In this document: in pieces, positions 1-64,000 of the stretch
How the letters are laid out: each line of letters begins with the position of its first letter
How positions within the stretch are numbered: position 1 is the stretch's first letter
Origin: Leifsonia poae
GTDB taxonomy: Bacteria > Actinomycetota > Actinomycetes > Actinomycetales > Microbacteriaceae
Direction: 5' to 3'
Length of the DNA: 64,000 bases
NCBI RefSeq assembly: GCF_027921845.1
Contig: NZ_BSEN01000002.1
Span: 1 to 64,000, forward strand
Made by a program: the position numbers and the translations under genes
Notes under the pieces: model-generated
The model's input: the letters and a program-made list of their open reading frames with translations, nothing else
Database searches by the model: none
Told to the model about the DNA's origin: nothing

Positions 1-1571
<1,571 letters not shown>

Positions 1572-1587
1572 AAGGCCACCTTAAGCT

Positions 1588-1624
1588 AATTGGCATCTTG
1601 ATCAAAGGCCAATTCTGAAATTGG
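1588..1624. promoter_or_regulatory. Candidate MocR operator between divergent genes
   Basis: Three ATTGG half-sites sit in the short gap between the regulator and the membrane-protein gene: AATTGGC at 1588-1594, its inverted copy GCCAATT at 1608-1614, and ATTGG at 1620-1624. The first two make a perfect 7-bp inverted repeat; the first and third are in direct orientation, an arrangement MocR dimers are known to favour. That the regulator at 1-1571 binds here is inferred from position. Confidence 0.55.
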
Positions 1625-2559
1625 ATAGGAGAGTGAATCCCGCACTCCTCCTCACCCGCCGCGTCGTGCAGCTTCTGCTCGGACTGTTCCTCTACGGAAT
1701 CGCGATCGCGATGATGGTGCGCGCCGGCATCGGCGTCTCCCCGTGGGACGTGCTCGCACAGGGGCTGTCGATCAAGACCGGGTGGGCGTTCGGGCTGATC
1801 ACGAACGTCGTGGGGCTGGTCGTGCTGCTGTTCTGGATCCCGCTGCGCCAGCGCCCCGGGCTCGGCACCGTGCTGAACGTGCTGCTCGTCGGCCCGTCCG
1901 CGCAACTCGGGCTGTGGCTCATCCCGCAGCAGAGCGAGCTCTGGGCCGAGGTGCTGCTCTTCACCGGCGGGCTGCTGCTGCTCGCCGTCGCCACCGGGCT
2001 CTACATCGGGCCGCGCATGGGGCCCGGCCCGCGTGACGGGTTGATGACCGGCCTGCACGCCCGAACCGGATGGCCGATCTGGGCGGTTCGCACCGGCATC
2101 GAGGTGACCGTGCTGATCGTCGGCTGGTTCCTCGGCGGCAACGTCGGCGTCGGCACGCTCGCCTTCGCACTCCTGGTCGGGCCGCTCTGCAGCCTGACCC
2201 TCCCCTTCTTCGCGATCCGGCTCCCGCATGACGCTGCAACGGATGCGGCGGAGCGCGAACTCGAGGGCACGGCCGAGCAGTCGGCGGCTCTCGACGAGCA
2301 GGATGCCGAGCGCTTCGACGTGCGCGACGGCATCCTGCTCGAATCCGACTCCGGGTCCCGGATGCGCGCCGACAGCGCCGCGCGCGGCAACGTCATCCGC
2401 GAGCACCAGCCCGACCGCGGGCCGGCCGAGCGCCGCGCGCGTTCGGAACGCGACGGCGACACCGTCTCCCCGCGCCGGGCGGCGGCCACCGTCGCCGCGT
2501 ACTGGCTCGACGACCGCCTCACCCGCCGCGCGAGCCGCGTGCGCCGCGCCGGCGCCTGA
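1621..2559 (+). CDS. YczE/YitT-type integral membrane protein
   Basis: The protein has up to 312 residues. Residues 10-200 hold about five hydrophobic segments, with the signature RAGIGVSPWDVLAQGL near residues 36-51 and a later GPRMGPGPRDGLMTGL motif typical of YczE-like proteins. The remaining 90 or so residues are charged and disordered-looking, longer than the usual family member of about 210 residues. Function in this family is not established; it accompanies MocR regulators and may be a transporter for a small metabolite. The start is uncertain: a TTG at 1621 lacks an upstream ribosome site, while a GTG at 1633 has AGGAGA immediately before it at too short a spacing. It is transcribed divergently from the MocR gene. 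Confidence 0.75.
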   Translation: MDRRVNPALLLTRRVVQLLLGLFLYGIAIAMMVRAGIGVSPWDVLAQGLSIKTGWAFGLITNVVGLVVLLFWIPLRQRPGLGTVLNVLLVGPSAQLGLWLIPQQSELWAEVLLFTGGLLLLAVATGLYIGPRMGPGPRDGLMTGLHARTGWPIWAVRTGIEVTVLIVGWFLGGNVGVGTLAFALLVGPLCSLTLPFFAIRLPHDAATDAAERELEGTAEQSAALDEQDAERFDVRDGILLESDSGSRMRADSAARGNVIREHQPDRGPAERRARSERDGDTVSPRRAAATVAAYWLDDRLTRRASRVRRAGA

Positions 2560-2595
2560 GCGCCGCGCCGCGCGAAGCCTCACGCACAGCGCCAA

Positions 2596-2664
2596 CGCAA
2601 TCGAGTCCGAAGTTGTTCACACGAATCGCGCGATTTCGACGCAACAACTTCGGACTCGATTGCG
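2596..2664. repeat. Palindromic intergenic repeat, member 1 (22-bp perfect arms)
   Basis: Bases 2596-2617 and 2643-2664 are perfect 22-bp inverted repeats whose outer ends read GCAATCGAGTCCG and CGGACTCGATTGC. The 25-nt loop contains its own palindrome, AATCGCGCGATT. The element sits between the convergent ends of the membrane-protein gene and the MerR gene and has no T-run. The outer ATCGAGTCCG/CGGACTCGAT pair recurs at 39320-39379 and, nearly, at 45943-46000. Confidence 0.85.
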
Positions 2665-2704
2665 GTTGGGGTCGGCGGGCGGGCTCGGCTGAGCGCGCGC
2701 AACC

Positions 2705-3463
2705 CTAGAGGTTGCGGTCCGCGTAGACGCGGAGCGCGTCGCGGACGAACTCCGCACCGGCCTGGCCGCCGTAGTTCGCGCCGAAGCGCGGATCGGCGAC
2801 GTACATCTCGCCGAGGCCGACGAGGTAGCCCTTGGTGGGGCCGTTCGCGTCGCTTCCCGGGGTGCTTGGAATGGCCGCGAGCCAGTCGAAGTGCCGCTGG
2901 GCGAGCGCCTGGGCGGCCTCGCCGTCGGGTGCCGCACCGCTGGTCGCCGCGGCGATCCAGTCGGCCGCGAGCCGCTTCTGCAGCTCCTGCCATTCCTTCT
3001 TCTCCGCCGGTGACTTGCTGCGCCACCACGCGTCCGAGCGCGCGTATGCCTCCTTGCCCCAGCGCTCCTCGACCTCATCCTTGTACTGGGTGTGGTCGAA
3101 GCCGTCGAGCATGTCTTCTGCCATGATCTCTTCACCTCCCTCCATGGCGTGGATGGTCGATTCGACCGACGCGATCTGCCGCGCCAGCCGCTCCCGCTCG
3201 TCACGCAACCACGTGAGGTGGTTACGCAGCGCGGGAGCCGCATCCGTCTGGTTCTCGAGGACCTCGGCGACGGCCGGGAGGCCGAGCCCGAGGTCGCGGA
3301 GCAGCAGGATGCGCTGCAAGCGCACGAGAGCGCCCCGGTCGTAGTACCGGTAGCCGTTGGCGCCGATGCGACTGGGCGGGAGCAGGCCGATGTCATCGTA
3401 GTGACGCAGCGTCCTGCTCGTCGTTCCGGCCAGCCGTGCGATGTCCTGGATGGACCAGTCCAT
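2705..3463 (-). CDS. MerR-family regulator with TipAS-like C-terminal domain
   Basis: This 252-residue protein starts at ATG 3463 behind a good AGGAGG site. Residues 1-70 are a MerR helix-turn-helix (SIQDIARLAGTTSRTLRHYD, then GYRYYDRGAL), followed by a coiled-coil dimerisation helix to about residue 110. Residues 115-252 match the TipAS drug-recognition domain in length and in the KDEVEERWG and RSDAWWRSKSP segments. TipA-like proteins bind hydrophobic or thiopeptide compounds and activate multidrug genes. The promoter upstream has the 19-bp spacer and dyad of a MerR-controlled promoter, so the gene probably regulates itself. The effector is unknown. Confidence 0.88.
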   Translation of the reverse strand: MDWSIQDIARLAGTTSRTLRHYDDIGLLPPSRIGANGYRYYDRGALVRLQRILLLRDLGLGLPAVAEVLENQTDAAPALRNHLTWLRDERERLARQIASVESTIHAMEGGEEIMAEDMLDGFDHTQYKDEVEERWGKEAYARSDAWWRSKSPAEKKEWQELQKRLAADWIAAATSGAAPDGEAAQALAQRHFDWLAAIPSTPGSDANGPTKGYLVGLGEMYVADPRFGANYGGQAGAEFVRDALRVYADRNL

Positions 3464-3494
3464 CGTCGCCTCCTCTCTCGTGGTCGTGATTCCC

Positions 3495-3525
3495 ACGGTA
3501 GAGGTTGACGCTACGTCAAGGTCAA
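3495..3525 (-). promoter_or_regulatory. MerR-type promoter with operator dyad
   Basis: Read on the minus strand there is a -35 TTGACC (3525-3520), a 19-bp spacer and a -10 TACCGT (3500-3495). The spacer carries the perfect dyad TTGACG-TAG-CGTCAA (3519-3505). A dyad inside an over-long 19-bp spacer is the hallmark of promoters activated by MerR proteins through DNA distortion, and the gene downstream encodes one. Confidence 0.75.
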
Positions 3526-3543
3526 GCGCGGCGCGAGCCCCGC

Positions 3544-4344
3544 TCAGCGCGCCGTCCAGCCTCCGTCGATCGCGAGCGTCTGCCCCGTGATCAGCGAGGC
3601 CGCCGGCGAGCACAGGAACGCCACCGCACCCGAGACCTCGCGCGGGACGCCGATGCGATGCAGCGCGGCGATCCGCTCGATCGTGTCGGCCTTGAACGCC
3701 GGATCGGAGAGCGCCTCGCTGGTGCCGTCCGTCTCGATGAACGTCGGCGCGACCGCGTTGACCCGGATGCCGTACTCGCCCCACTCGACGGCGAGGCAGC
3801 GCGTCATGTGCACGAGCGCCGCCTTGCTGATGCAGTACGACGCCTCGTCGGGGAGCGCCACCAGGCCGGCCTGCGACGCAATGTTCACGATGGCGCCGCC
3901 GCCGGACTCGCGCATCAGCCGCGCCGCGGCCTGCGAGAGGAAGAACGGCGCTCGGGTGTTCAGGGCCCACACGCGATCGAAGTGCTCCTCGGTGACGTCG
4001 ATCGCCGGCTCGCTGATGCCGCCGCCCGCATTGTTCACGAGGATGTCGAGCCGCCCGAACGCCGCGGCGGCCTCCCGGATGGCGTGGATGCTGCCGTCGA
4101 GGTCGAGCACGTCCATCCGGAGTGCCAGCACGCGCACCCCGAACGCCTCGAGCTCGGCGACCAGGCCGCCGTCGTTGTCGGTGTCGCGCATCCCGAGAGC
4201 GACGTCGGCGCCCGCCCGGGCGAGCTCGACGGCGATCGCACGTCCCAGCCCGCGGGTTGCACCCGTTACGAGGGAGGTCGATCCGGCGAGGCTGAACGGC
4301 GACTCCGCCCGTGCCTCGCGTTCGTGGACGGTATCGGTCGTCAT
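3544..4344 (-). CDS. SDR-family NAD(P)-dependent oxidoreductase
   Basis: A 266-residue classical short-chain dehydrogenase. The cofactor motif TGATRGLG is near residues 27-34, NNAG near 104-107, and the catalytic set is Asn129, Ser157, Tyr170 and Lys174 (YCISK). Family knowledge implies reduction of a carbonyl or oxidation of an alcohol with NAD(P)H; the substrate cannot be read from the sequence. The first 18 residues are an extension ahead of the Rossmann fold. A GGGAG ribosome site precedes the ATG at 4344. It lies upstream of the TipA-like regulator on the same strand, but that gene has its own promoter, so the two need not be one operon. Confidence 0.88.
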   Translation of the reverse strand: MTTDTVHEREARAESPFSLAGSTSLVTGATRGLGRAIAVELARAGADVALGMRDTDNDGGLVAELEAFGVRVLALRMDVLDLDGSIHAIREAAAAFGRLDILVNNAGGGISEPAIDVTEEHFDRVWALNTRAPFFLSQAAARLMRESGGGAIVNIASQAGLVALPDEASYCISKAALVHMTRCLAVEWGEYGIRVNAVAPTFIETDGTSEALSDPAFKADTIERIAALHRIGVPREVSGAVAFLCSPAASLITGQTLAIDGGWTAR

Positions 4345-4379
4345 CAGCTGCTCCCTCGCGATGTCCGGATGGCGTGCAC

Positions 4380-6596
4380 TCAGCGCTTGGCGCGCGCCGG
4401 AACCTTCTTCGTCTCCGTCGGCGGCTTCTCACCGGGCATCGGCGAGCCGCCGGTGCCCGACGGCGACGCCGGGGTCTGGCCTGCGTTCACCGGCGTTCCG
4501 GTGACCACCGGGATGACCGCGGGACCCGTCGCCGACCCGGCACCACGTGCACCGTGACCGTGCGTGTGACCCGTCGTCTTCGACGCCGGCTCGAGCGGTC
4601 GGCGCGCGACCGGCCGCACCGGCTCGCCGCGGCGGTCCTGACCAGGCAGTGGGCGGGAACGCCGGCCGTAGATGAGCGACGACGAGTCGAGCAGCCAGGG
4701 CACGAGCGCGACGGTCACGCCGTGGCACAGCATCAGCTGCTGACGGATGCGGTGGGCGCGGTGATTGTGCAGCAGCGACTCCCACCAGTGGCCGACGATG
4801 TACTGCGGCAGGTACACCGTGACGACCTCGGAGCCGTGCTCCTCGCGGCGGTGCTTCAGGTACTTGATCAGCGGGATGCCGAAGTCGCGGTACGGCGACT
4901 CGATGATCGTCAGCGGCACATGGATGTTCTGCTCGATCCACTGCTTCTGCAAGTGCTCGGTCGACTCGTCGTCGATGGACACGTGGACGGCCTCGATGGA
5001 GTCGTGCCTGGCCGCGATCGCATAGTCGAGCGCCTTCAGCGCCGGCTTCTGCATCTTGCCGACGAGCACGATGGCGTGGTCGCCGCGGCTGCCGAAGGTG
5101 GTGACCGGGTCGACCTCGATCTCCTTCTCCACGTCGCGGTAGTAGCGGTTCACGCCGAGCATGAGCAGCCACAGGATCGGCATGAAGATGAACACCAGGT
5201 AGGCGCCGTGGGTGAACTTGGTGATCGTCACGACGATCAGCACGACCGCGGTGAGGAACGCGCCGAAGGCGTTGATGCAGAGGCTGCGCACGATGCTCGA
5301 GCGCTCGCCCGACGGCACATTTCCGGATCGCAGCAGGCTGATCCAGTGCTTGACCATGCCGGACTGGCCCAGCGTGAACGACACGAACACGCCGATGATG
5401 TAGAGCTGGATGAGCTGGGTCAGGTTCGCGCGGTACACGAGCAGCAGCACGGTGGCGGCGAGCGCCAGCACGATCATCCCGTTCGAGTAGACGAGGCGGT
5501 CGCCGCGCGTGTTCAGGGACTTGGGCGCGTACGAGTCGCGTGCCAGCACGGAGCCGAGCAGCGGGAATCCGTTGAAGGCCGTGTTGGCCGCGAGGAGCAG
5601 CACGACCGCGGTCGCCGCCTGCACCACGAAGAACAGGATCGAGTTGTTGCCGAAGGTCGCGGCGGCGATCTGCGCGATCAGGCTGCGCTGCGGCGACGTG
5701 GCGCACTCGGCCCAGCCCTGCAGGTCGCACGGGTTCTCGGCGTAGTGCACGCCGCTGATGAGGGCGACCGCCGTGAGGCCGGCGAACAGCACGATCGCGA
5801 TGCCGCCCATCAGGCCCAGCGTCTTGCGCGCGTTCTTGACCTTGGGGGTGCGGAAGGCCGGCACGCCGTTGGCGACCGCTTCGACGCCGGTCAGCGCACT
5901 ACAGCCGCTCGAGAAGGCACGCAGCAGCAACAGGATCATCGCCGCCTGCCCGAGGTTCGCCGCGTTCACGCTGTACTGCGCCGACTCGGCGACCGGCGCG
6001 TCCCCGAACGCGGTGCGGATCAGCGCGGTGACGATCATCAGGAAGATCGAACCGATGAAGAGATAGGTCGGGATGGCGAACGCCTTGCTCGACTCGCGCA
6101 CGCCGCGCAGATTGACCGCGGCGATCACGATGACGAAGAGCACGGCGAGCTCGACGCGCCAGTCGCCGAGGAAGGGGAGCGCGGAGATGATGTTGTCGAC
6201 ACCGGACGCGACCGACACGGCCACGGTCAGCACGTAGTCGACCAGCAGAGCGGAGGCGACGACGAGGCCGGCCTTCTCGCCGAGGTTCTTGTGGGCGACC
6301 TCGTAGTCGCCACCGCCGGAGGGGTACGCCTTCACCAGCTGCCGGTAAGAGAGGACCACCGTCACCAGCAGTACGACGACCGCCGCGGCCACCCAGGGCG
6401 CGAAGGTCAGGAACGCGAGCCCGCCGAGCAGCAGGATCATCAGCAGTTCCTGCGGCGCGTACGCCACAGACGAAAGTGCGTCGCTGGCGAAAATGGGTAG
6501 GGCGAGGTGCTTCGGGAGTAGCTGTCCTTCGAGTTTTTCACTCGGAAGCGGGTCGCCGATCAACCACCGCTTCGGGGATCTCCCCTCATTTGTCAC
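4380..6596 (-). CDS. kimA: KimA-like potassium uptake transporter (APC superfamily)
   Basis: This 738-residue protein has about twelve membrane segments and a cytoplasmic C-terminal domain. It matches Bacillus KimA (YdaO) closely in recognisable stretches: LPIFASDALSSVAYAPQE, LSYRQLVKAYPSGGGDYEV, NLGEKAGLVV and RAFSSGCSALTGVEAVANG. KimA is a high-affinity proton-coupled K+ importer inhibited by c-di-AMP. A Pro/Thr/Gly-rich tail of about 70 residues follows the family domain. I chose the GTG at 6596 because homologous sequence begins just after it and a -10 box lies 8 nt upstream, so the message is probably leaderless; a start further upstream is possible in frame. No c-di-AMP riboswitch is visible, unlike in Bacillus. 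Confidence 0.85.
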   Translation of the reverse strand: MTNEGRSPKRWLIGDPLPSEKLEGQLLPKHLALPIFASDALSSVAYAPQELLMILLLGGLAFLTFAPWVAAAVVVLLVTVVLSYRQLVKAYPSGGGDYEVAHKNLGEKAGLVVASALLVDYVLTVAVSVASGVDNIISALPFLGDWRVELAVLFVIVIAAVNLRGVRESSKAFAIPTYLFIGSIFLMIVTALIRTAFGDAPVAESAQYSVNAANLGQAAMILLLLRAFSSGCSALTGVEAVANGVPAFRTPKVKNARKTLGLMGGIAIVLFAGLTAVALISGVHYAENPCDLQGWAECATSPQRSLIAQIAAATFGNNSILFFVVQAATAVVLLLAANTAFNGFPLLGSVLARDSYAPKSLNTRGDRLVYSNGMIVLALAATVLLLVYRANLTQLIQLYIIGVFVSFTLGQSGMVKHWISLLRSGNVPSGERSSIVRSLCINAFGAFLTAVVLIVVTITKFTHGAYLVFIFMPILWLLMLGVNRYYRDVEKEIEVDPVTTFGSRGDHAIVLVGKMQKPALKALDYAIAARHDSIEAVHVSIDDESTEHLQKQWIEQNIHVPLTIIESPYRDFGIPLIKYLKHRREEHGSEVVTVYLPQYIVGHWWESLLHNHRAHRIRQQLMLCHGVTVALVPWLLDSSSLIYGRRSRPLPGQDRRGEPVRPVARRPLEPASKTTGHTHGHGARGAGSATGPAVIPVVTGTPVNAGQTPASPSGTGGSPMPGEKPPTETKKVPARAKR

Positions 6597-6604
6597 GAGG
6601 GTCG

Positions 6605-6632
6605 AGACTACTCGCTGCCAATCCACTGTCAA
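6605..6632 (-). promoter_or_regulatory. Promoter of the KimA-like gene (leaderless)
   Basis: On the minus strand, TTGACA (6632-6627) and TAGTCT (6610-6605) are separated by 16 bp, and the GTG start at 6596 lies 8 nt beyond the -10 box. Transcription would begin at or next to the start codon. Confidence 0.65.
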
Positions 6633-6720
6633 GTCGGCGCGTCGCCCTCCCCGAACGTTGCAGCTCTGTAATAGATAGGAGCCGATGTCGCGCGCCGCGT
6701 CCTGGCGCGGTGCACAGCGC

Positions 6721-6755
6721 AAGCGCGCCCGACCCTGAGAGTCGGACGCGCTTTT
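6721..6755 (+). terminator. Rho-independent terminator, plus-strand orientation
   Basis: Arms 6721-6733 and 6741-6753 pair over 13 positions with one mismatch around a 7-nt loop, and the plus strand continues with four T residues. There is no annotated plus-strand gene before it, only a 17-codon ORF with an AGGAG site (6685-6738). On the minus strand it lies just past the PadR gene but lacks a T-run there. Confidence 0.6.
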
Positions 6756-6821
6756 GCCGTATGTTGCTGAGACCCCGTTCTGGGGGCGCTTTTCGGTGCC
6801 TCACCAGCGTTTCAGTGATCG

Positions 6822-7454
6822 TCAGCGGTTGTTCAGCGCCTCCAGGATGCTCGTGCGCACCCGGGCCAGTTCGAACTTGAGCTGCGGCACCACGTCGGCG
6901 GGCAGCGACCCCCTGGCAGCCTGCGACCGGATGTCGGTGCGGAGCTGCTGGCGGAAGTCGTTGAGCACCGCCTCGGCCTCGCGCATCGACGCCGTCGCCG
7001 CCTGACGGGTGTCGCGGAACTCCTGCCGGAACTCCTGGTGGGCGTCGCCGCTGACACCTCCGCCGCGCCGCGCCTCGCGTGCGGCCGACGCCAGGTCGGC
7101 CTTCAGGCTGCGCATGGCCTCGTTCACGCCGGCCCGCACCTCGTCGGCCAGACGGCGCACCGAGTCGGTGACCTCGTCTTCGATCGCGTCGAGTTCGTGT
7201 TCACGATCCGCGAGCTCGGCACGGCCGGCGTCGGTGATGGCGTAAACGGTCTTGCGCCCCTCCGTCGCCTTGGTGACGAGGCCCTCCTCCTCGAGCTTGG
7301 CCAGCCTCGGATAGATGGTGCCGGCGCTCGGACTGTACGTTCCGCCGAAGCGGTCGCTCAGCGCCTGGATCAGCTCGTACCCGTGCTTCGGCGACTCGGC
7401 GAGCAGGCTCAGCAGGTAGAGACGGAGGCTGCCGTGGGCGAAGACCGGGGTCAT
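6822..7454 (-). CDS. PadR-family transcriptional regulator
   Basis: The 210-residue protein has a PadR winged helix in residues 1-80: GSLRLYLLSLLAESPKHGYE, then GTYSPSAGTIYPRLAKLEEEG. The long C-terminal part is helical and probably dimerises (PadR subfamily 2 type). The ATG overlaps the stop of the upstream DUF4097 gene (ATGA at 7454-7451), so translation is coupled. PadR proteins repress their own operon; two near-identical palindromes in front of the operon are the likely sites. Confidence 0.9.
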   Translation of the reverse strand: MTPVFAHGSLRLYLLSLLAESPKHGYELIQALSDRFGGTYSPSAGTIYPRLAKLEEEGLVTKATEGRKTVYAITDAGRAELADREHELDAIEDEVTDSVRRLADEVRAGVNEAMRSLKADLASAAREARRGGGVSGDAHQEFRQEFRDTRQAATASMREAEAVLNDFRQQLRTDIRSQAARGSLPADVVPQLKFELARVRTSILEALNNR

Positions 7455-8317
7455 GCCGACGCTCCCTGGCCGTCGTCGTTCTGCGCTCTCGCGCCCTGGG
7501 CGGCGGAGGCGGCCGCGCTGCTGCGCAGCACGGAGACGCCGCCGGAGACGGAGTTGACGTTCACGTCGGCCCACGATCCGTCGAGGGAGCCGGCCGTGCC
7601 GGTGTAGGTGCGGCCGGGCATCCAGTTGATGAAGACGTTGTCGAGCTGGATCTTGCCGGAGACGGTGTTCACGTGGAAGCGGGCGCCGACGGCGTCGGGC
7701 ATCCGGATGGTCACGTCGCCCGAGACGGTGTTCGTCGAGATGGAGTCGGGCGTTCCGCTGATGTCGACCAGCACGTCCGCCGACACCCCGTCGACGCTGA
7801 ACCGAGGGATGTCCCCGGTGGCGATGACGTCGCCGGAGACCGTGTGCGCCGAGATCCGGCCGGTGTGGTTGCGCACCGAGAGCTCGCCGCTGACGCTGTT
7901 GAGCTCGAGGTCGCCGGTGAGTCCATCGACCACGAGGTCGCCCGAGACCGTGCTCAGCTTGGCGTTGGTATGAAGGCCGGAGACGAGGGCGTCCGCGGAG
8001 ACGATGCCGAACTTGAGGGCGACGTCGCGCGGCACGAGCACGCTGACATCGGCCTTGGCGTTGCTGCGCATCGACTTGAAGACCTCGATGAAGTTGTCCC
8101 AGCGGAGCTGCGGGTGGTCGATCTCGAGCCGGTCGCCCTCGACGGTGATCTTGAGGTCACGCCCGGAGACCGAGTGGACTTCGATGCGCGCGCCGGGCTC
8201 GTCATGCCCGATGATGTCGATCTGACCGCCGATGAATCCGACCTTGAGCTGGCGTACCAGCTCGACGTCGATGATCTTGCTGTCGCCCGGCTCGATCAGC
8301 CATTTGTCCTGTGCCAT
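7451..8317 (-). CDS. DUF4097-family beta-repeat protein
   Basis: This 288-residue protein starts at ATG 8317 with AGGAG 8 nt upstream; an upstream in-frame extension to 8500 crosses the operators and is rejected. From about residue 60 to the end it is built of short beta-strand repeats with recurring Val-Ser-Gly turns (STVSGDLVV, NSVSGELSV, HTVSGDVIA, NTVSGDVTI, NTVSGKIQL, NSVSGGVSV), the pattern of DUF4097 beta-helix proteins. No signal peptide or membrane segment is seen. In Firmicutes such proteins accompany PadR regulators in envelope-stress operons; the same pairing here suggests a sensing or scaffolding role, but no biochemical function is known. Confidence 0.85.
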   Translation of the reverse strand: MAQDKWLIEPGDSKIIDVELVRQLKVGFIGGQIDIIGHDEPGARIEVHSVSGRDLKITVEGDRLEIDHPQLRWDNFIEVFKSMRSNAKADVSVLVPRDVALKFGIVSADALVSGLHTNAKLSTVSGDLVVDGLTGDLELNSVSGELSVRNHTGRISAHTVSGDVIATGDIPRFSVDGVSADVLVDISGTPDSISTNTVSGDVTIRMPDAVGARFHVNTVSGKIQLDNVFINWMPGRTYTGTAGSLDGSWADVNVNSVSGGVSVLRSSAAASAAQGARAQNDDGQGASA

Positions 8318-8385
8318 TGTTGTGCTCCTGGTTGCCTGTTGCGGTGCCGCGCTGGGCGACCCTCGATGATTCGATTTCGGTGATT

Positions 8386-8426
8386 CGCGATATATCGCGT
8401 TGTTGACAAGGTCACGATATATCGCG
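8386..8426. promoter_or_regulatory. Twin palindromic operators of the PadR operon
   Basis: CGCGATATATCGCG at 8386-8399 is a perfect 14-bp palindrome and CACGATATATCGCG at 8413-8426 repeats it with one change. Their centres are 27 bp apart, and they lie about 70-110 nt upstream of the DUF4097 start. The encoded PadR protein is the obvious binder, which I infer from position. Confidence 0.7.
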
Positions 8427-8529
8427 TATGCCGGGCATGCAACCCCCACACGCCCATCCCGCCCCTTTTTCAGGGTCGCCTCAGGGTTCCCCCCGACCAC
8501 CGGCCCCGGCCCGCCCCGTCGGTCGCTTC

Positions 8530-8592
8530 CGTTGAGGGGTGGCGAATGCGTCTAAACACGCCGGAGGAGCCCCGATTTGCCACCCCTCAACG
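8530..8592. repeat. Intergenic inverted repeat, distinct type
   Basis: CGTTGAGGGGTGGC (8530-8543) and GCCACCCCTCAACG (8579-8592) are perfect 14-bp arms around a 35-nt loop that itself contains GCGT/ACGC and CGG/CCG pairings. It lies before the convergent end of the ABM-protein gene. Its size resembles the GAGTCCG palindromes but its sequence does not. Confidence 0.75.
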
Positions 8593-8657
8593 AAATGAGG
8601 ATGCGCGGCGGTCAGCGAAACGGGATGCGCGGCGTGGCGCTAGCGACGCTAGCGGGA

Positions 8658-9254
8658 CTAGCGGCGGCCGCGGGGGCGCTGCAGCCAGGGCTGCAGCATC
8701 CGGGTGACGAAGGGGAGCAGCAGGTAGGTCATCGTCGGCGTCAGGCACAGCGTGGTGATCAGCACCGTCGCCAGCGGCCAGAGCTGGTGCCAGCCCGGGA
8801 CCAGGTACACCGTGAGGTAGGTGAACGCCAGCGACAGCGGGAAGAAGCCGAGCCAGATCGTGACGGCCTGCTTCCAGCGGGGCGGCGGAGCAGCCACGCC
8901 CGGCTGGGGAGCGTCGAACCATCCCTCGATGCCCGTGCGGCGTTCGACGCGGGCGACCTCGACGAGTTCGCGGCCGTCGTAGAGCCAGCCGGCGCGATCC
9001 TCGGAGGCCTCCCAGGCCTCGAGCGTTGCGGCATCGGCGAAGCGGTAGAGCATGTGCCACTCGTCGGAGTCGTGGCGGGCCCGCACCCAGCCGGAGCCGA
9101 GGAAGCCGTCGTAGCTGTTGGCGAGGTTGACGCCCGCCTGAACCCAGTGCGTGACTTCGGGCAGGCGCGACTCATCGACGCGACGGGTGATGGATACGGT
9201 GACGGGGAGGCGGTGCGCTCGTGGCGCGTCCTCGAGAGTCTCTTGTGGAGGCAT
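8658..9254 (-). CDS. ABM-domain (antibiotic biosynthesis monooxygenase-like) membrane protein
   Basis: A 198-residue protein in which residues 15-105 form a dimeric alpha/beta-barrel domain (SITRRVDESRLPEV, FLGSGWVRA, DEWHMLYRFADAATLEAWE) and residues 125-190 hold two hydrophobic segments. Antibiotic-biosynthesis-monooxygenase-like domains fused to a membrane tail are common in Actinobacteria; some ABM domains oxidise aromatics or degrade haem, but this fused class is uncharacterised. The ATG at 9254 has no strong ribosome site. It lies alone between the LacI gene and the PadR operon. Confidence 0.75.
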   Translation of the reverse strand: MPPQETLEDAPRAHRLPVTVSITRRVDESRLPEVTHWVQAGVNLANSYDGFLGSGWVRARHDSDEWHMLYRFADAATLEAWEASEDRAGWLYDGRELVEVARVERRTGIEGWFDAPQPGVAAPPPRWKQAVTIWLGFFPLSLAFTYLTVYLVPGWHQLWPLATVLITTLCLTPTMTYLLLPFVTRMLQPWLQRPRGRR

Positions 9255-9308
9255 GCATCAATTGTCGCCGATCGGGATTACCGGCAGATTTCGCGGGGCG
9301 GGCGACCG

Positions 9309-10358
9309 TCAGCGGGCCGCCGCGATCACCGACGGACCTTCGCGCACGACCAGCCGCGGCGCAACCAGACGGTGGCGGGGATCGGTCACCTCGGTGCCCG
9401 GCCTCACGCGGCCGCCATGCGCGCCCGTGAGCAGCTCGAGCACACCGGCCGCCACCTCGTCGAGCGGCTGCTCGACGCTCGAGAATCCGATGGACGCCGC
9501 AACTGGTGTGTTGTCGTAGCCGACGACCGGGATGCGCCCTCCCGCGGCCATCAGCGCACCGAGCGCCAGCGAGTCGCTCACGCACACCACGGCGTCGACC
9601 GTGCCGGCGGCCTTCTCGAGGCGGCGCATCGCGTCCGCTCCGTCGTTCACGCCGTCTTCGGCCGCCACCTCGAGGGTGCGCAGCCCCGCGTCGCCGAGAC
9701 CGCTGCCCTCCCGCATGGCTTCGAGCCAGCCGCGGCGGCGGTCATCACCCGTGCCCGACCCGGTCGGCCAGCCGATGAAGCCGACCCGTCGTGCGCCGGT
9801 CGTCAGCAGATGCGTCGTCGCCTCCCGCAGGCCGTGGCATCCGTCGACGTCGACCCAGAGGTGCTCCGGGTCGGCCATGTCGTCGATCCCCCATGGACGT
9901 CCGAACGTGACGAACGACTGCCCGTGCTCGATCAGCCACTCCGTACGCGGGTCGCCGTGGAACGTGGACGTCAGCACGAAGGCGTCCACGTCGGCGCCCT
10001 CGCTGAGGCGCTGGAACTGCGCGATCTCGTCTTCGGGTCCTGTGGCCGTGAAGAGGAGCATCCGGAGGTTCTTGCGGTCGGCCTGCTCGGTGAGCGCGTG
10101 CAGGAACCGGTCGAGGATGCTGCCCGAGATGCCGTCGGTGGTGATCGGATCGAGCCGGATGCCGATGGTCGAGCTCTTCTGCGTGCGCAGCCGGCGGGCC
10201 GAGGCGTGCGGGCGGTAGCCGAGGTGCGTGATGGCGTGCTGCACGCGCTCACGGGTCTCCGGCCGCACCACATCGGGCGCGTTGAGTACGTTGGAGACGG
10301 TCTGCCGTGAGACGCCGGCGGCGTCGGCGACATCGCTGATCGTCGGCTGGGCTCCCAT
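9309..10358 (-). CDS. LacI-family regulator of the adjacent sugar locus
   Basis: A 349-residue repressor. Residues 6-26 are the LacI helix-turn-helix (TISDVADAAGVSRQTVSNVL), followed by the hinge and a periplasmic-binding-protein-like effector domain (IGIRLDPITTDGISG, VGFIGWPTGSG, VVGYDNTPVAASIGFSSVEQ). GGAGGGAGG precedes the ATG at 10358. It is divergent from the ABC transporter lipoprotein, and three copies of the motif TTTGATCGNTCAAA lie between them, one next to its own start. I infer that it represses both directions until an oligosaccharide binds; the sugar is not evident. Confidence 0.92.
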   Translation of the reverse strand: MGAQPTISDVADAAGVSRQTVSNVLNAPDVVRPETRERVQHAITHLGYRPHASARRLRTQKSSTIGIRLDPITTDGISGSILDRFLHALTEQADRKNLRMLLFTATGPEDEIAQFQRLSEGADVDAFVLTSTFHGDPRTEWLIEHGQSFVTFGRPWGIDDMADPEHLWVDVDGCHGLREATTHLLTTGARRVGFIGWPTGSGTGDDRRRGWLEAMREGSGLGDAGLRTLEVAAEDGVNDGADAMRRLEKAAGTVDAVVCVSDSLALGALMAAGGRIPVVGYDNTPVAASIGFSSVEQPLDEVAAGVLELLTGAHGGRVRPGTEVTDPRHRLVAPRLVVREGPSVIAAAR

Positions 10359-10426
10359 GCGCCTCCCTCCGCGGTTTCCGCCCATCGTCCGGGCCATCCT
10401 GCACCGCTCGCGCTCCGGCGGGCGGC

Positions 10427-10560
10427 TTTGATCGTTCAAAGCTGAGTAGAACGATACATCCGGCACCGCTTGACACCTTCCGAAAAGCGTGACTATGGTG
10501 GCAGCGCCCCAATTTGATCGTTCAAAAGCACCGTAGCACTGGCTGATTTGATCGATCAAA
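10427..10560. promoter_or_regulatory. Three LacI-type operators
   Basis: Near-identical 14-bp sites lie at 10427-10440 (TTTGATCGTTCAAA), 10513-10526 (same sequence) and 10547-10560 (TTTGATCGATCAAA, a perfect palindrome). The central CG is typical of LacI-family operators. One site is beside the regulator gene and two lie downstream of the sugar-operon promoter, which would suit looping or roadblock repression. Confidence 0.8.
10470..10499 (+). promoter_or_regulatory. Promoter of the sugar ABC operon
   Basis: TTGACA (10470-10475) and TATGGT (10494-10499) are separated by 18 bp. Transcription would start near 10506, immediately before two of the LacI operators, and give a leader of more than 300 nt ahead of the lipoprotein gene. 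Confidence 0.65.
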
Positions 10561-10665
10561 CCCCGTACCGCGACCAGAGGAGGTCTGATGCACGCCACGC
10601 GCGCAGCGTCCCTCCCCGCCCGGTCCTCCGCCCCCGAGAGCAGCCCGTCCCCCCGGCTCCTCGGC

Positions 10666-10773
10666 GGCACCGGCACCCCCCGCGGCAGCGGCACGCCCAC
10701 CGGCACCGGCACGCCCTCCGGCAGCGGCACCCCCACCGGCAGCGGCACGCCCACCGGCAACGGCAGCGCCCTC
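10666..10773 (+). repeat. 18-bp tandem repeat in the leader of the sugar operon
   Basis: Six consecutive 18-nt units with consensus GGCAGCGGCACGCCCACC fill this stretch; five match closely and the last has drifted. They lie in an open frame that begins at ATG 10588 behind AGGAGG and continues without a stop into the lipoprotein gene, encoding a Gly-Thr/Ser-Gly-Thr-Pro-x hexapeptide repeat. See the finding on this element. Confidence 0.85.
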
Positions 10774-10842
10774 CCGACCTCGTCGACCCACCCCCTCGTG
10801 CGCCCGCTCACCCGGCGCACTCACACCAAGGAGAGAACAACA

Positions 10843-12093
10843 ATGCAACGAAGCACCCATCGCTGGTTCGCGGGAGGCGCCGTCGCCGTCGCCGCTGCGC
10901 TCGCCCTCACCGCCTGCGGCTCCGGATTCAGCGGAAGCAGCAGCGACTCCACCGGCAAGCTCACCTCGTCGAGCAAGGCCCTCACGGTCATGATCGGCTC
11001 CAGCGGCGATGCCGAGACCGCGGCGGTCAAGTCGGCCGTCTCCGACTGGGCGTCGAGCTCGGGCACCAAGGCGTCCGTCGTCGCCGCCAGCGACCTCAAC
11101 CAGCAGCTCTCCCAGGGGTTCGCAGCGAAGAAGCCCGCCGACGTCTTCTACCTGTCGACGGATGCGCTGGCCGGCTACGCGTCCAACGGCTCGCTGCTCG
11201 CGTACGGTGACCAGCTCACCAACAAAGACGACTTCTACCCCAGCCTCGTGAAGTCCTTCACGTACGACGGCAAGTTCTATTGCGCGCCCAAGGACTTCTC
11301 GACGCTGCAGCTCGTCGTGAACACCGACCTGTGGAAGGCCGCCGGGCTCACCGACGCCGACTACCCCAAGACCTGGGCCGACCTCGAGTCCGTCTCGAAG
11401 AAGCTCACCACCGCCAAGACCGTCGGTCTCGGCATCTCGGGTGAGTACGCCCGCATCGGCTCGTTCATGACCCAGGCCGGCGGCAACCTGATGAACGACG
11501 ACAGCACCAAGGCCACGGCGAACAGCGACGCCAACGTGCAGGCGCTCACCGAGGTCAAGAAGATGCTCAACGACGGCGACCTCAAGTACGCCAAGGACCT
11601 CGGCGCCGGATGGGGTGGCGAGGCATTCGGCAAGGGTCTGGCCGCGATGACCATCGAGGGCAACTGGATCACCGGTGCCATGCAGGCGGACTACCCCAAC
11701 ATCAAGTACAAGGTCGTCGAGCTCCCCAAGGGCCCGGCCGGCAACGGCACGCTGCAGTTCACCAACTGCTGGGGTATCGCAGCAGACAGCCCCAACCAGG
11801 CCGCCGCGCTCAAGCTGGTCGAGAAGCTGACCAGCAAAGACGACCAGCTCGCCTTCTCGAAGGCGTTCGGCCCGATGCCGTCGATCAAGTCGGCTGCTGA
11901 CGACTGGAAGTCGGCCAACCCGGCGCTCGTCCCGTTCCTGACCGCCGCCGACTACGCCAAGGGCGTGCCGACCGCGAAGGGCTCGGCCGACGTCGTGACC
12001 GACCTCAACAGCAAGCTCGAGACGTTGAAGACGGGTGACCCGAAGGCGATCCTGGACACGACGCAGAAGAACCTCGAAGCGCTCCTCAAGTAA
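10843..12093 (+). CDS. Sugar ABC transporter substrate-binding lipoprotein
   Basis: The 416-residue protein starts at ATG 10843 with AAGGAGAG 7 nt upstream. A lipoprotein signal (residues 1-24) ends in the lipobox LTAC with Cys25 as the lipidation site. The rest is a type I (family 1, MalE/UgpB-like) solute-binding protein: LTVMIGSSGDAETAAVKS, DVFYLSTDALAGY, FYCAPKDFSTLQLVVNTDLW and AMTIEGNWITGAM. It would capture an oligosaccharide outside the membrane for the two permeases downstream. The neighbouring glycosidase suggests an alpha-glucan or related oligosaccharide. The same frame extends upstream to 10588, but that would bury the signal peptide, so I prefer this start. Confidence 0.92.
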   Translation: MQRSTHRWFAGGAVAVAAALALTACGSGFSGSSSDSTGKLTSSSKALTVMIGSSGDAETAAVKSAVSDWASSSGTKASVVAASDLNQQLSQGFAAKKPADVFYLSTDALAGYASNGSLLAYGDQLTNKDDFYPSLVKSFTYDGKFYCAPKDFSTLQLVVNTDLWKAAGLTDADYPKTWADLESVSKKLTTAKTVGLGISGEYARIGSFMTQAGGNLMNDDSTKATANSDANVQALTEVKKMLNDGDLKYAKDLGAGWGGEAFGKGLAAMTIEGNWITGAMQADYPNIKYKVVELPKGPAGNGTLQFTNCWGIAADSPNQAAALKLVEKLTSKDDQLAFSKAFGPMPSIKSAADDWKSANPALVPFLTAADYAKGVPTAKGSADVVTDLNSKLETLKTGDPKAILDTTQKNLEALLK

Positions 12094-12111
12094 GGAACGG
12101 TCACCGCAACC

Positions 12112-13290
12112 ATGTCGAAAACCACGAGTCGGTCTCGTCGCTCCGGAATCCGGCGCGGCGAGGCCGCCTCGGGGTGGTTGTTCACCGCCCCGGTCATCAT
12201 CCTGCTCGGCGTCTTCCTCCTCATCCCCGTGCTCATGGCGCTCTGGGTGAGCTTCTCCGACTGGGGCGGCCGGGGCAGCCCCTTCTCCTCCGACGTCGAC
12301 TTCGTCGGGCTGAAGAACTACCAGACCCTCCTCGCCGGCGGCGGGCTCGCCGAGCAGGACTTCGGCTTGTCGCTGAAGAACAACGCCTGGTACGTCGTGC
12401 TGGTCGTCCCGATCCAGACCGCGGTCGCCCTCGGCCTCGCCGTCATGGTGAACCGCGCGATCCTCCGCGGACGCGGCTTCTTCCGCACCGCCTTCTACTT
12501 CCCGTCGGTCACGAGCTCGGTCGCCATCACGGTGCTCTGGCTGTTCCTGTTCGGCGCGACCGGCGCCGTCAACGAGGTGCTCTCCTGGTTGGGCATCAAC
12601 GGCCCCAACTGGTTCAACGACCCCGACGGCATCTTCCACAACTTCCTCGAGATCTTCGGGGTGACCTCCGGGCCGGCTGCACTGACGCAGAACACCTTCC
12701 TCGGGGTCTCGTGGTGGGACTGGCTGGGCGGCCCGTCCGTCGCGATGAGCGCCTTCGTGCTGCTGGCCGTCTTCACCACCGGCGGAACCTTCATGCTGCT
12801 CTTCATCGCCGCCCTGCAGAACCTCGGCGGCGACATCACCGAGGCAGCGATGATGGATGGCGCCAACGGCTGGCAGCGCTTCTGGCGCATCACGCTTCCG
12901 CAGCTGCGCCCGACCCTCTTCACGGTGCTGACACTCGGTCTCATCGGCTGCTGGCAGGTGTTCGACCAGATCTACACGGGCACCAAGGGCGCACCGAGCA
13001 AAACGACCCTCACGCCGGCCTACCTGTCGTACACGACGGCCTTCACGAATCAGGAGTGGGGCCAGGGCGCCGCGATCGCGTTCATCCTGTTCGTGATCAT
13101 CGTGGTCTTCACGCTCTTCCAGCGCTGGGCGCTGCGTGAGCGCCCGGTGTCCAAGCGCCGGATGCGCCGCTACGGCATCCCGACCGACGGCGGCTCCCGT
13201 GGTGGCCGCGGCGGCGACGGTCCGGGAATGAAGGTCGCTGCAGGCGTCGCCACCGAACAGGCACTCAACGGACGAGGGACGATCGGATGA
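12112..13290 (+). CDS. Sugar ABC transporter permease (MalF/UgpA type)
   Basis: A 392-residue membrane protein with about six to seven transmembrane segments, the first at residues 23-46. The cytoplasmic EAA loop that docks the ATPase reads EAAMMDGANGWQRFWRITLP, a canonical form. A basic and Gly-rich tail of about 50 residues follows the last segment. It lies 18 nt after the lipoprotein gene and its stop overlaps the next permease (ATGA). No ATPase gene is present in the operon, so a shared MsiK-type ATPase elsewhere is expected. Confidence 0.92.
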   Translation: MSKTTSRSRRSGIRRGEAASGWLFTAPVIILLGVFLLIPVLMALWVSFSDWGGRGSPFSSDVDFVGLKNYQTLLAGGGLAEQDFGLSLKNNAWYVVLVVPIQTAVALGLAVMVNRAILRGRGFFRTAFYFPSVTSSVAITVLWLFLFGATGAVNEVLSWLGINGPNWFNDPDGIFHNFLEIFGVTSGPAALTQNTFLGVSWWDWLGGPSVAMSAFVLLAVFTTGGTFMLLFIAALQNLGGDITEAAMMDGANGWQRFWRITLPQLRPTLFTVLTLGLIGCWQVFDQIYTGTKGAPSKTTLTPAYLSYTTAFTNQEWGQGAAIAFILFVIIVVFTLFQRWALRERPVSKRRMRRYGIPTDGGSRGGRGGDGPGMKVAAGVATEQALNGRGTIG

Positions 13291-14204
13291 CCATCGCAGC
13301 CAAGCCGGCGGATGCCCGCACCACGAGCGACCCGGCCCTGACCTACCGCGGCGGCCCGCAGAAGCGCCAGCGCTCCACCGGCACGGTGGTGGCGACGTCG
13401 ATCACCTACGCGATCCTCATCGTCATCGCGATCGTCTACATCATGCCGTTCCTGATCCAGATCGCGACCTCCTTCAAGACCGACGCGGATGCGACGGCGA
13501 ACCCGGTCTCGCTCATCCCGCAGACCTGGACCACCGCCGCGTACACCAAGCTGTTCCTGAACTCGGACTTCCCGACCTGGTTCAAGAACTCCGTCATCGT
13601 GACCATCGTCGTCACACTCGGCCGCGTGTTCTTCAACTCCCTCGCCGGTTACGCCCTCGCGCGCCTCCACTTCCGCGGGCGCGGCGTCATCTTCGCCGCC
13701 CTGGTCGCCGTGATGTCGGTGCCGATGGTGACCCTGCTCATCCCGAAGTTCCTGGTGATCAACCAGCTCGGCATCTACGACTCCTACGCCGGCATGATCA
13801 TCCCGTTGCTCACGGATGCGGCGGGGGTCTTCATCATGAAGAACTTCTTCGAGTCGATCCCGCCCAGTGTCGAGGAGCAGGCGCGCATCGACGGCGCCGG
13901 CACCTTCCGCGTGTTCTGGTCGATCGTGCTGCCGATGGCGCGCCCGGCCCTCATCACCATCGTGATCCTGTCGTTCCAGGGTTCGTGGAACGAGCTGGCG
14001 CACTTCATCATCTCGACGCAGGATCCGGCCCTCACCACCCTGACCAAGGGCGTCGCCGGTCTCGCGAGCGGGCAGCTCAGCCAGGGGAACCAGTACCCGA
14101 TCAAGCTGGCCGCGGCCGCGATCATGACGATCCCGGTGGCCGTGCTCTTCTTCATCTTCCAGCGCCGCATCATGAACTCGAGCGAGGGGGCGGTGAAGGA
14201 GTGA
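13287..14204 (+). CDS. Sugar ABC transporter permease (MalG/UgpE type)
   Basis: A 305-residue membrane protein with six predicted transmembrane segments and the EAA motif EEQARIDGAGTFRVFWSIVLP. It starts at ATG 13287, overlapping the previous stop by 4 nt, and its own stop overlaps the GTG of the next gene by 4 nt, so the three are translationally coupled. It forms the second half of the membrane channel with the upstream permease. Confidence 0.93.
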   Translation: MTIAAKPADARTTSDPALTYRGGPQKRQRSTGTVVATSITYAILIVIAIVYIMPFLIQIATSFKTDADATANPVSLIPQTWTTAAYTKLFLNSDFPTWFKNSVIVTIVVTLGRVFFNSLAGYALARLHFRGRGVIFAALVAVMSVPMVTLLIPKFLVINQLGIYDSYAGMIIPLLTDAAGVFIMKNFFESIPPSVEEQARIDGAGTFRVFWSIVLPMARPALITIVILSFQGSWNELAHFIISTQDPALTTLTKGVAGLASGQLSQGNQYPIKLAAAAIMTIPVAVLFFIFQRRIMNSSEGAVKE

Positions 14205-14980
14205 CTGCCGCACGACCGACCATCGTGGCCACCTGCGGCGGCCTGAATCCGGGCTCCTGGACCGACGCCGTCTACGGTCCGCTCCTGCTGCACGCGATCG
14301 AGCTGGCGCGCGTCGAAGGGCGTGCTCCCCGTGTGGCGCACCTCAACACCGCCGGCGGCGACCAGCGCTCGATCGAAGGCACGGAGCTCGAAGCCGCGCG
14401 TGCGGCCGGCGTGGACGCGTCGCACATCCGGTTCTTCCCGCACCCGAACATCGAGCACCTGCGCGAGCATGTGCTGAGTCAGGACGTGATCTGGGTGAGC
14501 GGCGGCAGCCTGGTGAACCTCCTCGCCGTCTGGCGCGCGCACGGTCTCGACGCGATCCTCGCGGAGGCGTGGCGCGCGGGCGTCGTGCTGGCCGGAGGCT
14601 CCGCCGGCGCGCTCTGCTGGCACAGCGGCGGCACGACCGCATCGTTCGGCCCGCAGATCAGTGCCGTCGCCGACGGGCTGCGATTGCTGCCCGGCTCGCT
14701 GGGCGTGCACTACGACTCCGACCCGAACCGCCGCATCGCACATCAGGCCGCCATCGCCGCGGGCACCATCCCCTCGGGCTACGCGCTCGACGAAGGCGTC
14801 GGGCTCGTCTACGAAGACGCGAGCCTCGTCGATGTCGTGGCCGAGCGCGCCGGACAGTACGCCTGGCGCGTCGACGCGGCCGACGGCGTCGTCGACGAGA
14901 CGCGGGTCACGCCCCGCCTCCTGGCCGACGCAGTCCCTTCCCCATCCCCCACCGACCAGCCCAGCTATCAGGAGGCGTGA
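14201..14980 (+). CDS. Peptidase S51 (peptidase E / cyanophycinase-like) protein
   Basis: The start is a GTG at 14201 with AAGGA just upstream, overlapping the permease stop. The 259-residue protein has the class I glutamine-amidotransferase-like fold of peptidase family S51: the nucleophile elbow GGSAGALCW with Ser134, the upstream strand QDVIWVSGGSLVNLL, and a late His/Tyr segment SLGVHYDSD. Family members cleave Asp-X dipeptides or cyanophycin. A peptidase inside a sugar-uptake operon is unusual; it may act on an amino-sugar or glycopeptide, or deamidate a conjugate, but this is speculation. Confidence 0.82.
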   Translation: MTAARPTIVATCGGLNPGSWTDAVYGPLLLHAIELARVEGRAPRVAHLNTAGGDQRSIEGTELEAARAAGVDASHIRFFPHPNIEHLREHVLSQDVIWVSGGSLVNLLAVWRAHGLDAILAEAWRAGVVLAGGSAGALCWHSGGTTASFGPQISAVADGLRLLPGSLGVHYDSDPNRRIAHQAAIAAGTIPSGYALDEGVGLVYEDASLVDVVAERAGQYAWRVDAADGVVDETRVTPRLLADAVPSPSPTDQPSYQEA

Positions 14981-14988
14981 ACGCCACG

Positions 14989-17010
14989 ATGACCACCCCG
15001 CTCCAACCCCTGCTCCACGACAGCGTGGTGGTGCTCACGGCTCCCAGCCAGGCCTGGTCGACGGCTGACGGAACCGTCGACGGACACGGCATCCACGGGT
15101 TCTACCACTCGGACCTGCGCGTGCTCGACGGCATCGAGCTGACCGTCGGCGGCAGGCGCACCGAGCACATCGCCACCGCGACGCCGGATGCCGCCACCGC
15201 GGTCTTCACGTCGCTCGCGCGGGCGATCGACGACGCCTCCGCCGACCCGCGCGTGCGCATCGACCGCCGCCGCGAGGTGCGCGCCGGCCGGATCACCGAG
15301 ACCATTGTGCTGCGCAACGCGCTGGGCACCGCCGTCCGCACCCAGGTCGGGATCGCGCTCCGCGCCGACTTCACGCCGATGCAATCCGTCAAGGCGGGAC
15401 TCACCGGCAGCGAGCATCCGGTGCGCGCCGTCGCCGGGCCGGATGGCGTCACCTTCACGTCGGGCGCGGTGACCGCCACGCTCACGGCCTCCGACGCCGG
15501 GGTGACCGTCGGCGACGCGGATGCGACGGTGAGCTGGTCCGTCGAGGTGGCAGCGCATTCGTCTGCGACCCTCGTCTGGCAGCTCGAGGTCGACGACCCG
15601 TCGGCGGTCGTCGCCGGCGCCGCGCCATCGCCGGCCTGGAAAGCGGTCAGCGCCTCCACGGGCGACTCCCGCCTGGCGGCCTGGCTGCAGCAGGCGCTCG
15701 GCGACCTGCAGGGTCTCCGGATGTCGACCACCCAGCGGCCCGATGACGTCTTCCTCGCCGCCGGAGCCCCCTGGTTCTTCACCCTCTTCGGCCGCGACTC
15801 CATCTGGGCGGCCCGGATGCTGCTGCCGCTCGGCACCGACATCGCTGTGTCGACTCTGCGCATCCTGGCCGCGCTGCAGGGCACGAAGGTCGTGAACGAG
15901 ACAGCCGAGCAGCCCGGCAAGATCATGCACGAGCTGCGACCGGCGGCCCTCACGATCCCCGGCGAGGGCGTGGTGCTTCCCCCGCTTTACTACGGCACGG
16001 TCGACGCGACCGCGCTGTGGGTCGTGCTGCTGCACGACGCGTGGAAGTGGGGCATGCCCGCGTCCGAGGTCGAGTCCATGCTGCCGAATCTCGAAGCAGC
16101 CCTCGCCTGGATGCGCGACTACGGCGACAGCGACGGCGACGGCTTCCTCGAATACGTCGACACGACGGGGCACGGCCTGGCGAACCAGGGCTGGAAGGAC
16201 TCGGGCGACTCGATCCAGTGGCGCGACGGCACGCTCGCGGACGGCCCGATCGCGCTCTGCGAGGTGCAGGCGTACGCCTACGAGGCCGCTGTCGGCGGCG
16301 CGGCGCTGCTCGAGGCGTTCGGTCGCCCGGGAGCCGACGAGTGGCGCGCATGGGCCGCCGGCATGAAGGAGCGGTTCGCGGCGTCGTTCTGGATCGCCGA
16401 CCCGGCCGGCCCGTATCCGGCGATCGCCCTCGACGCCTCGAAGCGCAAGGTCGACACGGTCACCAGCAACCTCGGGCACCTGCTCGGAACGGGCATCCTG
16501 GACGATGAGCACGCGGCGCTGGTCGCGCAGCGCCTGGTCTCGCCGCAGCTCGACTCCGGCTACGGTCTGCGCACGATGTCCAGCGACTCCGCCGGATTCT
16601 GGCCGCTCAGCTACCACGGCGGCTCGGTCTGGGCGCACGACACGGCGATCGCGATCACCGGGCTGGCGCGGGACGGGTTCGGCGCGGAGGCCGAGCAACT
16701 GGCCGACGGGCTGCTGCGCGCGGCCGAGGGCTTCCACTACCGCATGCCGGAGCTGCACTCGGGTGATTCGACGTCGGACACGGCGTCGCCCATCCCGTAC
16801 CCTGCCGCGTGCCGACCGCAGGCCTGGTCGGCCGCGGCGGCGGTCGCGGTGCTCACGGCGCGCCTGGGTCTCGTCGGCGATGCGCAAGCAGGCACACTGA
16901 CGGTCGACCCCATCCCCGGCGTCGGCACAATCGAGGTCGAGGGGCTGCGGTTCGGCGGCGAGGTCGTGAACCTCGCTGTCGACGAGGACGGCGTGGTCAC
17001 GCGCAGCTGA
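14989..17010 (+). CDS. Amylo-alpha-1,6-glucosidase / glycogen-debranching-type glycosidase
   Basis: A 673-residue enzyme in two parts. Residues 1-240 are a beta-sandwich N-terminal domain (HGIHGFYHSDLRVLDGIELT is typical of the glycogen-debranching N-terminal family); residues 250-670 form an (alpha/alpha)6 barrel with FTLFGRDSIWAARMLLP, the acid-containing GWKDSGDS motif and SVWAHDTAIA. No signal peptide is seen, so it acts on imported sugar in the cytoplasm. The ATG at 14989 is chosen; an in-frame GTG at 14977 overlaps the previous stop and lies right after GGAGG, so it could also be used. Last gene of the LacI-controlled operon. Exact linkage specificity is not readable. Confidence 0.85.
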   Translation: MTTPLQPLLHDSVVVLTAPSQAWSTADGTVDGHGIHGFYHSDLRVLDGIELTVGGRRTEHIATATPDAATAVFTSLARAIDDASADPRVRIDRRREVRAGRITETIVLRNALGTAVRTQVGIALRADFTPMQSVKAGLTGSEHPVRAVAGPDGVTFTSGAVTATLTASDAGVTVGDADATVSWSVEVAAHSSATLVWQLEVDDPSAVVAGAAPSPAWKAVSASTGDSRLAAWLQQALGDLQGLRMSTTQRPDDVFLAAGAPWFFTLFGRDSIWAARMLLPLGTDIAVSTLRILAALQGTKVVNETAEQPGKIMHELRPAALTIPGEGVVLPPLYYGTVDATALWVVLLHDAWKWGMPASEVESMLPNLEAALAWMRDYGDSDGDGFLEYVDTTGHGLANQGWKDSGDSIQWRDGTLADGPIALCEVQAYAYEAAVGGAALLEAFGRPGADEWRAWAAGMKERFAASFWIADPAGPYPAIALDASKRKVDTVTSNLGHLLGTGILDDEHAALVAQRLVSPQLDSGYGLRTMSSDSAGFWPLSYHGGSVWAHDTAIAITGLARDGFGAEAEQLADGLLRAAEGFHYRMPELHSGDSTSDTASPIPYPAACRPQAWSAAAAVAVLTARLGLVGDAQAGTLTVDPIPGVGTIEVEGLRFGGEVVNLAVDEDGVVTRS

Positions 17011-17084
17011 ACCGGGTTCGTCGTATGTGGCGGCTCCGGGATTCCGGGGTGGCGGAGCGCGACGGACAGGCGGATGCTGGGGCG

Positions 17085-17945
17085 ATGTTCGAGGGATTCG
17101 AGGTCGCCGACATCGACGTGGGGGACGCGGTCATCCACGTGCGGCACGCGGGCGACGGCCCGCCCGTGCTGCTGCTGCACGGGCATCCGCGTACGGGTTC
17201 GACCTGGCACCGCGTCGCTCCCGCCCTCGTCGAGCAGGGTTACTCCGTCGTCGTCCCCGACCTCCGCGGTTACGGCGCCTCCCTCGGGCCCGAGCCGACG
17301 CCCGACCACACGGCCTACTCCAAGCGCGCGATGGCCGGCGACCTGCGCACGCTGATGCACCGGCTCGGCCACGAGCGGTTCGCCGTCGTCGGGCACGACC
17401 GCGGCAGCTACGTGGCCCTGCGGCTCGCGCTCGACCATCCGGAGTCACTGGAGCGGGTCGCGCTGCTCGACTGCCTGCCGATCGTCGAGCACCTCGAGCG
17501 CATCACGCCGGAGTTCGCGACTGCCTGGTGGCACTGGTTCTTCTTCGCCCAGCCCGCGACGCCGGAGCGCGTCATCCTGGCGGATCCCGACAGCTGGTAC
17601 CACGGTGATCCCGACCGGATGGGGCAGGAGAACTACGACGAGTGGCGGGCGGCCGTCAACAGACCCCAGGTCGTGCGCGCCATGCTCGAGGACTATCGCG
17701 CGGGACTCACGGTCGACCGCGCCGCCGAGGAGGCCGACCGTGCCGCGGGCAGGAAGGTCGAGGCACCGCTGCTGGTGCTGTGGTCGCTCGACGACGACCT
17801 GGAGGACCTGTTCGGCGACCCGCTCCCGATCTGGCGCGACTGGGCGACGGATGTGCGCGGACGCGGCATCCGGTCGGGTCACCACATGGCAGAGGACGCC
17901 CCGGCCGAGCTCACGGATGCGCTGGTGGCGTTCCTGCGCGAGTGA
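17085..17945 (+). CDS. Alpha/beta hydrolase, haloacetate-dehalogenase-like
   Basis: A 286-residue alpha/beta hydrolase with oxyanion motif HGHPRTG (32-38), DLRGYG (59-64), the nucleophile elbow GHDRGS with Asp105, and a C-terminal GHHMAEDAP carrying the catalytic His. An Asp nucleophile in GHDRG and the WRDWA segment near the C-terminus resemble fluoroacetate dehalogenases and epoxide hydrolases, so it probably hydrolyses a small halogenated or ester-like compound. In-frame starts also exist at 17025 (ATG) and 17049 (GTG); I chose 17085 because homologous sequence begins there, although no start has a clear ribosome site. Confidence 0.82.
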   Translation: MFEGFEVADIDVGDAVIHVRHAGDGPPVLLLHGHPRTGSTWHRVAPALVEQGYSVVVPDLRGYGASLGPEPTPDHTAYSKRAMAGDLRTLMHRLGHERFAVVGHDRGSYVALRLALDHPESLERVALLDCLPIVEHLERITPEFATAWWHWFFFAQPATPERVILADPDSWYHGDPDRMGQENYDEWRAAVNRPQVVRAMLEDYRAGLTVDRAAEEADRAAGRKVEAPLLVLWSLDDDLEDLFGDPLPIWRDWATDVRGRGIRSGHHMAEDAPAELTDALVAFLRE

Positions 17946-17985
17946 TCAAGCGACGACGAACGGCGCCGGACGGCGCCGGACGGCG

Positions 17986-19059
17986 CTAGAGCTGCGCCAT
18001 GATCTGGCGGGCGATCACGCGGCCCGCGCGATTCGCGCCGATCGTGCTGGCCTGCGGGCCATACCCGGCCAGGAATATCCGCGGGTCCTGCCACGAGGCG
18101 CCGGAGGCGACCGTCAGCCCTCCGGACTTCTCGCGCAGCCTGAGCGGTGCGAGGTGGCGCAGCTCGGGGCGGAAGCCCGTCGCCCAGATGATCGCGTCGG
18201 CCTCGGTGAACGAGCCGTCGGGCCAGCGCACGCCGTCCTCCTCGATCGCCGTGAACATCGGCCGTTCCACCAGCACCCCGCGCTCGATGCCGGCCGCGAT
18301 GCGCCGGGTCTTCGGTACGCCGGTGCCGCTGACGATCGACGGGAGCGCCGCTCCGGCGCGAGCCGCCGCATCCTGCGCCGCCACCGCGGCGACACCGCCC
18401 TCGATCGTGAGCTCCGACTCGTCTTTGAACTCGACCGGACGCCGCGCGGCCCAGGTGACGCGCGCGGCGACGTTCTCGAGTTCGAGGAGGAAGCCGATCG
18501 CAGAGGTGCCACCGCCGACCACGACGACCGACTGCCCGGCGAACTCCTCGGCGGAGAGATAGGAGGAGGTATGCACATGCCTGCCCCTGAATGTGTTCAT
18601 CCCCGGGTAGTACGGCACGAACGGGGCGCCCCAGGTGCCGGTCGCGTTGACGACCATCCGGGCCCCCGTCTCGCCGCGGGTGTGCTCCACGATCAGGTCG
18701 GCCCCGCGGTCGAAGATGCTCGTGACGGTGACGGGGCGCTGCACGTCGAGGCCGAAGTGTTCTTCATACCGCCGGTAGTATCCGGCCACGATGTCGCGCG
18801 CGGGCAGCGAGCGATCGGCCGTCTCGAAGCTCAAGCCGAGCTCGGACATTCCCGGAAGATCATTCACGTGGTGGGCGCTGCCGAGCTTGAGGGCGTCCCA
18901 GCGATGCTGCCAGGCGCCACCCGTCGACGGACCCCTGTCGTAGATGATGAAATCGGCGCCGGGAGTGAGTTCGAACCGCCGCAGGTAGTACGCGACAGCG
19001 AGGCCCGCCTGGCCTGCTCCGACGATCACCACCTGGGTGTCGGTCCTCGTCGTGGTCAC
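17986..19059 (-). CDS. Flavin-dependent monooxygenase-like NAD(P)/FAD oxidoreductase
   Basis: A 357-residue two-dinucleotide-binding protein. The FAD motif VIVGAGQAGLA is at residues 11-21, the NADP-type motif VVVVGGGTSAIG near 176-187, and an ATGFRPELRHL segment precedes the C-terminus (GYGPQASTIGANRAGR). This matches the single-component YUC/CzcO-like flavoprotein family; the full FMO fingerprint FxGxxxHxxxY is only loosely present (FRGRHVHTSSY). Substrate unknown. The start is GTG 19059 with a weak ribosome site. It is convergent with the hydrolase; the 40-nt gap between them has a 10-bp repeat (ACGGCGCCGG). Confidence 0.82.
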   Translation of the reverse strand: MTTTRTDTQVVIVGAGQAGLAVAYYLRRFELTPGADFIIYDRGPSTGGAWQHRWDALKLGSAHHVNDLPGMSELGLSFETADRSLPARDIVAGYYRRYEEHFGLDVQRPVTVTSIFDRGADLIVEHTRGETGARMVVNATGTWGAPFVPYYPGMNTFRGRHVHTSSYLSAEEFAGQSVVVVGGGTSAIGFLLELENVAARVTWAARRPVEFKDESELTIEGGVAAVAAQDAAARAGAALPSIVSGTGVPKTRRIAAGIERGVLVERPMFTAIEEDGVRWPDGSFTEADAIIWATGFRPELRHLAPLRLREKSGGLTVASGASWQDPRIFLAGYGPQASTIGANRAGRVIARQIMAQL

Positions 19060-19118
19060 GCGCTCATCCCATCACTTCTCGCTGTGCGTGAACCCGGGGT
19101 TCCCCAGGCACCACATGC

Positions 19119-19181
19119 TAAACTAGCCCCTAGTTTTCATTGTTCCTGTTCGGATTCCCGGGTGGCTCATTGCCCACCCGG
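19119..19181 (+). promoter_or_regulatory. Promoter and structured leader of the DUF3073 gene
   Basis: A -10-like TAAACT (19119-19124) overlaps a perfect dyad AAACTAG-CCC-CTAGTTT (19120-19136). A second hairpin, CCGGGTGG (19158-19165) with CCACCCGG (19174-19181), lies in the leader before the ribosome site. The dyad over the -10 box suggests an operator; the hairpin could affect translation. Confidence 0.5.
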
Positions 19182-19205
19182 CCTGGCACCGTAAGGGGGT
19201 CACGC

Positions 19206-19412
19206 ATGGGGCGCGGCCGTCAAAAGGCAAAGCACACCAAAATCGCGCGCGAGCTGAAGTCGTTCAGCCCAGATGTGAACTACGACGCGCTCGAACGGGA
19301 GCTCACCGGACATTCTCATCACGACGACCAGTACGCTGCGTGGGCCGACTACGAGCCCGAGGGCTATAAAGGCGACACGTACGAAGACGAAGACCAGCCG
19401 AAGCGCGCGTAG
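19206..19412 (+). CDS. DUF3073 small acidic protein
   Basis: This 68-residue protein begins MGRGRQKAKHTKIARELKSF and has an acidic, Tyr-containing tail, the complete length and pattern of the actinobacterial DUF3073 family. The basic N-terminus and acidic C-terminus suggest nucleic-acid or ribosome contact, but the function is unknown. It is a conserved single-gene unit in Actinobacteria. GTAAGGGGGT upstream supplies a ribosome site for the ATG at 19206. Confidence 0.9.
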   Translation: MGRGRQKAKHTKIARELKSFSPDVNYDALERELTGHSHHDDQYAAWADYEPEGYKGDTYEDEDQPKRA

Positions 19413-19422
19413 CGCTCGCTGA

Positions 19423-20037
19423 TCACAGCCAGCCTTTCTCTGCGGCGACCCCCGCCGCCTCCGAGCGATTGCGCGCGCCCGTCTTGCCGATCGCGCTCGA
19501 GAGGTGGTTGCGCACCGTCCCCTCGCTGAGGTGCAGCGAGTGCGCGATATCGGTGATCGTCCCTCCGCGCCCGGCGACCACGAGGACCTCCGTCTCGCGC
19601 GGAGTGAGCGGGGAGCTGCCCGAGGCGAGCGACTCCGCCGCGAGCGTCGGATCCACGACGCGCAGCCCCGCGGCGACCCTCCGCACGGCGTCGGCCAGCC
19701 GGTCCGACGGCGTGTCCTTGACCACGAATCCGGATGCTCCCGCCTCCATCGCCCGTCGCAGGTAGCCCGGCCGGCCGAACGTCGTGACGATGAGCGATCG
19801 GCACGACGGCACCGCCGCGCGCAGAGCGGCCGCCGCCTGGATGCCGTCGAGTCCCGGCATCTCCACGTCGAGCAGCGCGACATCCGCGGCCGAGGCGCGG
19901 GCGGCATCCACCACGTCGTCGCCCCGGCCGACCTGCGCGACCACCTCGAGGTCCGGCTCCAGGTCGAGCAGCGCAGCGAGCGCGCCGCGCACCAGCGCCT
20001 GATCGTCGGCCAGCAGCAGCCGGATGGTCTCCGTCAC
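19423..20037 (-). CDS. LuxR-type response regulator (NarL/DesR class)
   Basis: A 204-residue two-domain regulator: receiver domain with acidic pocket Asp11/Asp12, phosphoacceptor Asp57 (LLDVEMPGLDG), switch Thr in LIVTTFG and Lys in VVKDTP; then a LuxR helix-turn-helix from about residue 140 (LTPRETEVLVV, GTVRNHLSSAIGKTGARNR). It starts at a GTG whose last bases overlap the kinase stop (20037-20034). It is the last gene of the ABC transporter/two-component operon, and it should respond to the upstream kinase and control the transporter. Confidence 0.93.
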   Translation of the reverse strand: MTETIRLLLADDQALVRGALAALLDLEPDLEVVAQVGRGDDVVDAARASAADVALLDVEMPGLDGIQAAAALRAAVPSCRSLIVTTFGRPGYLRRAMEAGASGFVVKDTPSDRLADAVRRVAAGLRVVDPTLAAESLASGSSPLTPRETEVLVVAGRGGTITDIAHSLHLSEGTVRNHLSSAIGKTGARNRSEAAGVAAEKGWL

Positions 20038-21221
20038 GCCTTTCCCTTCCGTACGGTCAGCCGAACGCCCCCGCGATCGCTCGGCCCCACCAGCACGCGC
20101 GCGCCCACCTCGCGGGCACGCGCCGTCAGTCCGTCGAGCCCGCTGCCGGAGACGGCGGCCACGAGCGGCGCCCGCTCTGCTCCGACGGCGCCGACCGCGG
20201 CCATCCCGTGCCCGTCGTCGTCGATCTCGAGGCTGTCGGCGGTCACCGTGACCCAGCAGTTGCGCGCCCCCGAATGCCGGATGACGTTGGTCACCCCTTC
20301 GCGGAGCACCCAGCCGAACAGCTCGCGCAGCCCCTGGTCGACGGAGTCACCGTTGCGGGGCAGGTGGGCGGCGATGTCGGCGGCGGCGAGCCCGGCCTGC
20401 GCCGCCGCGAGCTCGGTCGAGAGGCTCATCTCGCGGTAGCCGGCCACCGCGCCGCGCAGATCGGCGAGCGCCGCACGGGAGAGACGCTCGATGTCCGCGA
20501 GCTCCGCCTCCGCGCGCGCTGGGTCGATGGGCACCAGCCGCCCGGCGAGCTCCGACTTGACCGTCACCACCGTCAGTGAGTGCCCCAGCACGTCATGCAT
20601 GTCGCGGGAGAACCGGGCGCGCTCCTCGACGACCGCCAGCCTGGCCACTTCGACCTGCGCGGCGCGCAGCTCCCGCACGGTCGACAACTGCCGGTTGAGG
20701 CCGAACATCATCGAGGCGACCGAGAAGGTCACGATCGCCGAAAAGGCGGCGGAATCGCTGAATCCGGTGACGATCCCATAGGCGATCGGGGGCAGCACCA
20801 GCACCAGCGTCGCCACGGCCATCAGGGCGAACTCGTCGAAGACGGCGCCCGCGGCAACGGCCACCAGTGCCGAGAGCCAGAACGCAGTGCTCCCCATCAG
20901 GAAGAAGAACACCAGCGATCCGGCCCAGAGCAGCACGACGGCCAGGATGCGCGTGCGCCGGGGTGCGCCCCAGCACAGCGGCGCCATCACGATGAACGCC
21001 GCGTAGAACACGAGCAGCAGCACACTGGTGACGATCTTCATGGCCGGCGAAACCGCTGAACTCCACACCGCGATGAACGTCAGCACCTGGTACAGCAGGC
21101 CGAACGACGCTCCGATGTACCATCCTCTGGCCTGCGGGTTGAGAATCCTCGCGCGGGCGGTCTCCCAGCGGCTCTCCAGAACCGAGGGCCGCCGAGGCTG
21201 CTCGGTGGCGACCACATCCAT
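20034..21221 (-). CDS. Sensor histidine kinase (DesK/HisKA_3 class)
   Basis: A 395-residue membrane kinase. Residues 35-170 contain about five hydrophobic segments with short loops, so sensing is probably within the membrane. The HisKA_3 motif RFSRDMHDVLGHSL places the phosphoacceptor at His209, and the ATPase part has VLREGVTNVIRHSGA (N box), DDDGHGM and GSGLDGLTAR (G box). It starts at ATG 21221 with a weak ribosome site; an in-frame upstream ATG near 21266 is possible. This DesK-like family commonly reads membrane state or cell-wall antibiotics with an adjacent ABC transporter. Confidence 0.9.
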   Translation of the reverse strand: MDVVATEQPRRPSVLESRWETARARILNPQARGWYIGASFGLLYQVLTFIAVWSSAVSPAMKIVTSVLLLVFYAAFIVMAPLCWGAPRRTRILAVVLLWAGSLVFFFLMGSTAFWLSALVAVAAGAVFDEFALMAVATLVLVLPPIAYGIVTGFSDSAAFSAIVTFSVASMMFGLNRQLSTVRELRAAQVEVARLAVVEERARFSRDMHDVLGHSLTVVTVKSELAGRLVPIDPARAEAELADIERLSRAALADLRGAVAGYREMSLSTELAAAQAGLAAADIAAHLPRNGDSVDQGLRELFGWVLREGVTNVIRHSGARNCWVTVTADSLEIDDDGHGMAAVGAVGAERAPLVAAVSGSGLDGLTARAREVGARVLVGPSDRGGVRLTVRKGKA

Positions 21222-21280
21222 GGCTTCAACTGTAGACCGCCGGGCGGAGGCGGACGGGGCGCGCATCGGTGGCGATCCGG

Positions 21281-22024
21281 TCAGCTGCGGGCCGCATCCC
21301 GGCGGTAGCGCCACACGATGAACAGCCCGAGCACGAGCGTCCAGCCGAGCAGCACCACGGCCGGGGTGAGGATGTCGCCACTCACGTGCGCGCCCATCTG
21401 CCCGATGCGGTTCAGCCAGTACGACGGCACCACCTGCGCCACGTCCGCCACCCAGGCCGGGAAGATCTGCAGCGGGATCCAGAGTCCGCCGAGCACCGCC
21501 ATCCCCATGAACACCGCCATGAAGAGCGGCTGGGCGTACTCCGGCTTGGCAAACTGACCGATCAGGATGCCGATCAACGCGAACGGGATGACACCGCACC
21601 ACAGCCCGAGGCCGGCCATCAGCCAGTTCATGAACGGCAGGTCCGAGTGGTAAAGGATGCCAGAGACGCTGAAGATCACCAGGATCGACACCAGCCCCAT
21701 CAGCATGGCGGTGATGAGCTTCGACAGCAGGTAGCCGGTCCCGCTCAGCGGGGTGATGCGCAGCTGACGATTCCAGCCGATCGACCGTTCGGTGACGATG
21801 TTGAAGGCCTGCGAGAGCGCCGCCATCATCCCGCCGTAGCCGGCCACCTGGATGGTCGTGACGACGATCCACGGCAGCTTGGTCACGCTGTCGAACTGCC
21901 CGTTGCCACCGAAGGTGCCGCCGAATGCGAACAGCATCACGAGGGGGACGGCGAGCGTGAAGATCATCGCTCTGGCGTTCTTGATCTGGCGCAGGGACTC
22001 GAGTCCGAGGTAGGCGATGCTCAT
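21281..22024 (-). CDS. ABC-2 type transporter permease
   Basis: A 247-residue protein with six membrane segments and the ABC-2 architecture (N-terminal MSIAYLGLESLRQIKNARA, late GLWIPLQIFPAWVADVAQVVPSYWLNRIGQ). Its ATG overlaps the stop of the ATPase gene (ATGA). With the ATPase it forms an exporter of the YvfS/EcsB-like type, controlled by the two-component system 59 nt downstream. The exported substance is unknown. Confidence 0.9.
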   Translation of the reverse strand: MSIAYLGLESLRQIKNARAMIFTLAVPLVMLFAFGGTFGGNGQFDSVTKLPWIVVTTIQVAGYGGMMAALSQAFNIVTERSIGWNRQLRITPLSGTGYLLSKLITAMLMGLVSILVIFSVSGILYHSDLPFMNWLMAGLGLWCGVIPFALIGILIGQFAKPEYAQPLFMAVFMGMAVLGGLWIPLQIFPAWVADVAQVVPSYWLNRIGQMGAHVSGDILTPAVVLLGWTLVLGLFIVWRYRRDAARS

Positions 22025-23073
22025 CGCGTGGCTCCGTTCGCAAGGGTGGTCTCCGGGACCGCGGTGGTCGCGGGGGCCGGGGTGTCGTCGGCGGCGGCGG
22101 CGAGTGCCGCCGTCTGGTCGTCCGAGGTCGCCAGAGCGGCGGATCCCTCGGTGAGCGCGAGGAACGCGTCGTCCATGGTGTGGGCGGTCACCTCGATGTC
22201 GTGGATGTCGTCGTGCGTCGCGAGCAGCGACCGGAGGGTGGCATCCGAATCGTCGCTGACGATCGTGAACTGGTCGCCGCGGTGATCGAGGGAACGCACC
22301 CCCGGCAGCCGCAGCAGGGACTCCTCGACGGCAGCCGACCAGGCGAACTCGGCGCTCGCCCGGATGCGGCGCCCCGAGACGACGGCTTTGACCTCGTTCG
22401 GGGTGCCGTCGGCGACGATCCGCCCCTTGCTGAGCATCACGATCCGGTCGGCGTAGGCGTCGGCCTCGTCGAGGTAGTGCGTGGCGAACACCACGGTGCG
22501 CCCCTCGTCGGTGAACTCCCGCATCGACTGCCAGAACGTGCGGCGGGCCTCCACGTCCATCGCGGCGGTCGGCTCGTCGAGGAAGAGCAGGTCGGGGTTG
22601 GAGACCACGGCGACCGCGAAGCGGGCCCGCTGCATCTGGCCGCCCGAGAGCTTGCTCACCTTCTGGCGCGCGATCTCGGTGCAGCGCGCGCGCTCGAGCG
22701 CCTCGGCGACGCTCAGCGGATGCCGGTGTGCCGAGGCGACGAGCGCGACGGACTGCGCGACGGTCAGAGTGGGCAACAGGGCGCCGCCCTGGAGCATCGC
22801 CCCCACCCGTCCGGCCTCGATGGCGGAACGCGGCTGCTCCCCGAAGAGCGCGGCGGTGCCGGCCGTCGGATGCGCGAGCCCGAGCGCAAGGTCGATGGTC
22901 GTGGACTTGCCGGCGCCGTTGGGGCCGAGCAGGGCGACGACCTCGCCGGGCTGGATGGTGAGGCTCACCCCGTTGACGGCCTGCAGCGAGCCGAAGGACT
23001 TCCGCAGGTCGGTGAGCTGGATGGCAGGTGTCTGATTCACCTTCTCAGCGTGCCCGGATGCGCCGCCCGGCAC
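22021..23073 (-). CDS. ABC transporter ATP-binding protein
   Basis: A 350-residue ATPase. Walker A is GPNGAGKST (about 50-58), the signature is KLSGGQMQRARFA, Walker B is LLFLDEP, and the switch His is in FATHYLDEAD. Residues 230-300 are a C-terminal domain seen in drug or lipid exporters, followed by an Ala/Thr/Pro tail. The start is uncertain: GTG 23073 is the longest, GTG 23040 begins nearer the conserved part (VNQTPAIQLTDLRKSFG). Neither has a convincing ribosome site. It is the first gene of a four-gene operon ATPase - permease - kinase - regulator. Confidence 0.92.
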   Translation of the reverse strand: MPGGASGHAEKVNQTPAIQLTDLRKSFGSLQAVNGVSLTIQPGEVVALLGPNGAGKSTTIDLALGLAHPTAGTAALFGEQPRSAIEAGRVGAMLQGGALLPTLTVAQSVALVASAHRHPLSVAEALERARCTEIARQKVSKLSGGQMQRARFAVAVVSNPDLLFLDEPTAAMDVEARRTFWQSMREFTDEGRTVVFATHYLDEADAYADRIVMLSKGRIVADGTPNEVKAVVSGRRIRASAEFAWSAAVEESLLRLPGVRSLDHRGDQFTIVSDDSDATLRSLLATHDDIHDIEVTAHTMDDAFLALTEGSAALATSDDQTAALAAAADDTPAPATTAVPETTLANGATR

Positions 23074-23099
23074 TCAGAGCGTCCGTCAGGTTTCCGGGG

Positions 23100-23111
23100 T
23101 GACATTTGTCA
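23100..23111. promoter_or_regulatory. Candidate response-regulator operator
   Basis: TGACATTTGTCA is an inverted repeat with 5-bp arms about 27 bp upstream of the ATPase start. Dyads of this size are typical sites for LuxR-type regulators of ABC exporters, and the operon encodes one. Confidence 0.45.
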
Positions 23112-23141
23112 TGGCCGGGCCGCCTGGGAGGATCGTGCCTT

Positions 23142-23172
23142 TTCGCACGACGCGCCCGGTGGGTCGTGCGAA
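23142..23172 (-). terminator. Hairpin after the surface-protein gene
   Basis: TTCGCACGA (23142-23150) and TCGTGCGAA (23164-23172) form a perfect 9-bp stem with a 13-nt loop. On the minus strand it follows the surface-protein stop by about 24 nt and is followed by AAGGC, without a T-run, so it is a weak intrinsic terminator at best. Confidence 0.5.
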
Positions 23173-23195
23173 TGCGCACGGTTCGAACGGTGGCG

Positions 23196-24554
23196 CTAGG
23201 TCGCGGCGTTGCGCGAGCCGCCGAACCGCACGAGGCCGACGACGCCGAGGATGCCGCCCGCCGTGAGCAGCGCGGCACCGAGCATCAGGATGAAGTCGTT
23301 GCCGACGTTCGCGGCCGGCGCGCTGCCCGTCGGGTCGGCTGCCGGCAGCACGGAGTCGTGGCCCGTTCCCGAACCGCCGACGGATGCGCCCGGAAGGGTC
23401 GCCGACGGCGCGGTCGCAGCGGCGACGCCGGGGAGCGACACCGTCGCGCCCGCCGTCGCCACGTCCGTCGTCGCCCGCTGCAGCAGTACGAAGAACGAAG
23501 CAGCCGGTGCTCCGGCGGGGCGCGTCGCCAGGGGGACGGTGACGGTCGCGGAGCGCTGCCCGTCCGCCAGCGTCGCGGTCACGCGGGTCGCCGTATACTC
23601 CTTTCCGGCGCGAGCCGTCCCGTCTGCGGTGACGACGTCGACGGAGGCGGTGCCGGCGGCGCTCGCCCGGTTCACGGTGATCGTCGCGCGACGTGCATCC
23701 GAAGCGACCGGCGCAGCCGAGACCGACAATGGGCCCGCCGCCCCGGTCACGGTGAGGTCGCCGGCGGCGTGCGATGGACGCAGGTCAGAGCCCGCGGGCG
23801 GCACGAACGTCGCCTCGATGGTGTGGTTTCCAGCCGTCGGCGCAGCGAGCTCGGTGCGCGTGATCCCCTGCTCGTCGACCTCCACCTCGACCGCACGGCC
23901 GGCATCGACACGGAACTCGACGTGTCCGGTCGATGGTGCGCTCAGCTGCATCCGGGAGACCGCGGCCGTCACGCTGACGAGCCCGCCGGGGGCGACCGTC
24001 GACGGTGCTGACAGGGCGACGGTGGTGACCGTCGAGCACGCGGGCGCCGAGCCGTCGAGGAGTGCGCTCGCGCCGCCGAGCTGCCAGGTCGCGGGCGGCG
24101 CTCCCGCGTCCAGCGTCAGTGACCACACGCCGTGATGCTCGCCGGGGGCGAAGGTCTCCGGCTGGCCGCGGTCGGCGACGCCCGGCACGAGCGCGTTCGT
24201 GGTTCCGCCGGCGGTCAGCTTCACGGGCGAGGTGGCTGTGCTGCGGTAGCCGAGGATCAGCGTCCGTGCGGTGAACGGGTCACCACCGGTGCCGCCCGCG
24301 CCGTCGATCGCGGCGTCGGCGCGGCAGTCGACGAAGGGCGTCACCGGCGGGGCGGAGGTCGGCGACGCGCTCGGAGTGGTCACGGGCGCGGTAGTCGCGG
24401 GAGCTGGCGAAGATGCGGACGACGAGGACGGCGAGCTCGGCATGGCCGCCGCAGCGACCGCCTGACCGAGGATCGACACGCCGGACACGGCGAGGACGAT
24501 GCTCGCACCGGCGATCCCGAAGGCCGCGCGGAGGCTGGCGTTCGGACGTGTCAC
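23196..24554 (-). CDS. Secreted, membrane-anchored surface protein with Ig-like and calx-beta domains
   Basis: A 452-residue protein with a signal peptide (residues 1-36), a Ser/Thr/Ala/Pro linker (37-70), a domain with a Cys pair (Cys77 and one near 190), an Ig-like repeat domain (about 193-285, STVTTVALSAPSTVAPGG), a calx-beta-type domain (about 290-385, DGTARAGKEYTATR), and a C-terminal hydrophobic segment followed by RFGGSRNAAT. This is the plan of a wall- or membrane-anchored adhesin or structural protein. The start is GTG 24554; a -10 TAGAGT lies 7 nt upstream and no ribosome site is seen, so it is probably leaderless. Confidence 0.75.
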   Translation of the reverse strand: MTRPNASLRAAFGIAGASIVLAVSGVSILGQAVAAAAMPSSPSSSSASSPAPATTAPVTTPSASPTSAPPVTPFVDCRADAAIDGAGGTGGDPFTARTLILGYRSTATSPVKLTAGGTTNALVPGVADRGQPETFAPGEHHGVWSLTLDAGAPPATWQLGGASALLDGSAPACSTVTTVALSAPSTVAPGGLVSVTAAVSRMQLSAPSTGHVEFRVDAGRAVEVEVDEQGITRTELAAPTAGNHTIEATFVPPAGSDLRPSHAAGDLTVTGAAGPLSVSAAPVASDARRATITVNRASAAGTASVDVVTADGTARAGKEYTATRVTATLADGQRSATVTVPLATRPAGAPAASFFVLLQRATTDVATAGATVSLPGVAAATAPSATLPGASVGGSGTGHDSVLPAADPTGSAPAANVGNDFILMLGAALLTAGGILGVVGLVRFGGSRNAAT

Positions 24555-24629
24555 AGCGGCAACTCTAGCCGCTGGGGGCCGACGGGCGCGTCTACCCGTT
24601 AGGGTGACGCGCCGCGCGGCCCGCGCTGG

Positions 24630-26831
24630 TCAGAAGGAGCCGCCTCCGCCGTCGCCGCCACCGCCTCCGTCGCCGCCGAAGAAGCCGCCGCCGCCGATGT
24701 CGCCGCCGCCACCGAAGCCGCCGGAGAAGAAACCGCCACCACCGGCGTCTCCGCCGCTGGCGTCACCTCCGCCACCGCCGCCACCCCAGTCGCCGCCACC
24801 GCCGCCGCCGAAGAAGCCGCCACCACCGCCACCGCCCCGCAGCACGGAGTCGATCAGGATGCCGCCGAGCACGGCTCCGAAGATGCCGCTGCCGTTGCCA
24901 CCACCGCCGCGGCCGTAGCCGCCACGGCCGCCGAACATTCCGCCCGCGCCAGACGAGAACCCGTTCACGTCCGAGTCGGCGAGCTGGATGGCCTCGGCCG
25001 CGAGCTGGTCGGCGCGCTGGGCATTCGGGAGAGCAGCGCCCGGATCGCTCGTCGCGGTGGACTGCGCGAGCGCCAGCAGGCGCGACGCCTCGGCGAGACG
25101 CGTCCGCGCCTCCGCGCCGACGGCGCCCCTGCGAGCCGCGATGAAGTCGGTGGCGGCCGCGATGCGGCTCTGAGCCGAGGCGAGCGTCTGCCCCAGGGAG
25201 GCGGCCGCGCGCTGGTCCTGCGCCTGCTTCGTGCGCACCGCGTTCAGCACGCCGTCGATCTCCCGATTGGCGAGTTCGAGCTTCTGCAGCAGTTCCCGCG
25301 GATTCACCTGCGGACCGCTCAAGCGGGACTGCACATCGGTGACGGCACTCTGAGCGGTGCCCTGCGCGGTCATGATGGCACCGCTCGGGTCGCCCGCCGC
25401 CGCGAGCGCCCTGGCATCCGCGATGTCGCGCTGCAGGTCGGCGACGAGTTCGTCCACCCGGGCGCGCGCCGCCGCCAGATCGGTGCCGACGCGGTCGACC
25501 GCGTCGAGAAGGAGCCCGGACTGACTGATCGCCGCTTCGGCCGCGCGCACGCTCACCGCGGCCTGGCTCGTGGAACCGGCCGCGGCCTTCGCCTCCGCGT
25601 CGGCGAGCGCCGTCTCCGCGAACGTCAGCCGCTCCTCGGCCTGGGTCGCGTTGTCGCGCACGGTGGCCAGAGGAGCATCCGAATAGTCGGAGGTGAGGCG
25701 CGCCAGCGTCGTGCGGGTCTGGTCGAGGCGCACCCGCACGGCGGCGATTCCCGAACGCAGCGCTGAGACCCGGCCGGGGATGTCGGCGGCCAGCGATCGC
25801 AGCTCGGCGAACGCCGCGGCCTGCTCGTCGAGGAGCTTGCTCGCCTCCGCCGACCCGTGGATGATCGCGCTGTTCCAGTCCCGGCGCTCCTGGTCGGTGT
25901 CGGGAACGGCGTCGTCGAGCTTCTGCTTGAGGCCGAAGGCGTCCTTCAGCTTCGCCTTGGCCGCCTCGAGAGCCACGGCGAACGGCCGGGCGGCCTCCTC
26001 ACCGTATTGGGCGACCGCGAAGTCGAGTTCCTGAGCACTCGACTGCAGCGCGTCATCCGTGCGGACGAGCGCGCTGCCCGCGCGGCGCTCGAGCTCGTCG
26101 AGCGGGAGCGTCTGCAGCTCGTCGACCGGCGGCGGTGGCGGGGCCGCTGCACGCGCCGCCTCGGCCTCGGCCTTCCGTCGCCGCCCCGCGCGCACGAAGA
26201 CCAGCACGATCACCCCGACGATGACGAGCAGGATGACGACCAGTGCGATCCCGAGACCGGTGAGGAACCCTGACGATCCGGACGATCCGTCCCCGGCCGT
26301 CCCTCCGGTGCCGGAGCCCCCGGAACCGTTGTCGCTCCCACCGCCGTTCGACGTAAGGGCGTCGCTGATGCCGGATGCCGCAGCGACGCCGGCCCCGGCC
26401 CAGTCGTCGGCCTTCAGCTTCGGCTCGATCTGGTTCTTCTCGATGCTCGTCAGCTGTGCGTTGTCGAGCGGTCCCGCGGTGTCACCCGAGAAGTAGTAGT
26501 ACCGGCTCTCGATCGCGACGGAGAGCAGGTAGTCGTTCGACGTCAGGTGGTTCTGCTCCGCGGTGGTGAGCGCCCAGGAACGGGCATCCGATGGCGAGGT
26601 GAACGTGTCGACGTAGACGACGTACAGGTTGACGCCGTGCTGGTCGGCCAGAGCCTTCGCAGCGTTCTCGACCGCGGACGTGTCGCCCTTCAGTGCGCCC
26701 GCGTCGTCGACGACATGCGTCGATCCAAAGGTTACCGGCGACTGCGCGTACGCGGCAGTCGCTCCCCCGATGGCCGTGATGGCCAGGCCCGCCGCAATGA
26801 CCCCCGCGACGATCGCCTTTCGTATGTGCAT
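24630..26831 (-). CDS. TPM-domain membrane protein with Gly-rich tail
   Basis: A 733-residue protein: signal peptide (1-29, cleavage after AYAQS or nearby), TPM domain (about 35-160: VVDDAGALKGD, LYVVYVDTF, SRYYYFSGD), Gly/Ser linker, a membrane segment (about 192-216) with a positive stop, a long Ala-rich helical region (230-620), and a tail of Gly/Phe repeats (FFGGGGGGDWGG and similar). TPM proteins include Psb32/YgcG relatives with weak phosphatase activity, usually linked to envelope or photosystem repair. The Gly-rich tail resembles that of YgcG and may aid assembly. ATG 26831 has GAGGGTGG upstream. Confidence 0.82.
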   Translation of the reverse strand: MHIRKAIVAGVIAAGLAITAIGGATAAYAQSPVTFGSTHVVDDAGALKGDTSAVENAAKALADQHGVNLYVVYVDTFTSPSDARSWALTTAEQNHLTSNDYLLSVAIESRYYYFSGDTAGPLDNAQLTSIEKNQIEPKLKADDWAGAGVAAASGISDALTSNGGGSDNGSGGSGTGGTAGDGSSGSSGFLTGLGIALVVILLVIVGVIVLVFVRAGRRRKAEAEAARAAAPPPPPVDELQTLPLDELERRAGSALVRTDDALQSSAQELDFAVAQYGEEAARPFAVALEAAKAKLKDAFGLKQKLDDAVPDTDQERRDWNSAIIHGSAEASKLLDEQAAAFAELRSLAADIPGRVSALRSGIAAVRVRLDQTRTTLARLTSDYSDAPLATVRDNATQAEERLTFAETALADAEAKAAAGSTSQAAVSVRAAEAAISQSGLLLDAVDRVGTDLAAARARVDELVADLQRDIADARALAAAGDPSGAIMTAQGTAQSAVTDVQSRLSGPQVNPRELLQKLELANREIDGVLNAVRTKQAQDQRAAASLGQTLASAQSRIAAATDFIAARRGAVGAEARTRLAEASRLLALAQSTATSDPGAALPNAQRADQLAAEAIQLADSDVNGFSSGAGGMFGGRGGYGRGGGGNGSGIFGAVLGGILIDSVLRGGGGGGGFFGGGGGGDWGGGGGGGDASGGDAGGGGFFSGGFGGGGDIGGGGFFGGDGGGGGDGGGGSF

Positions 26832-26942
26832 CGTTCCGCCACCCTCAGCTGGTCCGTCAGGCTCTCATTGTAAGGAGCGCGACAGGCTGGATGAGGGAGA
26901 GGAGGTCAGTTCACAGAGAGCGGCAGCAGTTCCCGGCCGGCG

Positions 26943-28064
26943 TCAGGAGGCGTACGACCCGATGAGCCGCACGGCGCCGCCGTCGACCCCCTTCGCGCCC
27001 TGCTCGAACCCGGCGAGGTCGCGGGACGACAGCGAGACCGTGCCGACGCTCCATGCGGGGATTCCGTCGGCGGCGATGGCCGCGATCACGCCGGCGGCCG
27101 CTTCGGGAGCGACGACGGCGAACATCCCGATGCCGAGGTTCCAGGTCCCCTCGCTCGACTCGAGCGTCGAACCGGCCAGGTCGCTCAGAACCCGGAACAC
27201 CGGGCTCGGCGACCAGGAGCCGCGATCGACCTCGACCCACGAGCCGACCGGGAGCACGCGCGCGAGGTTGGCTGCGATGCCGCCACCGGTCACGTGGCTG
27301 AGGGAGTGGATGGCGCCGCCGAGCGACGGATCGCCGAGCACATTGAGCAGGGGGGTCGTGTAGAGGCGGGTCGGCTCGAGCAGCGTCTCGCCCACCTGGC
27401 CGCCGAAGTCGTCGAGCCGGTCGGTGAACGCGATGTCGTTCTTCGCCAGGATGTGGCGCACGAGCGAGAACCCGTTCGAGTGCAGGCCCGAGGAGGCGAG
27501 GGCGATGACGACGTCTCCGTCGCGCACGCGGTCGGCGCCGAGCACCGCATCCGCTTCGACGGCTCCGACGGCCGCACCGGCCACGTCGTAGTCGTCGGGA
27601 CCGAGGAGCCCGGGGTGCTCGGCGGTCTCGCCGCCGACGAGCGCCGTGCCGGTCGCCTCGCACGCACGGGCGATGCCGGCGACGATGTCGGCGATGCGGT
27701 TGGGGACGACCTTGCCGCACGCGATGTAGTCGGTCATGAACAGGGGCTTGGCGCCCACCACGACGATGTCGTCGACGACCATCCCGACCAGGTCCTGGCC
27801 GATCGTGTCGTGCTTGTCGATGGCCTGGGCGATCGCGACCTTGGTGCCGACGCCGTCGGTGCTGGTGGCGAGCAGCGGGCGCTCGAAGGACTTCAGGAAC
27901 GAGACGTCGAACAGGCCGGCGAATCCACCGACCCCGCCGAGCACCTCGGCGCCGTGGGTGCGGGAGACGGCCGATTTCATCAGCTCGACGGCGAGGTCGC
28001 CGGCAGCCGTGTCGACACCGGCCTCGGCATAGGAGGCGGAGGAGGATGCGTGCTGTTCGGTCAC
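26943..28064 (-). CDS. purM: Phosphoribosylformylglycinamidine cyclo-ligase
   Basis: This 373-residue AIR synthetase closes the imidazole ring in step five of purine synthesis, turning FGAM into AIR with ATP. Recognisable family sequence includes LLATSTDGVGTKVAIA, QDLVGMVVDDIVVVGAKPLF, TALVGGETAEHPG, SSGLHSNGFSLVR and HVTGGGIAANLARVLP. Length is normal with about 15 extra N-terminal residues. The start is GTG 28064; TACTCT lies 6 nt upstream at 28076-28071 with no ribosome site, so it is likely leaderless even though it follows purF by only 30 nt. Confidence 0.97.
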   Translation of the reverse strand: MTEQHASSSASYAEAGVDTAAGDLAVELMKSAVSRTHGAEVLGGVGGFAGLFDVSFLKSFERPLLATSTDGVGTKVAIAQAIDKHDTIGQDLVGMVVDDIVVVGAKPLFMTDYIACGKVVPNRIADIVAGIARACEATGTALVGGETAEHPGLLGPDDYDVAGAAVGAVEADAVLGADRVRDGDVVIALASSGLHSNGFSLVRHILAKNDIAFTDRLDDFGGQVGETLLEPTRLYTTPLLNVLGDPSLGGAIHSLSHVTGGGIAANLARVLPVGSWVEVDRGSWSPSPVFRVLSDLAGSTLESSEGTWNLGIGMFAVVAPEAAAGVIAAIAADGIPAWSVGTVSLSSRDLAGFEQGAKGVDGGAVRLIGSYAS

Positions 28065-28094
28065 CGGTTAAGAGTACCGGGCGCGGCGAGCGCG

Positions 28095-29678
28095 CTACTC
28101 CGCGCGGCCTGCGTCCCCGAAGCCGGCCTGACCCTGCACCAGCACTTCGAACTCCGAATCCGGCCCTGGGTCGCATCCGTCGGCCGCGGCGACACCCTCG
28201 GCCGGCGATTCCGCGCCACCCGGGCGCTCGAGCAGATTCTTGCCCAGGTGATGCGCATCCGGCAGCTCGATCGGGTACACGCCGGTGAAGCACGCCGTGC
28301 ACAGACGCTCGCGCGGCTGCTCGGTCGAGACGATCATGCCCTCTTCGGAGAGGTAGCCGAGGCTGTCGGCGCCGATCGACTGGCGCACCTCGTCGACGCC
28401 GAGTCCGGTGGCGATGAGCTCGGCGCGCGAGGCGAAGTCGATGCCGTAGAAGCACGGCCACGTGATGGGCGGGCTCGAGATCCGCACGTGCACCTCGGCG
28501 GCGCCGGCCTCACGCAGCATCGACACGAGCGCGCGCTGGGTGTTGCCGCGCACGATCGAGTCGTCGACCACGATGAGGCGCTTGCCCTTGATGACCTCTT
28601 TCAGCGGGTTCAGCTTGAGCTTGATTCCGCGCTGGCGGATGGTCTGCGACGGCTGGATGAACGTGCGGCCGACATAGGAGTTCTTGACGAGACCCTGACC
28701 GAACGGGATGCCGGAGGCCTGCGCGTAGCCGATGGCCGCCGGGGTTCCGGATTCGGGGGTCGGGATGACGAGGTCGGCTTCCACCGGGTGCTCGCCGGCC
28801 AGCTGACGCCCCATCTCGACGCGGGCCTCGTACACGCCGCGGCCCGCGATGGTGGTGTCGGGACGGGCGAGGTAGACGTACTCGAAGACGCAGCCGGCGC
28901 GCTTCTCCGGAGCGAACTTCTGGCTGCGGAGGCCGTTCTCATCGATCGCGATCAGCTCGCCGGGCTCGACCTCGCGCACGAAGCTGGCGCCGACGATGTC
29001 GAGCGCTGCGGTCTCCGATGCGACGACCCAGCCGCGCTCGAGCCGGCCGAGTACCAGCGGACGCACGCCCTGCGGATCCCGGGCGGCGTAGAGGGTGTGC
29101 TCGTCCATGTAGACGAGGCAGTATGCGCCGCGCAGCCGGGGCAGCACCTCGAGCGACGTCGCTTCGAGGGTGTGGTCGAGATCGCCGGTGAGCAGCGCGG
29201 TGACGACGGCCGTGTCGGTGGTGTTGCCGCGCGAGAGCTCGCCGTCGAGCTCGGGATAGCGCTCGTGCACGAGCTGCATGAGCTCGGCCGTGTTGGTCAG
29301 GTTGCCGTTGTGGCCGAGGGCGACGGTGCCGCTCGACGTGCGGCCGAGAGTGGGCTGCGCGTTCTGCCAGCTGGAGGCGCCGGTGGTGGAGTAGCGCGTG
29401 TGCCCGACGGCGATGTGGCCGGGCAGGGAGTTGAGCGCGTTCTCGTTGAAGACCTGCGAGACGAGACCCATGTCTTTGTAGATGAGGATCTTCGAGCCGT
29501 CGCTGGTGGCGATGCCCGCGGACTCCTGGCCGCGGTGCTGCAGCGCGTAGAGCCCGAAGTAGCTGAGCTTGGCGACCTCTTCGCCGGGAGCCCAGACGCC
29601 GAAGACACCACAGGCATCCTGTGGCCCCTTCTCGCCCGGAAGTAGATCGTGACTGAGAAGACCGTCGCCTCCGGACAA
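28095..29678 (-). CDS. purF: Amidophosphoribosyltransferase
   Basis: This 527-residue enzyme transfers the amide of glutamine to PRPP, the first committed step of purine synthesis. A 22-residue propeptide precedes Cys23, the N-terminal nucleophile of the glutaminase domain (CGVFGVW). The PRPP-binding loop is LIVVDDSIVRGNT, and cysteines in AGCVFEYVYLARPD, WPCFYGIDF and LCTACFTGVYP correspond to the 4Fe-4S ligands of the Bacillus-type enzyme. The start is an unusual TTG at 29678, chosen because AAAGGGGG lies at suitable distance and no ATG or GTG precedes the propeptide. purM follows on the same strand. Confidence 0.97.
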   Translation of the reverse strand: MSGGDGLLSHDLLPGEKGPQDACGVFGVWAPGEEVAKLSYFGLYALQHRGQESAGIATSDGSKILIYKDMGLVSQVFNENALNSLPGHIAVGHTRYSTTGASSWQNAQPTLGRTSSGTVALGHNGNLTNTAELMQLVHERYPELDGELSRGNTTDTAVVTALLTGDLDHTLEATSLEVLPRLRGAYCLVYMDEHTLYAARDPQGVRPLVLGRLERGWVVASETAALDIVGASFVREVEPGELIAIDENGLRSQKFAPEKRAGCVFEYVYLARPDTTIAGRGVYEARVEMGRQLAGEHPVEADLVIPTPESGTPAAIGYAQASGIPFGQGLVKNSYVGRTFIQPSQTIRQRGIKLKLNPLKEVIKGKRLIVVDDSIVRGNTQRALVSMLREAGAAEVHVRISSPPITWPCFYGIDFASRAELIATGLGVDEVRQSIGADSLGYLSEEGMIVSTEQPRERLCTACFTGVYPIELPDAHHLGKNLLERPGGAESPAEGVAAADGCDPGPDSEFEVLVQGQAGFGDAGRAE

Positions 29679-29704
29679 ACCGGAACCCCCTTTATTCGGG
29701 AAGA

Positions 29705-30088
29705 TTATTCCTCGATGGATTTGCGGGTATCGGATGCTCCGTCGATCTCGGAAGGATCACCGTCTGCGACGGCCTCCTCCGGATCCTCGGGATGCACCGT
29801 CAGTCTATCGGCCGTGACGGTGCGCGCTCGGCGCGTCGTCGAACGGTCGACGAGCAGGGCGACGACCGCCCCGATCGTCACTCCCACGGCCACCCCGATC
29901 GCCAGCAGGAAGCCGAAGACGGCGCCGCGGTCGTAGGTGGGGTTCTCCGGGAAGGCGAACGTGAGGATGAGGGCGACGATCGCGAACAGGATGGCGCCGG
30001 CCAGCATGAAGCGGAAGTACCGCGGCGACCGCTGCACGACCACCGAGCTCTCGGTGACCGTTGCGTTCTCGTCGGGGTTGTCGCTCAT
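29705..30088 (-). CDS. Small two-segment membrane protein, unknown function
   Basis: A 127-residue protein with hydrophobic segments at about residues 27-47 and 60-82 and charged, acidic ends. The form VVQRSPRYFRFMLAGAIL is one I associate with a conserved actinobacterial protein next to purF, but no function is known. A second ATG at 30097 is in frame; I prefer 30088 because the AAGGGA site is too close to the first. It precedes purF by 26 nt on the same strand. Confidence 0.7.
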   Translation of the reverse strand: MSDNPDENATVTESSVVVQRSPRYFRFMLAGAILFAIVALILTFAFPENPTYDRGAVFGFLLAIGVAVGVTIGAVVALLVDRSTTRRARTVTADRLTVHPEDPEEAVADGDPSEIDGASDTRKSIEE

Positions 30089-30189
30089 GGAGTCCATTGT
30101 CCCTTAATCAAGCTGTGAGCGATCCCGCGGGCCGCAGGTCAGGCGCGACCTCGGGCCAGGAGGGACCGCGGGTCCGGAGGGACCGCGGG

Positions 30190-30558
30190 TCAGGAGAGGC
30201 CGCCGACGCGCAGCGGGAGCAGTCCCTCGAGATCGGCGCGCTGGCCCGACGCGTGCACGGCGCCTCCCGCCATCGCCTCCCGCCAGGTCAGGCCGCCGGT
30301 CGCGAGGCCGAGCCAGGTCGCCGCATCCATCTCGACGACGTTGGGCGGGGTGCCGCGCGTGTGCCGCGGGCCCGGGATGCACTGCACGGCGCCGAACGGT
30401 GGCACGCGCACCTCGACCGTGTTGCCCGGGGCACGCTCGGCCAGCAGCTGCAGCAGATAGCGCACGGCCATCGCGGTGGTATTGCGGTCGGCCCCGCCGG
30501 CGAGCGCCCCCCGCACGGCCGGCTCGCCCTCGGCATCCTGAATCTTCGCCTTGGCCAT
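30190..30558 (-). CDS. Sterol-carrier (SCP-x-like) family small protein
   Basis: A 122-residue protein with the segments VRYLLQLLAERAPGNTVEVRVPPFGAVQC-type core and MDAATWLGLATGGLTWREAM that mark the actinobacterial sterol-carrier-like family. It is regularly found next to purD or purF. It probably binds a lipid-like ligand, but has no demonstrated role. It is divergent from purD, whose start lies 86 nt away. Confidence 0.75.
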   Translation of the reverse strand: MAKAKIQDAEGEPAVRGALAGGADRNTTAMAVRYLLQLLAERAPGNTVEVRVPPFGAVQCIPGPRHTRGTPPNVVEMDAATWLGLATGGLTWREAMAGGAVHASGQRADLEGLLPLRVGGLS

Positions 30559-30643
30559 CTCCACATTCTGGCATCGGCTGCCGTTCTCCACCGGTTCTGG
30601 GACGAGCGGGACCGACACCGGGCGGTCCTCTAGCATTGGTCGC

Positions 30644-31903
30644 GTGAAGATTCTGGTGCTGGGTTCGGGCGCGCGTGAGCACGCCATCATCACGTCGCTG
30701 CTGAGCGAAGAGGTTCAGCACGAGATCGTGGCCGCGCCGGGCAACGCCGGAATCGCGCGCGACGTCGCGGTCGAGACCGATCTCGACCCGCTGAACGGCG
30801 AGGCGGTCACCGCGTACGCCATCGAGAACGGCATCGAGCTGGTCGTCATCGGGCCGGAGGCACCGCTGGTCGCCGGCGTCGCCGACCCGCTGCGCACCCG
30901 CGGCATACCGGTGTTCGGCCCCGGCAAGGTCGCCGCCCAGCTCGAGGGCTCCAAGACGTTCGCCAAGCGCGTGATGGACGCCGCCGGCGTTCCGACCGGC
31001 CGCGCCGTCCGCGCGGCGACGCTGGTCGAGGCCGAGGAGGCGCTCGACACCTTCGGCGCCCCCTACGTCGTGAAGGCCGACGGCCTCGCCGCCGGCAAGG
31101 GTGTGCTCGTCACAGAAGACCGCGAGGCCGCCGTCGAGCACGCCACCCACTGGCTCTCGCACGGGCACGTGCTCGTCGAGGAGTTCCTCGACGGCCAGGA
31201 GGTCTCGCTCTTCCTAGTGAGCGACGGGCACAACGTGCTCCCCCTCGCGCCTGCGCAGGATTACAAGCGCCTGCTCGACGGCGACGCGGGCCCCAACACC
31301 GGCGGCATGGGCGCATACTCCCCGCTCCCCTGGCTGCCCGAGACCTTCATCGACGAGGTGATCGACACGATCGCGCTGCCGACCGTACGGCAGCTCGCCA
31401 AAGAGCAGAACCCGTTCATCGGGCTGCTCTACTGCGGCCTCATCCTGACGAGCCGGGGCATCCGGGTCATCGAGTTCAACGCCCGCTTCGGCGACCCCGA
31501 GACGCAGGTCGTGCTCCCGCGGCTCGTCACCCCGCTCTCCGAACTGCTCTTCGGCGCCGCGACCGGCGCTCTCGCGGGCGTCAAGCGCCCCGAGTTCGCC
31601 CTCGATGTCGCCGTCACGGTCGTGCTCGCGAGCGAGGGCTACCCGGAGGCACCGGAGACCGGCCGCCCGATCGTGGGGCTCGAGGCGGCCGAGGCCGTTC
31701 CCGAGGTCACCATCGCGCACGCCGCGACCGCGCTCGACGAGCAGACGGGGGCGCTACTCGCCACCGGCGGCCGCGTGCTCAGTGTCGTCGCCCGCGGAAC
31801 GACCTTCGCCGAGGCGCGGTCCCGCGCCTACCAGGCGGTCGACGCGATCGAGCTCGAGGGCGCTCAGTACCGCACCGACATCGCGGCGCGCGTCGCCGAC
31901 TGA
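30644..31903 (+). CDS. purD: Phosphoribosylamine-glycine ligase
   Basis: This 419-residue GAR synthetase joins glycine to phosphoribosylamine with ATP, step two of purine synthesis. It has the N-terminal GSGAREHAI loop, an ATP-grasp domain with AAQLEGSKTFAKRVM, VVKADGLAAGKGV and the metal site RVIEFNARFGDPETQVV, and a normal length. The start is GTG 30644: TAGCAT at 30631-30636 lies 7 nt upstream with no ribosome site, so the transcript is probably leaderless. Confidence 0.97.
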   Translation: MKILVLGSGAREHAIITSLLSEEVQHEIVAAPGNAGIARDVAVETDLDPLNGEAVTAYAIENGIELVVIGPEAPLVAGVADPLRTRGIPVFGPGKVAAQLEGSKTFAKRVMDAAGVPTGRAVRAATLVEAEEALDTFGAPYVVKADGLAAGKGVLVTEDREAAVEHATHWLSHGHVLVEEFLDGQEVSLFLVSDGHNVLPLAPAQDYKRLLDGDAGPNTGGMGAYSPLPWLPETFIDEVIDTIALPTVRQLAKEQNPFIGLLYCGLILTSRGIRVIEFNARFGDPETQVVLPRLVTPLSELLFGAATGALAGVKRPEFALDVAVTVVLASEGYPEAPETGRPIVGLEAAEAVPEVTIAHAATALDEQTGALLATGGRVLSVVARGTTFAEARSRAYQAVDAIELEGAQYRTDIAARVAD

Positions 31904-32001
31904 GGCGCGCCTCCGTCGCCCGGCGCACCCGGCCGAGTGGGGCGTGCCGCCTACGCCTGGCGCATGGCTCGATCGGCCGGATCAGCCAGGATGAGCCGGG
32001 A

Positions 32002-33306
32002 TCAGCCGAGCAGCCGCTCCACGAACGCATTGCGGAAGCGGCCATCCGGATCGTACGCGTGCACGAGATCGCGGAACTCCGCCAGCCTCGGATACAGGCC
32101 GGGCACCACGTGGTCGCGGTCGAGATAGAGCTTGCCCCAGTGCGGGCGGGCGCCGAGCGGCAGCAGCGCCCCTTCGAGCGCGGGCAGCACCGCCTCGACG
32201 GCCGGCTGGTCGCGGAACCACGTGAAGTGCAGGCCGACCGCATCCGTTCCCTGGGCGGACGACAACCACAGCTCGTCCGCCGCCACCGTGCGGATCTCGC
32301 TGATCTGCAGCACCGGAGCGATGAGCGGAGCGAGACGACGGACAGCCTCGATCGCTTCGACCGCGCGCGCCCGCGGCACCAGGTACTCCGACTGGATCTC
32401 CTCGCCGTTCGAGGGCGTGAATTCGAACCGGAAGTGCGGCAGGCGTTCGTTCCACGGGCCGGCGACACCGAGCTGCTCGGTGGTGTTGCGGACATCCATC
32501 GTCGGGATCATGTGCCGTGGAGCGGTCAGCGCCCTCGCACCGAAGAAGTCGTCGCCGATCGTGCTCGAGACGTCCGCGCGCTCTTTGAGCCACGCGAGAC
32601 CGACCGTCGGCTCGTCCCAGGTGGTGAAGAGCGAGACGCTGTACGCCGCAGAGGTGACGTCGTCGAAGCGGCCGGTCACGGCATCCCACGGGAGGTTCTC
32701 GAACAGGCGCTGAGACGCATCGAACGTCGGCACGATGTCGAGCGTGACTTCGACCACCACGCCGAGCGCACCGAGCGAGACGACGGCTCCGTCGAACCCG
32801 GCGTCGCCGCGGGCGATGTCGACGAGTTCGCTGTCGGCACGGAGGATGCGCAGCGCGCGAACGGCGGTGGCGAGGTTGCCGTTGCGGTCGCCCGAACCGT
32901 GCGTCGCCGTTGCGATCGCACCGGCGACCGAGATGTGCGGAAGGGACGCGAGGTTGTGCAGGGCCCAGCCCGACTCCTGCAGTTGCCGGGCGAGGTCGCC
33001 GTAGCGGGTGCCACCGCCGACGGTCACCGTGCGGGCATCCGCGTCGATCTGCACGGTGGACGGGAGGGACGCCGTGCTCACGAGCAGCCGGTCGTCGTCC
33101 GCGAGGTCGTTAAAGGAGTGGCGGCTGCCGAGGGCGCGGACGGAAGGCGAGCCGGCGATCAGCTCCCGCAGCTCATCGATCGACGACGGCTGCGCGATAC
33201 GCGCCGCGCGGTACTCGTAGTTGCCTGCCCAGTTGCGCTCGCCCACCGCGGTCTCCTTCGAACCTGTGCTGCCTGCCGAGGCGCCGGGACCGTCGTCACC
33301 GAGCAT
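32002..33306 (-). CDS. Alditol (xylitol) oxidase-like FAD enzyme
   Basis: A 434-residue VAO-family flavoprotein. After NWAGNYEYRA at about 25-34, the motif ALGSRHSF carries His63, which corresponds to the histidine that covalently binds FAD in Streptomyces alditol oxidase. ISVAGAIATATHGSG continues the FAD domain; the C-terminal half is the arabinono-lactone-oxidase domain with GPWNERLPHFRFEFTPS, EIRTVAADELWLS and RPHWGKLY. The enzyme should oxidise the terminal alcohol of polyols with O2, giving aldehyde and H2O2. No signal peptide. ATG 33306 is preceded by GAGAGG at 8 nt; longer in-frame starts lack support. Confidence 0.88.
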   Translation of the reverse strand: MLGDDGPGASAGSTGSKETAVGERNWAGNYEYRAARIAQPSSIDELRELIAGSPSVRALGSRHSFNDLADDDRLLVSTASLPSTVQIDADARTVTVGGGTRYGDLARQLQESGWALHNLASLPHISVAGAIATATHGSGDRNGNLATAVRALRILRADSELVDIARGDAGFDGAVVSLGALGVVVEVTLDIVPTFDASQRLFENLPWDAVTGRFDDVTSAAYSVSLFTTWDEPTVGLAWLKERADVSSTIGDDFFGARALTAPRHMIPTMDVRNTTEQLGVAGPWNERLPHFRFEFTPSNGEEIQSEYLVPRARAVEAIEAVRRLAPLIAPVLQISEIRTVAADELWLSSAQGTDAVGLHFTWFRDQPAVEAVLPALEGALLPLGARPHWGKLYLDRDHVVPGLYPRLAEFRDLVHAYDPDGRFRNAFVERLLG

Positions 33307-33514
33307 CCGGATCGCCTCTCGTCTGACAAGTCTCGCAGATGATGTGAACGTGCACATAGCCGTGCTGCCGGATGTCTCGCAGTGCGTCGGGCCGGCGGCC
33401 CGGATGCTCGCGACGGGTGCCCGCACACCCCCGCCACCTCTCTATACGGTGCGTGATGCCGCTGATAGCGTGGCGCGTGCGGCATCGTGGCCGCATGGGG
33501 AGAGGGGGGCCCAG

Positions 33515-33940
33515 ATGACCGATTTCGAGTACGGTCCGGCCGAATTCATCGTGGCGCAGTTCGCGGGAGACCGGCCGTCGCCCGGGGTCGTCCAGGCGAT
33601 CCTCGACCTGGTGGATACGGGCACGGTGCGCCTGCTCGATCTGCTGTTCGTGTCCCGTGCGCCGAGCGGAGAAGTGCAGGTCTCCGAGTTCGAAGACGTC
33701 GGCGACGAGTTCGGCTTCGCGAGCATCACGCTCGAGGCCAGCGGTCTCGCCGGCGCCGAAGACGTCGACGACATCACCGAACTCATCGAACCCGGAACCT
33801 CCGGCGCCATCCTGGTGCTCGAGCACATCTGGGCAAAGGACCTCGCCAACCGTTTCTTCGCGGCCGGCGGCAGCGTCGTGCACGCCGAGCGCATTCCCGC
33901 TCCGGTCGTCAACGCCGTGCTTGCCGAAGCCGCCGACTGA
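33515..33940 (+). CDS. DUF6325/DUF1269-like small protein
   Basis: A 141-residue soluble protein (DFEYGPAEFIVAQFAGDRPS at the start, GASGAIL-like turn near GTSGAILVLEHIWAKDLA). It resembles the DUF6325 family of Actinobacteria, which often sits before a SHOCT-domain gene as here. ATG 33515 follows a strong GGAGAGGGGGG site. Function is unknown; two tandem ferredoxin-like halves are plausible. Confidence 0.75.
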   Translation: MTDFEYGPAEFIVAQFAGDRPSPGVVQAILDLVDTGTVRLLDLLFVSRAPSGEVQVSEFEDVGDEFGFASITLEASGLAGAEDVDDITELIEPGTSGAILVLEHIWAKDLANRFFAAGGSVVHAERIPAPVVNAVLAEAAD

Positions 33941-34011
33941 ATCAGCCCACCCACCACCGGCGCCGAGGCCCGTCAATCGGGGCCCAGGCCCGTCAACTCG
34001 AGGAGCACACT

Positions 34012-34386
34012 ATGCCGTTCATCCGCCGGTTCGGCCGTCCGGGACTTCTCGGGCTCGCCGCGCGCACCGCCGTCGTCGCCGGAACCGCCACTGCGGTCAG
34101 CGGTGGGATGCGAGCCCACCAGCAGCAGAAGGCCGAGGAGCAGTACGAGGCCGAGCAGTACCAGGCTCAGCAGCAGCAGGCGCAGATGCAGGCGGCCGCC
34201 CAGCAGGCAGCCGCTCAGCAGGCAGCGTTCCCGCAGGTGCCCGCGGCCGCGCCCGCACCGTCACCCGCTGCAGCCGGGAGCGGCTCGGATCTCATGGCGC
34301 AGATCGAGCAGCTGGCCGCCCTGCATGCGCAGGGCATCCTGACCGACGCCGAGTTCAGCGCCGCGAAGACGAAGCTTCTGGCCTGA
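34012..34386 (+). CDS. SHOCT-domain protein with Gln/Ala-rich linker
   Basis: A 124-residue protein: an N-terminal hydrophobic stretch (residues 10-32), a Gln/Ala-rich linker (37-72), a Pro/Ala spacer, and a C-terminal SHOCT motif (LMAQIEQLAALHAQGILTDA, then EFSAAKTKLLA). SHOCT is a short oligomerisation helix pair. The gene follows the DUF6325-like gene by 71 nt and has GAGGAG before ATG 34012. Its last 32 nt overlap the convergent MarR gene. Confidence 0.8.
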   Translation: MPFIRRFGRPGLLGLAARTAVVAGTATAVSGGMRAHQQQKAEEQYEAEQYQAQQQQAQMQAAAQQAAAQQAAFPQVPAAAPAPSPAAAGSGSDLMAQIEQLAALHAQGILTDAEFSAAKTKLLA

Positions 34387-34876
34387 GTCCCTCCGCCGCC
34401 TCGCGGTAGCCGGGATGCCCGTCCGGGCCGATCGTCGCACCCCCGGCGAGTTTGGCGAGCAGCCGCGACAGCACGACGCTCTCGTCCTGGTCGAGAGGCG
34501 CGAGCACCTCCGCCTGATGCGCCTCCGCGATCACGCGCAGCCGGCCGAGTAGTTCGGTGCCTGCCGCCGTGAGCTGCAACTGGTAGTTGCGACGATCGTG
34601 CGGGCTGCGTGAGCGCTCGACGAATCCTCGCCGTTCGAGCTCATCGACCAGCGCGACGAGGCGGCTCGGCACCGTTCCGAGTCTGGTCGCGAGCTCGCGC
34701 TGGCTGATGCCGGGGTCACGGCCCAGCACCCGGATGGCGCCCGCGTCGCGAGGCGTCAGCCCCAGCTCGGCGACCCGCTGCGCGAAGCGATCGGCTGCGT
34801 CGGCGCCGAGCTGCGTGAGCAGAAAGGCGGTGCGCGGGCTGGGCCGATCGGGTCGGGAGGCGCTGGCGTCGGTCAC
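34355..34876 (-). CDS. MarR-family transcriptional regulator
   Basis: A 173-residue MarR repressor with a winged helix (LGLTPRDAGAIRVLG, ISQRELATRLGTVPSRLVAL, wing ERSRSPHDRRNYQLQLT). The start is GTG 34876. On the minus strand TTGTAA (34911-34906), a 17-bp spacer and TATTCT (34888-34883) lead directly to the GTG 6 nt later, so the transcript is leaderless. A 23-bp palindrome covers the -35 box, giving a clear autorepression model. Divergent from a membrane protein/SDR pair. Confidence 0.9.
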   Translation of the reverse strand: MTDASASRPDRPSPRTAFLLTQLGADAADRFAQRVAELGLTPRDAGAIRVLGRDPGISQRELATRLGTVPSRLVALVDELERRGFVERSRSPHDRRNYQLQLTAAGTELLGRLRVIAEAHQAEVLAPLDQDESVVLSRLLAKLAGGATIGPDGHPGYREAAEGLRPEASSSRR

Positions 34877-34900
34877 GGGTCCAGAATACCCGTTGCGAAG

Positions 34901-34923
34901 AATGATTACAATGTGTAATCATT
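34901..34923. promoter_or_regulatory. MarR operator, 23-bp perfect palindrome
   Basis: AATGATTACA (34901-34910), a 3-nt centre ATG, and TGTAATCATT (34914-34923) are perfect 10-bp inverted repeats. The site overlaps the -35 box of the MarR gene and lies 6 nt before the ATG of the divergent gene, so one bound dimer would silence both directions. Confidence 0.85.
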
Positions 34924-34929
34924 ACTTCC

Positions 34930-35688
34930 ATGAACGCTATGACATCCTCCGGCGTCACGCCCGAAAAGACTCGGCGGCGCTCGGGCGGCCCTCACCTGGG
35001 AGCCCTCGCCATCGTCACCGCCGGCCTCGTCGCCCTCGGGCTGATCCTCGGCGTCGTCCTCTCCGGCGGCACCGGTTTCGTCTCGCCCTTCGCGGGAAGC
35101 GAGGCGGTCGCCGCCTACGCTCAGAGCGACTGGCTGAGCATCCGGATCAGCGCCATGATCCAATTCGGCTCGGCCGTGCCGCTCGGCATCCTCGCCGCCA
35201 CCGCGTGGGCCCGCCTGCAGCGCCTGGGGGTCCGTGTCCCCGGCCCCGGCATCGGATTCTTCGGCGGCATCACCGCCTCGCTGCTGCTCATGGTCTCGGC
35301 ATTCGCGAGCTACGTGCTCAGCCGGCCGGAAGTCAGCTCCGACCCCTCGGTCGCGCTGGCATTGTCGTTCCTGGCGTTCGTGACGGGCGGTGTCGGCTAC
35401 GCCACGGGACTCGGGCTCCTGCTCGCCGGAATCGCGGTGCCGTCGCTGATCCTGCACCTGCTGCCGCGCTGGCTGAGCTGGACGGGGCTCGTCATCGCCG
35501 CGCTCGCCGAGCTCAGCTTCCTGTCGCTCGCGATCGAGCCGCTGCAGTTCCTGCTCCCGATCGGACGCTTCGGCGGACTGCTCTGGCTGATCGCCGCCGG
35601 CTTCCTGCTGCCCACCGATCGCCGCGAGGTCCGGGATCGCGACGGCGCACCGAACGCGAGTGTCGCGCAGGCAGGCGACCCCTCATGA
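34930..35688 (+). CDS. Multi-pass membrane protein under MarR control
   Basis: A 252-residue protein with about seven hydrophobic segments starting near residue 24 and a polar N-terminus. The layout (VSPFAGSEAVAAYAQSDWLS ahead of helix 2) resembles DUF4386-type membrane proteins, but I do not recognise a named family with certainty. ATG 34930 has no ribosome site; TAATCA about 8 nt upstream inside the operator may be its -10 box. It overlaps the SDR gene by 4 nt (ATGA). Confidence 0.7.
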   Translation: MNAMTSSGVTPEKTRRRSGGPHLGALAIVTAGLVALGLILGVVLSGGTGFVSPFAGSEAVAAYAQSDWLSIRISAMIQFGSAVPLGILAATAWARLQRLGVRVPGPGIGFFGGITASLLLMVSAFASYVLSRPEVSSDPSVALALSFLAFVTGGVGYATGLGLLLAGIAVPSLILHLLPRWLSWTGLVIAALAELSFLSLAIEPLQFLLPIGRFGGLLWLIAAGFLLPTDRREVRDRDGAPNASVAQAGDPS

Positions 35689-36440
35689 ACGGCAGCGCCG
35701 TCGTGCTCGGCGGCGCCCTCGTCCTCGGCGCCAACGGGCTGATCGGCAACGCGATCTGCCGGCTGCTGGGCGCCGACGGGCTCACCCTGATCCCCGCCGG
35801 CCGCGATACCGCCGCTCTCGAACGGCTAGCCGATGACCTCCGCGCAGCGGGCATCCGATGCCCCGAGGTGCTGACCGTCGACGCGACTGACGACGACGCC
35901 GTCGAGCACGCGGTCGCGCGTGCCGCCGGCATCGCCGACCTCACCGTCGCCGTCAACAACATCGGCCGCGGTCACCGACCGTCCCCGTTGACGGCGATGG
36001 CGTTCGACGAGTTCGACGCCGTGGTGGCCGTGACGTTCCGGGCCGTCGCCGTCGCATTGCGGGCCGAGCTCCGGGCGATGACGGAGGTCGACGGACCCCG
36101 CGCGATCGTGAACGTCGCGTCGAGTGCCGGCACCAGCGGGGCGCCCGGCATGTCGGCGTACGCGGCGGCCAAGCATGCGGTCATCGGGCTGACCAGAACG
36201 GCGGCCATCGACGAGGCGCGCCACGGCATCCGGGTCAACGCGGTCGCTCCCGGCCCGATCGAGTCCGGCCCGATCATGGCGCAGGATGCGGCGGTGCGCG
36301 AGCAGGTCGGCCAATACATGCCGATGGGCCGGATGGGCCGCGCCGACGAGGTCGCCGAGGCCGTGCGGTGGATGGCCTCGCCCGCGTCGTCGTACGTGAC
36401 GGGGACGGTGCTGGCGGTCGACGGAGGCAAGGCCGCCTGA
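35685..36440 (+). CDS. SDR-family oxidoreductase
   Basis: A 251-residue short-chain dehydrogenase with a variant cofactor motif LGANGLIG in place of TGxxxGxG, NNIG near 91-94, and the catalytic Ser146/Ser147, Tyr159 and Lys163 (YAAAK). The C-terminus VTGTVLAVDGG is standard. Coupled to the membrane protein by a 4-nt overlap and so under the same MarR switch, which suggests a detoxification or signal-modifying role. Substrate unknown. Confidence 0.88.
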   Translation: MNGSAVVLGGALVLGANGLIGNAICRLLGADGLTLIPAGRDTAALERLADDLRAAGIRCPEVLTVDATDDDAVEHAVARAAGIADLTVAVNNIGRGHRPSPLTAMAFDEFDAVVAVTFRAVAVALRAELRAMTEVDGPRAIVNVASSAGTSGAPGMSAYAAAKHAVIGLTRTAAIDEARHGIRVNAVAPGPIESGPIMAQDAAVREQVGQYMPMGRMGRADEVAEAVRWMASPASSYVTGTVLAVDGGKAA

Positions 36441-36463
36441 GCGCCTGCCCGTACGATGGACGC

Positions 36464-37375
36464 GTGACTACCTCTCCCGCTCTGCCCGACTGGTCGCACG
36501 TGTACTCCGGCAAGGTGCGCGACCTCTACGTGCCGTCCTCCGCCACCGGGCTGGACGACACCGACGCCGTGCTCGTGGTGGCGAGCGACCGGGTGAGCGC
36601 GTTCGACCATGTGCTCGAGCCGGGCATCCCGGCCAAGGGCGAGTTGCTGACCACCCTCAGCCTCTGGTGGTTCGACCAGCTGACCGAGGTGCCGAACCAC
36701 CTGATCCCGGATCACCGTCTCGTCGGCGACCGCGTGGTCGAAGACATCCCGGATGCCGTGGCCGGCCGCTCGATGCTGGTGAAGCCGCTCGACATGTTCC
36801 CGATCGAGTGCGTGGTGCGCGGCTACCTCACCGGCAGCGGCTGGGCCGAGTACCAGCAGACCCAGAGCGTGTGCGGGGTCGCGCTTCCTGCCGGGCTGCA
36901 GAACGGCGACCGTCTGCCGGAGGCGATCTACACGCCGGCGTGGAAGGCACCGCTCGGCGAGCACGACGAGAACATCAGTTTCGAGCGCACGGTCGAGCTC
37001 GTCGGCGCCGACGTCGCCGAGGAACTCCGCCGACTGTCGCTGCTGGTCTACGAGCGCGGCGCGGCCATCGCCGAGAAGCATGGCGTGATCATCGCCGACA
37101 CCAAGTTCGAGTTCGGCGCCGACCGCTCGTCGGGCGAGATCACACTGGCCGACGAGGTGCTGACGAGCGATTCGAGCCGCTACTGGGATGCGCGGGTCCA
37201 CGCCACGGCCACGAGCCCGGGCGAGCGGATGGCCAGCTTCGACAAGCAGATCGTCCGCGACTGGCTGGCGGCCAACTGGGACAAGACGGGGACCCCGCCC
37301 GCGCTGCCGGCCGACATCGTCGAGCGCACGGCCGCCCGCTACCGGGAGCTGCTGGAGCGCCTGACCGGCGACTGA
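36464..37375 (+). CDS. purC: Phosphoribosylaminoimidazole-succinocarboxamide synthase
   Basis: This 303-residue SAICAR synthetase condenses CAIR with aspartate using ATP. It shows VYSGKVRDLY, VVASDRVSAFD, MFPIECVVRGYLTGSGW, IADTKFEFG and DEVLTSDSSRYW, all diagnostic. The start is GTG 36464; TACGAT at 36452-36457 lies 6 nt upstream and there is no ribosome site, so translation is probably leaderless. Its 3' end overlaps the convergent metal ATPase gene by 37 nt. Confidence 0.97.
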   Translation: MTTSPALPDWSHVYSGKVRDLYVPSSATGLDDTDAVLVVASDRVSAFDHVLEPGIPAKGELLTTLSLWWFDQLTEVPNHLIPDHRLVGDRVVEDIPDAVAGRSMLVKPLDMFPIECVVRGYLTGSGWAEYQQTQSVCGVALPAGLQNGDRLPEAIYTPAWKAPLGEHDENISFERTVELVGADVAEELRRLSLLVYERGAAIAEKHGVIIADTKFEFGADRSSGEITLADEVLTSDSSRYWDARVHATATSPGERMASFDKQIVRDWLAANWDKTGTPPALPADIVERTAARYRELLERLTGD

Positions 37376-39249
37376 AGCGCGCCGGGGGCGTCGGGAGTCA
37401 CGCCGACCGCCGCCGCCCTGGCATCCAGGCGCCCGCCGATCGCCCGGAGCGCCGCGAGGATCGTCACCAGATCCACCAGCTCCTGGATGATCGCCCCTGC
37501 CGTGGCCGGGATCACGCCGAACGCCGCGATCACCATCAGCACGACCGACACGCCGATGCCCAGCCAGATGCTCTGCAGCGCGATCCGCACCGTGTCACGC
37601 CCGAACTCGACGGCCTTCGCCGTGCGAGCGATGTCATCCACCAGGATCACGGCGTCCGCCGACTCGCTCGCGGCCGTCGCGCCCTTCGCTCCCATCGCGA
37701 TTCCGACATCCGCCGCCGCCAGCACCGGAGCGTCGTTGACCCCGTCGCCGACCATGATCACCGGCCGTTCCGTGATCGCGGCCACCTCCGCGACCTTGTC
37801 GGCGGGAAGGCATTCGGCTCGCACGCGCCCGATGCCCAGTTCGGCGGCGATGTGCTCGGCCGTCTCGTGCGCGTCGCCGGTCAGCATCATGGTCCGGGTG
37901 ACGCCGAGTGATCCGAGGCGATCGAGGGTCGCCTTCGCGTTGGCGCGCAGGTGGTCGCTAGCGAGCACCGCTCCCGCGTAGCGCCCGTTCATGGCCACGT
38001 AGATCGCGAGTTCTCCGGGTGCGATGGCGGTTCTGCGGGCATCCGGCGCGTGCTCGGCGACGAACGCGAACTTGCCCACCACCACGTCGCTGCCGCCGAA
38101 GTGCGCGACCACGCCGTTGGTCGCCGCCTCCTCCGCCGAGTCGGCCTCGTGCAGGGTGAGCCCGCGTTCCCGGGCCGCCGCGATCATCGATGCGGCCAGT
38201 ACGTGCGACGAGTACTGCTCGGCGCTGGCGACCGCGACCAGCAGCTGCTCGGGACTGAGCGGCTTGACCGGCCGCAGCTCGGTCAGGGCGGGGGCGCCGT
38301 AGGTCAGGGTTCCCGTTTTGTCGAACACCGCCGTCTTGGCGCGGGCGAGCTGCTCGAGCACGCCGCCGCTCTTCACGATGATCCCGTTGCGGGCGGCTCG
38401 GCTCATGCCGCCGATGAACGCGACCGGCGCGGCGATCAGCAGCGGGCACGGCGTCGCGAGAACGAGAACCTCCGCGAACCGAACGGGGTCGCCGCTCAGC
38501 CACCAGGCGAGAGCACCGAGCGCGAGGGAGAAGACGGTGAAGGGGACCGCATACCGGTCGGCCAGTCGCACGACCGGGGCCTTGCTCTGCGCGGCATGCT
38601 CGACAAGGACGACGATCTGCTGGAACTGACTGTCGCCCGCGGTCTTCGTGGCGCGGATCTCGACGGCCTGGCGCCCGTTCACGGCACCGCTCAGCAGGAC
38701 GTCGCCTACGACGCGCTCCACCGGAACGCTCTCCCCCGTGATGGACGACTCGTCGAGTGTCGTCTCGGGCGAGAGCAGCGTGCCGTCCACGGGGACGATC
38801 TCCGACGGCCGCACCAGCAGCACGTCGCCCGTCTTGACCTCGCCGATCGGGATGTCGCGGTAGCCGCCGCCGACCGCGTGATGTGCGACCTGCGGGGAGC
38901 GCGTGAGCAGCGCATCCAGCTCGCGTTTCGCCCGCTGGTTCGCGTAGTCCTCGAGCGCTTCTCCGCCGGTCAGCATCAGGACGACCAGCAGGGCCGCCAC
39001 GTATTCGCCGACGAGAACCGTGGCGACGATCGCGGTCACGGCCAGGATGTCGAGGCCGAACTCGCGATGCAGCATCGCCCTGACCATGCCGACCGCCTGC
39101 CAGGCCGCGACGGCGAGGGCGTACGCGCTGAAGGTCCACTGCACGAGCCAGCCCACCCCGCTGAGCGCGAGCACGATGCCGAGCAGTCCCACCAGGATGG
39201 TCAGCGTGACCATCCAGTAGCGGCGGGCGAGACCGAGGATGCGGGTCAT
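37339..39249 (-). CDS. P1B-type heavy-metal ATPase (TPCP class, no N-terminal metal domain)
   Basis: A 636-residue P-type ATPase with TGES (171-174), the membrane metal-site motif TPCP (266-269), the phosphorylated Asp in DKTGT (310-314) and GDGVNDAP. The TPCP form is used by the P1B-5 group, linked to Ni or Fe export, whereas Cu and Zn pumps have CPC. There is no N-terminal heavy-metal-binding domain and no His-rich tail. The ATG at 39249 has only a weak upstream site. The 3' end overlaps purC. The metal specificity is inferred from the motif alone. Confidence 0.87.
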   Translation of the reverse strand: MTRILGLARRYWMVTLTILVGLLGIVLALSGVGWLVQWTFSAYALAVAAWQAVGMVRAMLHREFGLDILAVTAIVATVLVGEYVAALLVVLMLTGGEALEDYANQRAKRELDALLTRSPQVAHHAVGGGYRDIPIGEVKTGDVLLVRPSEIVPVDGTLLSPETTLDESSITGESVPVERVVGDVLLSGAVNGRQAVEIRATKTAGDSQFQQIVVLVEHAAQSKAPVVRLADRYAVPFTVFSLALGALAWWLSGDPVRFAEVLVLATPCPLLIAAPVAFIGGMSRAARNGIIVKSGGVLEQLARAKTAVFDKTGTLTYGAPALTELRPVKPLSPEQLLVAVASAEQYSSHVLAASMIAAARERGLTLHEADSAEEAATNGVVAHFGGSDVVVGKFAFVAEHAPDARRTAIAPGELAIYVAMNGRYAGAVLASDHLRANAKATLDRLGSLGVTRTMMLTGDAHETAEHIAAELGIGRVRAECLPADKVAEVAAITERPVIMVGDGVNDAPVLAAADVGIAMGAKGATAASESADAVILVDDIARTAKAVEFGRDTVRIALQSIWLGIGVSVVLMVIAAFGVIPATAGAIIQELVDLVTILAALRAIGGRLDARAAAVGVTPDAPGALQSPVRRSSSSR

Positions 39250-39319
39250 CCGGCCAGTCTTACGGATGCCGCCGCGGTAGCAACGGGGCGCGCCGCTCCC
39301 TCCGCTGACGGCCGCCCAC

Positions 39320-39379
39320 ATCGAGTCCGGGAAGAATCACGCTGAACGGGTCGAAATCGGTACTTCTCCCGGACTCGAT
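39320..39379. repeat. Palindromic intergenic repeat, member 2
   Basis: ATCGAGTCCGGGA (39320-39332) and TCCCGGACTCGAT (39367-39379) are perfect 13-bp arms, extended by GAA/TTC after one bulged base. The loop holds GTCGAAATCG, the reverse complement of a sequence in the loop of member 1. It lies between the divergent ATPase and TetR genes, so it is not simply a terminator. Confidence 0.85.
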
Positions 39380-39403
39380 TCGACCAGCAGGTAGGGTGCG
39401 GCT

Positions 39404-39997
39404 ATGCGCACGAGCGAGACCCCGGATGCCCGCCGACGGCACATCGGAGAAGCGGTGTGGCGCATCATCCGGCGTGACGGCATCTCGGCGGTCAGCACCC
39501 GCGCGGTCGCGGCCGAGGCCGACATGGCGCTCGGCTCACTGCGCCACTATTTTCCGCGCCAGTCCGACGTGCTGGCGTTCGCGATGCAGCTCGTGGTCGA
39601 TCGCACCGCGCGCCGCATCGAGCACCTCACCGCGACCGCGCGTGACGGTGCACCGGATGCGCAACTCGTGCTCGAGCAGTACCTGCCGCTCGACGACGAG
39701 CGCCGGGAGGAGATGGAGGTGTGGCTCGCGTTCGTCGGGGCCACCCTCGCCGATGAAGAGCTGGAGCCCGCAAAACGAGCGTGGGACGACGGGATGCTCG
39801 CCGTCGTTCGGCAGGTGGTCGCTTCCGTCTCGCGTCCCGGCACGTCGAGCGCCGCGCTCGATCTCGCCGCCGACCGGCTCCGCGCGCTGATCGATGGGCT
39901 CGCCGCCCACCTCGTCGGCAGGCATCCGGCACTCGACGGCGGGCGCGCCCGCGCGATCGTCGCCGACGAACTCGCGCGGCTCGGCGCTAGCCGGTGA
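39404..39997 (+). CDS. TetR-family transcriptional regulator
   Basis: A 197-residue TetR protein: helix-turn-helix ISAVSTRAVAAEADMALGSLRHYF near residues 26-49, ligand domain after it, of the BetI-like C-terminal type. ATG 39404 has TAGGGT (39392-39397) 6 nt upstream and no ribosome site, so it is leaderless. Its end overlaps the LCP gene by 11 nt. Its target is unclear: the divergent metal ATPase is the nearest candidate. Confidence 0.87.
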   Translation: MRTSETPDARRRHIGEAVWRIIRRDGISAVSTRAVAAEADMALGSLRHYFPRQSDVLAFAMQLVVDRTARRIEHLTATARDGAPDAQLVLEQYLPLDDERREEMEVWLAFVGATLADEELEPAKRAWDDGMLAVVRQVVASVSRPGTSSAALDLAADRLRALIDGLAAHLVGRHPALDGGRARAIVADELARLGASR

Positions 39998-41396
39998 ACG
40001 GCTTCGAGCAGGTGACCTGACCGGCGGTCTGGCCGTGCACATCCGACGGGAGCTCGACAGACTGCGCTTGCGTCGCCGGGGGCTGTGTCGCTGGCGGCTG
40101 CGTCGCCGGGGGCTGCGTCGCTGGCGGCTGCGTGGCCGGGGGCTGCGTCGCCGGGGGCTGCGTTGCCGGGGAGTCGGGCGCGGTCTCGGATCCGACGCCG
40201 GTGTCGCCGGTCAACGCGATCGGCTTGTCGGCGGCGAGCGCCGTCATCAGGGTCTCCGCCGCATCCTCGGTCGGCTCGACGCCGCCGCCGCCCTTCACGT
40301 AATGGTTCGGATACTGCACGAAGACGACCTTGTTCAGGTCGATGTTGCGCAGGGCCGCGGCGATCGAGACGATCGTCGTGAGATTGCTGAGGCTCTCGGA
40401 GAGCTTGATGTTCTTCACCGCAGCGCGCGCCAACCCGTAGACCTTCACCGGATTGGTCAGCGTGTCCGAACTCTTGATCGTGCGCACCAGCGACGACAGG
40501 AACACCTGCTGGTTGCTGATCCGGCCGAGGTCCGACCCGTCGCCGACACCGTGCCGCGTGCGGAGGAACGCCAGCGCCTGCGCGCCCTGCAACGTGTTCT
40601 GACCGGCTTTGATGTTCAGGCCCGTCATGTCGTCCGAGATGTCGCCCCCGGCGCAGACGGGCACGCCGCCCACCGCGTTCGACATCTCGATGACGCCGTC
40701 GAACTCGATCACCCCGGCATACGGGATGGTCAGACCGGTCAGCTTCTCGACCGTGAGGACGGTGCACGCGAGCCCGCCGTAGCTGAGCGTGTTGTTGATC
40801 TTCTGCCGGCTCATCGCGCTGTAGCTTCCTTTGCCGTCCTCAGTCGGGCAGGACGGGATGGGCACGAACATGTCGCGCGGGAAGCTGACGACGGTCGCGT
40901 TCTTGTGGTCCGCGGAGACATGCAAGAGCATCGTCACGTCGTTGAGCACTTCGCCGCGCGAGCCGTAGGCCTTGTTGCCTCCGCCACTGTCGCTGCCGGC
41001 GAGCAGCACGTTGAACCCGCCGCTGATCGCACCGACCTCCGGAATCGGGGGGATGACGTTTCCCTTGGCGTCCACGAGCTTGACGGCCGGCTTCACGCTG
41101 GAGGTGACGTTCCACAAGGCGTAGGCGGAGAGCGAGACGCTGGAGACGACCGCTACGGCGGCGAGGGATCCGATGATCGAGAGCACGAACGGCAGAGCGC
41201 GTCGCTTCCGCAGCCGGCCATGCCGTGCGATTCCTGGGGCGCCGGTGTTCCGCGGGCGCACGTCGGCCAGCGCGCGCTCGTCCGTCAACGCACCCTCGTC
41301 GGGAGACCCACCCTTGTCGGGAGACGCGGTGCCGCCCATCGTCGGACGGTCCCCGGACGTCACGCGTCCCTCAGGCGTCGATCCTGCTTCCACCAC
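39987..41396 (-). CDS. LCP-family (LytR-CpsA-Psr) cell-wall glycopolymer ligase
   Basis: A 469-residue protein: basic cytoplasmic N-terminus (1-66), one membrane segment (about 69-92), and an extracellular LCP domain (about 125-330) with NVLLAGSDSG, TMLLHVSADHKNATVVSFPRD, and RTRHGVGDGSDLGRISNQQ containing the catalytic Arg/Asp residues. LCP enzymes attach teichoic-acid-like or arabinogalactan polymers to peptidoglycan. The C-terminus has seven PPATQ pentapeptides from a 15-bp repeat (six full units, 40081-40170), probably a wall spacer. GTG 41396 follows GGAGGGGGA; a TACTGT -10 box lies at 41449-41444. Confidence 0.93.
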   Translation of the reverse strand: MVEAGSTPEGRVTSGDRPTMGGTASPDKGGSPDEGALTDERALADVRPRNTGAPGIARHGRLRKRRALPFVLSIIGSLAAVAVVSSVSLSAYALWNVTSSVKPAVKLVDAKGNVIPPIPEVGAISGGFNVLLAGSDSGGGNKAYGSRGEVLNDVTMLLHVSADHKNATVVSFPRDMFVPIPSCPTEDGKGSYSAMSRQKINNTLSYGGLACTVLTVEKLTGLTIPYAGVIEFDGVIEMSNAVGGVPVCAGGDISDDMTGLNIKAGQNTLQGAQALAFLRTRHGVGDGSDLGRISNQQVFLSSLVRTIKSSDTLTNPVKVYGLARAAVKNIKLSESLSNLTTIVSIAAALRNIDLNKVVFVQYPNHYVKGGGGVEPTEDAAETLMTALAADKPIALTGDTGVGSETAPDSPATQPPATQPPATQPPATQPPATQPPATQPPATQAQSVELPSDVHGQTAGQVTCSKPFTG

Positions 41397-41550
41397 TCCC
41401 CCTCCATCACGGGTTTCCGGCTGCGTCAGACGCCAGCCAGATCACAGTAGCGGCACCGGCCTCTTCCGCACCGTCATGGGGGCGCATCCGGTTCGCGTGT
41501 CCGGGTCGCGCATCCGAAATATATGCGTTCGCATGGGCGTTGGTGAAGGT

Positions 41551-42441
41551 ATGACCGAGCTCCTCCCCGCCGACTCCGCCATGGGCGCCGTGACCTTGCG
41601 CGTCGCCGACCTCGACGGGATGACCGCGTACTACCGCGATGCCGTGACCCTCGATGTGCTGGCCCAGGCCGGCGGCAGCACGATCCTCGGCCGCGGTTCG
41701 ACGCCGGTGGTGATCCTCGAGCACGCGCCAGAACTGCGTCATGCAGCGCCGCACGAGGCGGGTCTGTTCCACACCGCGGTGCTCTTCGATTCCGAGGAGG
41801 CGCTCGCGGCAGCGGTGTATTCGGTGGCGACGCGAGCACCGGGCACGTTCACCGGCAGCGCCGACCACCTGGTGAGCAAAGCGTTCTACTTCACCGACCC
41901 CGAAGGCAACGGCGTCGAGCTCTACTGGGATCGCGACCGCACGACGTGGAGCTGGACGCACGGCCAGGTCGAGATGGGCACGCTGTACCTCGACCCGAAC
42001 GACTTCCTGCGCGAGCACCTCACCGATCGTGGCGCCGCGCTGGCGACGGCGGGCGCTCCCGGCGGCGGTTCGCCCTTCGGCTCGGCCGTGGTCGGGCACG
42101 TGCACCTCTCCGTCGGCGATGTCGCATCCGCCCGCGAGTTCTACGTGGACCGGCTCGGGTTCGCAACGACGGCCGCGCTCGGCGACCAGGCGCTGTTTGT
42201 GAGCGCCGGCGGCTACCACCACCACATGGCGATGAACACCTGGAACAGCCGCGGCGCCGGCCGCCGGCAGCTCGCCCTGGGTCTCGGCCAGGTGGAGATC
42301 CACGTCCCGCAGGCGGACGATCTCGGCGAGCTCAGCGAGCGGATGCGGCACTACGGCATCGAGGCGCGCGACGACGGCCGCTCGGTCACCTTCGACGACC
42401 CGTGGGCGAACGTCGTGCGCGCCGTGGTCGCGACCTCCTGA
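41551..42441 (+). CDS. VOC-family catechol-2,3-dioxygenase-like protein
   Basis: A 296-residue protein with two vicinal-oxygen-chelate modules (about 8-125 and 165-290). Metal-ligand-type residues appear in GLFHTAVLF, GVELYWDR, GHVHLSV and GYHHHMAMNTW, in the order seen in CatE-type catechol-2,3-dioxygenases and related glyoxalase proteins. It may cleave a catechol ring, but no catabolic neighbours support this. ATG 41551 has GGTGAAGGT directly upstream; a second ATG at 41533 lacks a site. Confidence 0.82.
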   Translation: MTELLPADSAMGAVTLRVADLDGMTAYYRDAVTLDVLAQAGGSTILGRGSTPVVILEHAPELRHAAPHEAGLFHTAVLFDSEEALAAAVYSVATRAPGTFTGSADHLVSKAFYFTDPEGNGVELYWDRDRTTWSWTHGQVEMGTLYLDPNDFLREHLTDRGAALATAGAPGGGSPFGSAVVGHVHLSVGDVASAREFYVDRLGFATTAALGDQALFVSAGGYHHHMAMNTWNSRGAGRRQLALGLGQVEIHVPQADDLGELSERMRHYGIEARDDGRSVTFDDPWANVVRAVVATS

Positions 42442-42500
42442 CCGCAGGCCCCTAAGTCGCATCGACTCGGCGCGTGCGGGTGTGCGTGCGTGCGGGAACG

Positions 42501-42535
42501 ACGGAAGCCCCGGCCGAGTCGGCCGGGGCTTCCGT
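42501..42535. terminator. Bidirectional terminator
   Basis: A perfect 15-bp stem (42501-42515 with 42521-42535, core GGAAGCCCCGGCC) and a 5-nt loop sits between the convergent dioxygenase and MFS genes. It is very stable though the T-runs are short (GGTC after the plus-strand arm). The convergent context fits two-way termination. Confidence 0.8.
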
Positions 42536-42556
42536 GGTCAAGGCGTGACGTCGGCG

Positions 42557-44323
42557 CTAGTCGGTTGCCGTCGTCGGGGCAGGAGCGGCGTGCAGCCCGT
42601 GCGGCGGCTCCTGGTCGGGAGCGAGGTCGGTGACGGGGGGAACGTCGGCGGCGTGCGAGCCGTGCGGCACCGCATCCACCGGCACCGGAGCCGCATGCGA
42701 ACCGTGCGTCGCCGCAGCGGTCCCGGCCTCGGTCGCGACCGACTCGACCGGCGCACCAGCGCCCACCGGCACGGGCTCCGACCCGGCGACCGGCGCACCG
42801 GCTCCGGCAGGAGCATCCTGCGCCTTCGCTGCGTTCGGACCCCACGCGGGCGGCTTCGGCTTCTGCCAGAACGCCACGATGATCGCGCCGAGGAAGGCGA
42901 CGGCCGCCGGCAGGAGCAGCGATTCCGACATCGCCTGCGTGAAGCCCGCATGCAGGAACTCGGGCAGCTCGGTACCGCCGACGACGGACCCCGCACTACC
43001 GGATGCGCCACCGGGCGCCTTGGGCAGGTCGACCGCGAGGCGGCCCGAGATGAGGGCCGCGATCGACGCCGAACCGAGCACCGCACCGACCTGGCGCGTC
43101 GTGTTGAACACGCCGGAGCCGGCCCCGGCCTGGTTGATCGGAAGGTTGCGCGTGGCTGTCGTCGAAATCGGACCCCACACTCCGGACATCGCGATGCCGA
43201 GCAGGGCGCTCGGAGCGAGCAGCCACCAGATCGACACATCCGGGGTCAGGAGACGCGAGAACCAGAACAGCGCGACGGCGAAGAGCACGAGGCCCGTCGT
43301 CGCGAAGTAGCGCGGGTTCACCCGGTCGATCATCTTTCCGACGAACGGAGCGAGCACGCCGGAGAACACGGCGGTCGGAGCGAGCATCAGCGCCGACTCG
43401 GTCGGGGTGAGGCCGCGGACCGTCTGGAAGTAGAACACCAGGGGCAGCGACATGCAGGTCACGGCGAAGCCGACCGTGGTGATGGCACCGTTCGACAGGG
43501 AGAAGTTGCGGTCGCGGAAGAGCTTCAGCGGAAGCAGCGGCTCCTTCTTGTTGTAGGCCTGCCAGACGACGAACCCGATGAGCACGACGATGCCGGAGAT
43601 GATGAGTCCCCAGACGGTGATCGGCCCGGCGATGACGCCCCAGTCGTACGTGCTTCCCTCCTGGATGCCGAACACCAGCAGGAACATGCCGACGGCGCTC
43701 AGCACGACGCCGAGGATGTCGAAGCTGTGCGAGTGCGTCGGGAGCTTCGGCACGAGACGCATCGCGAGCACGAACGCCACGATTCCGACGGGCACGTTGA
43801 TGAAGAAGATCCACTCCCAGCCGAGGGCATCGACGAGCACGCCGCCGAGCAGCGGGCCGACCAGCGTCGCGACACCGGCGACGGCACCCCAAAGGCCCAT
43901 GGCCGCACCGCGGCGGTCGGGCGGGAAGATGCGGGTGATGACCGCCATCGTCTGCGGCGTCATGAGCGCGGCGCCGAGACCCTGCACGACGCGGGCTGCG
44001 ATGAGCATCCCGATGCCGCCGCCCGGCAGCACGCCGGAGAATCCGCACCAGGCAGAAGCGATCGTGAAGATCACGAGACCGATGAGGTAGAGGTTCTTCG
44101 GGCCGAAGCGGTCACCGAGGCGTCCGGTGATCAGCAGCGGAACGGCGTAGGCGAGGAGATAGGCGCTCGTCACCCAGATGACGGCGTTGTAGTCGGTGCC
44201 GAGATCCAGGCCCTTCATGATCGCGGGGTTCGCGACCGACACGATGGTCGTGTCGATGAGGATCATGAAGAACCCGATGACCAGGGCCCAGAGGGCCGGC
44301 CACGGCTTCAGTTCTTTTTGCAT
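42557..44323 (-). CDS. MFS drug efflux transporter, DHA2 (EmrB/QacA) type
   Basis: A 588-residue protein with about 14 membrane segments. The family motifs are LIDTTIVSVANPAI (motif D1 with the conserved Asp), GRLGDRFGPKNLYLIG (motif A) and GLGAALMTPQ/GPLLGGVLV (motif C). These are proton/drug antiporters. The last 95 residues are a Pro/Ala/Val tail with three HGxHAA units, cytoplasmic if the topology is standard. It follows the PadR gene by 14 nt on the same strand, so it is the regulated partner. Confidence 0.92.
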   Translation of the reverse strand: MQKELKPWPALWALVIGFFMILIDTTIVSVANPAIMKGLDLGTDYNAVIWVTSAYLLAYAVPLLITGRLGDRFGPKNLYLIGLVIFTIASAWCGFSGVLPGGGIGMLIAARVVQGLGAALMTPQTMAVITRIFPPDRRGAAMGLWGAVAGVATLVGPLLGGVLVDALGWEWIFFINVPVGIVAFVLAMRLVPKLPTHSHSFDILGVVLSAVGMFLLVFGIQEGSTYDWGVIAGPITVWGLIISGIVVLIGFVVWQAYNKKEPLLPLKLFRDRNFSLSNGAITTVGFAVTCMSLPLVFYFQTVRGLTPTESALMLAPTAVFSGVLAPFVGKMIDRVNPRYFATTGLVLFAVALFWFSRLLTPDVSIWWLLAPSALLGIAMSGVWGPISTTATRNLPINQAGAGSGVFNTTRQVGAVLGSASIAALISGRLAVDLPKAPGGASGSAGSVVGGTELPEFLHAGFTQAMSESLLLPAAVAFLGAIIVAFWQKPKPPAWGPNAAKAQDAPAGAGAPVAGSEPVPVGAGAPVESVATEAGTAAATHGSHAAPVPVDAVPHGSHAADVPPVTDLAPDQEPPHGLHAAPAPTTATD

Positions 44324-44337
44324 GTGTGTTGTCTCTC

Positions 44338-44919
44338 TCAGTGGGGCTTCTCCTCGGACCAGGACAGTACGCCTGATTCGAGGTCGTCGATGAGGGCCTC
44401 CAGCCAGGTCAGTTCGACCTCGCGGATGGCCCGGATGTATTGGGCGTTGATCCAGTACTTGCGCGGCAGTCGCCTCGCCTCGAGATCCTGGATGCCCTTC
44501 TCGATGAGGTCGCGGTCGGCCTGCAGATGGGCGACGCGGGTGCGCAGCAGCTGCACGACCGTCTCGATCGGCAGGTTGTGCGCCTCGCCGAGTCCGAGCG
44601 GGAACTCGGGGTACTCGTTGATCGGAGTGCCGAGGATGCCGGCGACCCGCTCGCTCAGCGCCAGGCTCCCCTGTTCGGTGATCTCGTAGGTGGTGCGCTC
44701 CGGGCGGTTGCCCTCGCGCTCGGTGCTGATCGCCCGGACCAGCTCCTGCCCGGCGAGCCGGTCGACCGTGTGATAGAGCGAACCCGGGCGCACCTTGACC
44801 CAGCGGTCCTCCGAACGCTGGATCAGCGTCTGGTACATCTCGTACGGGTGCATCGCGCGTTCGGCGAGCAGCGCGAGCGCGGCGACGCCGAGGGGCGTGA
44901 GAGACGTAGCGGGAGGCAT
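44338..44919 (-). CDS. PadR-family regulator of the MFS pump
   Basis: A 193-residue PadR protein: winged helix in residues 8-85 (PLGVAALALLAERAMHPYEM, VRPGSLYHTVDRLAGQELV) and a helical C-terminal domain of the PadR-like effector type. The ATG at 44919 follows a leader of about 90 nt. A palindrome over its -10 box shows a simple repressor design. First gene of a two-gene operon with the efflux pump. Confidence 0.9.
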   Translation of the reverse strand: MPPATSLTPLGVAALALLAERAMHPYEMYQTLIQRSEDRWVKVRPGSLYHTVDRLAGQELVRAISTEREGNRPERTTYEITEQGSLALSERVAGILGTPINEYPEFPLGLGEAHNLPIETVVQLLRTRVAHLQADRDLIEKGIQDLEARRLPRKYWINAQYIRAIREVELTWLEALIDDLESGVLSWSEEKPH

Positions 44920-45007
44920 GCGGAGGGGAGTCCTTTTTCGAGGAGGGAGAGGAGCACGGGGCGACGGCGGCCGGCGGCTGGCGGGAGCTGAACTGCTCCC
45001 GCTTGAT

Positions 45008-45049
45008 TATTCCACATGGAATATACGGCGCGGACTAGTTCGTTGTCAA
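45008..45049 (-). promoter_or_regulatory. PadR/MFS operon promoter with overlapping operator
   Basis: On the minus strand TTGACA (45049-45044), an 18-bp spacer and TATATT (45025-45020) form a strong promoter. The -10 box overlaps TATTCCA-CA-TGGAATA (45008-45023), a perfect palindrome with 7-bp arms. Bound repressor would block the polymerase; inducers of the pump would release it. Confidence 0.8.
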
Positions 45050-45142
45050 CCCTCCGACCTGCTTGTTTCCGAGCCTGCCACCCGCCACCGACACCCGTGC
45101 CGGCCGCCGCCGGCCGCCCGCCGTCCGCCGGCCGCCATCGAG

Positions 45143-45192
45143 TTGCGTCAGATGTGCGGTCGGGCGGGTGCGCATCCGCACATTCGACGCAA
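45143..45192. repeat. Imperfect palindrome beginning CATCGAGTT
   Basis: TTGCGTC-AG-ATGTGCGG (45143-45159) pairs with CCGCACAT-TC-GACGCAA (45176-45192) over 17 positions with one mismatch and one G-T. The bases just before the left arm read GCCGCCATCGAG, the same as before member 3 at 45943, so it may be a diverged relative with a replaced arm. Confidence 0.65.
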
Positions 45193-45267
45193 GTCGCCGC
45201 CCGCAGGCGGCGCGGGGGCGGGCGCGGGGCGGCGGCGGCCGGCGACGCCGGGCGACGGCGCGACGGG

Positions 45268-45924
45268 TCAGCGGCGGCTGCGCCCCAGTTCGGCGAGCTG
45301 CTCGGTGAAGAGGCGGGCGCCGCCCTGCGCCGGATGCCGGATCGCCTGCGCAGCGACACCCTCCGCCGCGAGCGCACCCTGCGCCTTGCGCCCCACCGCG
45401 ACCACGGTCTCGATGCCGAGCGCTCGCACGAGCTCCAGCGCGACCGCCGTGCCCGCGCGGACTTCCGGCGGGCGCGGCGTGCGGTTGGTGAGGGCATCGC
45501 CGGCGACGAACGGATGATGCGGGTAGATCGGCCAGGTGACGGGGAGCGGCCCCTCCCACGACGCGAGCGCCGCCCAGACGACACGGCTCGACGCCTCCCA
45601 CGGAGCCTGCGGGTGCTCCGGCAGCTCCAGCGGACCGATCGCGCGCGTGGCCGGGCCGTCGGGCGCTGCCTCGCGTGCCGACACGAACGGGACGCCGGTG
45701 ACCGTCATCCCGCGCCAGCCCGGCGCCTCGCCCAGCAGCATGATCGACGCACTGCGCCCGACGCCGTCGAGGTAGCGCCGCAGGTTCCGCGCGCGCATCC
45801 GGCCGGCGTCGTCGTCGGCGTACAGGAACTCGGCATCCGACGGCGCGGGCACGGTGGCGAGGCGCGCGAAGAACTCGTCCAACGTGTCGTCCGCCGTGTC
45901 ACCCACACTCCCAGCATCCCCCAC
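45268..45924 (-). CDS. Uracil-DNA glycosylase superfamily protein
   Basis: A 218-residue protein with the UDG-superfamily first motif in LLGEAPGWRGMTVTGVPF (near 63-80), the segment TNRTPRPPEVRAG, and a last motif RHPAQGG in place of the HPS-type loop. The overall form fits a family 4/5-like UDG superfamily member lacking an obvious 4Fe-4S Cys set. It could remove uracil or act on an unknown base. The start is GTG 45924; an in-frame GTG at 45906 is an alternative. Confidence 0.72.
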   Translation of the reverse strand: MGDAGSVGDTADDTLDEFFARLATVPAPSDAEFLYADDDAGRMRARNLRRYLDGVGRSASIMLLGEAPGWRGMTVTGVPFVSAREAAPDGPATRAIGPLELPEHPQAPWEASSRVVWAALASWEGPLPVTWPIYPHHPFVAGDALTNRTPRPPEVRAGTAVALELVRALGIETVVAVGRKAQGALAAEGVAAQAIRHPAQGGARLFTEQLAELGRSRR

Positions 45925-45942
45925 GACCGGATGCCGCCGCCA

Positions 45943-46000
45943 TCGAGTCCGGGAGAAATCATGCTCGCGAGTCGGTAGACCTGATTTCTACCGGACTCGA
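45943..46000. repeat. Palindromic intergenic repeat, member 3
   Basis: TCGAGTCCGG-g-AGAAATCA (45943-45961) pairs with TGATTTCT-a-CCGGACTCGA (45982-46000): 18 of 19 positions, loop of 20 nt. The left arm nearly matches member 2 over 20 bases. It lies between the UDG-like gene start and the end of the dehydrogenase gene, both on the minus strand. Confidence 0.85.
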
Positions 46001-46040
46001 CGCCGGCCGCCCGGACGGACGGACGAGCGGAGAAGCGGCG

Positions 46041-47213
46041 TCAGCGCGGGCGCAGCGCGACGCGGGGCGAGGCGCCGGTCGAGGCTGCGGCGAGCGCGGC
46101 ATCCACCTCGGAGAGCGGGAAGGTCTGCCCGACCTGCTCAGCGAACGGATAGCGCGTCCCGCTCTGAGCGAGGAAGCGCACCGCCTGCTCCAGGTGCCGC
46201 GGCGCATAGTTGTGCACGCCGCGCACGGTCAGCAGCCGGCGCACCAGCTGGTCCGGATCCACCAGGAGCTCGGGACCGGGAGAGACCGACCCGACGAGCA
46301 CCAGCACCCCGCCCACGTCGATCGCCGACAACAGCGTGCTCCTCGCGCTCGCGGTGCCCGACAACTCGAGTGCGACGGTCGGAACCGCGCCCCTGCCGCC
46401 GGCGCGCACGATCGCGGCGGCCAGCCCGAGAGCGGAGTCCAGGGCGACCCGCGGGTCCGAGACGGCGGCCGCCCCGAACGTGAGCGCCGCATCACGCCGT
46501 GCCGGATCGGGGTCGCTCACGACGACGCGCGCCCCGGAGTCCGTGGCCATCGCGACGGCCGTGAGACCGAGCATCCCGGCGCCGGCGATGAGCACGACGG
46601 CCCCGTCGAGCGGCGTGATCGCGGATGCGGCTTCGAGCGCGGCCGCGACGGTGGCGGTCGCGCAGGAGGCCGGGGCGAGCACCGCGGCGGCCAGGTCGTC
46701 GGGCGCGGGCACCATCGGTGTTCCCGCGAGGATGTGCGCGTGGGTGGCGAAGCCGCCGGAGAGCTCCCAGCCGCGGCGCATCCGCTCGTGCCCGTACTTC
46801 TGCAGGTTGGCGCACTTCTGCGGGAGACCTCGGCGGCAGCGGGTGCAGCGGCCGCACGGCACCGCGACCGACCACACGATGCGCTCCCCGAGGGAGATCC
46901 GGTGTCCGTCGGTGGAGGTCGCCCCGCCTCGCCCGAGCGCCACGACACGGCCGACCTGCTCGTGCCCGAGCACGAGAGGAGCGGGCGCCTCACGATCACC
47001 GGCCACCGTGTGCAGGTCCGACCCGCAGATCGTCGCCAGCTCGATCTCGACCAGGGCATCGCCCGGTGAGAGCCGCACTCCCGGCACGGCGACTGCCTCG
47101 TGGCGGTGACCGGCGCCCGGCCACACCATCGCAGTAGCGGATGGGTACACGCTGACCCCTTTGCCGCGCGCCGGAGGCTCGACGATGCGCGGCGTAACCG
47201 CCCTGACGGTCAC
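46041..47213 (-). CDS. Zinc alcohol dehydrogenase, phosphonate-catabolism-associated type
   Basis: A 390-residue medium-chain dehydrogenase. Catalytic zinc ligands are Cys63 (TICGSDLHTVAGDRE) and His84-Glu85 (LGHE); the structural zinc site is Cys120, 123, 126 and 134. The NAD fold has LIAGAGMLGLTAVAMA. The CGSDLHTV form is characteristic of the alcohol dehydrogenase found beside phosphonate-utilisation genes. It starts with a GTG that overlaps the stop of the upstream HAD gene, itself a phosphonatase-like family, which supports the same assignment. No phosphonate transporter is in the window. The first 26 residues are an extension. Confidence 0.82.
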   Translation of the reverse strand: MTVRAVTPRIVEPPARGKGVSVYPSATAMVWPGAGHRHEAVAVPGVRLSPGDALVEIELATICGSDLHTVAGDREAPAPLVLGHEQVGRVVALGRGGATSTDGHRISLGERIVWSVAVPCGRCTRCRRGLPQKCANLQKYGHERMRRGWELSGGFATHAHILAGTPMVPAPDDLAAAVLAPASCATATVAAALEAASAITPLDGAVVLIAGAGMLGLTAVAMATDSGARVVVSDPDPARRDAALTFGAAAVSDPRVALDSALGLAAAIVRAGGRGAVPTVALELSGTASARSTLLSAIDVGGVLVLVGSVSPGPELLVDPDQLVRRLLTVRGVHNYAPRHLEQAVRFLAQSGTRYPFAEQVGQTFPLSEVDAALAAASTGASPRVALRPR

Positions 47214-48157
47214 CGGAGGACGTTCACTGGGGGCGCCTGGTGCGCCTGGTGCGCCTGGTACGCGTCGTGCGTCTGGTGCTCGTCGTGCGCCTCGGGCGCC
47301 TGGTGCGCCTCGAAGCCGAGCAGCTCGGGAAGGTCCGCGACACTCGGGATGACGGCATCGGCCCCGGCGGCGAACAGAGTGTCCTCGTCGTCGGCGCCGG
47401 TGAGCACCCCGACCACGAGCCCGGCGCCGGCCGCGATCCCGGCCACGATGTCGTTCGCGGTGTCACCCACGACGACCATGCCTTCGACGCTGCTCGCGCC
47501 CGTGCGCAGCAGCGCCGTGAGCGGCAGATCGGGGTACGGCCGACCGCGCCCCGCCTCGGCCGGAGTCAGCGACACATCCGCCAGATCCTGCCAGCCGAGC
47601 TCGTCGAGCACTGCGTCGTGGGTCGACCGCGAGAACTCACTGGTGAACGCGACGCGCACGCCGCTCTCCTTCAGACGGTGGATCAGATCTTCCGCGCCCT
47701 GGACGGGACGCAGCCCGATCTCCGCGGCCAGCGCGGCGTAGGCACCCTCGAACTCCGCGTTGGCGTGCTGCGCCTGCTCGTCATCGCGTGCGACCGAGCG
47801 GAAGACCGCCAGGGTCGGCTGTCCCGCCGTCTCGCGCAGGTAGTCGAGCGCGTCGGCTCGAGCATCCGGGGTCTCGCCGATCCCCGCTGCGGCGAGTGCC
47901 AGCTCGAACGCCCCGTTCAGCACGTCGTCGTCGATCACGGTCGTGCCGGCCAGGCCGAACACGACGAGTTCGAGGTCGACGTCCAGCTCGTCGGCTTCTT
48001 CCTCGTCGTCGTCCCAGTCGTCGTCATCGGCGTCGTCAGCCCGCCGGTCGTCGAGGTCGTCGGCGTCGAGATCGCCGAATTCGTCGAGCGGGACGTCATC
48101 GTCGAACGTCGCCGCATCGTCGAACTCGGAAGTGATCAGTCCATCGCGCGTCGTCAT
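47210..48157 (-). CDS. Phosphonatase-like HAD protein lacking the nucleophile Asp
   Basis: A 315-residue HAD protein. Motif I should read VFDMAGTTV in phosphonatase-like hydrolases; here it is VFGLAGTTV, with Gly68 replacing the catalytic Asp (GGC for GAC). Later motifs are kept: FTSEFSR (motif II), GRGRPYPD, and VVVGDTANDIVAG (motif IV). The first 60 residues are a strongly acidic extension (for example DDDDWDDDEEEADE), and the last 30 are His/Gln/Ala-rich from 9-bp repeats. It is probably inactive as a phosphohydrolase unless another residue substitutes. ATG 48157 has AAAGG at 8 nt. Coupled to the dehydrogenase gene by a GTGA overlap. Confidence 0.8.
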   Translation of the reverse strand: MTTRDGLITSEFDDAATFDDDVPLDEFGDLDADDLDDRRADDADDDDWDDDEEEADELDVDLELVVFGLAGTTVIDDDVLNGAFELALAAAGIGETPDARADALDYLRETAGQPTLAVFRSVARDDEQAQHANAEFEGAYAALAAEIGLRPVQGAEDLIHRLKESGVRVAFTSEFSRSTHDAVLDELGWQDLADVSLTPAEAGRGRPYPDLPLTALLRTGASSVEGMVVVGDTANDIVAGIAAGAGLVVGVLTGADDEDTLFAAGADAVIPSVADLPELLGFEAHQAPEAHDEHQTHDAYQAHQAHQAPPVNVLR

Positions 48158-48320
48158 GGTGCTGCCTTTCTGAGCGGGAGGCATCGTCCCCTGCCGATGC
48201 TCTGCCGCAAACGTTGCCTGTGACGTTAGAAGCGCGGTCGGTCCGTAGCAGCAACGCCGGGTTACGCGCAGGTGAACGGCGCACGGCATCCCGCTCCGGG
48301 CTCAGGGCAGTTCGCTCGGC

Positions 48321-48881
48321 TCAGGTCTCGGCGGCGAGCGATGCGACGATCCGGTCGAGCCCCCATCGCCAGGCCGATTCGACGTCGCCGCCGAGTCCGA
48401 ACAGCCCGCCGAGCTCCATCGTGATGAACCCGTTCGCCCAGGCCGTCACGAGGCGCGCCCCGTCCAGAGCGTGATCGGGGCCGGTCAGCGCCGCGACGGC
48501 GTCGAGGAGCGGGGCGACACTGCGCACCACCGCCGCCTGCTCCGGCCGGGGCGCGCCGTGTGCCGCGAACACGAGTCCGAAGCCGACGGGATGCTCGTGC
48601 GCGAACCTCCGCAGGGCGTCCGCCTGCTCCGCGAGACGACGGGTGGGATCGGCGTGTTCATCCAGCGCCTCGAGGCGGGCGGTGAGGTCGCCCAGGGTCG
48701 CCGCGACGACGAGCGCCAACAGCTCGCGCCGGTCGCGGACCCGCTTGTACAGCGACGGCGCACGCACGCCGACCCGTTCCGCGACGGCCTGCATGGTGAG
48801 GCCGTCCGGGCCGGCGCGCTCGACGAGCTCACGGCCCGCAGCGACGATCGCAGCGCGCGACGTCTTGTCCGGAGTCGGCAT
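48321..48881 (-). CDS. TetR-family regulator (WHG-domain type)
   Basis: A 186-residue TetR protein with helix-turn-helix LTMQAVAERVGVRAPSLYKRV near residues 28-48 and a C-terminal domain ending TAWANGFITMELGG, typical of the TetR_C WHG group. ATG 48881 follows GAGAGGAG. It is divergent from a metallo-hydrolase gene 38 nt away, and a GATAG/CTATC repeat lies in the gap. Confidence 0.9.
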   Translation of the reverse strand: MPTPDKTSRAAIVAAGRELVERAGPDGLTMQAVAERVGVRAPSLYKRVRDRRELLALVVAATLGDLTARLEALDEHADPTRRLAEQADALRRFAHEHPVGFGLVFAAHGAPRPEQAAVVRSVAPLLDAVAALTGPDHALDGARLVTAWANGFITMELGGLFGLGGDVESAWRWGLDRIVASLAAET

Positions 48882-48896
48882 CTTGCATCTCCTCTC

Positions 48897-48912
48897 GATA
48901 GCTAACTATCAT
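48897..48912. promoter_or_regulatory. TetR operator overlapping the hydrolase -10 box
   Basis: GATAG (48897-48901) and CTATC (48906-48910) are inverted around CTAA. TATCAT (48907-48912), the likely -10 box of the divergent hydrolase, overlaps the right half, and the ATG lies 7 nt further, so the message is leaderless. Confidence 0.65.
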
Positions 48913-48919
48913 AGCCATC

Positions 48920-49639
48920 ATGGAACTCGCACCCGGCCTCCACCGCATCGGCACTGACATCGTCGCGATCCATCTCGTCGTGACCGACGAGGGGATGACT
49001 CTCATCGACACCGGACTGCCCGGGCATTACGGCGACCTGAAGAAGGAACTCGCCACTCTGGGCCGCCCGCTCTCCGACATCAAGGGGATCGTCCTGACGC
49101 ACGGGGACAGCGATCACACCGGCTTCGCCGAGCGGCTCCGTGCTGAGCTCGGCATCCCGGTCTATGTCGGTGCCGGCGACGCGGCGCGGGCGATGGGCGA
49201 GAAACCGCCGTCGCCGCCGAAGGACCCCCGCCGGCTGGGACCCATGCTCGGCTTCTTCGCGTACGCGATCAGCAAGGGCGGGGTGCGGATGCCTGCGGTG
49301 AAGGAGGTCGTGCCGGTCGACGACGGCGAGGTCCTCGCCTTGCCCGGCGCTCCCGTGATCATCGGGATGCCCGGCCACTCGCCCGGCAGCGTGGCGATCC
49401 ACGTGCCCGCGGTGCGCGCAGTGTTCGTCGGCGACGAGCTCACGACGCGAAGCGTGCTGACCGGCGAGACAGGACCGCAGCCGGCGCCCTTCACCGACGA
49501 TCAGGCCGCATCCTCCGCTTCGCTCGAGCGGCTGGCCGGACTCGACGTCGACTTCGTGGTCCCGGGTCACGGACCGGTGTGGACCCAGGGTGCGCCCGCA
49601 CTCGTCGCCGCGTACCGCGAGGCCGAGAAGCGGCGCTAG
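48920..49639 (+). CDS. MBL-fold metallo-hydrolase
   Basis: A 239-residue metallo-beta-lactamase-fold protein. The metal motif is THGDSDHTG (about 60-68; the usual HxHxDH has Gly-Asp-Ser between, first His60 and Asp65-His66 retained), with later ligands His in GMPGHSPGS, Asp in FVGDELTT, and His in VPGHGPV. Such proteins hydrolyse thioesters, lactones or phosphodiesters. TetR control and leaderless start (ATG 48920) suggest induction by a small molecule, possibly the substrate. The HGDSDH variant shifts one metal ligand from His to Asp. Confidence 0.85.
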   Translation: MELAPGLHRIGTDIVAIHLVVTDEGMTLIDTGLPGHYGDLKKELATLGRPLSDIKGIVLTHGDSDHTGFAERLRAELGIPVYVGAGDAARAMGEKPPSPPKDPRRLGPMLGFFAYAISKGGVRMPAVKEVVPVDDGEVLALPGAPVIIGMPGHSPGSVAIHVPAVRAVFVGDELTTRSVLTGETGPQPAPFTDDQAASSASLERLAGLDVDFVVPGHGPVWTQGAPALVAAYREAEKRR

Positions 49640-49692
49640 GGGCCGATCCCTGCCCGCACCCGCGTCACGTGCTCGACTCCGCGCCTGGGCGC

Positions 49693-49740
49693 GAATTGTG
49701 CCTGTTGCAGTTTTGTGACGATCGACGCAGAATTGCAACA
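49693..49740 (+). promoter_or_regulatory. Promoter and candidate operator of the kynurenine operon
   Basis: A -35-like TTGCAG (49705-49710), 17-bp spacer and CAGAAT (49728-49733) lead to the ATG at 49740 with 6 nt between, so kynA may be leaderless. TGTTGCA (49703-49709) and TGCAACA (49734-49740) form perfect 7-bp arms around this promoter, and GAATTG occurs twice (49693 and 49730). A Lrp-like or PaaX-family regulator could bind. Confidence 0.5.
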
Positions 49741-50600
49741 TGACCGCCGATGACAACACGCGCGCGTTCGATCCCGACATCGTCACCGACTTCCGTGAGC
49801 GGATGTCGTACGGTTCGTACCTCGACCTCCCCACCCTGCTGAGCGCTCAGAAGCCCGTGAGCGTCCCCGAGCATCACGACGAGCTGCTGTTCATCATCCA
49901 GCACCAGACGACCGAGCTCTGGCTCAAGCTCGTGCTGCACGAACTGGAGTCGGCGCGCGACCTGCTCCGCGCCGACGAACTGGCCCCGGCACTCAAGCGG
50001 ATCGCACGGGTCAAGCACATTCAGAAGACGCTGACCGAGCAGTGGTCGGTGCTCGCCACGCTCACACCGACCGAGTACGCCGAGTTCCGCGGCTTCCTCG
50101 GCAACTCGTCCGGCTTCCAGTCGTACCAGTACCGGGCCGTCGAGTTCGTGCTCGGCAACAAGAACCGCCGCATGCTGAGCGTGTTCGAGAGCGATCCGGT
50201 CGCCCAGGCGCTCCTCGCCCAGCTGCTCGAGGCGCCGAGCATCTACGACGAGTTCCTCCGTTACCTCGATCGGGCCGGCTTCGACATCCCGCCGAGCGTG
50301 CTCGACCGCGACGTGACCGAGGCGTACACGTTCCACCCCGAGCTCGTCCCCGTCTTCCGCGACATCTACGAGAACGCCGCCGACCACTGGGCCGAGTACG
50401 AGGCATGCGAGGAACTCGTCGACCTGGAGGACAACTTCCAGCTCTGGCGGTTCCGGCACCTCAAGACGGTGCAGCGCACGATCGGCATGAAGACGGGCAC
50501 GGGCGGATCGACCGGCGTCTCGTTCTTGCAGAAGGCGCTCGAGCTCACGTTCTTCCCCGAGCTGTTCGCCGTGCGAACGGAGATCGGCGCGCCACGATGA
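49740..50600 (+). CDS. kynA: Tryptophan 2,3-dioxygenase
   Basis: This 286-residue haem enzyme inserts O2 into tryptophan to give N-formylkynurenine. His55 (IIQHQTTELWLK) and His240 (FRHLKTVQRTIG) match the active-site and haem-ligand histidines, and GTGGSTGVSFL binds the substrate amino group. Length is standard for the bacterial enzyme. It starts the operon kynA - amidohydrolase - kynU - PaaX; its stop overlaps the next ATG by 4 nt. No ribosome site is visible before ATG 49740. Confidence 0.97.
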   Translation: MTADDNTRAFDPDIVTDFRERMSYGSYLDLPTLLSAQKPVSVPEHHDELLFIIQHQTTELWLKLVLHELESARDLLRADELAPALKRIARVKHIQKTLTEQWSVLATLTPTEYAEFRGFLGNSSGFQSYQYRAVEFVLGNKNRRMLSVFESDPVAQALLAQLLEAPSIYDEFLRYLDRAGFDIPPSVLDRDVTEAYTFHPELVPVFRDIYENAADHWAEYEACEELVDLEDNFQLWRFRHLKTVQRTIGMKTGTGGSTGVSFLQKALELTFFPELFAVRTEIGAPR

Positions 50601-51679
50601 CGGACGCGACCGCCGACGGCCGCACCATCGGCGTCGACGCAGCGTGGGACGGCGACGGCTTCCGTGGCCGCACCGTCTTCACGATCAGCGGCGGCATGCT
50701 CCAGCTCGCCGAAGCGGATCCGGCCGACACTACCGACCCGGCCGGCCCTGCTCGGCGCGCCGATCACGAACTCGGCGGCGCTCTCATCCCGCACCTGACC
50801 GACCACCACACGCATCTCGGACTCACCGATCCCGCCGTGATGTTCGCCAACGGCATCACCGACGCCGTCGACCTCGGCTGGATCCCCGAGGTCGCCGCAG
50901 TGTGGCTCGACGCCGGTCCCGGGCATCCGGCCGTCGCGATCGCCGGGGCGCTGCTCACCGCTCCCGGCGGGTATCCGGTCAATGCCGGCTGGGGACCTCC
51001 CGGGTCGTCGGCCGAGCTGAGGAACGCGGATGATGCGGTGGCTGCGGTTCGTGAACAGGTCATGTGGGGAGCCTCGCGGATCAAGGTCACGCTCAACACC
51101 CAGTCGGGACCAACCGTGGACGACGCGACCCTCGCCGCGATTGTAGAGGAGGCTCACGCGCACGGCCTCCCGGTGACCGTCCATGCGCAGGGCGATGGGC
51201 AGACCGCTCGTGCGATCGCCGCCGGCGCCGACCAGCTGGCCCACACCCCGTTCACCGAGCGGGTCGACGACACGATCATCCGGCGATGCGTCGACGCCGG
51301 CGTGAGCTGGGTCTCGACCCTCGACATCCACGGCTGGGGACGGCCAACCACCGAACTCGCGACCGCGATCGAGAACCTGCGCCGTTTCGCCGACGCGGGC
51401 GGACGCATCCTGTACGGCACGGACCTCGGTAACGGTCCGCTTGCGACCGGAGTGAACGCGCGCGAGCTCGCCGATCTCGCCGCCGCCGGCCTCGACGGCA
51501 CCGCTCTCGTACGCACCATCGCCGGGCCCGATCCGCTCACTCGCGCACCGTTCGGGCCCCGCTTCGCCTGGCTGCCCACCACCCCGCCCGCCGACGAGGC
51601 CGACCTGCCCGCCTGGCTGGCCACCGCCCGCGGCGCCACCGCCTCGACGATCACCACCATCCCCGGAGGAGACGCATGA
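50597..51679 (+). CDS. Amidohydrolase-superfamily enzyme in the kynurenine operon
   Basis: A 360-residue binuclear-metal amidohydrolase: HxH at His71/His73 (DHHTH), the bridging Lys163 (RIKV), His196 (VTVHAQGD), His216 (LAHTPF) and Asp276 (GTDLGNG). All catalytic ligands are present, of the imidazolonepropionase/prolidase-like kind. It is translationally coupled to kynA on one side and kynU on the other. The pathway step between those enzymes is hydrolysis of N-formylkynurenine, and no KynB or AFMID-like gene is in the window. I infer this enzyme performs it; a role on a different amide is the alternative. Confidence 0.82.
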   Translation: MTDATADGRTIGVDAAWDGDGFRGRTVFTISGGMLQLAEADPADTTDPAGPARRADHELGGALIPHLTDHHTHLGLTDPAVMFANGITDAVDLGWIPEVAAVWLDAGPGHPAVAIAGALLTAPGGYPVNAGWGPPGSSAELRNADDAVAAVREQVMWGASRIKVTLNTQSGPTVDDATLAAIVEEAHAHGLPVTVHAQGDGQTARAIAAGADQLAHTPFTERVDDTIIRRCVDAGVSWVSTLDIHGWGRPTTELATAIENLRRFADAGGRILYGTDLGNGPLATGVNARELADLAAAGLDGTALVRTIAGPDPLTRAPFGPRFAWLPTTPPADEADLPAWLATARGATASTITTIPGGDA

Positions 51680-52950
51680 CCGACCGCACCGACCCCACCG
51701 ACCTCGCCGACCTCACGGACCATCTGGCCGCCGCCCGCGCCGCCGACGCCTCCGACCCGCTCGCCGGCTACCGCACGCGTTTCGCCGGCATCGACGACGG
51801 CTCAAGCGACGTCGTCGCGTACCTCGACGGCAACTCCCTCGGCCGTCCGACCCGGGCGAGTATCGACCGCATCCAGCGCTTCCTCGTCGAGGGCTGGGGG
51901 AACCGGCTCATCCGGGGATGGGACGAGGAGTGGATGGAGCTGCCGTTCACGATCGGCGACGCGATCGCCGACACCGTGCTCGGCGCCGCACACGGCCAGA
52001 CCTTCATCGGCGACTCGACGACCGTGCTCCTCTACAAGCTGGCACGCGCGGCCGTCGACGCCCGCCCGGGCCGCACCGAGATCGTCGTCGACACCGACAA
52101 CTTCCCCACCGACCGCTACGTCCTCGACGGCATCGCGCGCGAGCGCGGCCTGACCCTGCGCTGGATCCAGGCCGACACCGAAGCCGGCGTCACGCCCGAG
52201 CAGGTCGCCGAGGTGGTGGGCCCGGAGACCGCGCTCGTCGTGCTGAGCCACGTCGCGTACCGCTCCGGTTTCCTCGCCGACGTGCCCGCGATCACGCGCA
52301 TCGCCCACGACGCGGGCGCGCTCGTGCTCTGGGATCTCTGCCATTCCGTCGGCTCCGTCCCTCTCGAACTCGACGCGTGGGGCGTGGACGTCGCGGTCGG
52401 CTGCACCTACAAGTACCTCAACGGCGGGCCTGGCTCGCCCGCCTTCGGCTACGTGCGCGCTGACCTGCAGGGCGAGCTGACGCAGCCGATCCAGGGCTGG
52501 ATGAGCGCCGCCGACGTGTTCCTGATGGGTCCCGAGTTCCAGCCGGCCACGGGCGCCCGCCGCTACCTCAGCGGCACCCCCGCGATCGTCGGGATGCTCG
52601 CGATGCAGGACACGGTCGCGATGATCGCCGAGTGCGGGATGGATGCCGTGCGCGCCAAGTCCATCGCGCTCACCGAGTTCGCCATCGCCCTCACCGACGA
52701 CTGGCTGCGTCCCCTGGGCGTCACGGTCGCGAGCCCGCGGGATGCGGAGCGTCGCGGCGGCCACGTGACCGTGAACCATCCGGCGATGCGCGAGGTGACC
52801 GCGCTGTTGTGGGAGCGCGACGTCATCCCCGACTTCCGCGACCCGAACGGCCTGCGCATCGGTCTCTCACCGCTGAGCACGAGCTTCGAGGAGACGTATC
52901 TGGGCGTGGCCGCGATCCGCGACGCCCTCGGCGACCTCACGAATGAGTGA
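51676..52950 (+). CDS. kynU: Kynureninase
   Basis: This 424-residue fold-type I PLP enzyme cleaves kynurenine to anthranilate and alanine. It has YLDGNSLGRPT (49-59), STTVLLYKLA, DLCHSVGSVPLEL with the PLP-contacting Asp220, and the Schiff-base Lys246 in CTYKYLNGGPGSPAF. Length is standard. The first 20 residues are an Asp/Thr/Leu repeat (TDPTDLADLTD). ATG 51676 overlaps the amidohydrolase stop by 4 nt. Its 3' end lies in a 34-bp duplicated segment. Confidence 0.96.
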   Translation: MTDRTDPTDLADLTDHLAAARAADASDPLAGYRTRFAGIDDGSSDVVAYLDGNSLGRPTRASIDRIQRFLVEGWGNRLIRGWDEEWMELPFTIGDAIADTVLGAAHGQTFIGDSTTVLLYKLARAAVDARPGRTEIVVDTDNFPTDRYVLDGIARERGLTLRWIQADTEAGVTPEQVAEVVGPETALVVLSHVAYRSGFLADVPAITRIAHDAGALVLWDLCHSVGSVPLELDAWGVDVAVGCTYKYLNGGPGSPAFGYVRADLQGELTQPIQGWMSAADVFLMGPEFQPATGARRYLSGTPAIVGMLAMQDTVAMIAECGMDAVRAKSIALTEFAIALTDDWLRPLGVTVASPRDAERRGGHVTVNHPAMREVTALLWERDVIPDFRDPNGLRIGLSPLSTSFEETYLGVAAIRDALGDLTNE

Positions 52951-52985
52951 GCGACCGCACGAATGCGACCTCACGAATGAGTGAG
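52931..52985 (+). repeat. 21-bp direct repeat across the kynU/PaaX junction
   Basis: The sequence gcgacctcacgaatgagtga occurs at 52931-52950 and again at 52965-52984, with one further matching g. The period is 34 bp. Copy one contains the kynU stop and an ATG in frame with a 13-codon ORF; copy two contains the likely start of the PaaX gene. Confidence 0.85.
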
Positions 52986-53789
52986 GGCCGCGAAGACCTC
53001 GAGGCGCGCACCGGCAGCTCGACCGCGCTGCTGCGCACCGTCGTCGGGAGCGTTCTGCGTCCGCTCGGCGGCTGGATGACCGCATCCGGTGCCGTCGCCC
53101 TGCTCGACGCCCTCGACGTGCCGGCCAGCACGGCGCGCTCAAGCCTCACCCGGCTGTGCGCCCGCGGGGTGCTCGTGCGCGAGCCGCGCGGAGCGGTCGC
53201 CGGGTACGCGCTCGACCCGGCCGCGGTCCCGATGCTCGAGCGCGGCGACCGCCGGATCTTCGACACCCGGCCCTCCGGCGACGACGGCTGGTGCCTCCTC
53301 TCGTTCTCGATCCCGGAGCACCGCCGCGACCAGCGCCATCAGCTGCGCCGCCGGCTCGCCGCCCTGGGCTGCGGCACCGTGGCCGACGGACTCTGGATCG
53401 CCCCGCAACACCTCGAGTCTGAGATCGACCGGATGCTCACCGAGCTCGCTCTGCAGCAGGAGTGCGTGCTCTTCGCCGACGCCCGCGCACGCGGTCCGCT
53501 CGGCAGCGGTCTGGCGCTCTGGTACGACCTCGACCGCATCCGGGCCGCCCACGAGACGTTCCTGGAACGCTTCGCCTCGGCCGCGCATCCGGTCGACGAT
53601 CCGGCCGCGTTCGCCCAGTGGATGCGCGTGCTCGACGAGTGGCGGGTGATCCCGTACCTCGACCCCGGGCTTCCGGCGGCCGCCCTCCCCGACGACTGGC
53701 CCGCCGCCGCCAGTGCCGCCCGCTTCGCCGAGCTGCGCGCCGCCCTGGAGCCGCGGGCGCTGGCCTACGCGAGGCGCGTCGCGCTCTGA
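52977..53789 (+). CDS. PaaX-family transcriptional regulator
   Basis: A 270-residue protein: winged helix (STALLRTVVGSVLRPLGGWM, ALDVPASTARSSLTRLCARG), the PaaX central domain (RIFDTRPSGDDGWCLLSFSI, EHRRDQRHQLRRRLAALGCG) and C-terminal domain. PaaX proteins repress aromatic degradation genes by sensing a CoA thioester. As the last gene of the kyn operon it is a candidate regulator of tryptophan catabolism. An in-frame GTG at 52947 overlaps the kynU stop and would add ten residues; ATG 52977 begins closer to the conserved part. Confidence 0.85.
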   Translation: MSEGREDLEARTGSSTALLRTVVGSVLRPLGGWMTASGAVALLDALDVPASTARSSLTRLCARGVLVREPRGAVAGYALDPAAVPMLERGDRRIFDTRPSGDDGWCLLSFSIPEHRRDQRHQLRRRLAALGCGTVADGLWIAPQHLESEIDRMLTELALQQECVLFADARARGPLGSGLALWYDLDRIRAAHETFLERFASAAHPVDDPAAFAQWMRVLDEWRVIPYLDPGLPAAALPDDWPAAASAARFAELRAALEPRALAYARRVAL

Positions 53790-53925
53790 CCCCGCACGGC
53801 GTCGCCGCGGCAGCCGCATCGGCCCACTCACCGGACAACGGTCTGGAGCGCACGTGACTCCGATCGCAAGGGCAATCCAGCCACCCACGATGTAGTGGCT
53901 CTGCGCTCACCAATACGCTGACGCC

Positions 53926-54402
53926 ATGAGCGCCCGGCCGACAATGAACGTCTACGTCGACGGCTTCAATCTGTACAACGGTCTCCTCAGGGGCAGCGAC
54001 CACCGTTGGCTGGATCTCGTCGCCCTGTTCGACAATCTGTTTCCGTCTTTCGACGTCTGTCGTGTTCGATACTTCACTGCGAATCTGAAGGGAAAGGCCA
54101 GCCCCCATGATCCCGGGGTGGTCACTCGCCAGCAAACATACCTGCGAGCACTTGCCACGCTCGATCGACTCGAGATTCATCGCGGCCACTTCGAGGTTCG
54201 AGCCACGCGTTACCGACGCCGACATCGAGGCGACGACGAACCGGAGATGGTTGACGTGTGGCGCCCGGAGGAGAAGGGCTCCGATGTCAATCTCGCCCAG
54301 AGCCACTTGCCGAATCCGGTATCGGCTGGCCGCATACCCTTGTTCCGACCGGCGGAGTGGCTCCCGGACCTCGATAGAGCGCTCGTCCGGAAACGAAAAT
54401 AG
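53926..54402 (+). CDS. NYN-domain (LabA-like) protein with an apparent internal deletion
   Basis: A 158-residue protein. NVYVDGFNLYNGL, RWLDLVALFDNLFP, VRYFTANLKGK, RQQTYLRAL, HRGHFEVRA and EEKGSDVNLA match NYN/PIN-like RNase proteins well. In homologues I recall, DVNLA is followed by about 65-70 residues containing the catalytic SNDSD motif and then by a tail like SQFPDT...RPAEW. Here DVNLA joins directly to QSHLPNPV and RPAEWL, so the catalytic middle is missing without a frame change. Base composition is less GC-rich than neighbours, suggesting transfer. TACGCT lies 6 nt before ATG 53926, so it is leaderless. Confidence 0.75.
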   Translation: MSARPTMNVYVDGFNLYNGLLRGSDHRWLDLVALFDNLFPSFDVCRVRYFTANLKGKASPHDPGVVTRQQTYLRALATLDRLEIHRGHFEVRATRYRRRHRGDDEPEMVDVWRPEEKGSDVNLAQSHLPNPVSAGRIPLFRPAEWLPDLDRALVRKRK

Positions 54403-54476
54403 GGCCTCCGGAGAGGCCCTAGACCTGGCGACGATGCACCAAGCGGTGTATGTCGATTTTCGCATTTCGCTTGGTG
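54401..54476. repeat. Two consecutive hairpins between the NYN gene and purS
   Basis: AGGGCCTC/GAGGCCCT (54401-54408 with 54413-54420, 4-nt loop) overlaps the NYN stop; the minus strand continues with ATTTT, so it could terminate minus transcripts. CACCAAGCG/CGCTTGGTG (54437-54445 with 54468-54476) follows with an AT-rich 22-nt loop. No gene is seen in 54403-54563. Confidence 0.65.
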
Positions 54477-54521
54477 ACTGTCAACGCACAGCACCCCGAC
54501 GGCGCGCCTCCAGCTCTCCGG

Positions 54522-54527
54522 TAGAAT
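54522..54527 (+). promoter_or_regulatory. -10 box of the purS operon
   Basis: CCGGTAGAAT contains TAGAAT at 54522-54527, giving a transcription start near 54534 and a 30-nt leader with GAAGGTGAG. The same CCGGTAGAAT word precedes purL at 55755-55764. Confidence 0.55.
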
Positions 54528-54563
54528 CAGTGCATCCCCGACCCCTGTGAAGGTGAGTGAACG

Positions 54564-54824
54564 TTGCCAACGATCGTTGTCGAAGTCATGCCGAAGGCCG
54601 AGCTGCTCGATCCCCAGGGGAAGGCCGTCGCCGGCGCCCTCGCCCGCACCGGTCACACCCAGTTCAGCGGAGTCCGTCTCGGCAAGCGCTTCGAGCTGAC
54701 CGTCGACGGGCCGATCGACGACGCCGTTCGCGCGACCGTCGAGCAGATCGCCGCCGACATCCTCTCGAACTCCGTGATCGAAGACGTCGTCGGCATCCAC
54801 TATCCCGCCGAGGTGCAGGCCTGA
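54564..54824 (+). CDS. purS: FGAM synthase subunit PurS
   Basis: This 86-residue protein (IVVEVMPKAELLDPQGKAV, VRLGKRFEL, LSNSVIEDV) is the small subunit that bridges PurQ and PurL in the three-part formylglycinamidine ribonucleotide synthase and channels ammonia. The start is TTG 54564 with AAGGTGAG 7 nt upstream; no ATG or GTG fits the conserved N-terminus. Its TGA stop shares one base with the ATG of purQ. Confidence 0.95.
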   Translation: MPTIVVEVMPKAELLDPQGKAVAGALARTGHTQFSGVRLGKRFELTVDGPIDDAVRATVEQIAADILSNSVIEDVVGIHYPAEVQA

Positions 54825-55522
54825 TGCGCGTCGGCGTCGTCACCTTCCCCGGCTCGCTCGACGACCGCGACGCCCTCCGCGCCATCCGCCTCGCGGGCGC
54901 AGAAGCCGTCGCCCTCTGGCACGGCGAGCACGACCTCCAGGGTGTCGACGCCCTCGTCCTCCCCGGGGGCTTCAGCTATGGCGACTACCTGCGCGCCGGG
55001 GCCATCGCCAGCCTCTCCCCGATCATGACCGAGGTCATCGACGCGGCCGGCAAGGGCATGCCCGTGCTCGGCATCTGCAACGGATTCCAGATGCTCGCCG
55101 AGGCCCACCTCGTCTCGGGCGGTCTGATCCGCAACGACCACGGCAACTTCATCCGCCGCGACCAGGCGCTGCGCGTCGAGAACACCGACACCCCCTGGAC
55201 CAGCGGCTTCGAGCAGGGCCAGGAGATCGTGATCCCGCTCAAGAACGGCGAGGGCGGCTTCATCGCCTCCGCCGACGAGCTCGCACGCCTCGAGGGCGAG
55301 GGCCTGGTGGCGTTCCGCTACGAGGGCGTCAACCCGAACGGCTCGCTCAACGACATCGCCGGTGTGCGCAACGATCGCGGCAACGTGGTGGGCCTCATGC
55401 CGCACCCCGAGCACGCGGTCGAACCGGGCTTCGGCCCCGACACCGCCGCCGCGATGCGCTCGGGCACCGACGGCCTCACGTTCTTCAGCTCGGTGCTGCA
55501 GGCGACGGTTCTCGCGGCGTAG
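54824..55522 (+). CDS. purQ: FGAM synthase glutaminase subunit PurQ
   Basis: This 232-residue class I amidotransferase supplies ammonia to PurL. It has VGVVTFPGSLDDRDA, the GGFSYGDYLRAGAIA oxyanion segment, the nucleophile Cys in VLGICNGFQML (near residue 85), and His/Glu in LMPHPEHAVE. Length is normal. It overlaps purS by one base, and a 285-nt gap with a 23-bp repeat separates it from purL. Confidence 0.97.
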   Translation: MRVGVVTFPGSLDDRDALRAIRLAGAEAVALWHGEHDLQGVDALVLPGGFSYGDYLRAGAIASLSPIMTEVIDAAGKGMPVLGICNGFQMLAEAHLVSGGLIRNDHGNFIRRDQALRVENTDTPWTSGFEQGQEIVIPLKNGEGGFIASADELARLEGEGLVAFRYEGVNPNGSLNDIAGVRNDRGNVVGLMPHPEHAVEPGFGPDTAAAMRSGTDGLTFFSSVLQATVLAA

Positions 55523-55637
55523 CAGTCGGTGGCCGCGTTCGTCCAGCGACCGTCGGTTCAGAACTCCGGAACACCCGGCCCCACGGGCGCCATCCTTCGG
55601 AACCATGCGCCCTCGCGCGGCGTGTCGAAAGCAGGTT

Positions 55638-55729
55638 CCGGATGAACGACCAGGGTCGACCCGGATGAACAAGCAGCGCCGCCCAGACGAGCAACCAGCG
55701 CCGTCCCAGACGAACAAGCAGTGCCTCCC
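55638..55729 (+). repeat. 23-bp tandem repeat between purQ and purL
   Basis: Four consecutive 23-nt units (55638, 55661, 55684 and 55707) share the pattern GAnGAACAAGCAGCGCCGCC with several differences each. They fill a third of the 285-nt purQ-purL gap and end just before the purL -10 box (55759-55764). No plausible gene is encoded. Confidence 0.75.
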
Positions 55730-55758
55730 ACCCGGAGAAGGTGCGCCAGCTTCGCCGG

Positions 55759-55764
55759 TAGAAT
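55759..55764 (+). promoter_or_regulatory. -10 box upstream of purL
   Basis: TAGAAT within CCGGTAGAAT repeats the word seen before purS. It would start a transcript near 55771, with GGAGAG before the GTG at 55808, so purL may have its own promoter in addition to read-through from purQ. Confidence 0.5.
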
Positions 55765-55807
55765 GAAGACCTCCCCCGGCATCCGAAAACCCTTGGAGAG
55801 TGCCAGC

Positions 55808-58135
55808 GTGACCGAAGCCCCCACCACCTCGCCCGCGCACGTCGTCGACACCGTCGCCAACGCAGCGGCCACGCCCGAGCGGGAGCAGCCGTACGCGGCG
55901 CTCGGTCTCAAAGACGACGAGTACGCGAGCATCCGCGAGATCCTGGGCCGCCGCCCGACCAGCGGCGAGCTGGCGATGTACTCGGTGATGTGGTCGGAGC
56001 ACTGCTCCTACAAGTCGTCGAAGATGTACCTGCGCCAGTTCGGCCAGAAGGTCACCCCAGCCATGAAGAAGAACCTCATGGTCGGCATGGGCGAGAACGC
56101 CGGCGTCGTGGACGTCGGCGAGGGCTGGGCGGTGACCTTCAAGGTCGAGTCGCACAACCACCCCTCCTACATCGAGCCGTTCCAGGGTGCTGCGACCGGC
56201 GTCGGCGGCATCGTGCGCGACATCATCTCGATGGGCGCCCGCCCCGTCGCCGTGATGGACCAGCTGCGCTTCGGCGCCATCGACAACCCCGACACCGCCC
56301 GCGTCGTGCACGGCGTCGTGTCCGGCATCTCGTTCTACGGCAACTGCCTCGGCCTGCCGAACATCGGCGGCGAGACCTACTTCGACCCGATCTACCAGGG
56401 CAACCCGCTGGTCAACGCCCTCTCGGTCGGCGTCCTCCGCCACGAAGACCTGCACCTCGCGAACGCCTCCGGCCTCGGCAACAAGGTCGTGCTGTTCGGT
56501 GCGCGCACCGGCGGCGACGGCATCGGCGGCGCGAGCATCCTGGCGTCCGACACGTTCTCGGCCGGCGGGCCCACGAAGCGTCCTGCCGTGCAGGTCGGCG
56601 ACCCGTTCGCCGAGAAGGTGCTCATCGAGTGCTGCCTCGAGCTGTTCCGCGACAAGCTGGTCGAGGGCATCCAGGACCTCGGCGCCGCCGGCATCTCCTG
56701 CGCGACATCCGAGCTCGCCTCCAACGGCGACGGCGGCATGTTCATCGAGCTCGAGAAGGTGCTGCTGCGCGATCCCACTCTCACGGCCGAGGAGATCCTC
56801 ATGTCGGAGAGCCAGGAGCGCATGATGGCGGTCGTGAAGCCCGAGCTTCTCGACGCCTTCCTCGCGGTGACCGCCAAGTGGGATGTCGAGACCAGCGTTC
56901 TCGGCGAGGTCACCGACACCGGACGCCTCGTCATCAACTGGCACGGTGAAGAGATCGTCAACGTCGAGCCGCGCACGGTCGCGGTCGACGGCCCCGTCTA
57001 CGAGCGCCCCGTGGCCTACCCGGCCTGGATCGACGCGCTGCAGGCCGACAGCGCCTCCCGCCTGGCTCGCCCCACCTCGGGCGACGAGCTGCGCGAGCAG
57101 TTCCTCGCACTGCTCGGCAGCGCCAACCTGGCCGACAAGGGCTGGATCACCGACCAGTACGACTACTTCGTCGGCGGCAACACGGCCCTCGCGTTCCCGG
57201 ATGACGCCGGCATGATCCGCGTCGACGAGGAGAGTGGCCTCGGCTTCGCCATCGCCACCGACGCCAACGGCCGCTACTGCCAGCTCGACCCCAAGCAGGG
57301 CGCCAAGCTCGCCCTGGCCGAGGCGTACCGCAACGTCGCCGCGTCTGGCGCCGTGCCGGCCGCGGTCACCGACTGCCTCAACTTCGGCAGCCCGGAGAAC
57401 CCCGAGGTCATGTGGCAGTTCTCGCAGGCGGTCGAGGGACTCTCGGATGCCTGCCTCGAGCTCGAGATCCCGGTCACGGGCGGCAACGTCTCGTTCTACA
57501 ACCAGACCGGTTCGACTCCGATCTTCCCGACCCCCGTCGTCGGTGTGCTGGGCGTCATCGACGATGTCGCGCGGCGCATCCCGAGCGGGTGGCAGGACGA
57601 GGGCGACAACATCTACCTGCTCGGCATCACACGCGAGGAGCTCGACGGCTCGGCCTGGGCCGGAACGGTCCACGGCCACCTCGGCGGGCGTCCCCCGGCG
57701 GTCGACCTCGACCGCGAGCGGGCACTCGGCGAGCTGCTGCGCGCCGCCTCGCTGGAGAGCCTCGTCGGCTCGGCCCACGACCTCTCCGACGGCGGCCTCG
57801 CGCAGGCCCTGGCCGAGAGCGTGATGCGCTTCGGCGTCGGCGCGCGCGTCTGGCTCACCGAGATCATGGACCGCGACGGAGTGGACGCGGCGACCGCCCT
57901 GTTCAGCGAGTCGACCGGGCGCGTGCTCGTGTCTGTGCCGCGCGAAGACGACGTCAAGTTCCGCGGGCTGTGCGAGGGACGCGACTTCCCCGTGCTGCGC
58001 ATCGGCGTCACCGACGCCGAGGTGGGCACCCAGCCGGTGCTCGAGGTGCAGGACTTCTTCACGGTCGGCCTCGAGGAGCTGCGCGGGACGCACCGTTCGA
58101 CGCTCCCCGAGCACTTCGGGCCGGTCGTCGCGTAG
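55808..58135 (+). CDS. purL: FGAM synthase large subunit PurL (small type)
   Basis: This 775-residue enzyme uses ATP and ammonia from PurQ to make FGAM. It shows [88 protein letters not shown] and [16 protein letters not shown], and has no glutaminase domain, as expected for the three-subunit form. The start is GTG 55808 with GGAGAG 8 nt upstream; longer in-frame starts exist but lack support. Confidence 0.97.
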
Positions 58136-58150
58136 CGGCGGTTCCGCTCC

Positions 58151-59089
58151 CTATCGCTCGCGAGAGGCGGCATCCACCGCACTCGCCGGCACCGGCGCCG
58201 CCGCCGCGCGTCGCGTCAGCAGCCGCACCCGCTGCTGCGTGAGCAGGATGCCCAGCAGCACGACGACGGCGCCGACGGGCTCGTTCCAGCTGAGCGTCTC
58301 GTGCAGCACGAGGATGCCGAGCGCCACGCCGACCACGGGCGTCACGTACGTCACCCCTGAGGTCGCGGTCGGCCCCCAGGCGCGCAGCACGTTCATGTTC
58401 CAGATGTAGACCACGCCCGTGCCGAGAGCCCCCAGCGCCAGCAGGCTGAGCAGCACCGGCCAGCTGAACGTTATCGGGCCCACGGCGATGACGGGCGTGA
58501 GCACCAGCATGATGACGGCGGCGATGCCGATGTTCATCACGGCGGTCGACGTCGCCGAGATCTGACGGTGGCTGATGAACCGGCGGATGTACCCGAAGCT
58601 GAAGCCGTAGCAGGTGACCGCGCCGAGGCAGGCGAGCTGGCCCCACAGGCTGCCGGTGAGTGCCGCGACCTGCCAGGGACCGACGACCACCACGACACCG
58701 ACGACGCCGATGAGCACGCCGAGCACCTGGTCGCGGTTGAGCTTCTCGACCCGGAACGCGAGCGTGACCAGGATGGCTGTGGTGATCGGCGTGACCGCGT
58801 TGTAGATGCTCGCGAGGCTCGACGAGACGTACTGCTCCGCCCACGCGAAGAGCAGGTACGGGATGACGTAGTAGGTGACCGCGACCACCGTGAAGTGCAG
58901 CCAGACGATCGGCTCGCGCGGGAGCCTGCTGCGCGTGATCAGGGCGATGATGCCGAGGGTGATCGCACCGAACACCAGACGGGCCCACACCACCTGCCCG
59001 GGGCCGACCCCTTCGAGGCCCACCTTCATGAACAGGAAGCTGGCTCCCCAGATGAGACCCATGGCGATGAACTGCAGTGCGACCTTCAC
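58151..59089 (-). CDS. EamA/DMT-family transporter
   Basis: A 312-residue protein with ten membrane segments in two EamA repeats (MGLIWGASFLFMKVGLEGVG and CYGFSFGYIRRFI). The DMT family exports or imports small metabolites such as amino acids. The start is GTG 59089; TACCGT (59101-59096) lies 6 nt upstream, so it is leaderless. It is convergent with purL, with a 15-nt gap. Confidence 0.9.
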   Translation of the reverse strand: MKVALQFIAMGLIWGASFLFMKVGLEGVGPGQVVWARLVFGAITLGIIALITRSRLPREPIVWLHFTVVAVTYYVIPYLLFAWAEQYVSSSLASIYNAVTPITTAILVTLAFRVEKLNRDQVLGVLIGVVGVVVVVGPWQVAALTGSLWGQLACLGAVTCYGFSFGYIRRFISHRQISATSTAVMNIGIAAVIMLVLTPVIAVGPITFSWPVLLSLLALGALGTGVVYIWNMNVLRAWGPTATSGVTYVTPVVGVALGILVLHETLSWNEPVGAVVVLLGILLTQQRVRLLTRRAAAAPVPASAVDAASRER

Positions 59090-59190
59090 GTATCGACGGT
59101 AGTGCCAGCCGCGGACATCCGCACGCGGGTTTCGGACGCCGTGTTCCGCGCAGGCGGTATCGTGGCTGAAGACGGCGAGGGGTTTCGGGG

Positions 59191-60690
59191 ATGGTTCTGT
59201 TGTCGGTAGGGATCTGGGCGCTGGTCGTCATCTGCCTGGTGCTGGCACTCACCGGGCTCGTGCCGGTGATCGCGAACTTCATCGTGTTCGCCGTGATCCC
59301 GTTCCACGCCTTCATCAACCACTACGGCAAGGCCAAGCCCTACCTGCCCCGGGTGGCGATCGTCGTTCCCGCCTGGAACGAGGGCGCCGTGATCGGCGCG
59401 TCCATCGACCGCCTGATGAAGCTCGACTATCCGCTCGGGGCGCTCCGCATCTTCGTGGTCGACGACGCCAGCACCGATTCCACGCCCGACGTCGTCCGCG
59501 AGAAGGCGGAACGGTATCCGGGCAACGTCTTCCTGCTGCGCCGCGAGAAGGGCGGAGAGGGCAAGGCGCACACGCTCAACCACGGCATCCGCGAGATCCT
59601 CAAAGACGAGTGGATGGAGGCGCTCCTGATCATGGACGCCGACGTCATCTACCTGCCCACCTCCCTGCGCCGGATGACGCGCCACCTGGCGGACCCCGAG
59701 GTCGGCGCCGTCTCCGCGTACATCCGCGAGGGCAGCCAGGACCGCAACTACCTGACGAAGTTCATCGGCGTCGAGTACGTGCTGTCGCAGCCCGCGTCGC
59801 GTCGCGCCCAGAACGTGCTGGGCGCTCAGGCGTGCCTCGCCGGCGGAGCCCAGCTGCACACCCGCGAGAACCTCGTCGCGATCGGCGGTCAGATCGACAC
59901 GTCGTCGCTGGCGGAGGACACGATCACGACGTTCGAGACACAGCTGCGCGGCCGGCGTGTGGTGTTCGAGCCGCACGCCGAGGTGCTGGCAGAAGAGCCG
60001 CGAGCGATCGACGGACTCTGGAAGCAGCGGCTGCGCTGGGCACGCGGCAACGCCACCGTGACCTCGCGCTACCGCAACGTGTGGTTCCGGCCGTCGCGCA
60101 CGCACCACCTCGGCGGCGTCATGTTCGGGCTCGAGTGGTTCAGCCTCTGGCTGCTGCCGGTCATCATGGTCGTGTCATCCATCGGTCTGATCGGCCTGCT
60201 GTTCCTGCAGAGCGAGTTCGCGACGACCGTCTTCCGCATCCTGTGGATCTCGGCGGCGCTGGCGTACATCTTCGTGCTGATCCTCGGCTCGCTCACCGAC
60301 ACCCGCACCAGCAGACGGGCGATCGGTCATATCCTGCTGTTCCCGGGGATCATCAACATGCTCGTGATGCTCACAGCGCTGTTCCCGCCGCTCATGCTGG
60401 TGTGGCTGCCCGGGCTGTTCGGTGTGACCCTGAACGAGACGGCGCTCTTCGTGCTCACCCTGTGCATCTACATCTGGGTGCCGATCTCGATGGTGTTCGC
60501 GTGGCTCGCCCGCAAGGTCGAGGTGACGAGGGCGGGCCGCTGGCTGGCGCCCACCCTCGTCTACCTGGCCGGCTACGGGTCACTGCTGTGCGCGATCACG
60601 TTCGACTCCTACGTCAAGGAGCTCCGCGGTGCCGAGGCGCGGTGGGACAAGACCGAGAAGATCGGTCGCGTCGCCACCAACCAGACCTAG
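59191..60690 (+). CDS. Family 2 membrane glycosyltransferase (PgaC/BcsA-like)
   Basis: A 499-residue processive-type glycosyltransferase: two N-terminal membrane segments (to about residue 45), GT-A domain with DD91-92, DAD149-151, ED242-243 and QRLRW279-283, and four or more C-terminal membrane segments. The D, DxD, ED, QxxRW set defines poly-N-acetylglucosamine, cellulose and hyaluronan synthases. No deacetylase or export partner is adjacent. AGGGG precedes ATG 59191. Ends overlap the GH3 gene by 4 nt. Confidence 0.88.
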   Translation: MVLLSVGIWALVVICLVLALTGLVPVIANFIVFAVIPFHAFINHYGKAKPYLPRVAIVVPAWNEGAVIGASIDRLMKLDYPLGALRIFVVDDASTDSTPDVVREKAERYPGNVFLLRREKGGEGKAHTLNHGIREILKDEWMEALLIMDADVIYLPTSLRRMTRHLADPEVGAVSAYIREGSQDRNYLTKFIGVEYVLSQPASRRAQNVLGAQACLAGGAQLHTRENLVAIGGQIDTSSLAEDTITTFETQLRGRRVVFEPHAEVLAEEPRAIDGLWKQRLRWARGNATVTSRYRNVWFRPSRTHHLGGVMFGLEWFSLWLLPVIMVVSSIGLIGLLFLQSEFATTVFRILWISAALAYIFVLILGSLTDTRTSRRAIGHILLFPGIINMLVMLTALFPPLMLVWLPGLFGVTLNETALFVLTLCIYIWVPISMVFAWLARKVEVTRAGRWLAPTLVYLAGYGSLLCAITFDSYVKELRGAEARWDKTEKIGRVATNQT

Positions 60691-62963
60691 GCCGCGTTCG
60701 CGACGACCTCGAACCCGGCCGTCAGCAACACCGCGTCACGCGAGGAGGGACCGACGAGCAGTTCGAAGGCACCGGGCTCCACCCGGCGGGTTCCCGCGGC
60801 GTCCACGATCGAGAAGTCCTGCACGGGGAGCTCGAAGCGAGCCCGAGCCGTCTCACCCGGTTGCAGATCGACCTGACGGTAGGCCTTCAGCTCCTTGTCC
60901 GTCCAGCTGACGCTCGTCACCGTGTCCCGCACATAGACCTGGACGGTCTCGCGCGCGGGGCGTGCGCCGGTGTTGCTCACCGTGACCTCGGCCACGAGGT
61001 GCTCGTGAGCGCCCAGTTCGGTGTGCGCGAGGGTCAAATCGGCGTACTCCACGCTCGTGTACGACAGTCCCTCGCCGAACCCCCACGCAGGAGCCTGGGT
61101 GAGGTCGGCGTACCGGTCGCCGTGCTGTCCGCGGATCTGGTTGTAGTACGTCGGCTGCTGGCCGACGTGCCGGGCGAAGGAGATCGGCAGGCGGCCGGAG
61201 GGCTCGGTGCGACCGGCGACGATCTCAGCAATCGCCTGACCGCCCAGCATTCCCGGGTTCGCTGCCCAGATCACGGCGGCGGCGTTCGCGACCGACGGCG
61301 GCAGCACGAGCGGCTTCGAGGCGAGGAGCACCACGACGACGGGTTTGCCGGTCGCGATCATCGCGTCGAGCAGCGCGATCTGGCCGCCGATCAGTTCGAG
61401 TGTCGCGGTGGAGCGGCCCTCGCCGACGAGCTCGATCCGGTCGCCGACCACGGCGACCACCACGTCGGACGCCTCGGCAGCCGCGACGGCCTCGTCGATC
61501 AGCACGGGGTCCGGGTCGCACGGCACCACGACGGCGGGTCGCGGTTGCCCGTCGGGGAACGTCTTGCCGTGCGGGTCGTCTTCAAGCGTCAGGATGTCGG
61601 CGCCCCTGGCGTGCAGGACGCTCCAGCCGTCGATCGCCTGCAGACCGTCGAGCACGGTGGTGATCATCTCGCGCGGCTGGCCGTCGAGCCATCCGGCCTG
61701 GCCGGATCCGCCCGCCCAGTCGCCGAGCTGGGTCTGCGCGTCGTCGGCGAGCGGGCCGACGAGCGCGACACGGAGGGGCGCGGATGGGAGCGGCAGCGTC
61801 CCGTCGTTCTCCAGCAGCACGATCGAACGCCGCGCGATCTCGAGGTTCAGCTCGGCGTGCGCCGCGTTGCCGACCACGGCGTCGAGGTCGGCCGAGGGGA
61901 GGCGGGGATTCTCGAACAGTCCGAGGTCGAACTTCAGCGTCAGAATCCGGGCGACGGCGGCGTCGAAGGCGTCCTCGGCGAGCATCCCCTGTGCGACGGC
62001 CTCGAGCGCGCCCTCGTAGAACATCGGCGTGGTCATGACCATGTCGTTGCCGGCCTTCACCGCGGCAGCGGCAGCGTGCGCGTAGTCGGGCTGGATCTTC
62101 TGCTCCCAGACCATGCGGCCCACGTTGTCCCAGTCGGTGATCAGCGTCCCGGTGTATCCCCACTCCCCGCGCAGCACCTCGCTGAGCAGCCAGTCGTTGA
62201 TCGTGATCGGCACGCCGTCGGTGCTCTGATAGCCGAGCATGAAGGTACGGCATCCTTCACGCGCCACCCGCTCGAACGGCGGCAGGAACCAGCTCCGCAG
62301 CTTGCGCCGTGAGATGTCGGCCTCGCTCGCGTCGCGGCCGCCCTGCGTCTCCGAGTACCCGGCGAAGTGCTTGGCCGTTGCGAGGATCGCCGTCGGATCG
62401 TCGAGCCCGTTCCCCTGGTAGCCACGCACCATGGCGCTCGCGAGCTCGCCGATGAGGAAGGGGTCCTCGCCGAAGGTCTCGCTGACGCGTCCCCAGCGGA
62501 GGTCCCTGGCGATGCACAGCACGGGTGAGAAGGTCCAGTGCACACCGGTCACGGCGACCTCTTCTGCGGTCGCGCGCGCGACCCGCGCGATCAGCTCCGC
62601 ATCCCATGACGCGGCCATTCCGAGCTGGGTGGGGTAGATCGTGGCTCCCGGCCAGAACGAGTGCCCGTGGATGCAGTCCTCGCCGACGAGGAGGGGGATC
62701 CGCAGGCGGGTCTCGGCCGTGAGCCGATTCGCCTCCAGGATCCGCTCCGGGGAGGTGTGCAGGATGGAGCCGACGTGCCGACGCAGAACGTGGTCGCGCA
62801 GGTCGTCGCGCGCGTCGAGCTGCAGCATCTGCCCGACCTTCTCCTCCACGCTCATGCGTGCGAGGAGATCGGCGACACGTTCGGCTGTCGTCAGCGCCGG
62901 GTCCTGGTACGGAGGGGTTCCAGATGCCAGAACCGGGGAGGCTGATGGCAGGGTCGAGGTCAT
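60687..62963 (-). CDS. Glycoside hydrolase family 3 beta-glucosidase
   Basis: A 758-residue GH3 enzyme with a (beta/alpha)8 domain (VGQMLQLDARDD, GEDCIHGHSF, ILATAKHFAGYSETQGGRDA), the nucleophile Asp in LITDWDNVGRM, an alpha/beta sandwich with the Lys/His loop, and a C-terminal fibronectin-like domain (YADLTLAHTELGAHEHLVAE). No signal peptide, so it hydrolyses imported beta-glucosides or xylosides in the cytoplasm. Its ATG overlaps the permease stop (ATGA), linking hydrolysis to uptake. Confidence 0.92.
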   Translation of the reverse strand: MTSTLPSASPVLASGTPPYQDPALTTAERVADLLARMSVEEKVGQMLQLDARDDLRDHVLRRHVGSILHTSPERILEANRLTAETRLRIPLLVGEDCIHGHSFWPGATIYPTQLGMAASWDAELIARVARATAEEVAVTGVHWTFSPVLCIARDLRWGRVSETFGEDPFLIGELASAMVRGYQGNGLDDPTAILATAKHFAGYSETQGGRDASEADISRRKLRSWFLPPFERVAREGCRTFMLGYQSTDGVPITINDWLLSEVLRGEWGYTGTLITDWDNVGRMVWEQKIQPDYAHAAAAAVKAGNDMVMTTPMFYEGALEAVAQGMLAEDAFDAAVARILTLKFDLGLFENPRLPSADLDAVVGNAAHAELNLEIARRSIVLLENDGTLPLPSAPLRVALVGPLADDAQTQLGDWAGGSGQAGWLDGQPREMITTVLDGLQAIDGWSVLHARGADILTLEDDPHGKTFPDGQPRPAVVVPCDPDPVLIDEAVAAAEASDVVVAVVGDRIELVGEGRSTATLELIGGQIALLDAMIATGKPVVVVLLASKPLVLPPSVANAAAVIWAANPGMLGGQAIAEIVAGRTEPSGRLPISFARHVGQQPTYYNQIRGQHGDRYADLTQAPAWGFGEGLSYTSVEYADLTLAHTELGAHEHLVAEVTVSNTGARPARETVQVYVRDTVTSVSWTDKELKAYRQVDLQPGETARARFELPVQDFSIVDAAGTRRVEPGAFELLVGPSSRDAVLLTAGFEVVANAA

Positions 62964-64000
62964 TCGGTCGTGCTCTCCACTGTTCTTCCGACCGGAGCGG
63001 CCGTGGGGGTATCGGTGCGCACCTGGGTGACGGCGGCGTTGAGGTTGATGCCCTTGCGCTTCATCGCACGGGCCCGCTCTCCGGCCGAGCGCAGTCGGGG
63101 GTTGACGTATTCGTCGATGCCGAAGTTGATCAGCGACAGCGCCACACCGAGCAGGGCGATGCACAGGCCGGCGGGAACGTACCACCACCAGTAATCCGGG
63201 AACGCGTTGTTCTGCTGCGCCCAGAACAGGATGGTCCCCCAGTTCAGGTTCGACACCGGGATGACGCCGATGAACGCGAGGGTCGTCAGACCCAGGACCG
63301 CGGCCGTCATGGTGCCGACGAAACTCGACGCGATGATCGCCAGGAGGTTCGGGAGCATCTCGACCAGGATGATGCGGTGCAACGGTTCACCGTTGGCGCG
63401 CGCGGCCTGGATGAAGTCGCGGTTGCGCAGCGACATGGTCTGCGCCCGCAGCACGCGCGCTCCCCACGCCCATCCGGTCAGACCGAGCACGGCGGCAATG
63501 AGCCACAGGGGCGGGTCCTCGAACTGCGAGGCGACGATGATCATCAGCGGCAGTCCGGGGATGACGAGGAACACGTTCGAGAAGGCCGACAGCGATTCGC
63601 TCTTCCAGCCACGCAGGTAGCCGGCGGTCACACCGATGATGATCGCGACCACCGTGGCCATGATCGTCGCGAGGAACCCGACGACGAGCACGCCGCGCGT
63701 TCCGTAGACGAGCTGGCTGAAGACGTCCTGGCCGATATGGGTCGTGCCCAGGAGATGCTCCCACGACGGCGGCTGAAGCGTCTCGTCGAGATTCTGCGCG
63801 TTCGGGTCGTACGGAGCGATCCAGGGCGCGAAGATCGCGACGAGCACGAACACGCCCATGATGATCAGCCCGGCTGCGGACTTGGGGTTGCTGAACATCG
63901 CGAGCGAGGCTCGCAGCTGCGACCAGAAGGTGTTCTTCGTGGGCCGTTGGCGGCCTGCGACGGCGAAGGCCAGGGTCTCGGGGGCGCCGACGCCTGCGGG
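62960..64000 (-). CDS. Dpp/Opp-type ABC transporter permease, start beyond window
   Basis: About 346 residues are visible. The frame is open to the right edge with no ATG, GTG or TTG in the last 100 bases, and residues such as RQRPTKNTFWSQLRASLAMF form the usual cytoplasmic lead-in, so the true start is outside. The DppC-like core has LLGTTHIGQDVFSQLVYGTR, the EAA-type loop AARANGEPLHRIILVEMLPN, and six membrane segments. Coupled to the GH3 gene, it probably imports beta-linked oligosaccharides, as in actinobacterial cellobiose or xylo-oligosaccharide Opp-type systems. Confidence 0.9.
   Translation of the reverse strand, partial: PAGVGAPETLAFAVAGRQRPTKNTFWSQLRASLAMFSNPKSAAGLIIMGVFVLVAIFAPWIAPYDPNAQNLDETLQPPSWEHLLGTTHIGQDVFSQLVYGTRGVLVVGFLATIMATVVAIIIGVTAGYLRGWKSESLSAFSNVFLVIPGLPLMIIVASQFEDPPLWLIAAVLGLTGWAWGARVLRAQTMSLRNRDFIQAARANGEPLHRIILVEMLPNLLAIIASSFVGTMTAAVLGLTTLAFIGVIPVSNLNWGTILFWAQQNNAFPDYWWWYVPAGLCIALLGVALSLINFGIDEYVNPRLRSAGERARAMKRKGINLNAAVTQVRTDTPTAAPVGRTVESTTE

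Follow-up and report, generated by a model that had tools for sequence, protein, structure and literature searches.

The amidohydrolase-superfamily protein (AH) encoded between the genes for tryptophan 2,3-dioxygenase (TDO; kynA) and kynureninase (kynU) in Leifsonia poae is very likely an N-formylkynurenine formamidase (EC 3.5.1.9) that depends on metal and has an evolutionary origin within its superfamily separate from those of KynB and the AFMID-type serine hydrolases. The initial annotation of the window (64,000 nucleotides of contig NZ_BSEN01000002.1) had raised the possibility that AH is an unrelated solution to the formamidase step, and this idea is supported by the conservation of the operon, the lack of a canonical KynB, and the presence of AFMID-like replacements in sister operons. 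KynA converts tryptophan to N-formylkynurenine and KynU converts kynurenine to anthranilate and alanine, both of which are established reactions of their families. Judging from its residues and predicted fold, the metal center of AH would activate a water molecule for attack on the formyl carbonyl of N-formylkynurenine, an N-aryl formamide, with release of formate and kynurenine between these two steps.

Organization of the kyn Operon

The order kynA-amidohydrolase-kynU with 4-nt ATGA joins, as first annotated, is exact in both its open reading frames and its overlaps, which lie at positions 50597-50600 (kynA/AH) and 51676-51679 (AH/kynU). To these can be added a gene for a PaaX-type transcriptional regulator, which is joined to kynU by a GTGA overlap; the operon thus comprises four genes on the plus strand (Table 1). 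A metallo-beta-lactamase-fold hydrolase (48920-49639, plus strand) ends 100 bases before kynA, so that the operon seems to start downstream of it. A divergently oriented TetR-type regulator (48321-48881, minus strand) is also encoded upstream of kynA.

Table 1. Features of the kyn operon and PF04199 cyclases in Leifsonia genomes
Feature	Coordinates	Strand	Basis or remarks
Conserved upstream element, up to the kynA start codon	49704-49739	+	GTTGCA ... GTGACGATCG (49715-49724) ... ATTGCAAC; read from the sequence
kynA, tryptophan 2,3-dioxygenase (TDO), 286 aa	49740-50600	+	TIGR03036, 401.6 bits (cutoff 390.7); Pfam Trp_dioxygenase
AH, amidohydrolase-superfamily protein, 360 aa, proposed N-formylkynurenine formamidase	50597-51679	+	Pfam Amidohydro_1, metal ligands, fold, operon conservation
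kynU, kynureninase, 424 aa	51676-52950	+	TIGR01814, 231.6 bits (under cutoff 246.4); Pfam Aminotran_5 and KYNU_C over cutoffs
PaaX-type transcriptional regulator, 280 aa, probable operon regulator	52947-53789	+	Pfam PaaX, PaaX_M and PaaX_C over cutoffs
PF04199 protein of the L. poae genome (G000)	C4:100650-101285 (L001 1321-2397)		NTGTYLDSPYH versus HTGTHxDxPxH in KynB
QSGTHVDAPFH cyclases of three Leifsonia genomes	L282 4519-5187; L283 4325-4993; L284 about 4517-5152		Q for the first motif His

The conserved element that reaches up to the kynA start codon may serve the operon as promoter/operator. A similar element precedes kynA in most Leifsonia relatives with the PaaX-type gene, and three loci (L084, L086, and L090) lack both. 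The motif GTGACGRYCG (either strand, up to one mismatch), which was picked after viewing the data, precedes kynA in 22 of 28 loci with the PaaX-type gene versus 4 of 33 without it, loci without a PaaX match being counted if at least 9,300 bases long. The PaaX-type protein would probably control the operon by acting on this element. Neither a sigma-70 promoter consensus upstream of kynA nor a terminator consensus was found, and the kynA transcript may be leaderless, because an obvious separate ribosome-binding site is absent before the gene.

Family, Metal Site, and Fold of AH

The Pfam matches of AH are amidohydrolase models only, including Amidohydro_1 (36 bits; cutoff 25), and no match to the cyclase models PF04199 and TIGR03035 or to an alpha/beta-hydrolase model was found at E ≤ 1e-3. 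The AlphaFold model (pLDDT 94) has a (beta/alpha)8 TIM-barrel amidohydrolase fold, to which arginine carboxypeptidase, Cc2672, and ochratoxinase are the nearest. The view that AH is of neither the KynB metal-cyclase type nor the AFMID type therefore holds. The HxH-Lys-His-His-Asp set attributed to it at the outset is complete and consists of H71 and H73 (HxH), K163, H196, H216, and D276. Every one of these residues is invariant in all 53 sequences of an alignment that comprised the window, L027, and 51 of the 80 related loci described below. The invariance of D276 is partly due to selection, since this residue lies inside the peptide pattern used to find the loci; the other five ligands are all outside the search patterns. 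K163 is probably carboxylated, as suggested by the sequence and the model. In both its predicted fold and its metal-ligand residues, AH has the features of a binuclear-type member of the amidohydrolase superfamily. Against the Xaa-Pro dipeptidase family NF051886 it scores 46.7 bits, which does not reach the cutoff of 500. H245 was considered as a required active-site residue and rejected, because TDO-linked AHs of Agromyces have Thr or Ala at this position. Other invariant residues of AH are D92, Y126, W132, and N260.

Linkage of AH to TDO and Kynureninase

The genomic association with TDO and kynureninase that is expected of a kynurenine formamidase is found for AH. Among 27 congeners, AH and TDO occur in the same 24, and G006, G017, and G022 lack both. 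The two genes are neighbors in all 24 of these genomes, with kynU next in 23 and a contig end cutting the other. The ATGA at the AH stop codon is kept in 26 of 26 loci, including the window and L025, whose contig ends before kynU. The recurrence of this junction and of the three-gene arrangement is more than chance.

The linkage extends well beyond the genus, as a survey proposed in the initial annotation reveals. A scan of one-genome-per-species contigs yielded 370 relatives of AH, the best 80 of which were analyzed (two of these loci, L095 and L096, belong to one genome). Within these 80, the gene order is TDO-AH-KYNU in 59, AH-KYNU in 10 (one at a contig start), TDO-AH in 4 (two at contig ends), and TDO-KYNU-AH in 1 (Actinoplanes); AH is accompanied by neither gene in 3 and by a distant, reversed class V aminotransferase in 3. 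Hosts of the TDO-AH-KYNU arrangement include Leifsonia, Cryobacterium, Agromyces, Cellulosimicrobium, Isoptericola, Rhodococcus, and Saccharopolyspora, as well as an Embleya record. Across 199 Microbacteriaceae genomes, AH (E ≤ 1e-50) was found in 56, TDO in 69, and both in 48, and the two genes are adjacent on one strand in 46 of the 48. At the class level, 28 of 197 genomes have an AH match of any strength (E ≤ 1e-20). Strong AH (>290 bits) is present in nine, the L. poae genome included, all with TDO, which is adjacent in eight. Not counted as strong are nine genomes with mid-strength relatives (E 1e-56 to 1e-63), in which TDO is on another contig, and ten with distant kin (E 1e-21 to 1e-35). 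Absences in these scans are not strict, as 10 candidates were scored per genome for AH in Microbacteriaceae and, in most genomes, for AH and c18 (see below) in the class, and 13 were scored for c10.

AFMID-like Hydrolases in the Position of AH

The AFMID type of kynurenine formamidase is an alpha/beta-hydrolase with the motifs HGGxW, its hallmark, and GxSxG. Forty regions were inspected for such enzymes; 39 surround TDO (38 in genomes without strong AH, one in G240), and the last is the AH locus of G240. Gene order was taken from the 27 regions in which a simple gene caller recognized TDO; one of the 13 unmarked regions is the AH locus of G240 (L261). In f37, a family of large genomes that is probably Streptomyces, an alpha/beta-hydrolase (c10) comes after TDO-KYNU, an order seen in four loci. 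In total, c10 is present in 5 of the 40 regions, and a different alpha/beta-hydrolase (c18) lies near TDO in 3 of the 40. On a Streptomyces plasmid, TDO overlaps a c18 relative by 4 bases, and a KYNU-TDO-methyltransferase cluster (L232) also carries c18. The second-best PDB match of c18 is 4e11, named kynurenine formamidase (5.5e-15); c10 matches 4e11 weakly (9e-4) and has a near-identical PDB entry named carboxylesterase. HGGxW occurs in the c10 and c18 sequences that were read, and both are candidate formamidases.

The same kind of substitution is found among Microbacteriaceae, in which nine genomes have a full-length TDO (>380 bits) without AH. In five of these nine, c10 is located in the TDO/KYNU cluster, with HGGxW in G268, G332, G354, and G391, and with HGGYY and a position upstream of TDO in G307. 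G375 has a TDO-KYNU-PaaX operon without AH and an unlinked c10 relative, and two genomes of the same genus (G316 and G424) have AH. In G036 and G323, TDO is present, but neither AH nor c10 was found. The other 12 Microbacteriaceae genomes with TDO only have a low-scoring TDO (<260 bits); in the four of these that were fetched, kynU is beside TDO, and no match to AH, c10, c18, or KynB was found nearby. These four genomes, together with G375, G036, and G323, indicate that another enzyme or spontaneous hydrolysis can serve.

At E ≤ 1e-25, c10 was found in none of the 48 genomes with AH and TDO versus 6 of the 21 with TDO only (Fisher's exact test, 4.5e-4 over 69 TDO genomes, ignoring shared ancestry). 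The c10 model was built in part from four of the six c10-positive TDO genomes, and 15 of the genomes carrying c10 (22 in all) lack both TDO and AH. Owing to this overlap with the model, the 13 candidates scored per genome, the many lone c10 genes, and the uncorrected kinship, the evidence for mutual exclusion of AH and c10 is suggestive rather than conclusive. In the class, c18 was found in 9 of 197 genomes, none of which has strong AH and three of which (G075, G088, and G246) have distant AH-like matches. An AFMID-like c10 or c18 in Leifsonia itself was considered and rejected, since no specific match was obtained at the thresholds used: relatives of c18 in Leifsonia are limited to generic matches of at most 45 bits, with none in the L. 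poae genome at E ≤ 1e-8, and the four Leifsonia genomes among the 199 sampled gave no c10 match at E ≤ 1e-25. Overall, it looks as if one formamidase has been displaced by another in a slot of the kyn operon.

Loci Departing from the Common Arrangement

AH is not strictly tied to TDO, because 8 of the 56 Microbacteriaceae genomes with AH lack TDO; five of these keep AH-kynU and three show neither gene in the 8-8.5 kb inspected. In a tree of AH from which L088 and L113 (owing to ORF picking) and the near-duplicates L096 and L105 were omitted, the AH-kynU units without TDO form one Frigoribacterium clade, with a Frondihabitans AH accompanied by neither gene at its base, and scattered cases; the tree requires at least six changes between the states with and without TDO beside AH. 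In Cellulosimicrobium arenosum, a C-terminal tail of TDO remains before AH-kynU (L152, just upstream of 5977), which indicates that TDO was lost there recently. In G378, which belongs to the nine Microbacteriaceae genomes counted above as having a full-length TDO without AH, a truncated AH of 144 aa lies between TDO and kynU (L296 3177-3611). Both loci are apparent cases of operon decay, and an assembly error is possible. In Nocardia, a P450 gene comes after TDO-AH, and kynU was not seen in 13 kb. TDO-AH without kynU is found in L142, with a P450 gene, and in L098. The conversion of formylkynurenine to kynurenine is the sole reaction common to the TDO-AH and AH-kynU units.

The AH-kynU units could be read in another way, namely that AH hydrolyzes a different N-acyl or peptide-like derivative of kynurenine or anthranilate, such as N-acetylkynurenine or a kynurenyl dipeptide, to feed KynU, and that N-formylkynurenine is deformylated by an unrecognized enzyme or spontaneously. 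This reading would account for the units without TDO, and the nearest folds of AH are those of peptidase-like amidohydrolases. However, linkage to TDO is dominant both in the best 80 loci and in Microbacteriaceae, TDO-AH units without kynU exist, AFMID-like hydrolases fill the slot in AH-less sister operons, and at least one of the TDO-less units has lost its TDO recently. An acyl substrate other than N-formylkynurenine is therefore unlikely, and deformylation of N-formylkynurenine by AH is preferred.

Two further groups of loci were encountered. A separate AH subfamily from actinobacterial MAGs (L139, L146, L147, and L150) is not near TDO, has Leu in place of H245 in all four members, and has a reversed, distant class V aminotransferase nearby in three of the four. 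This subfamily perhaps has a different substrate, and the nine class genomes with mid-strength AH perhaps belong to the same type. In L231, L246, L248, L251, L253, L256, L259, and L262, a protein of about 1,620-1,730 aa, taken for a putative NAD-dependent glutamate dehydrogenase, directly follows TDO, and kynU is not among the neighbors shown; this combination represents another type of TDO neighborhood in the class.

KynB and PF04199 Cyclases

No KynB over the strict curated cutoff (TIGR03035, 223 bits), on which the lack of KynB is based, was found in 60 relatives or in the 197 class genomes, 121 of which carry TDO. This test can succeed, as the KynB of a kynB-kynU-kynA cluster of Limnohabitans, used as a positive control, scored 258 bits. 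A search of the whole L. poae genome for KynB and AFMID homologs, as suggested in the initial annotation, returned a single PF04199 protein (49.9 bits) on an unlinked contig and no c10 or c18 relative at the thresholds given above. In this protein, Asn and Tyr replace two of the motif histidines, and its ORF has a long N-terminal extension. A KynB elsewhere in the genome was accordingly rejected, the sole PF04199 protein being degenerate and unlinked. The metal-binding histidines of KynB are His50, His54, and His161, according to the available part of its description (PMC4243253). Since a cyclase homolog with a Gln substitution has weak isatin-hydrolyzing activity, as stated in the accessible portion of a second report (PMC5341072), the degenerate cyclase of L. 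poae may, by analogy, be a weak amidase.

Matches to TIGR03035 below the cutoff are present in 24 of the 27 congeners. A cyclase with a score similar to that of the L. poae protein occurs in most congeners. Among these is G006, a genome that has no TDO; a search of G003, which carries both TDO and AH, found none. Conservation of AH beside kynB in relatives had been named at the outset as an observation that would count against a formamidase role. No cyclase over the KynB cutoff lies next to AH, but in three congeners (G008, G010, and G026) a cyclase with the motif QSGTHVDAPFH is located about 7-8 kb from AH and about 4-6 kb from the end of the operon. A KynB near the operon was rejected in these genomes, because the cyclases have Gln for the first motif histidine and score under the cutoff. 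They lie beside genes that resemble purL and ilvD, and their proximity to AH probably reflects synteny rather than function. Another cyclase (84-98 bits, also below the KynB cutoff) is present at a distant locus in G009, G016, G019, G023, and G027, and the full motif HxGTHxDxPxH was seen in the four of these that were read (G016, G019, G023, and G027).

The cyclases raise the question of whether AH is a general amidohydrolase without a role in the pathway, with deformylation left to a PF04199 cyclase or a promiscuous esterase. The PF04199 gene in the L. poae genome and the sub-cutoff matches in its congeners are compatible with such a division of labor, but it is very improbable, given that the L. 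poae cyclase lacks two motif histidines, that the distribution of similar cyclases departs from that of TDO in G006 and G003, and that the junctions and metal site of AH are conserved across genera. It is hardly credible that the substrate of AH arises downstream of KynU or is a side product, such as N-formylanthranilate or isatin, for although these aryl amides could fit its active site, no KynU product is expected from the cluster of AH with TDO and P450 but no kynU (L142), and the gene order TDO-AH-KYNU is the reaction order.

Implications

With AH as the formamidase, the reaction would be a known one catalyzed by a new enzyme family. More broadly, Actinomycetota probably possess a third type of kynurenine formamidase, evolved independently of the others and built on an amidohydrolase barrel, which has traded places in kyn operons with AFMID-like serine hydrolases, in some cases inside a single bacterial family. 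In this view, the class largely does without canonical KynB, and the formamidase step in it would have been misannotated or left open. If so, a textbook step would be served by three unrelated enzyme families, and the gap left by the lack of an over-cutoff KynB in 197 class genomes, 121 of them with TDO, would be addressed. A function would also be provided for an “amidohydrolase” with 370 relatives in the scanned genome collection, and the use of either a metalloenzyme or a serine hydrolase for one reaction at the same operon position would be a clean case of non-orthologous displacement.

Comparison with Known Systems

The known types of kynurenine formamidase, as given in the available part of PMC4243253, are KynB and the alpha/beta-hydrolase KFase. 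No publication assigning the AH family to this step was found in a search that covered little of the subscription literature; the nearest is a proposal for mycemycin biosynthesis in Streptomyces, in which, according to the accessible text, an “amidohydrolase” (MymD/MyeD) would deformylate (5-Cl-)N-formylkynurenine between TDO and kynureninase (PMC5867642). The same text states that deletion of myeD abolished the mycemycin product and that MymD formed inclusion bodies; MymD/MyeD has 513 aa versus 360 aa in AH, and the two are likened by description, not by sequence. For actinomycin, the portion of PMC6521150 that was available describes AcnG, an “arylformamidase” of 326 aa encoded in a cluster with TDO and kynureninase genes. 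Since the KYNU-TDO-methyltransferase cluster carries c18, AcnG may, by analogy, be a c18-like alpha/beta-hydrolase.

KynB resembles AH in its place in kyn operons, in the reaction proposed for AH, and in the idea of metal-dependent formamide hydrolysis, KynB being a binuclear Zn enzyme according to the part of its description available (PMC4243253). By contrast, its sequence and fold are unrelated to those of AH, and its authors state in the same text that it matches no known amidase or amidohydrolase. AFMID/KFase likewise shares the reaction proposed for AH, and c10 and c18, which have the AFMID look, hold the corresponding position in AH-less TDO clusters; however, it is a serine hydrolase of another fold, whereas AH is predicted to be a TIM barrel with a metal-ligand set. 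The group of Cc2672, arginine carboxypeptidase, Xaa-Pro dipeptidase, and ochratoxinase is 19-22% identical to AH and is found in a different genomic setting. Two pesticide hydrolases, phenylurea hydrolase B and molinate hydrolase, share 17-18% identity with AH.
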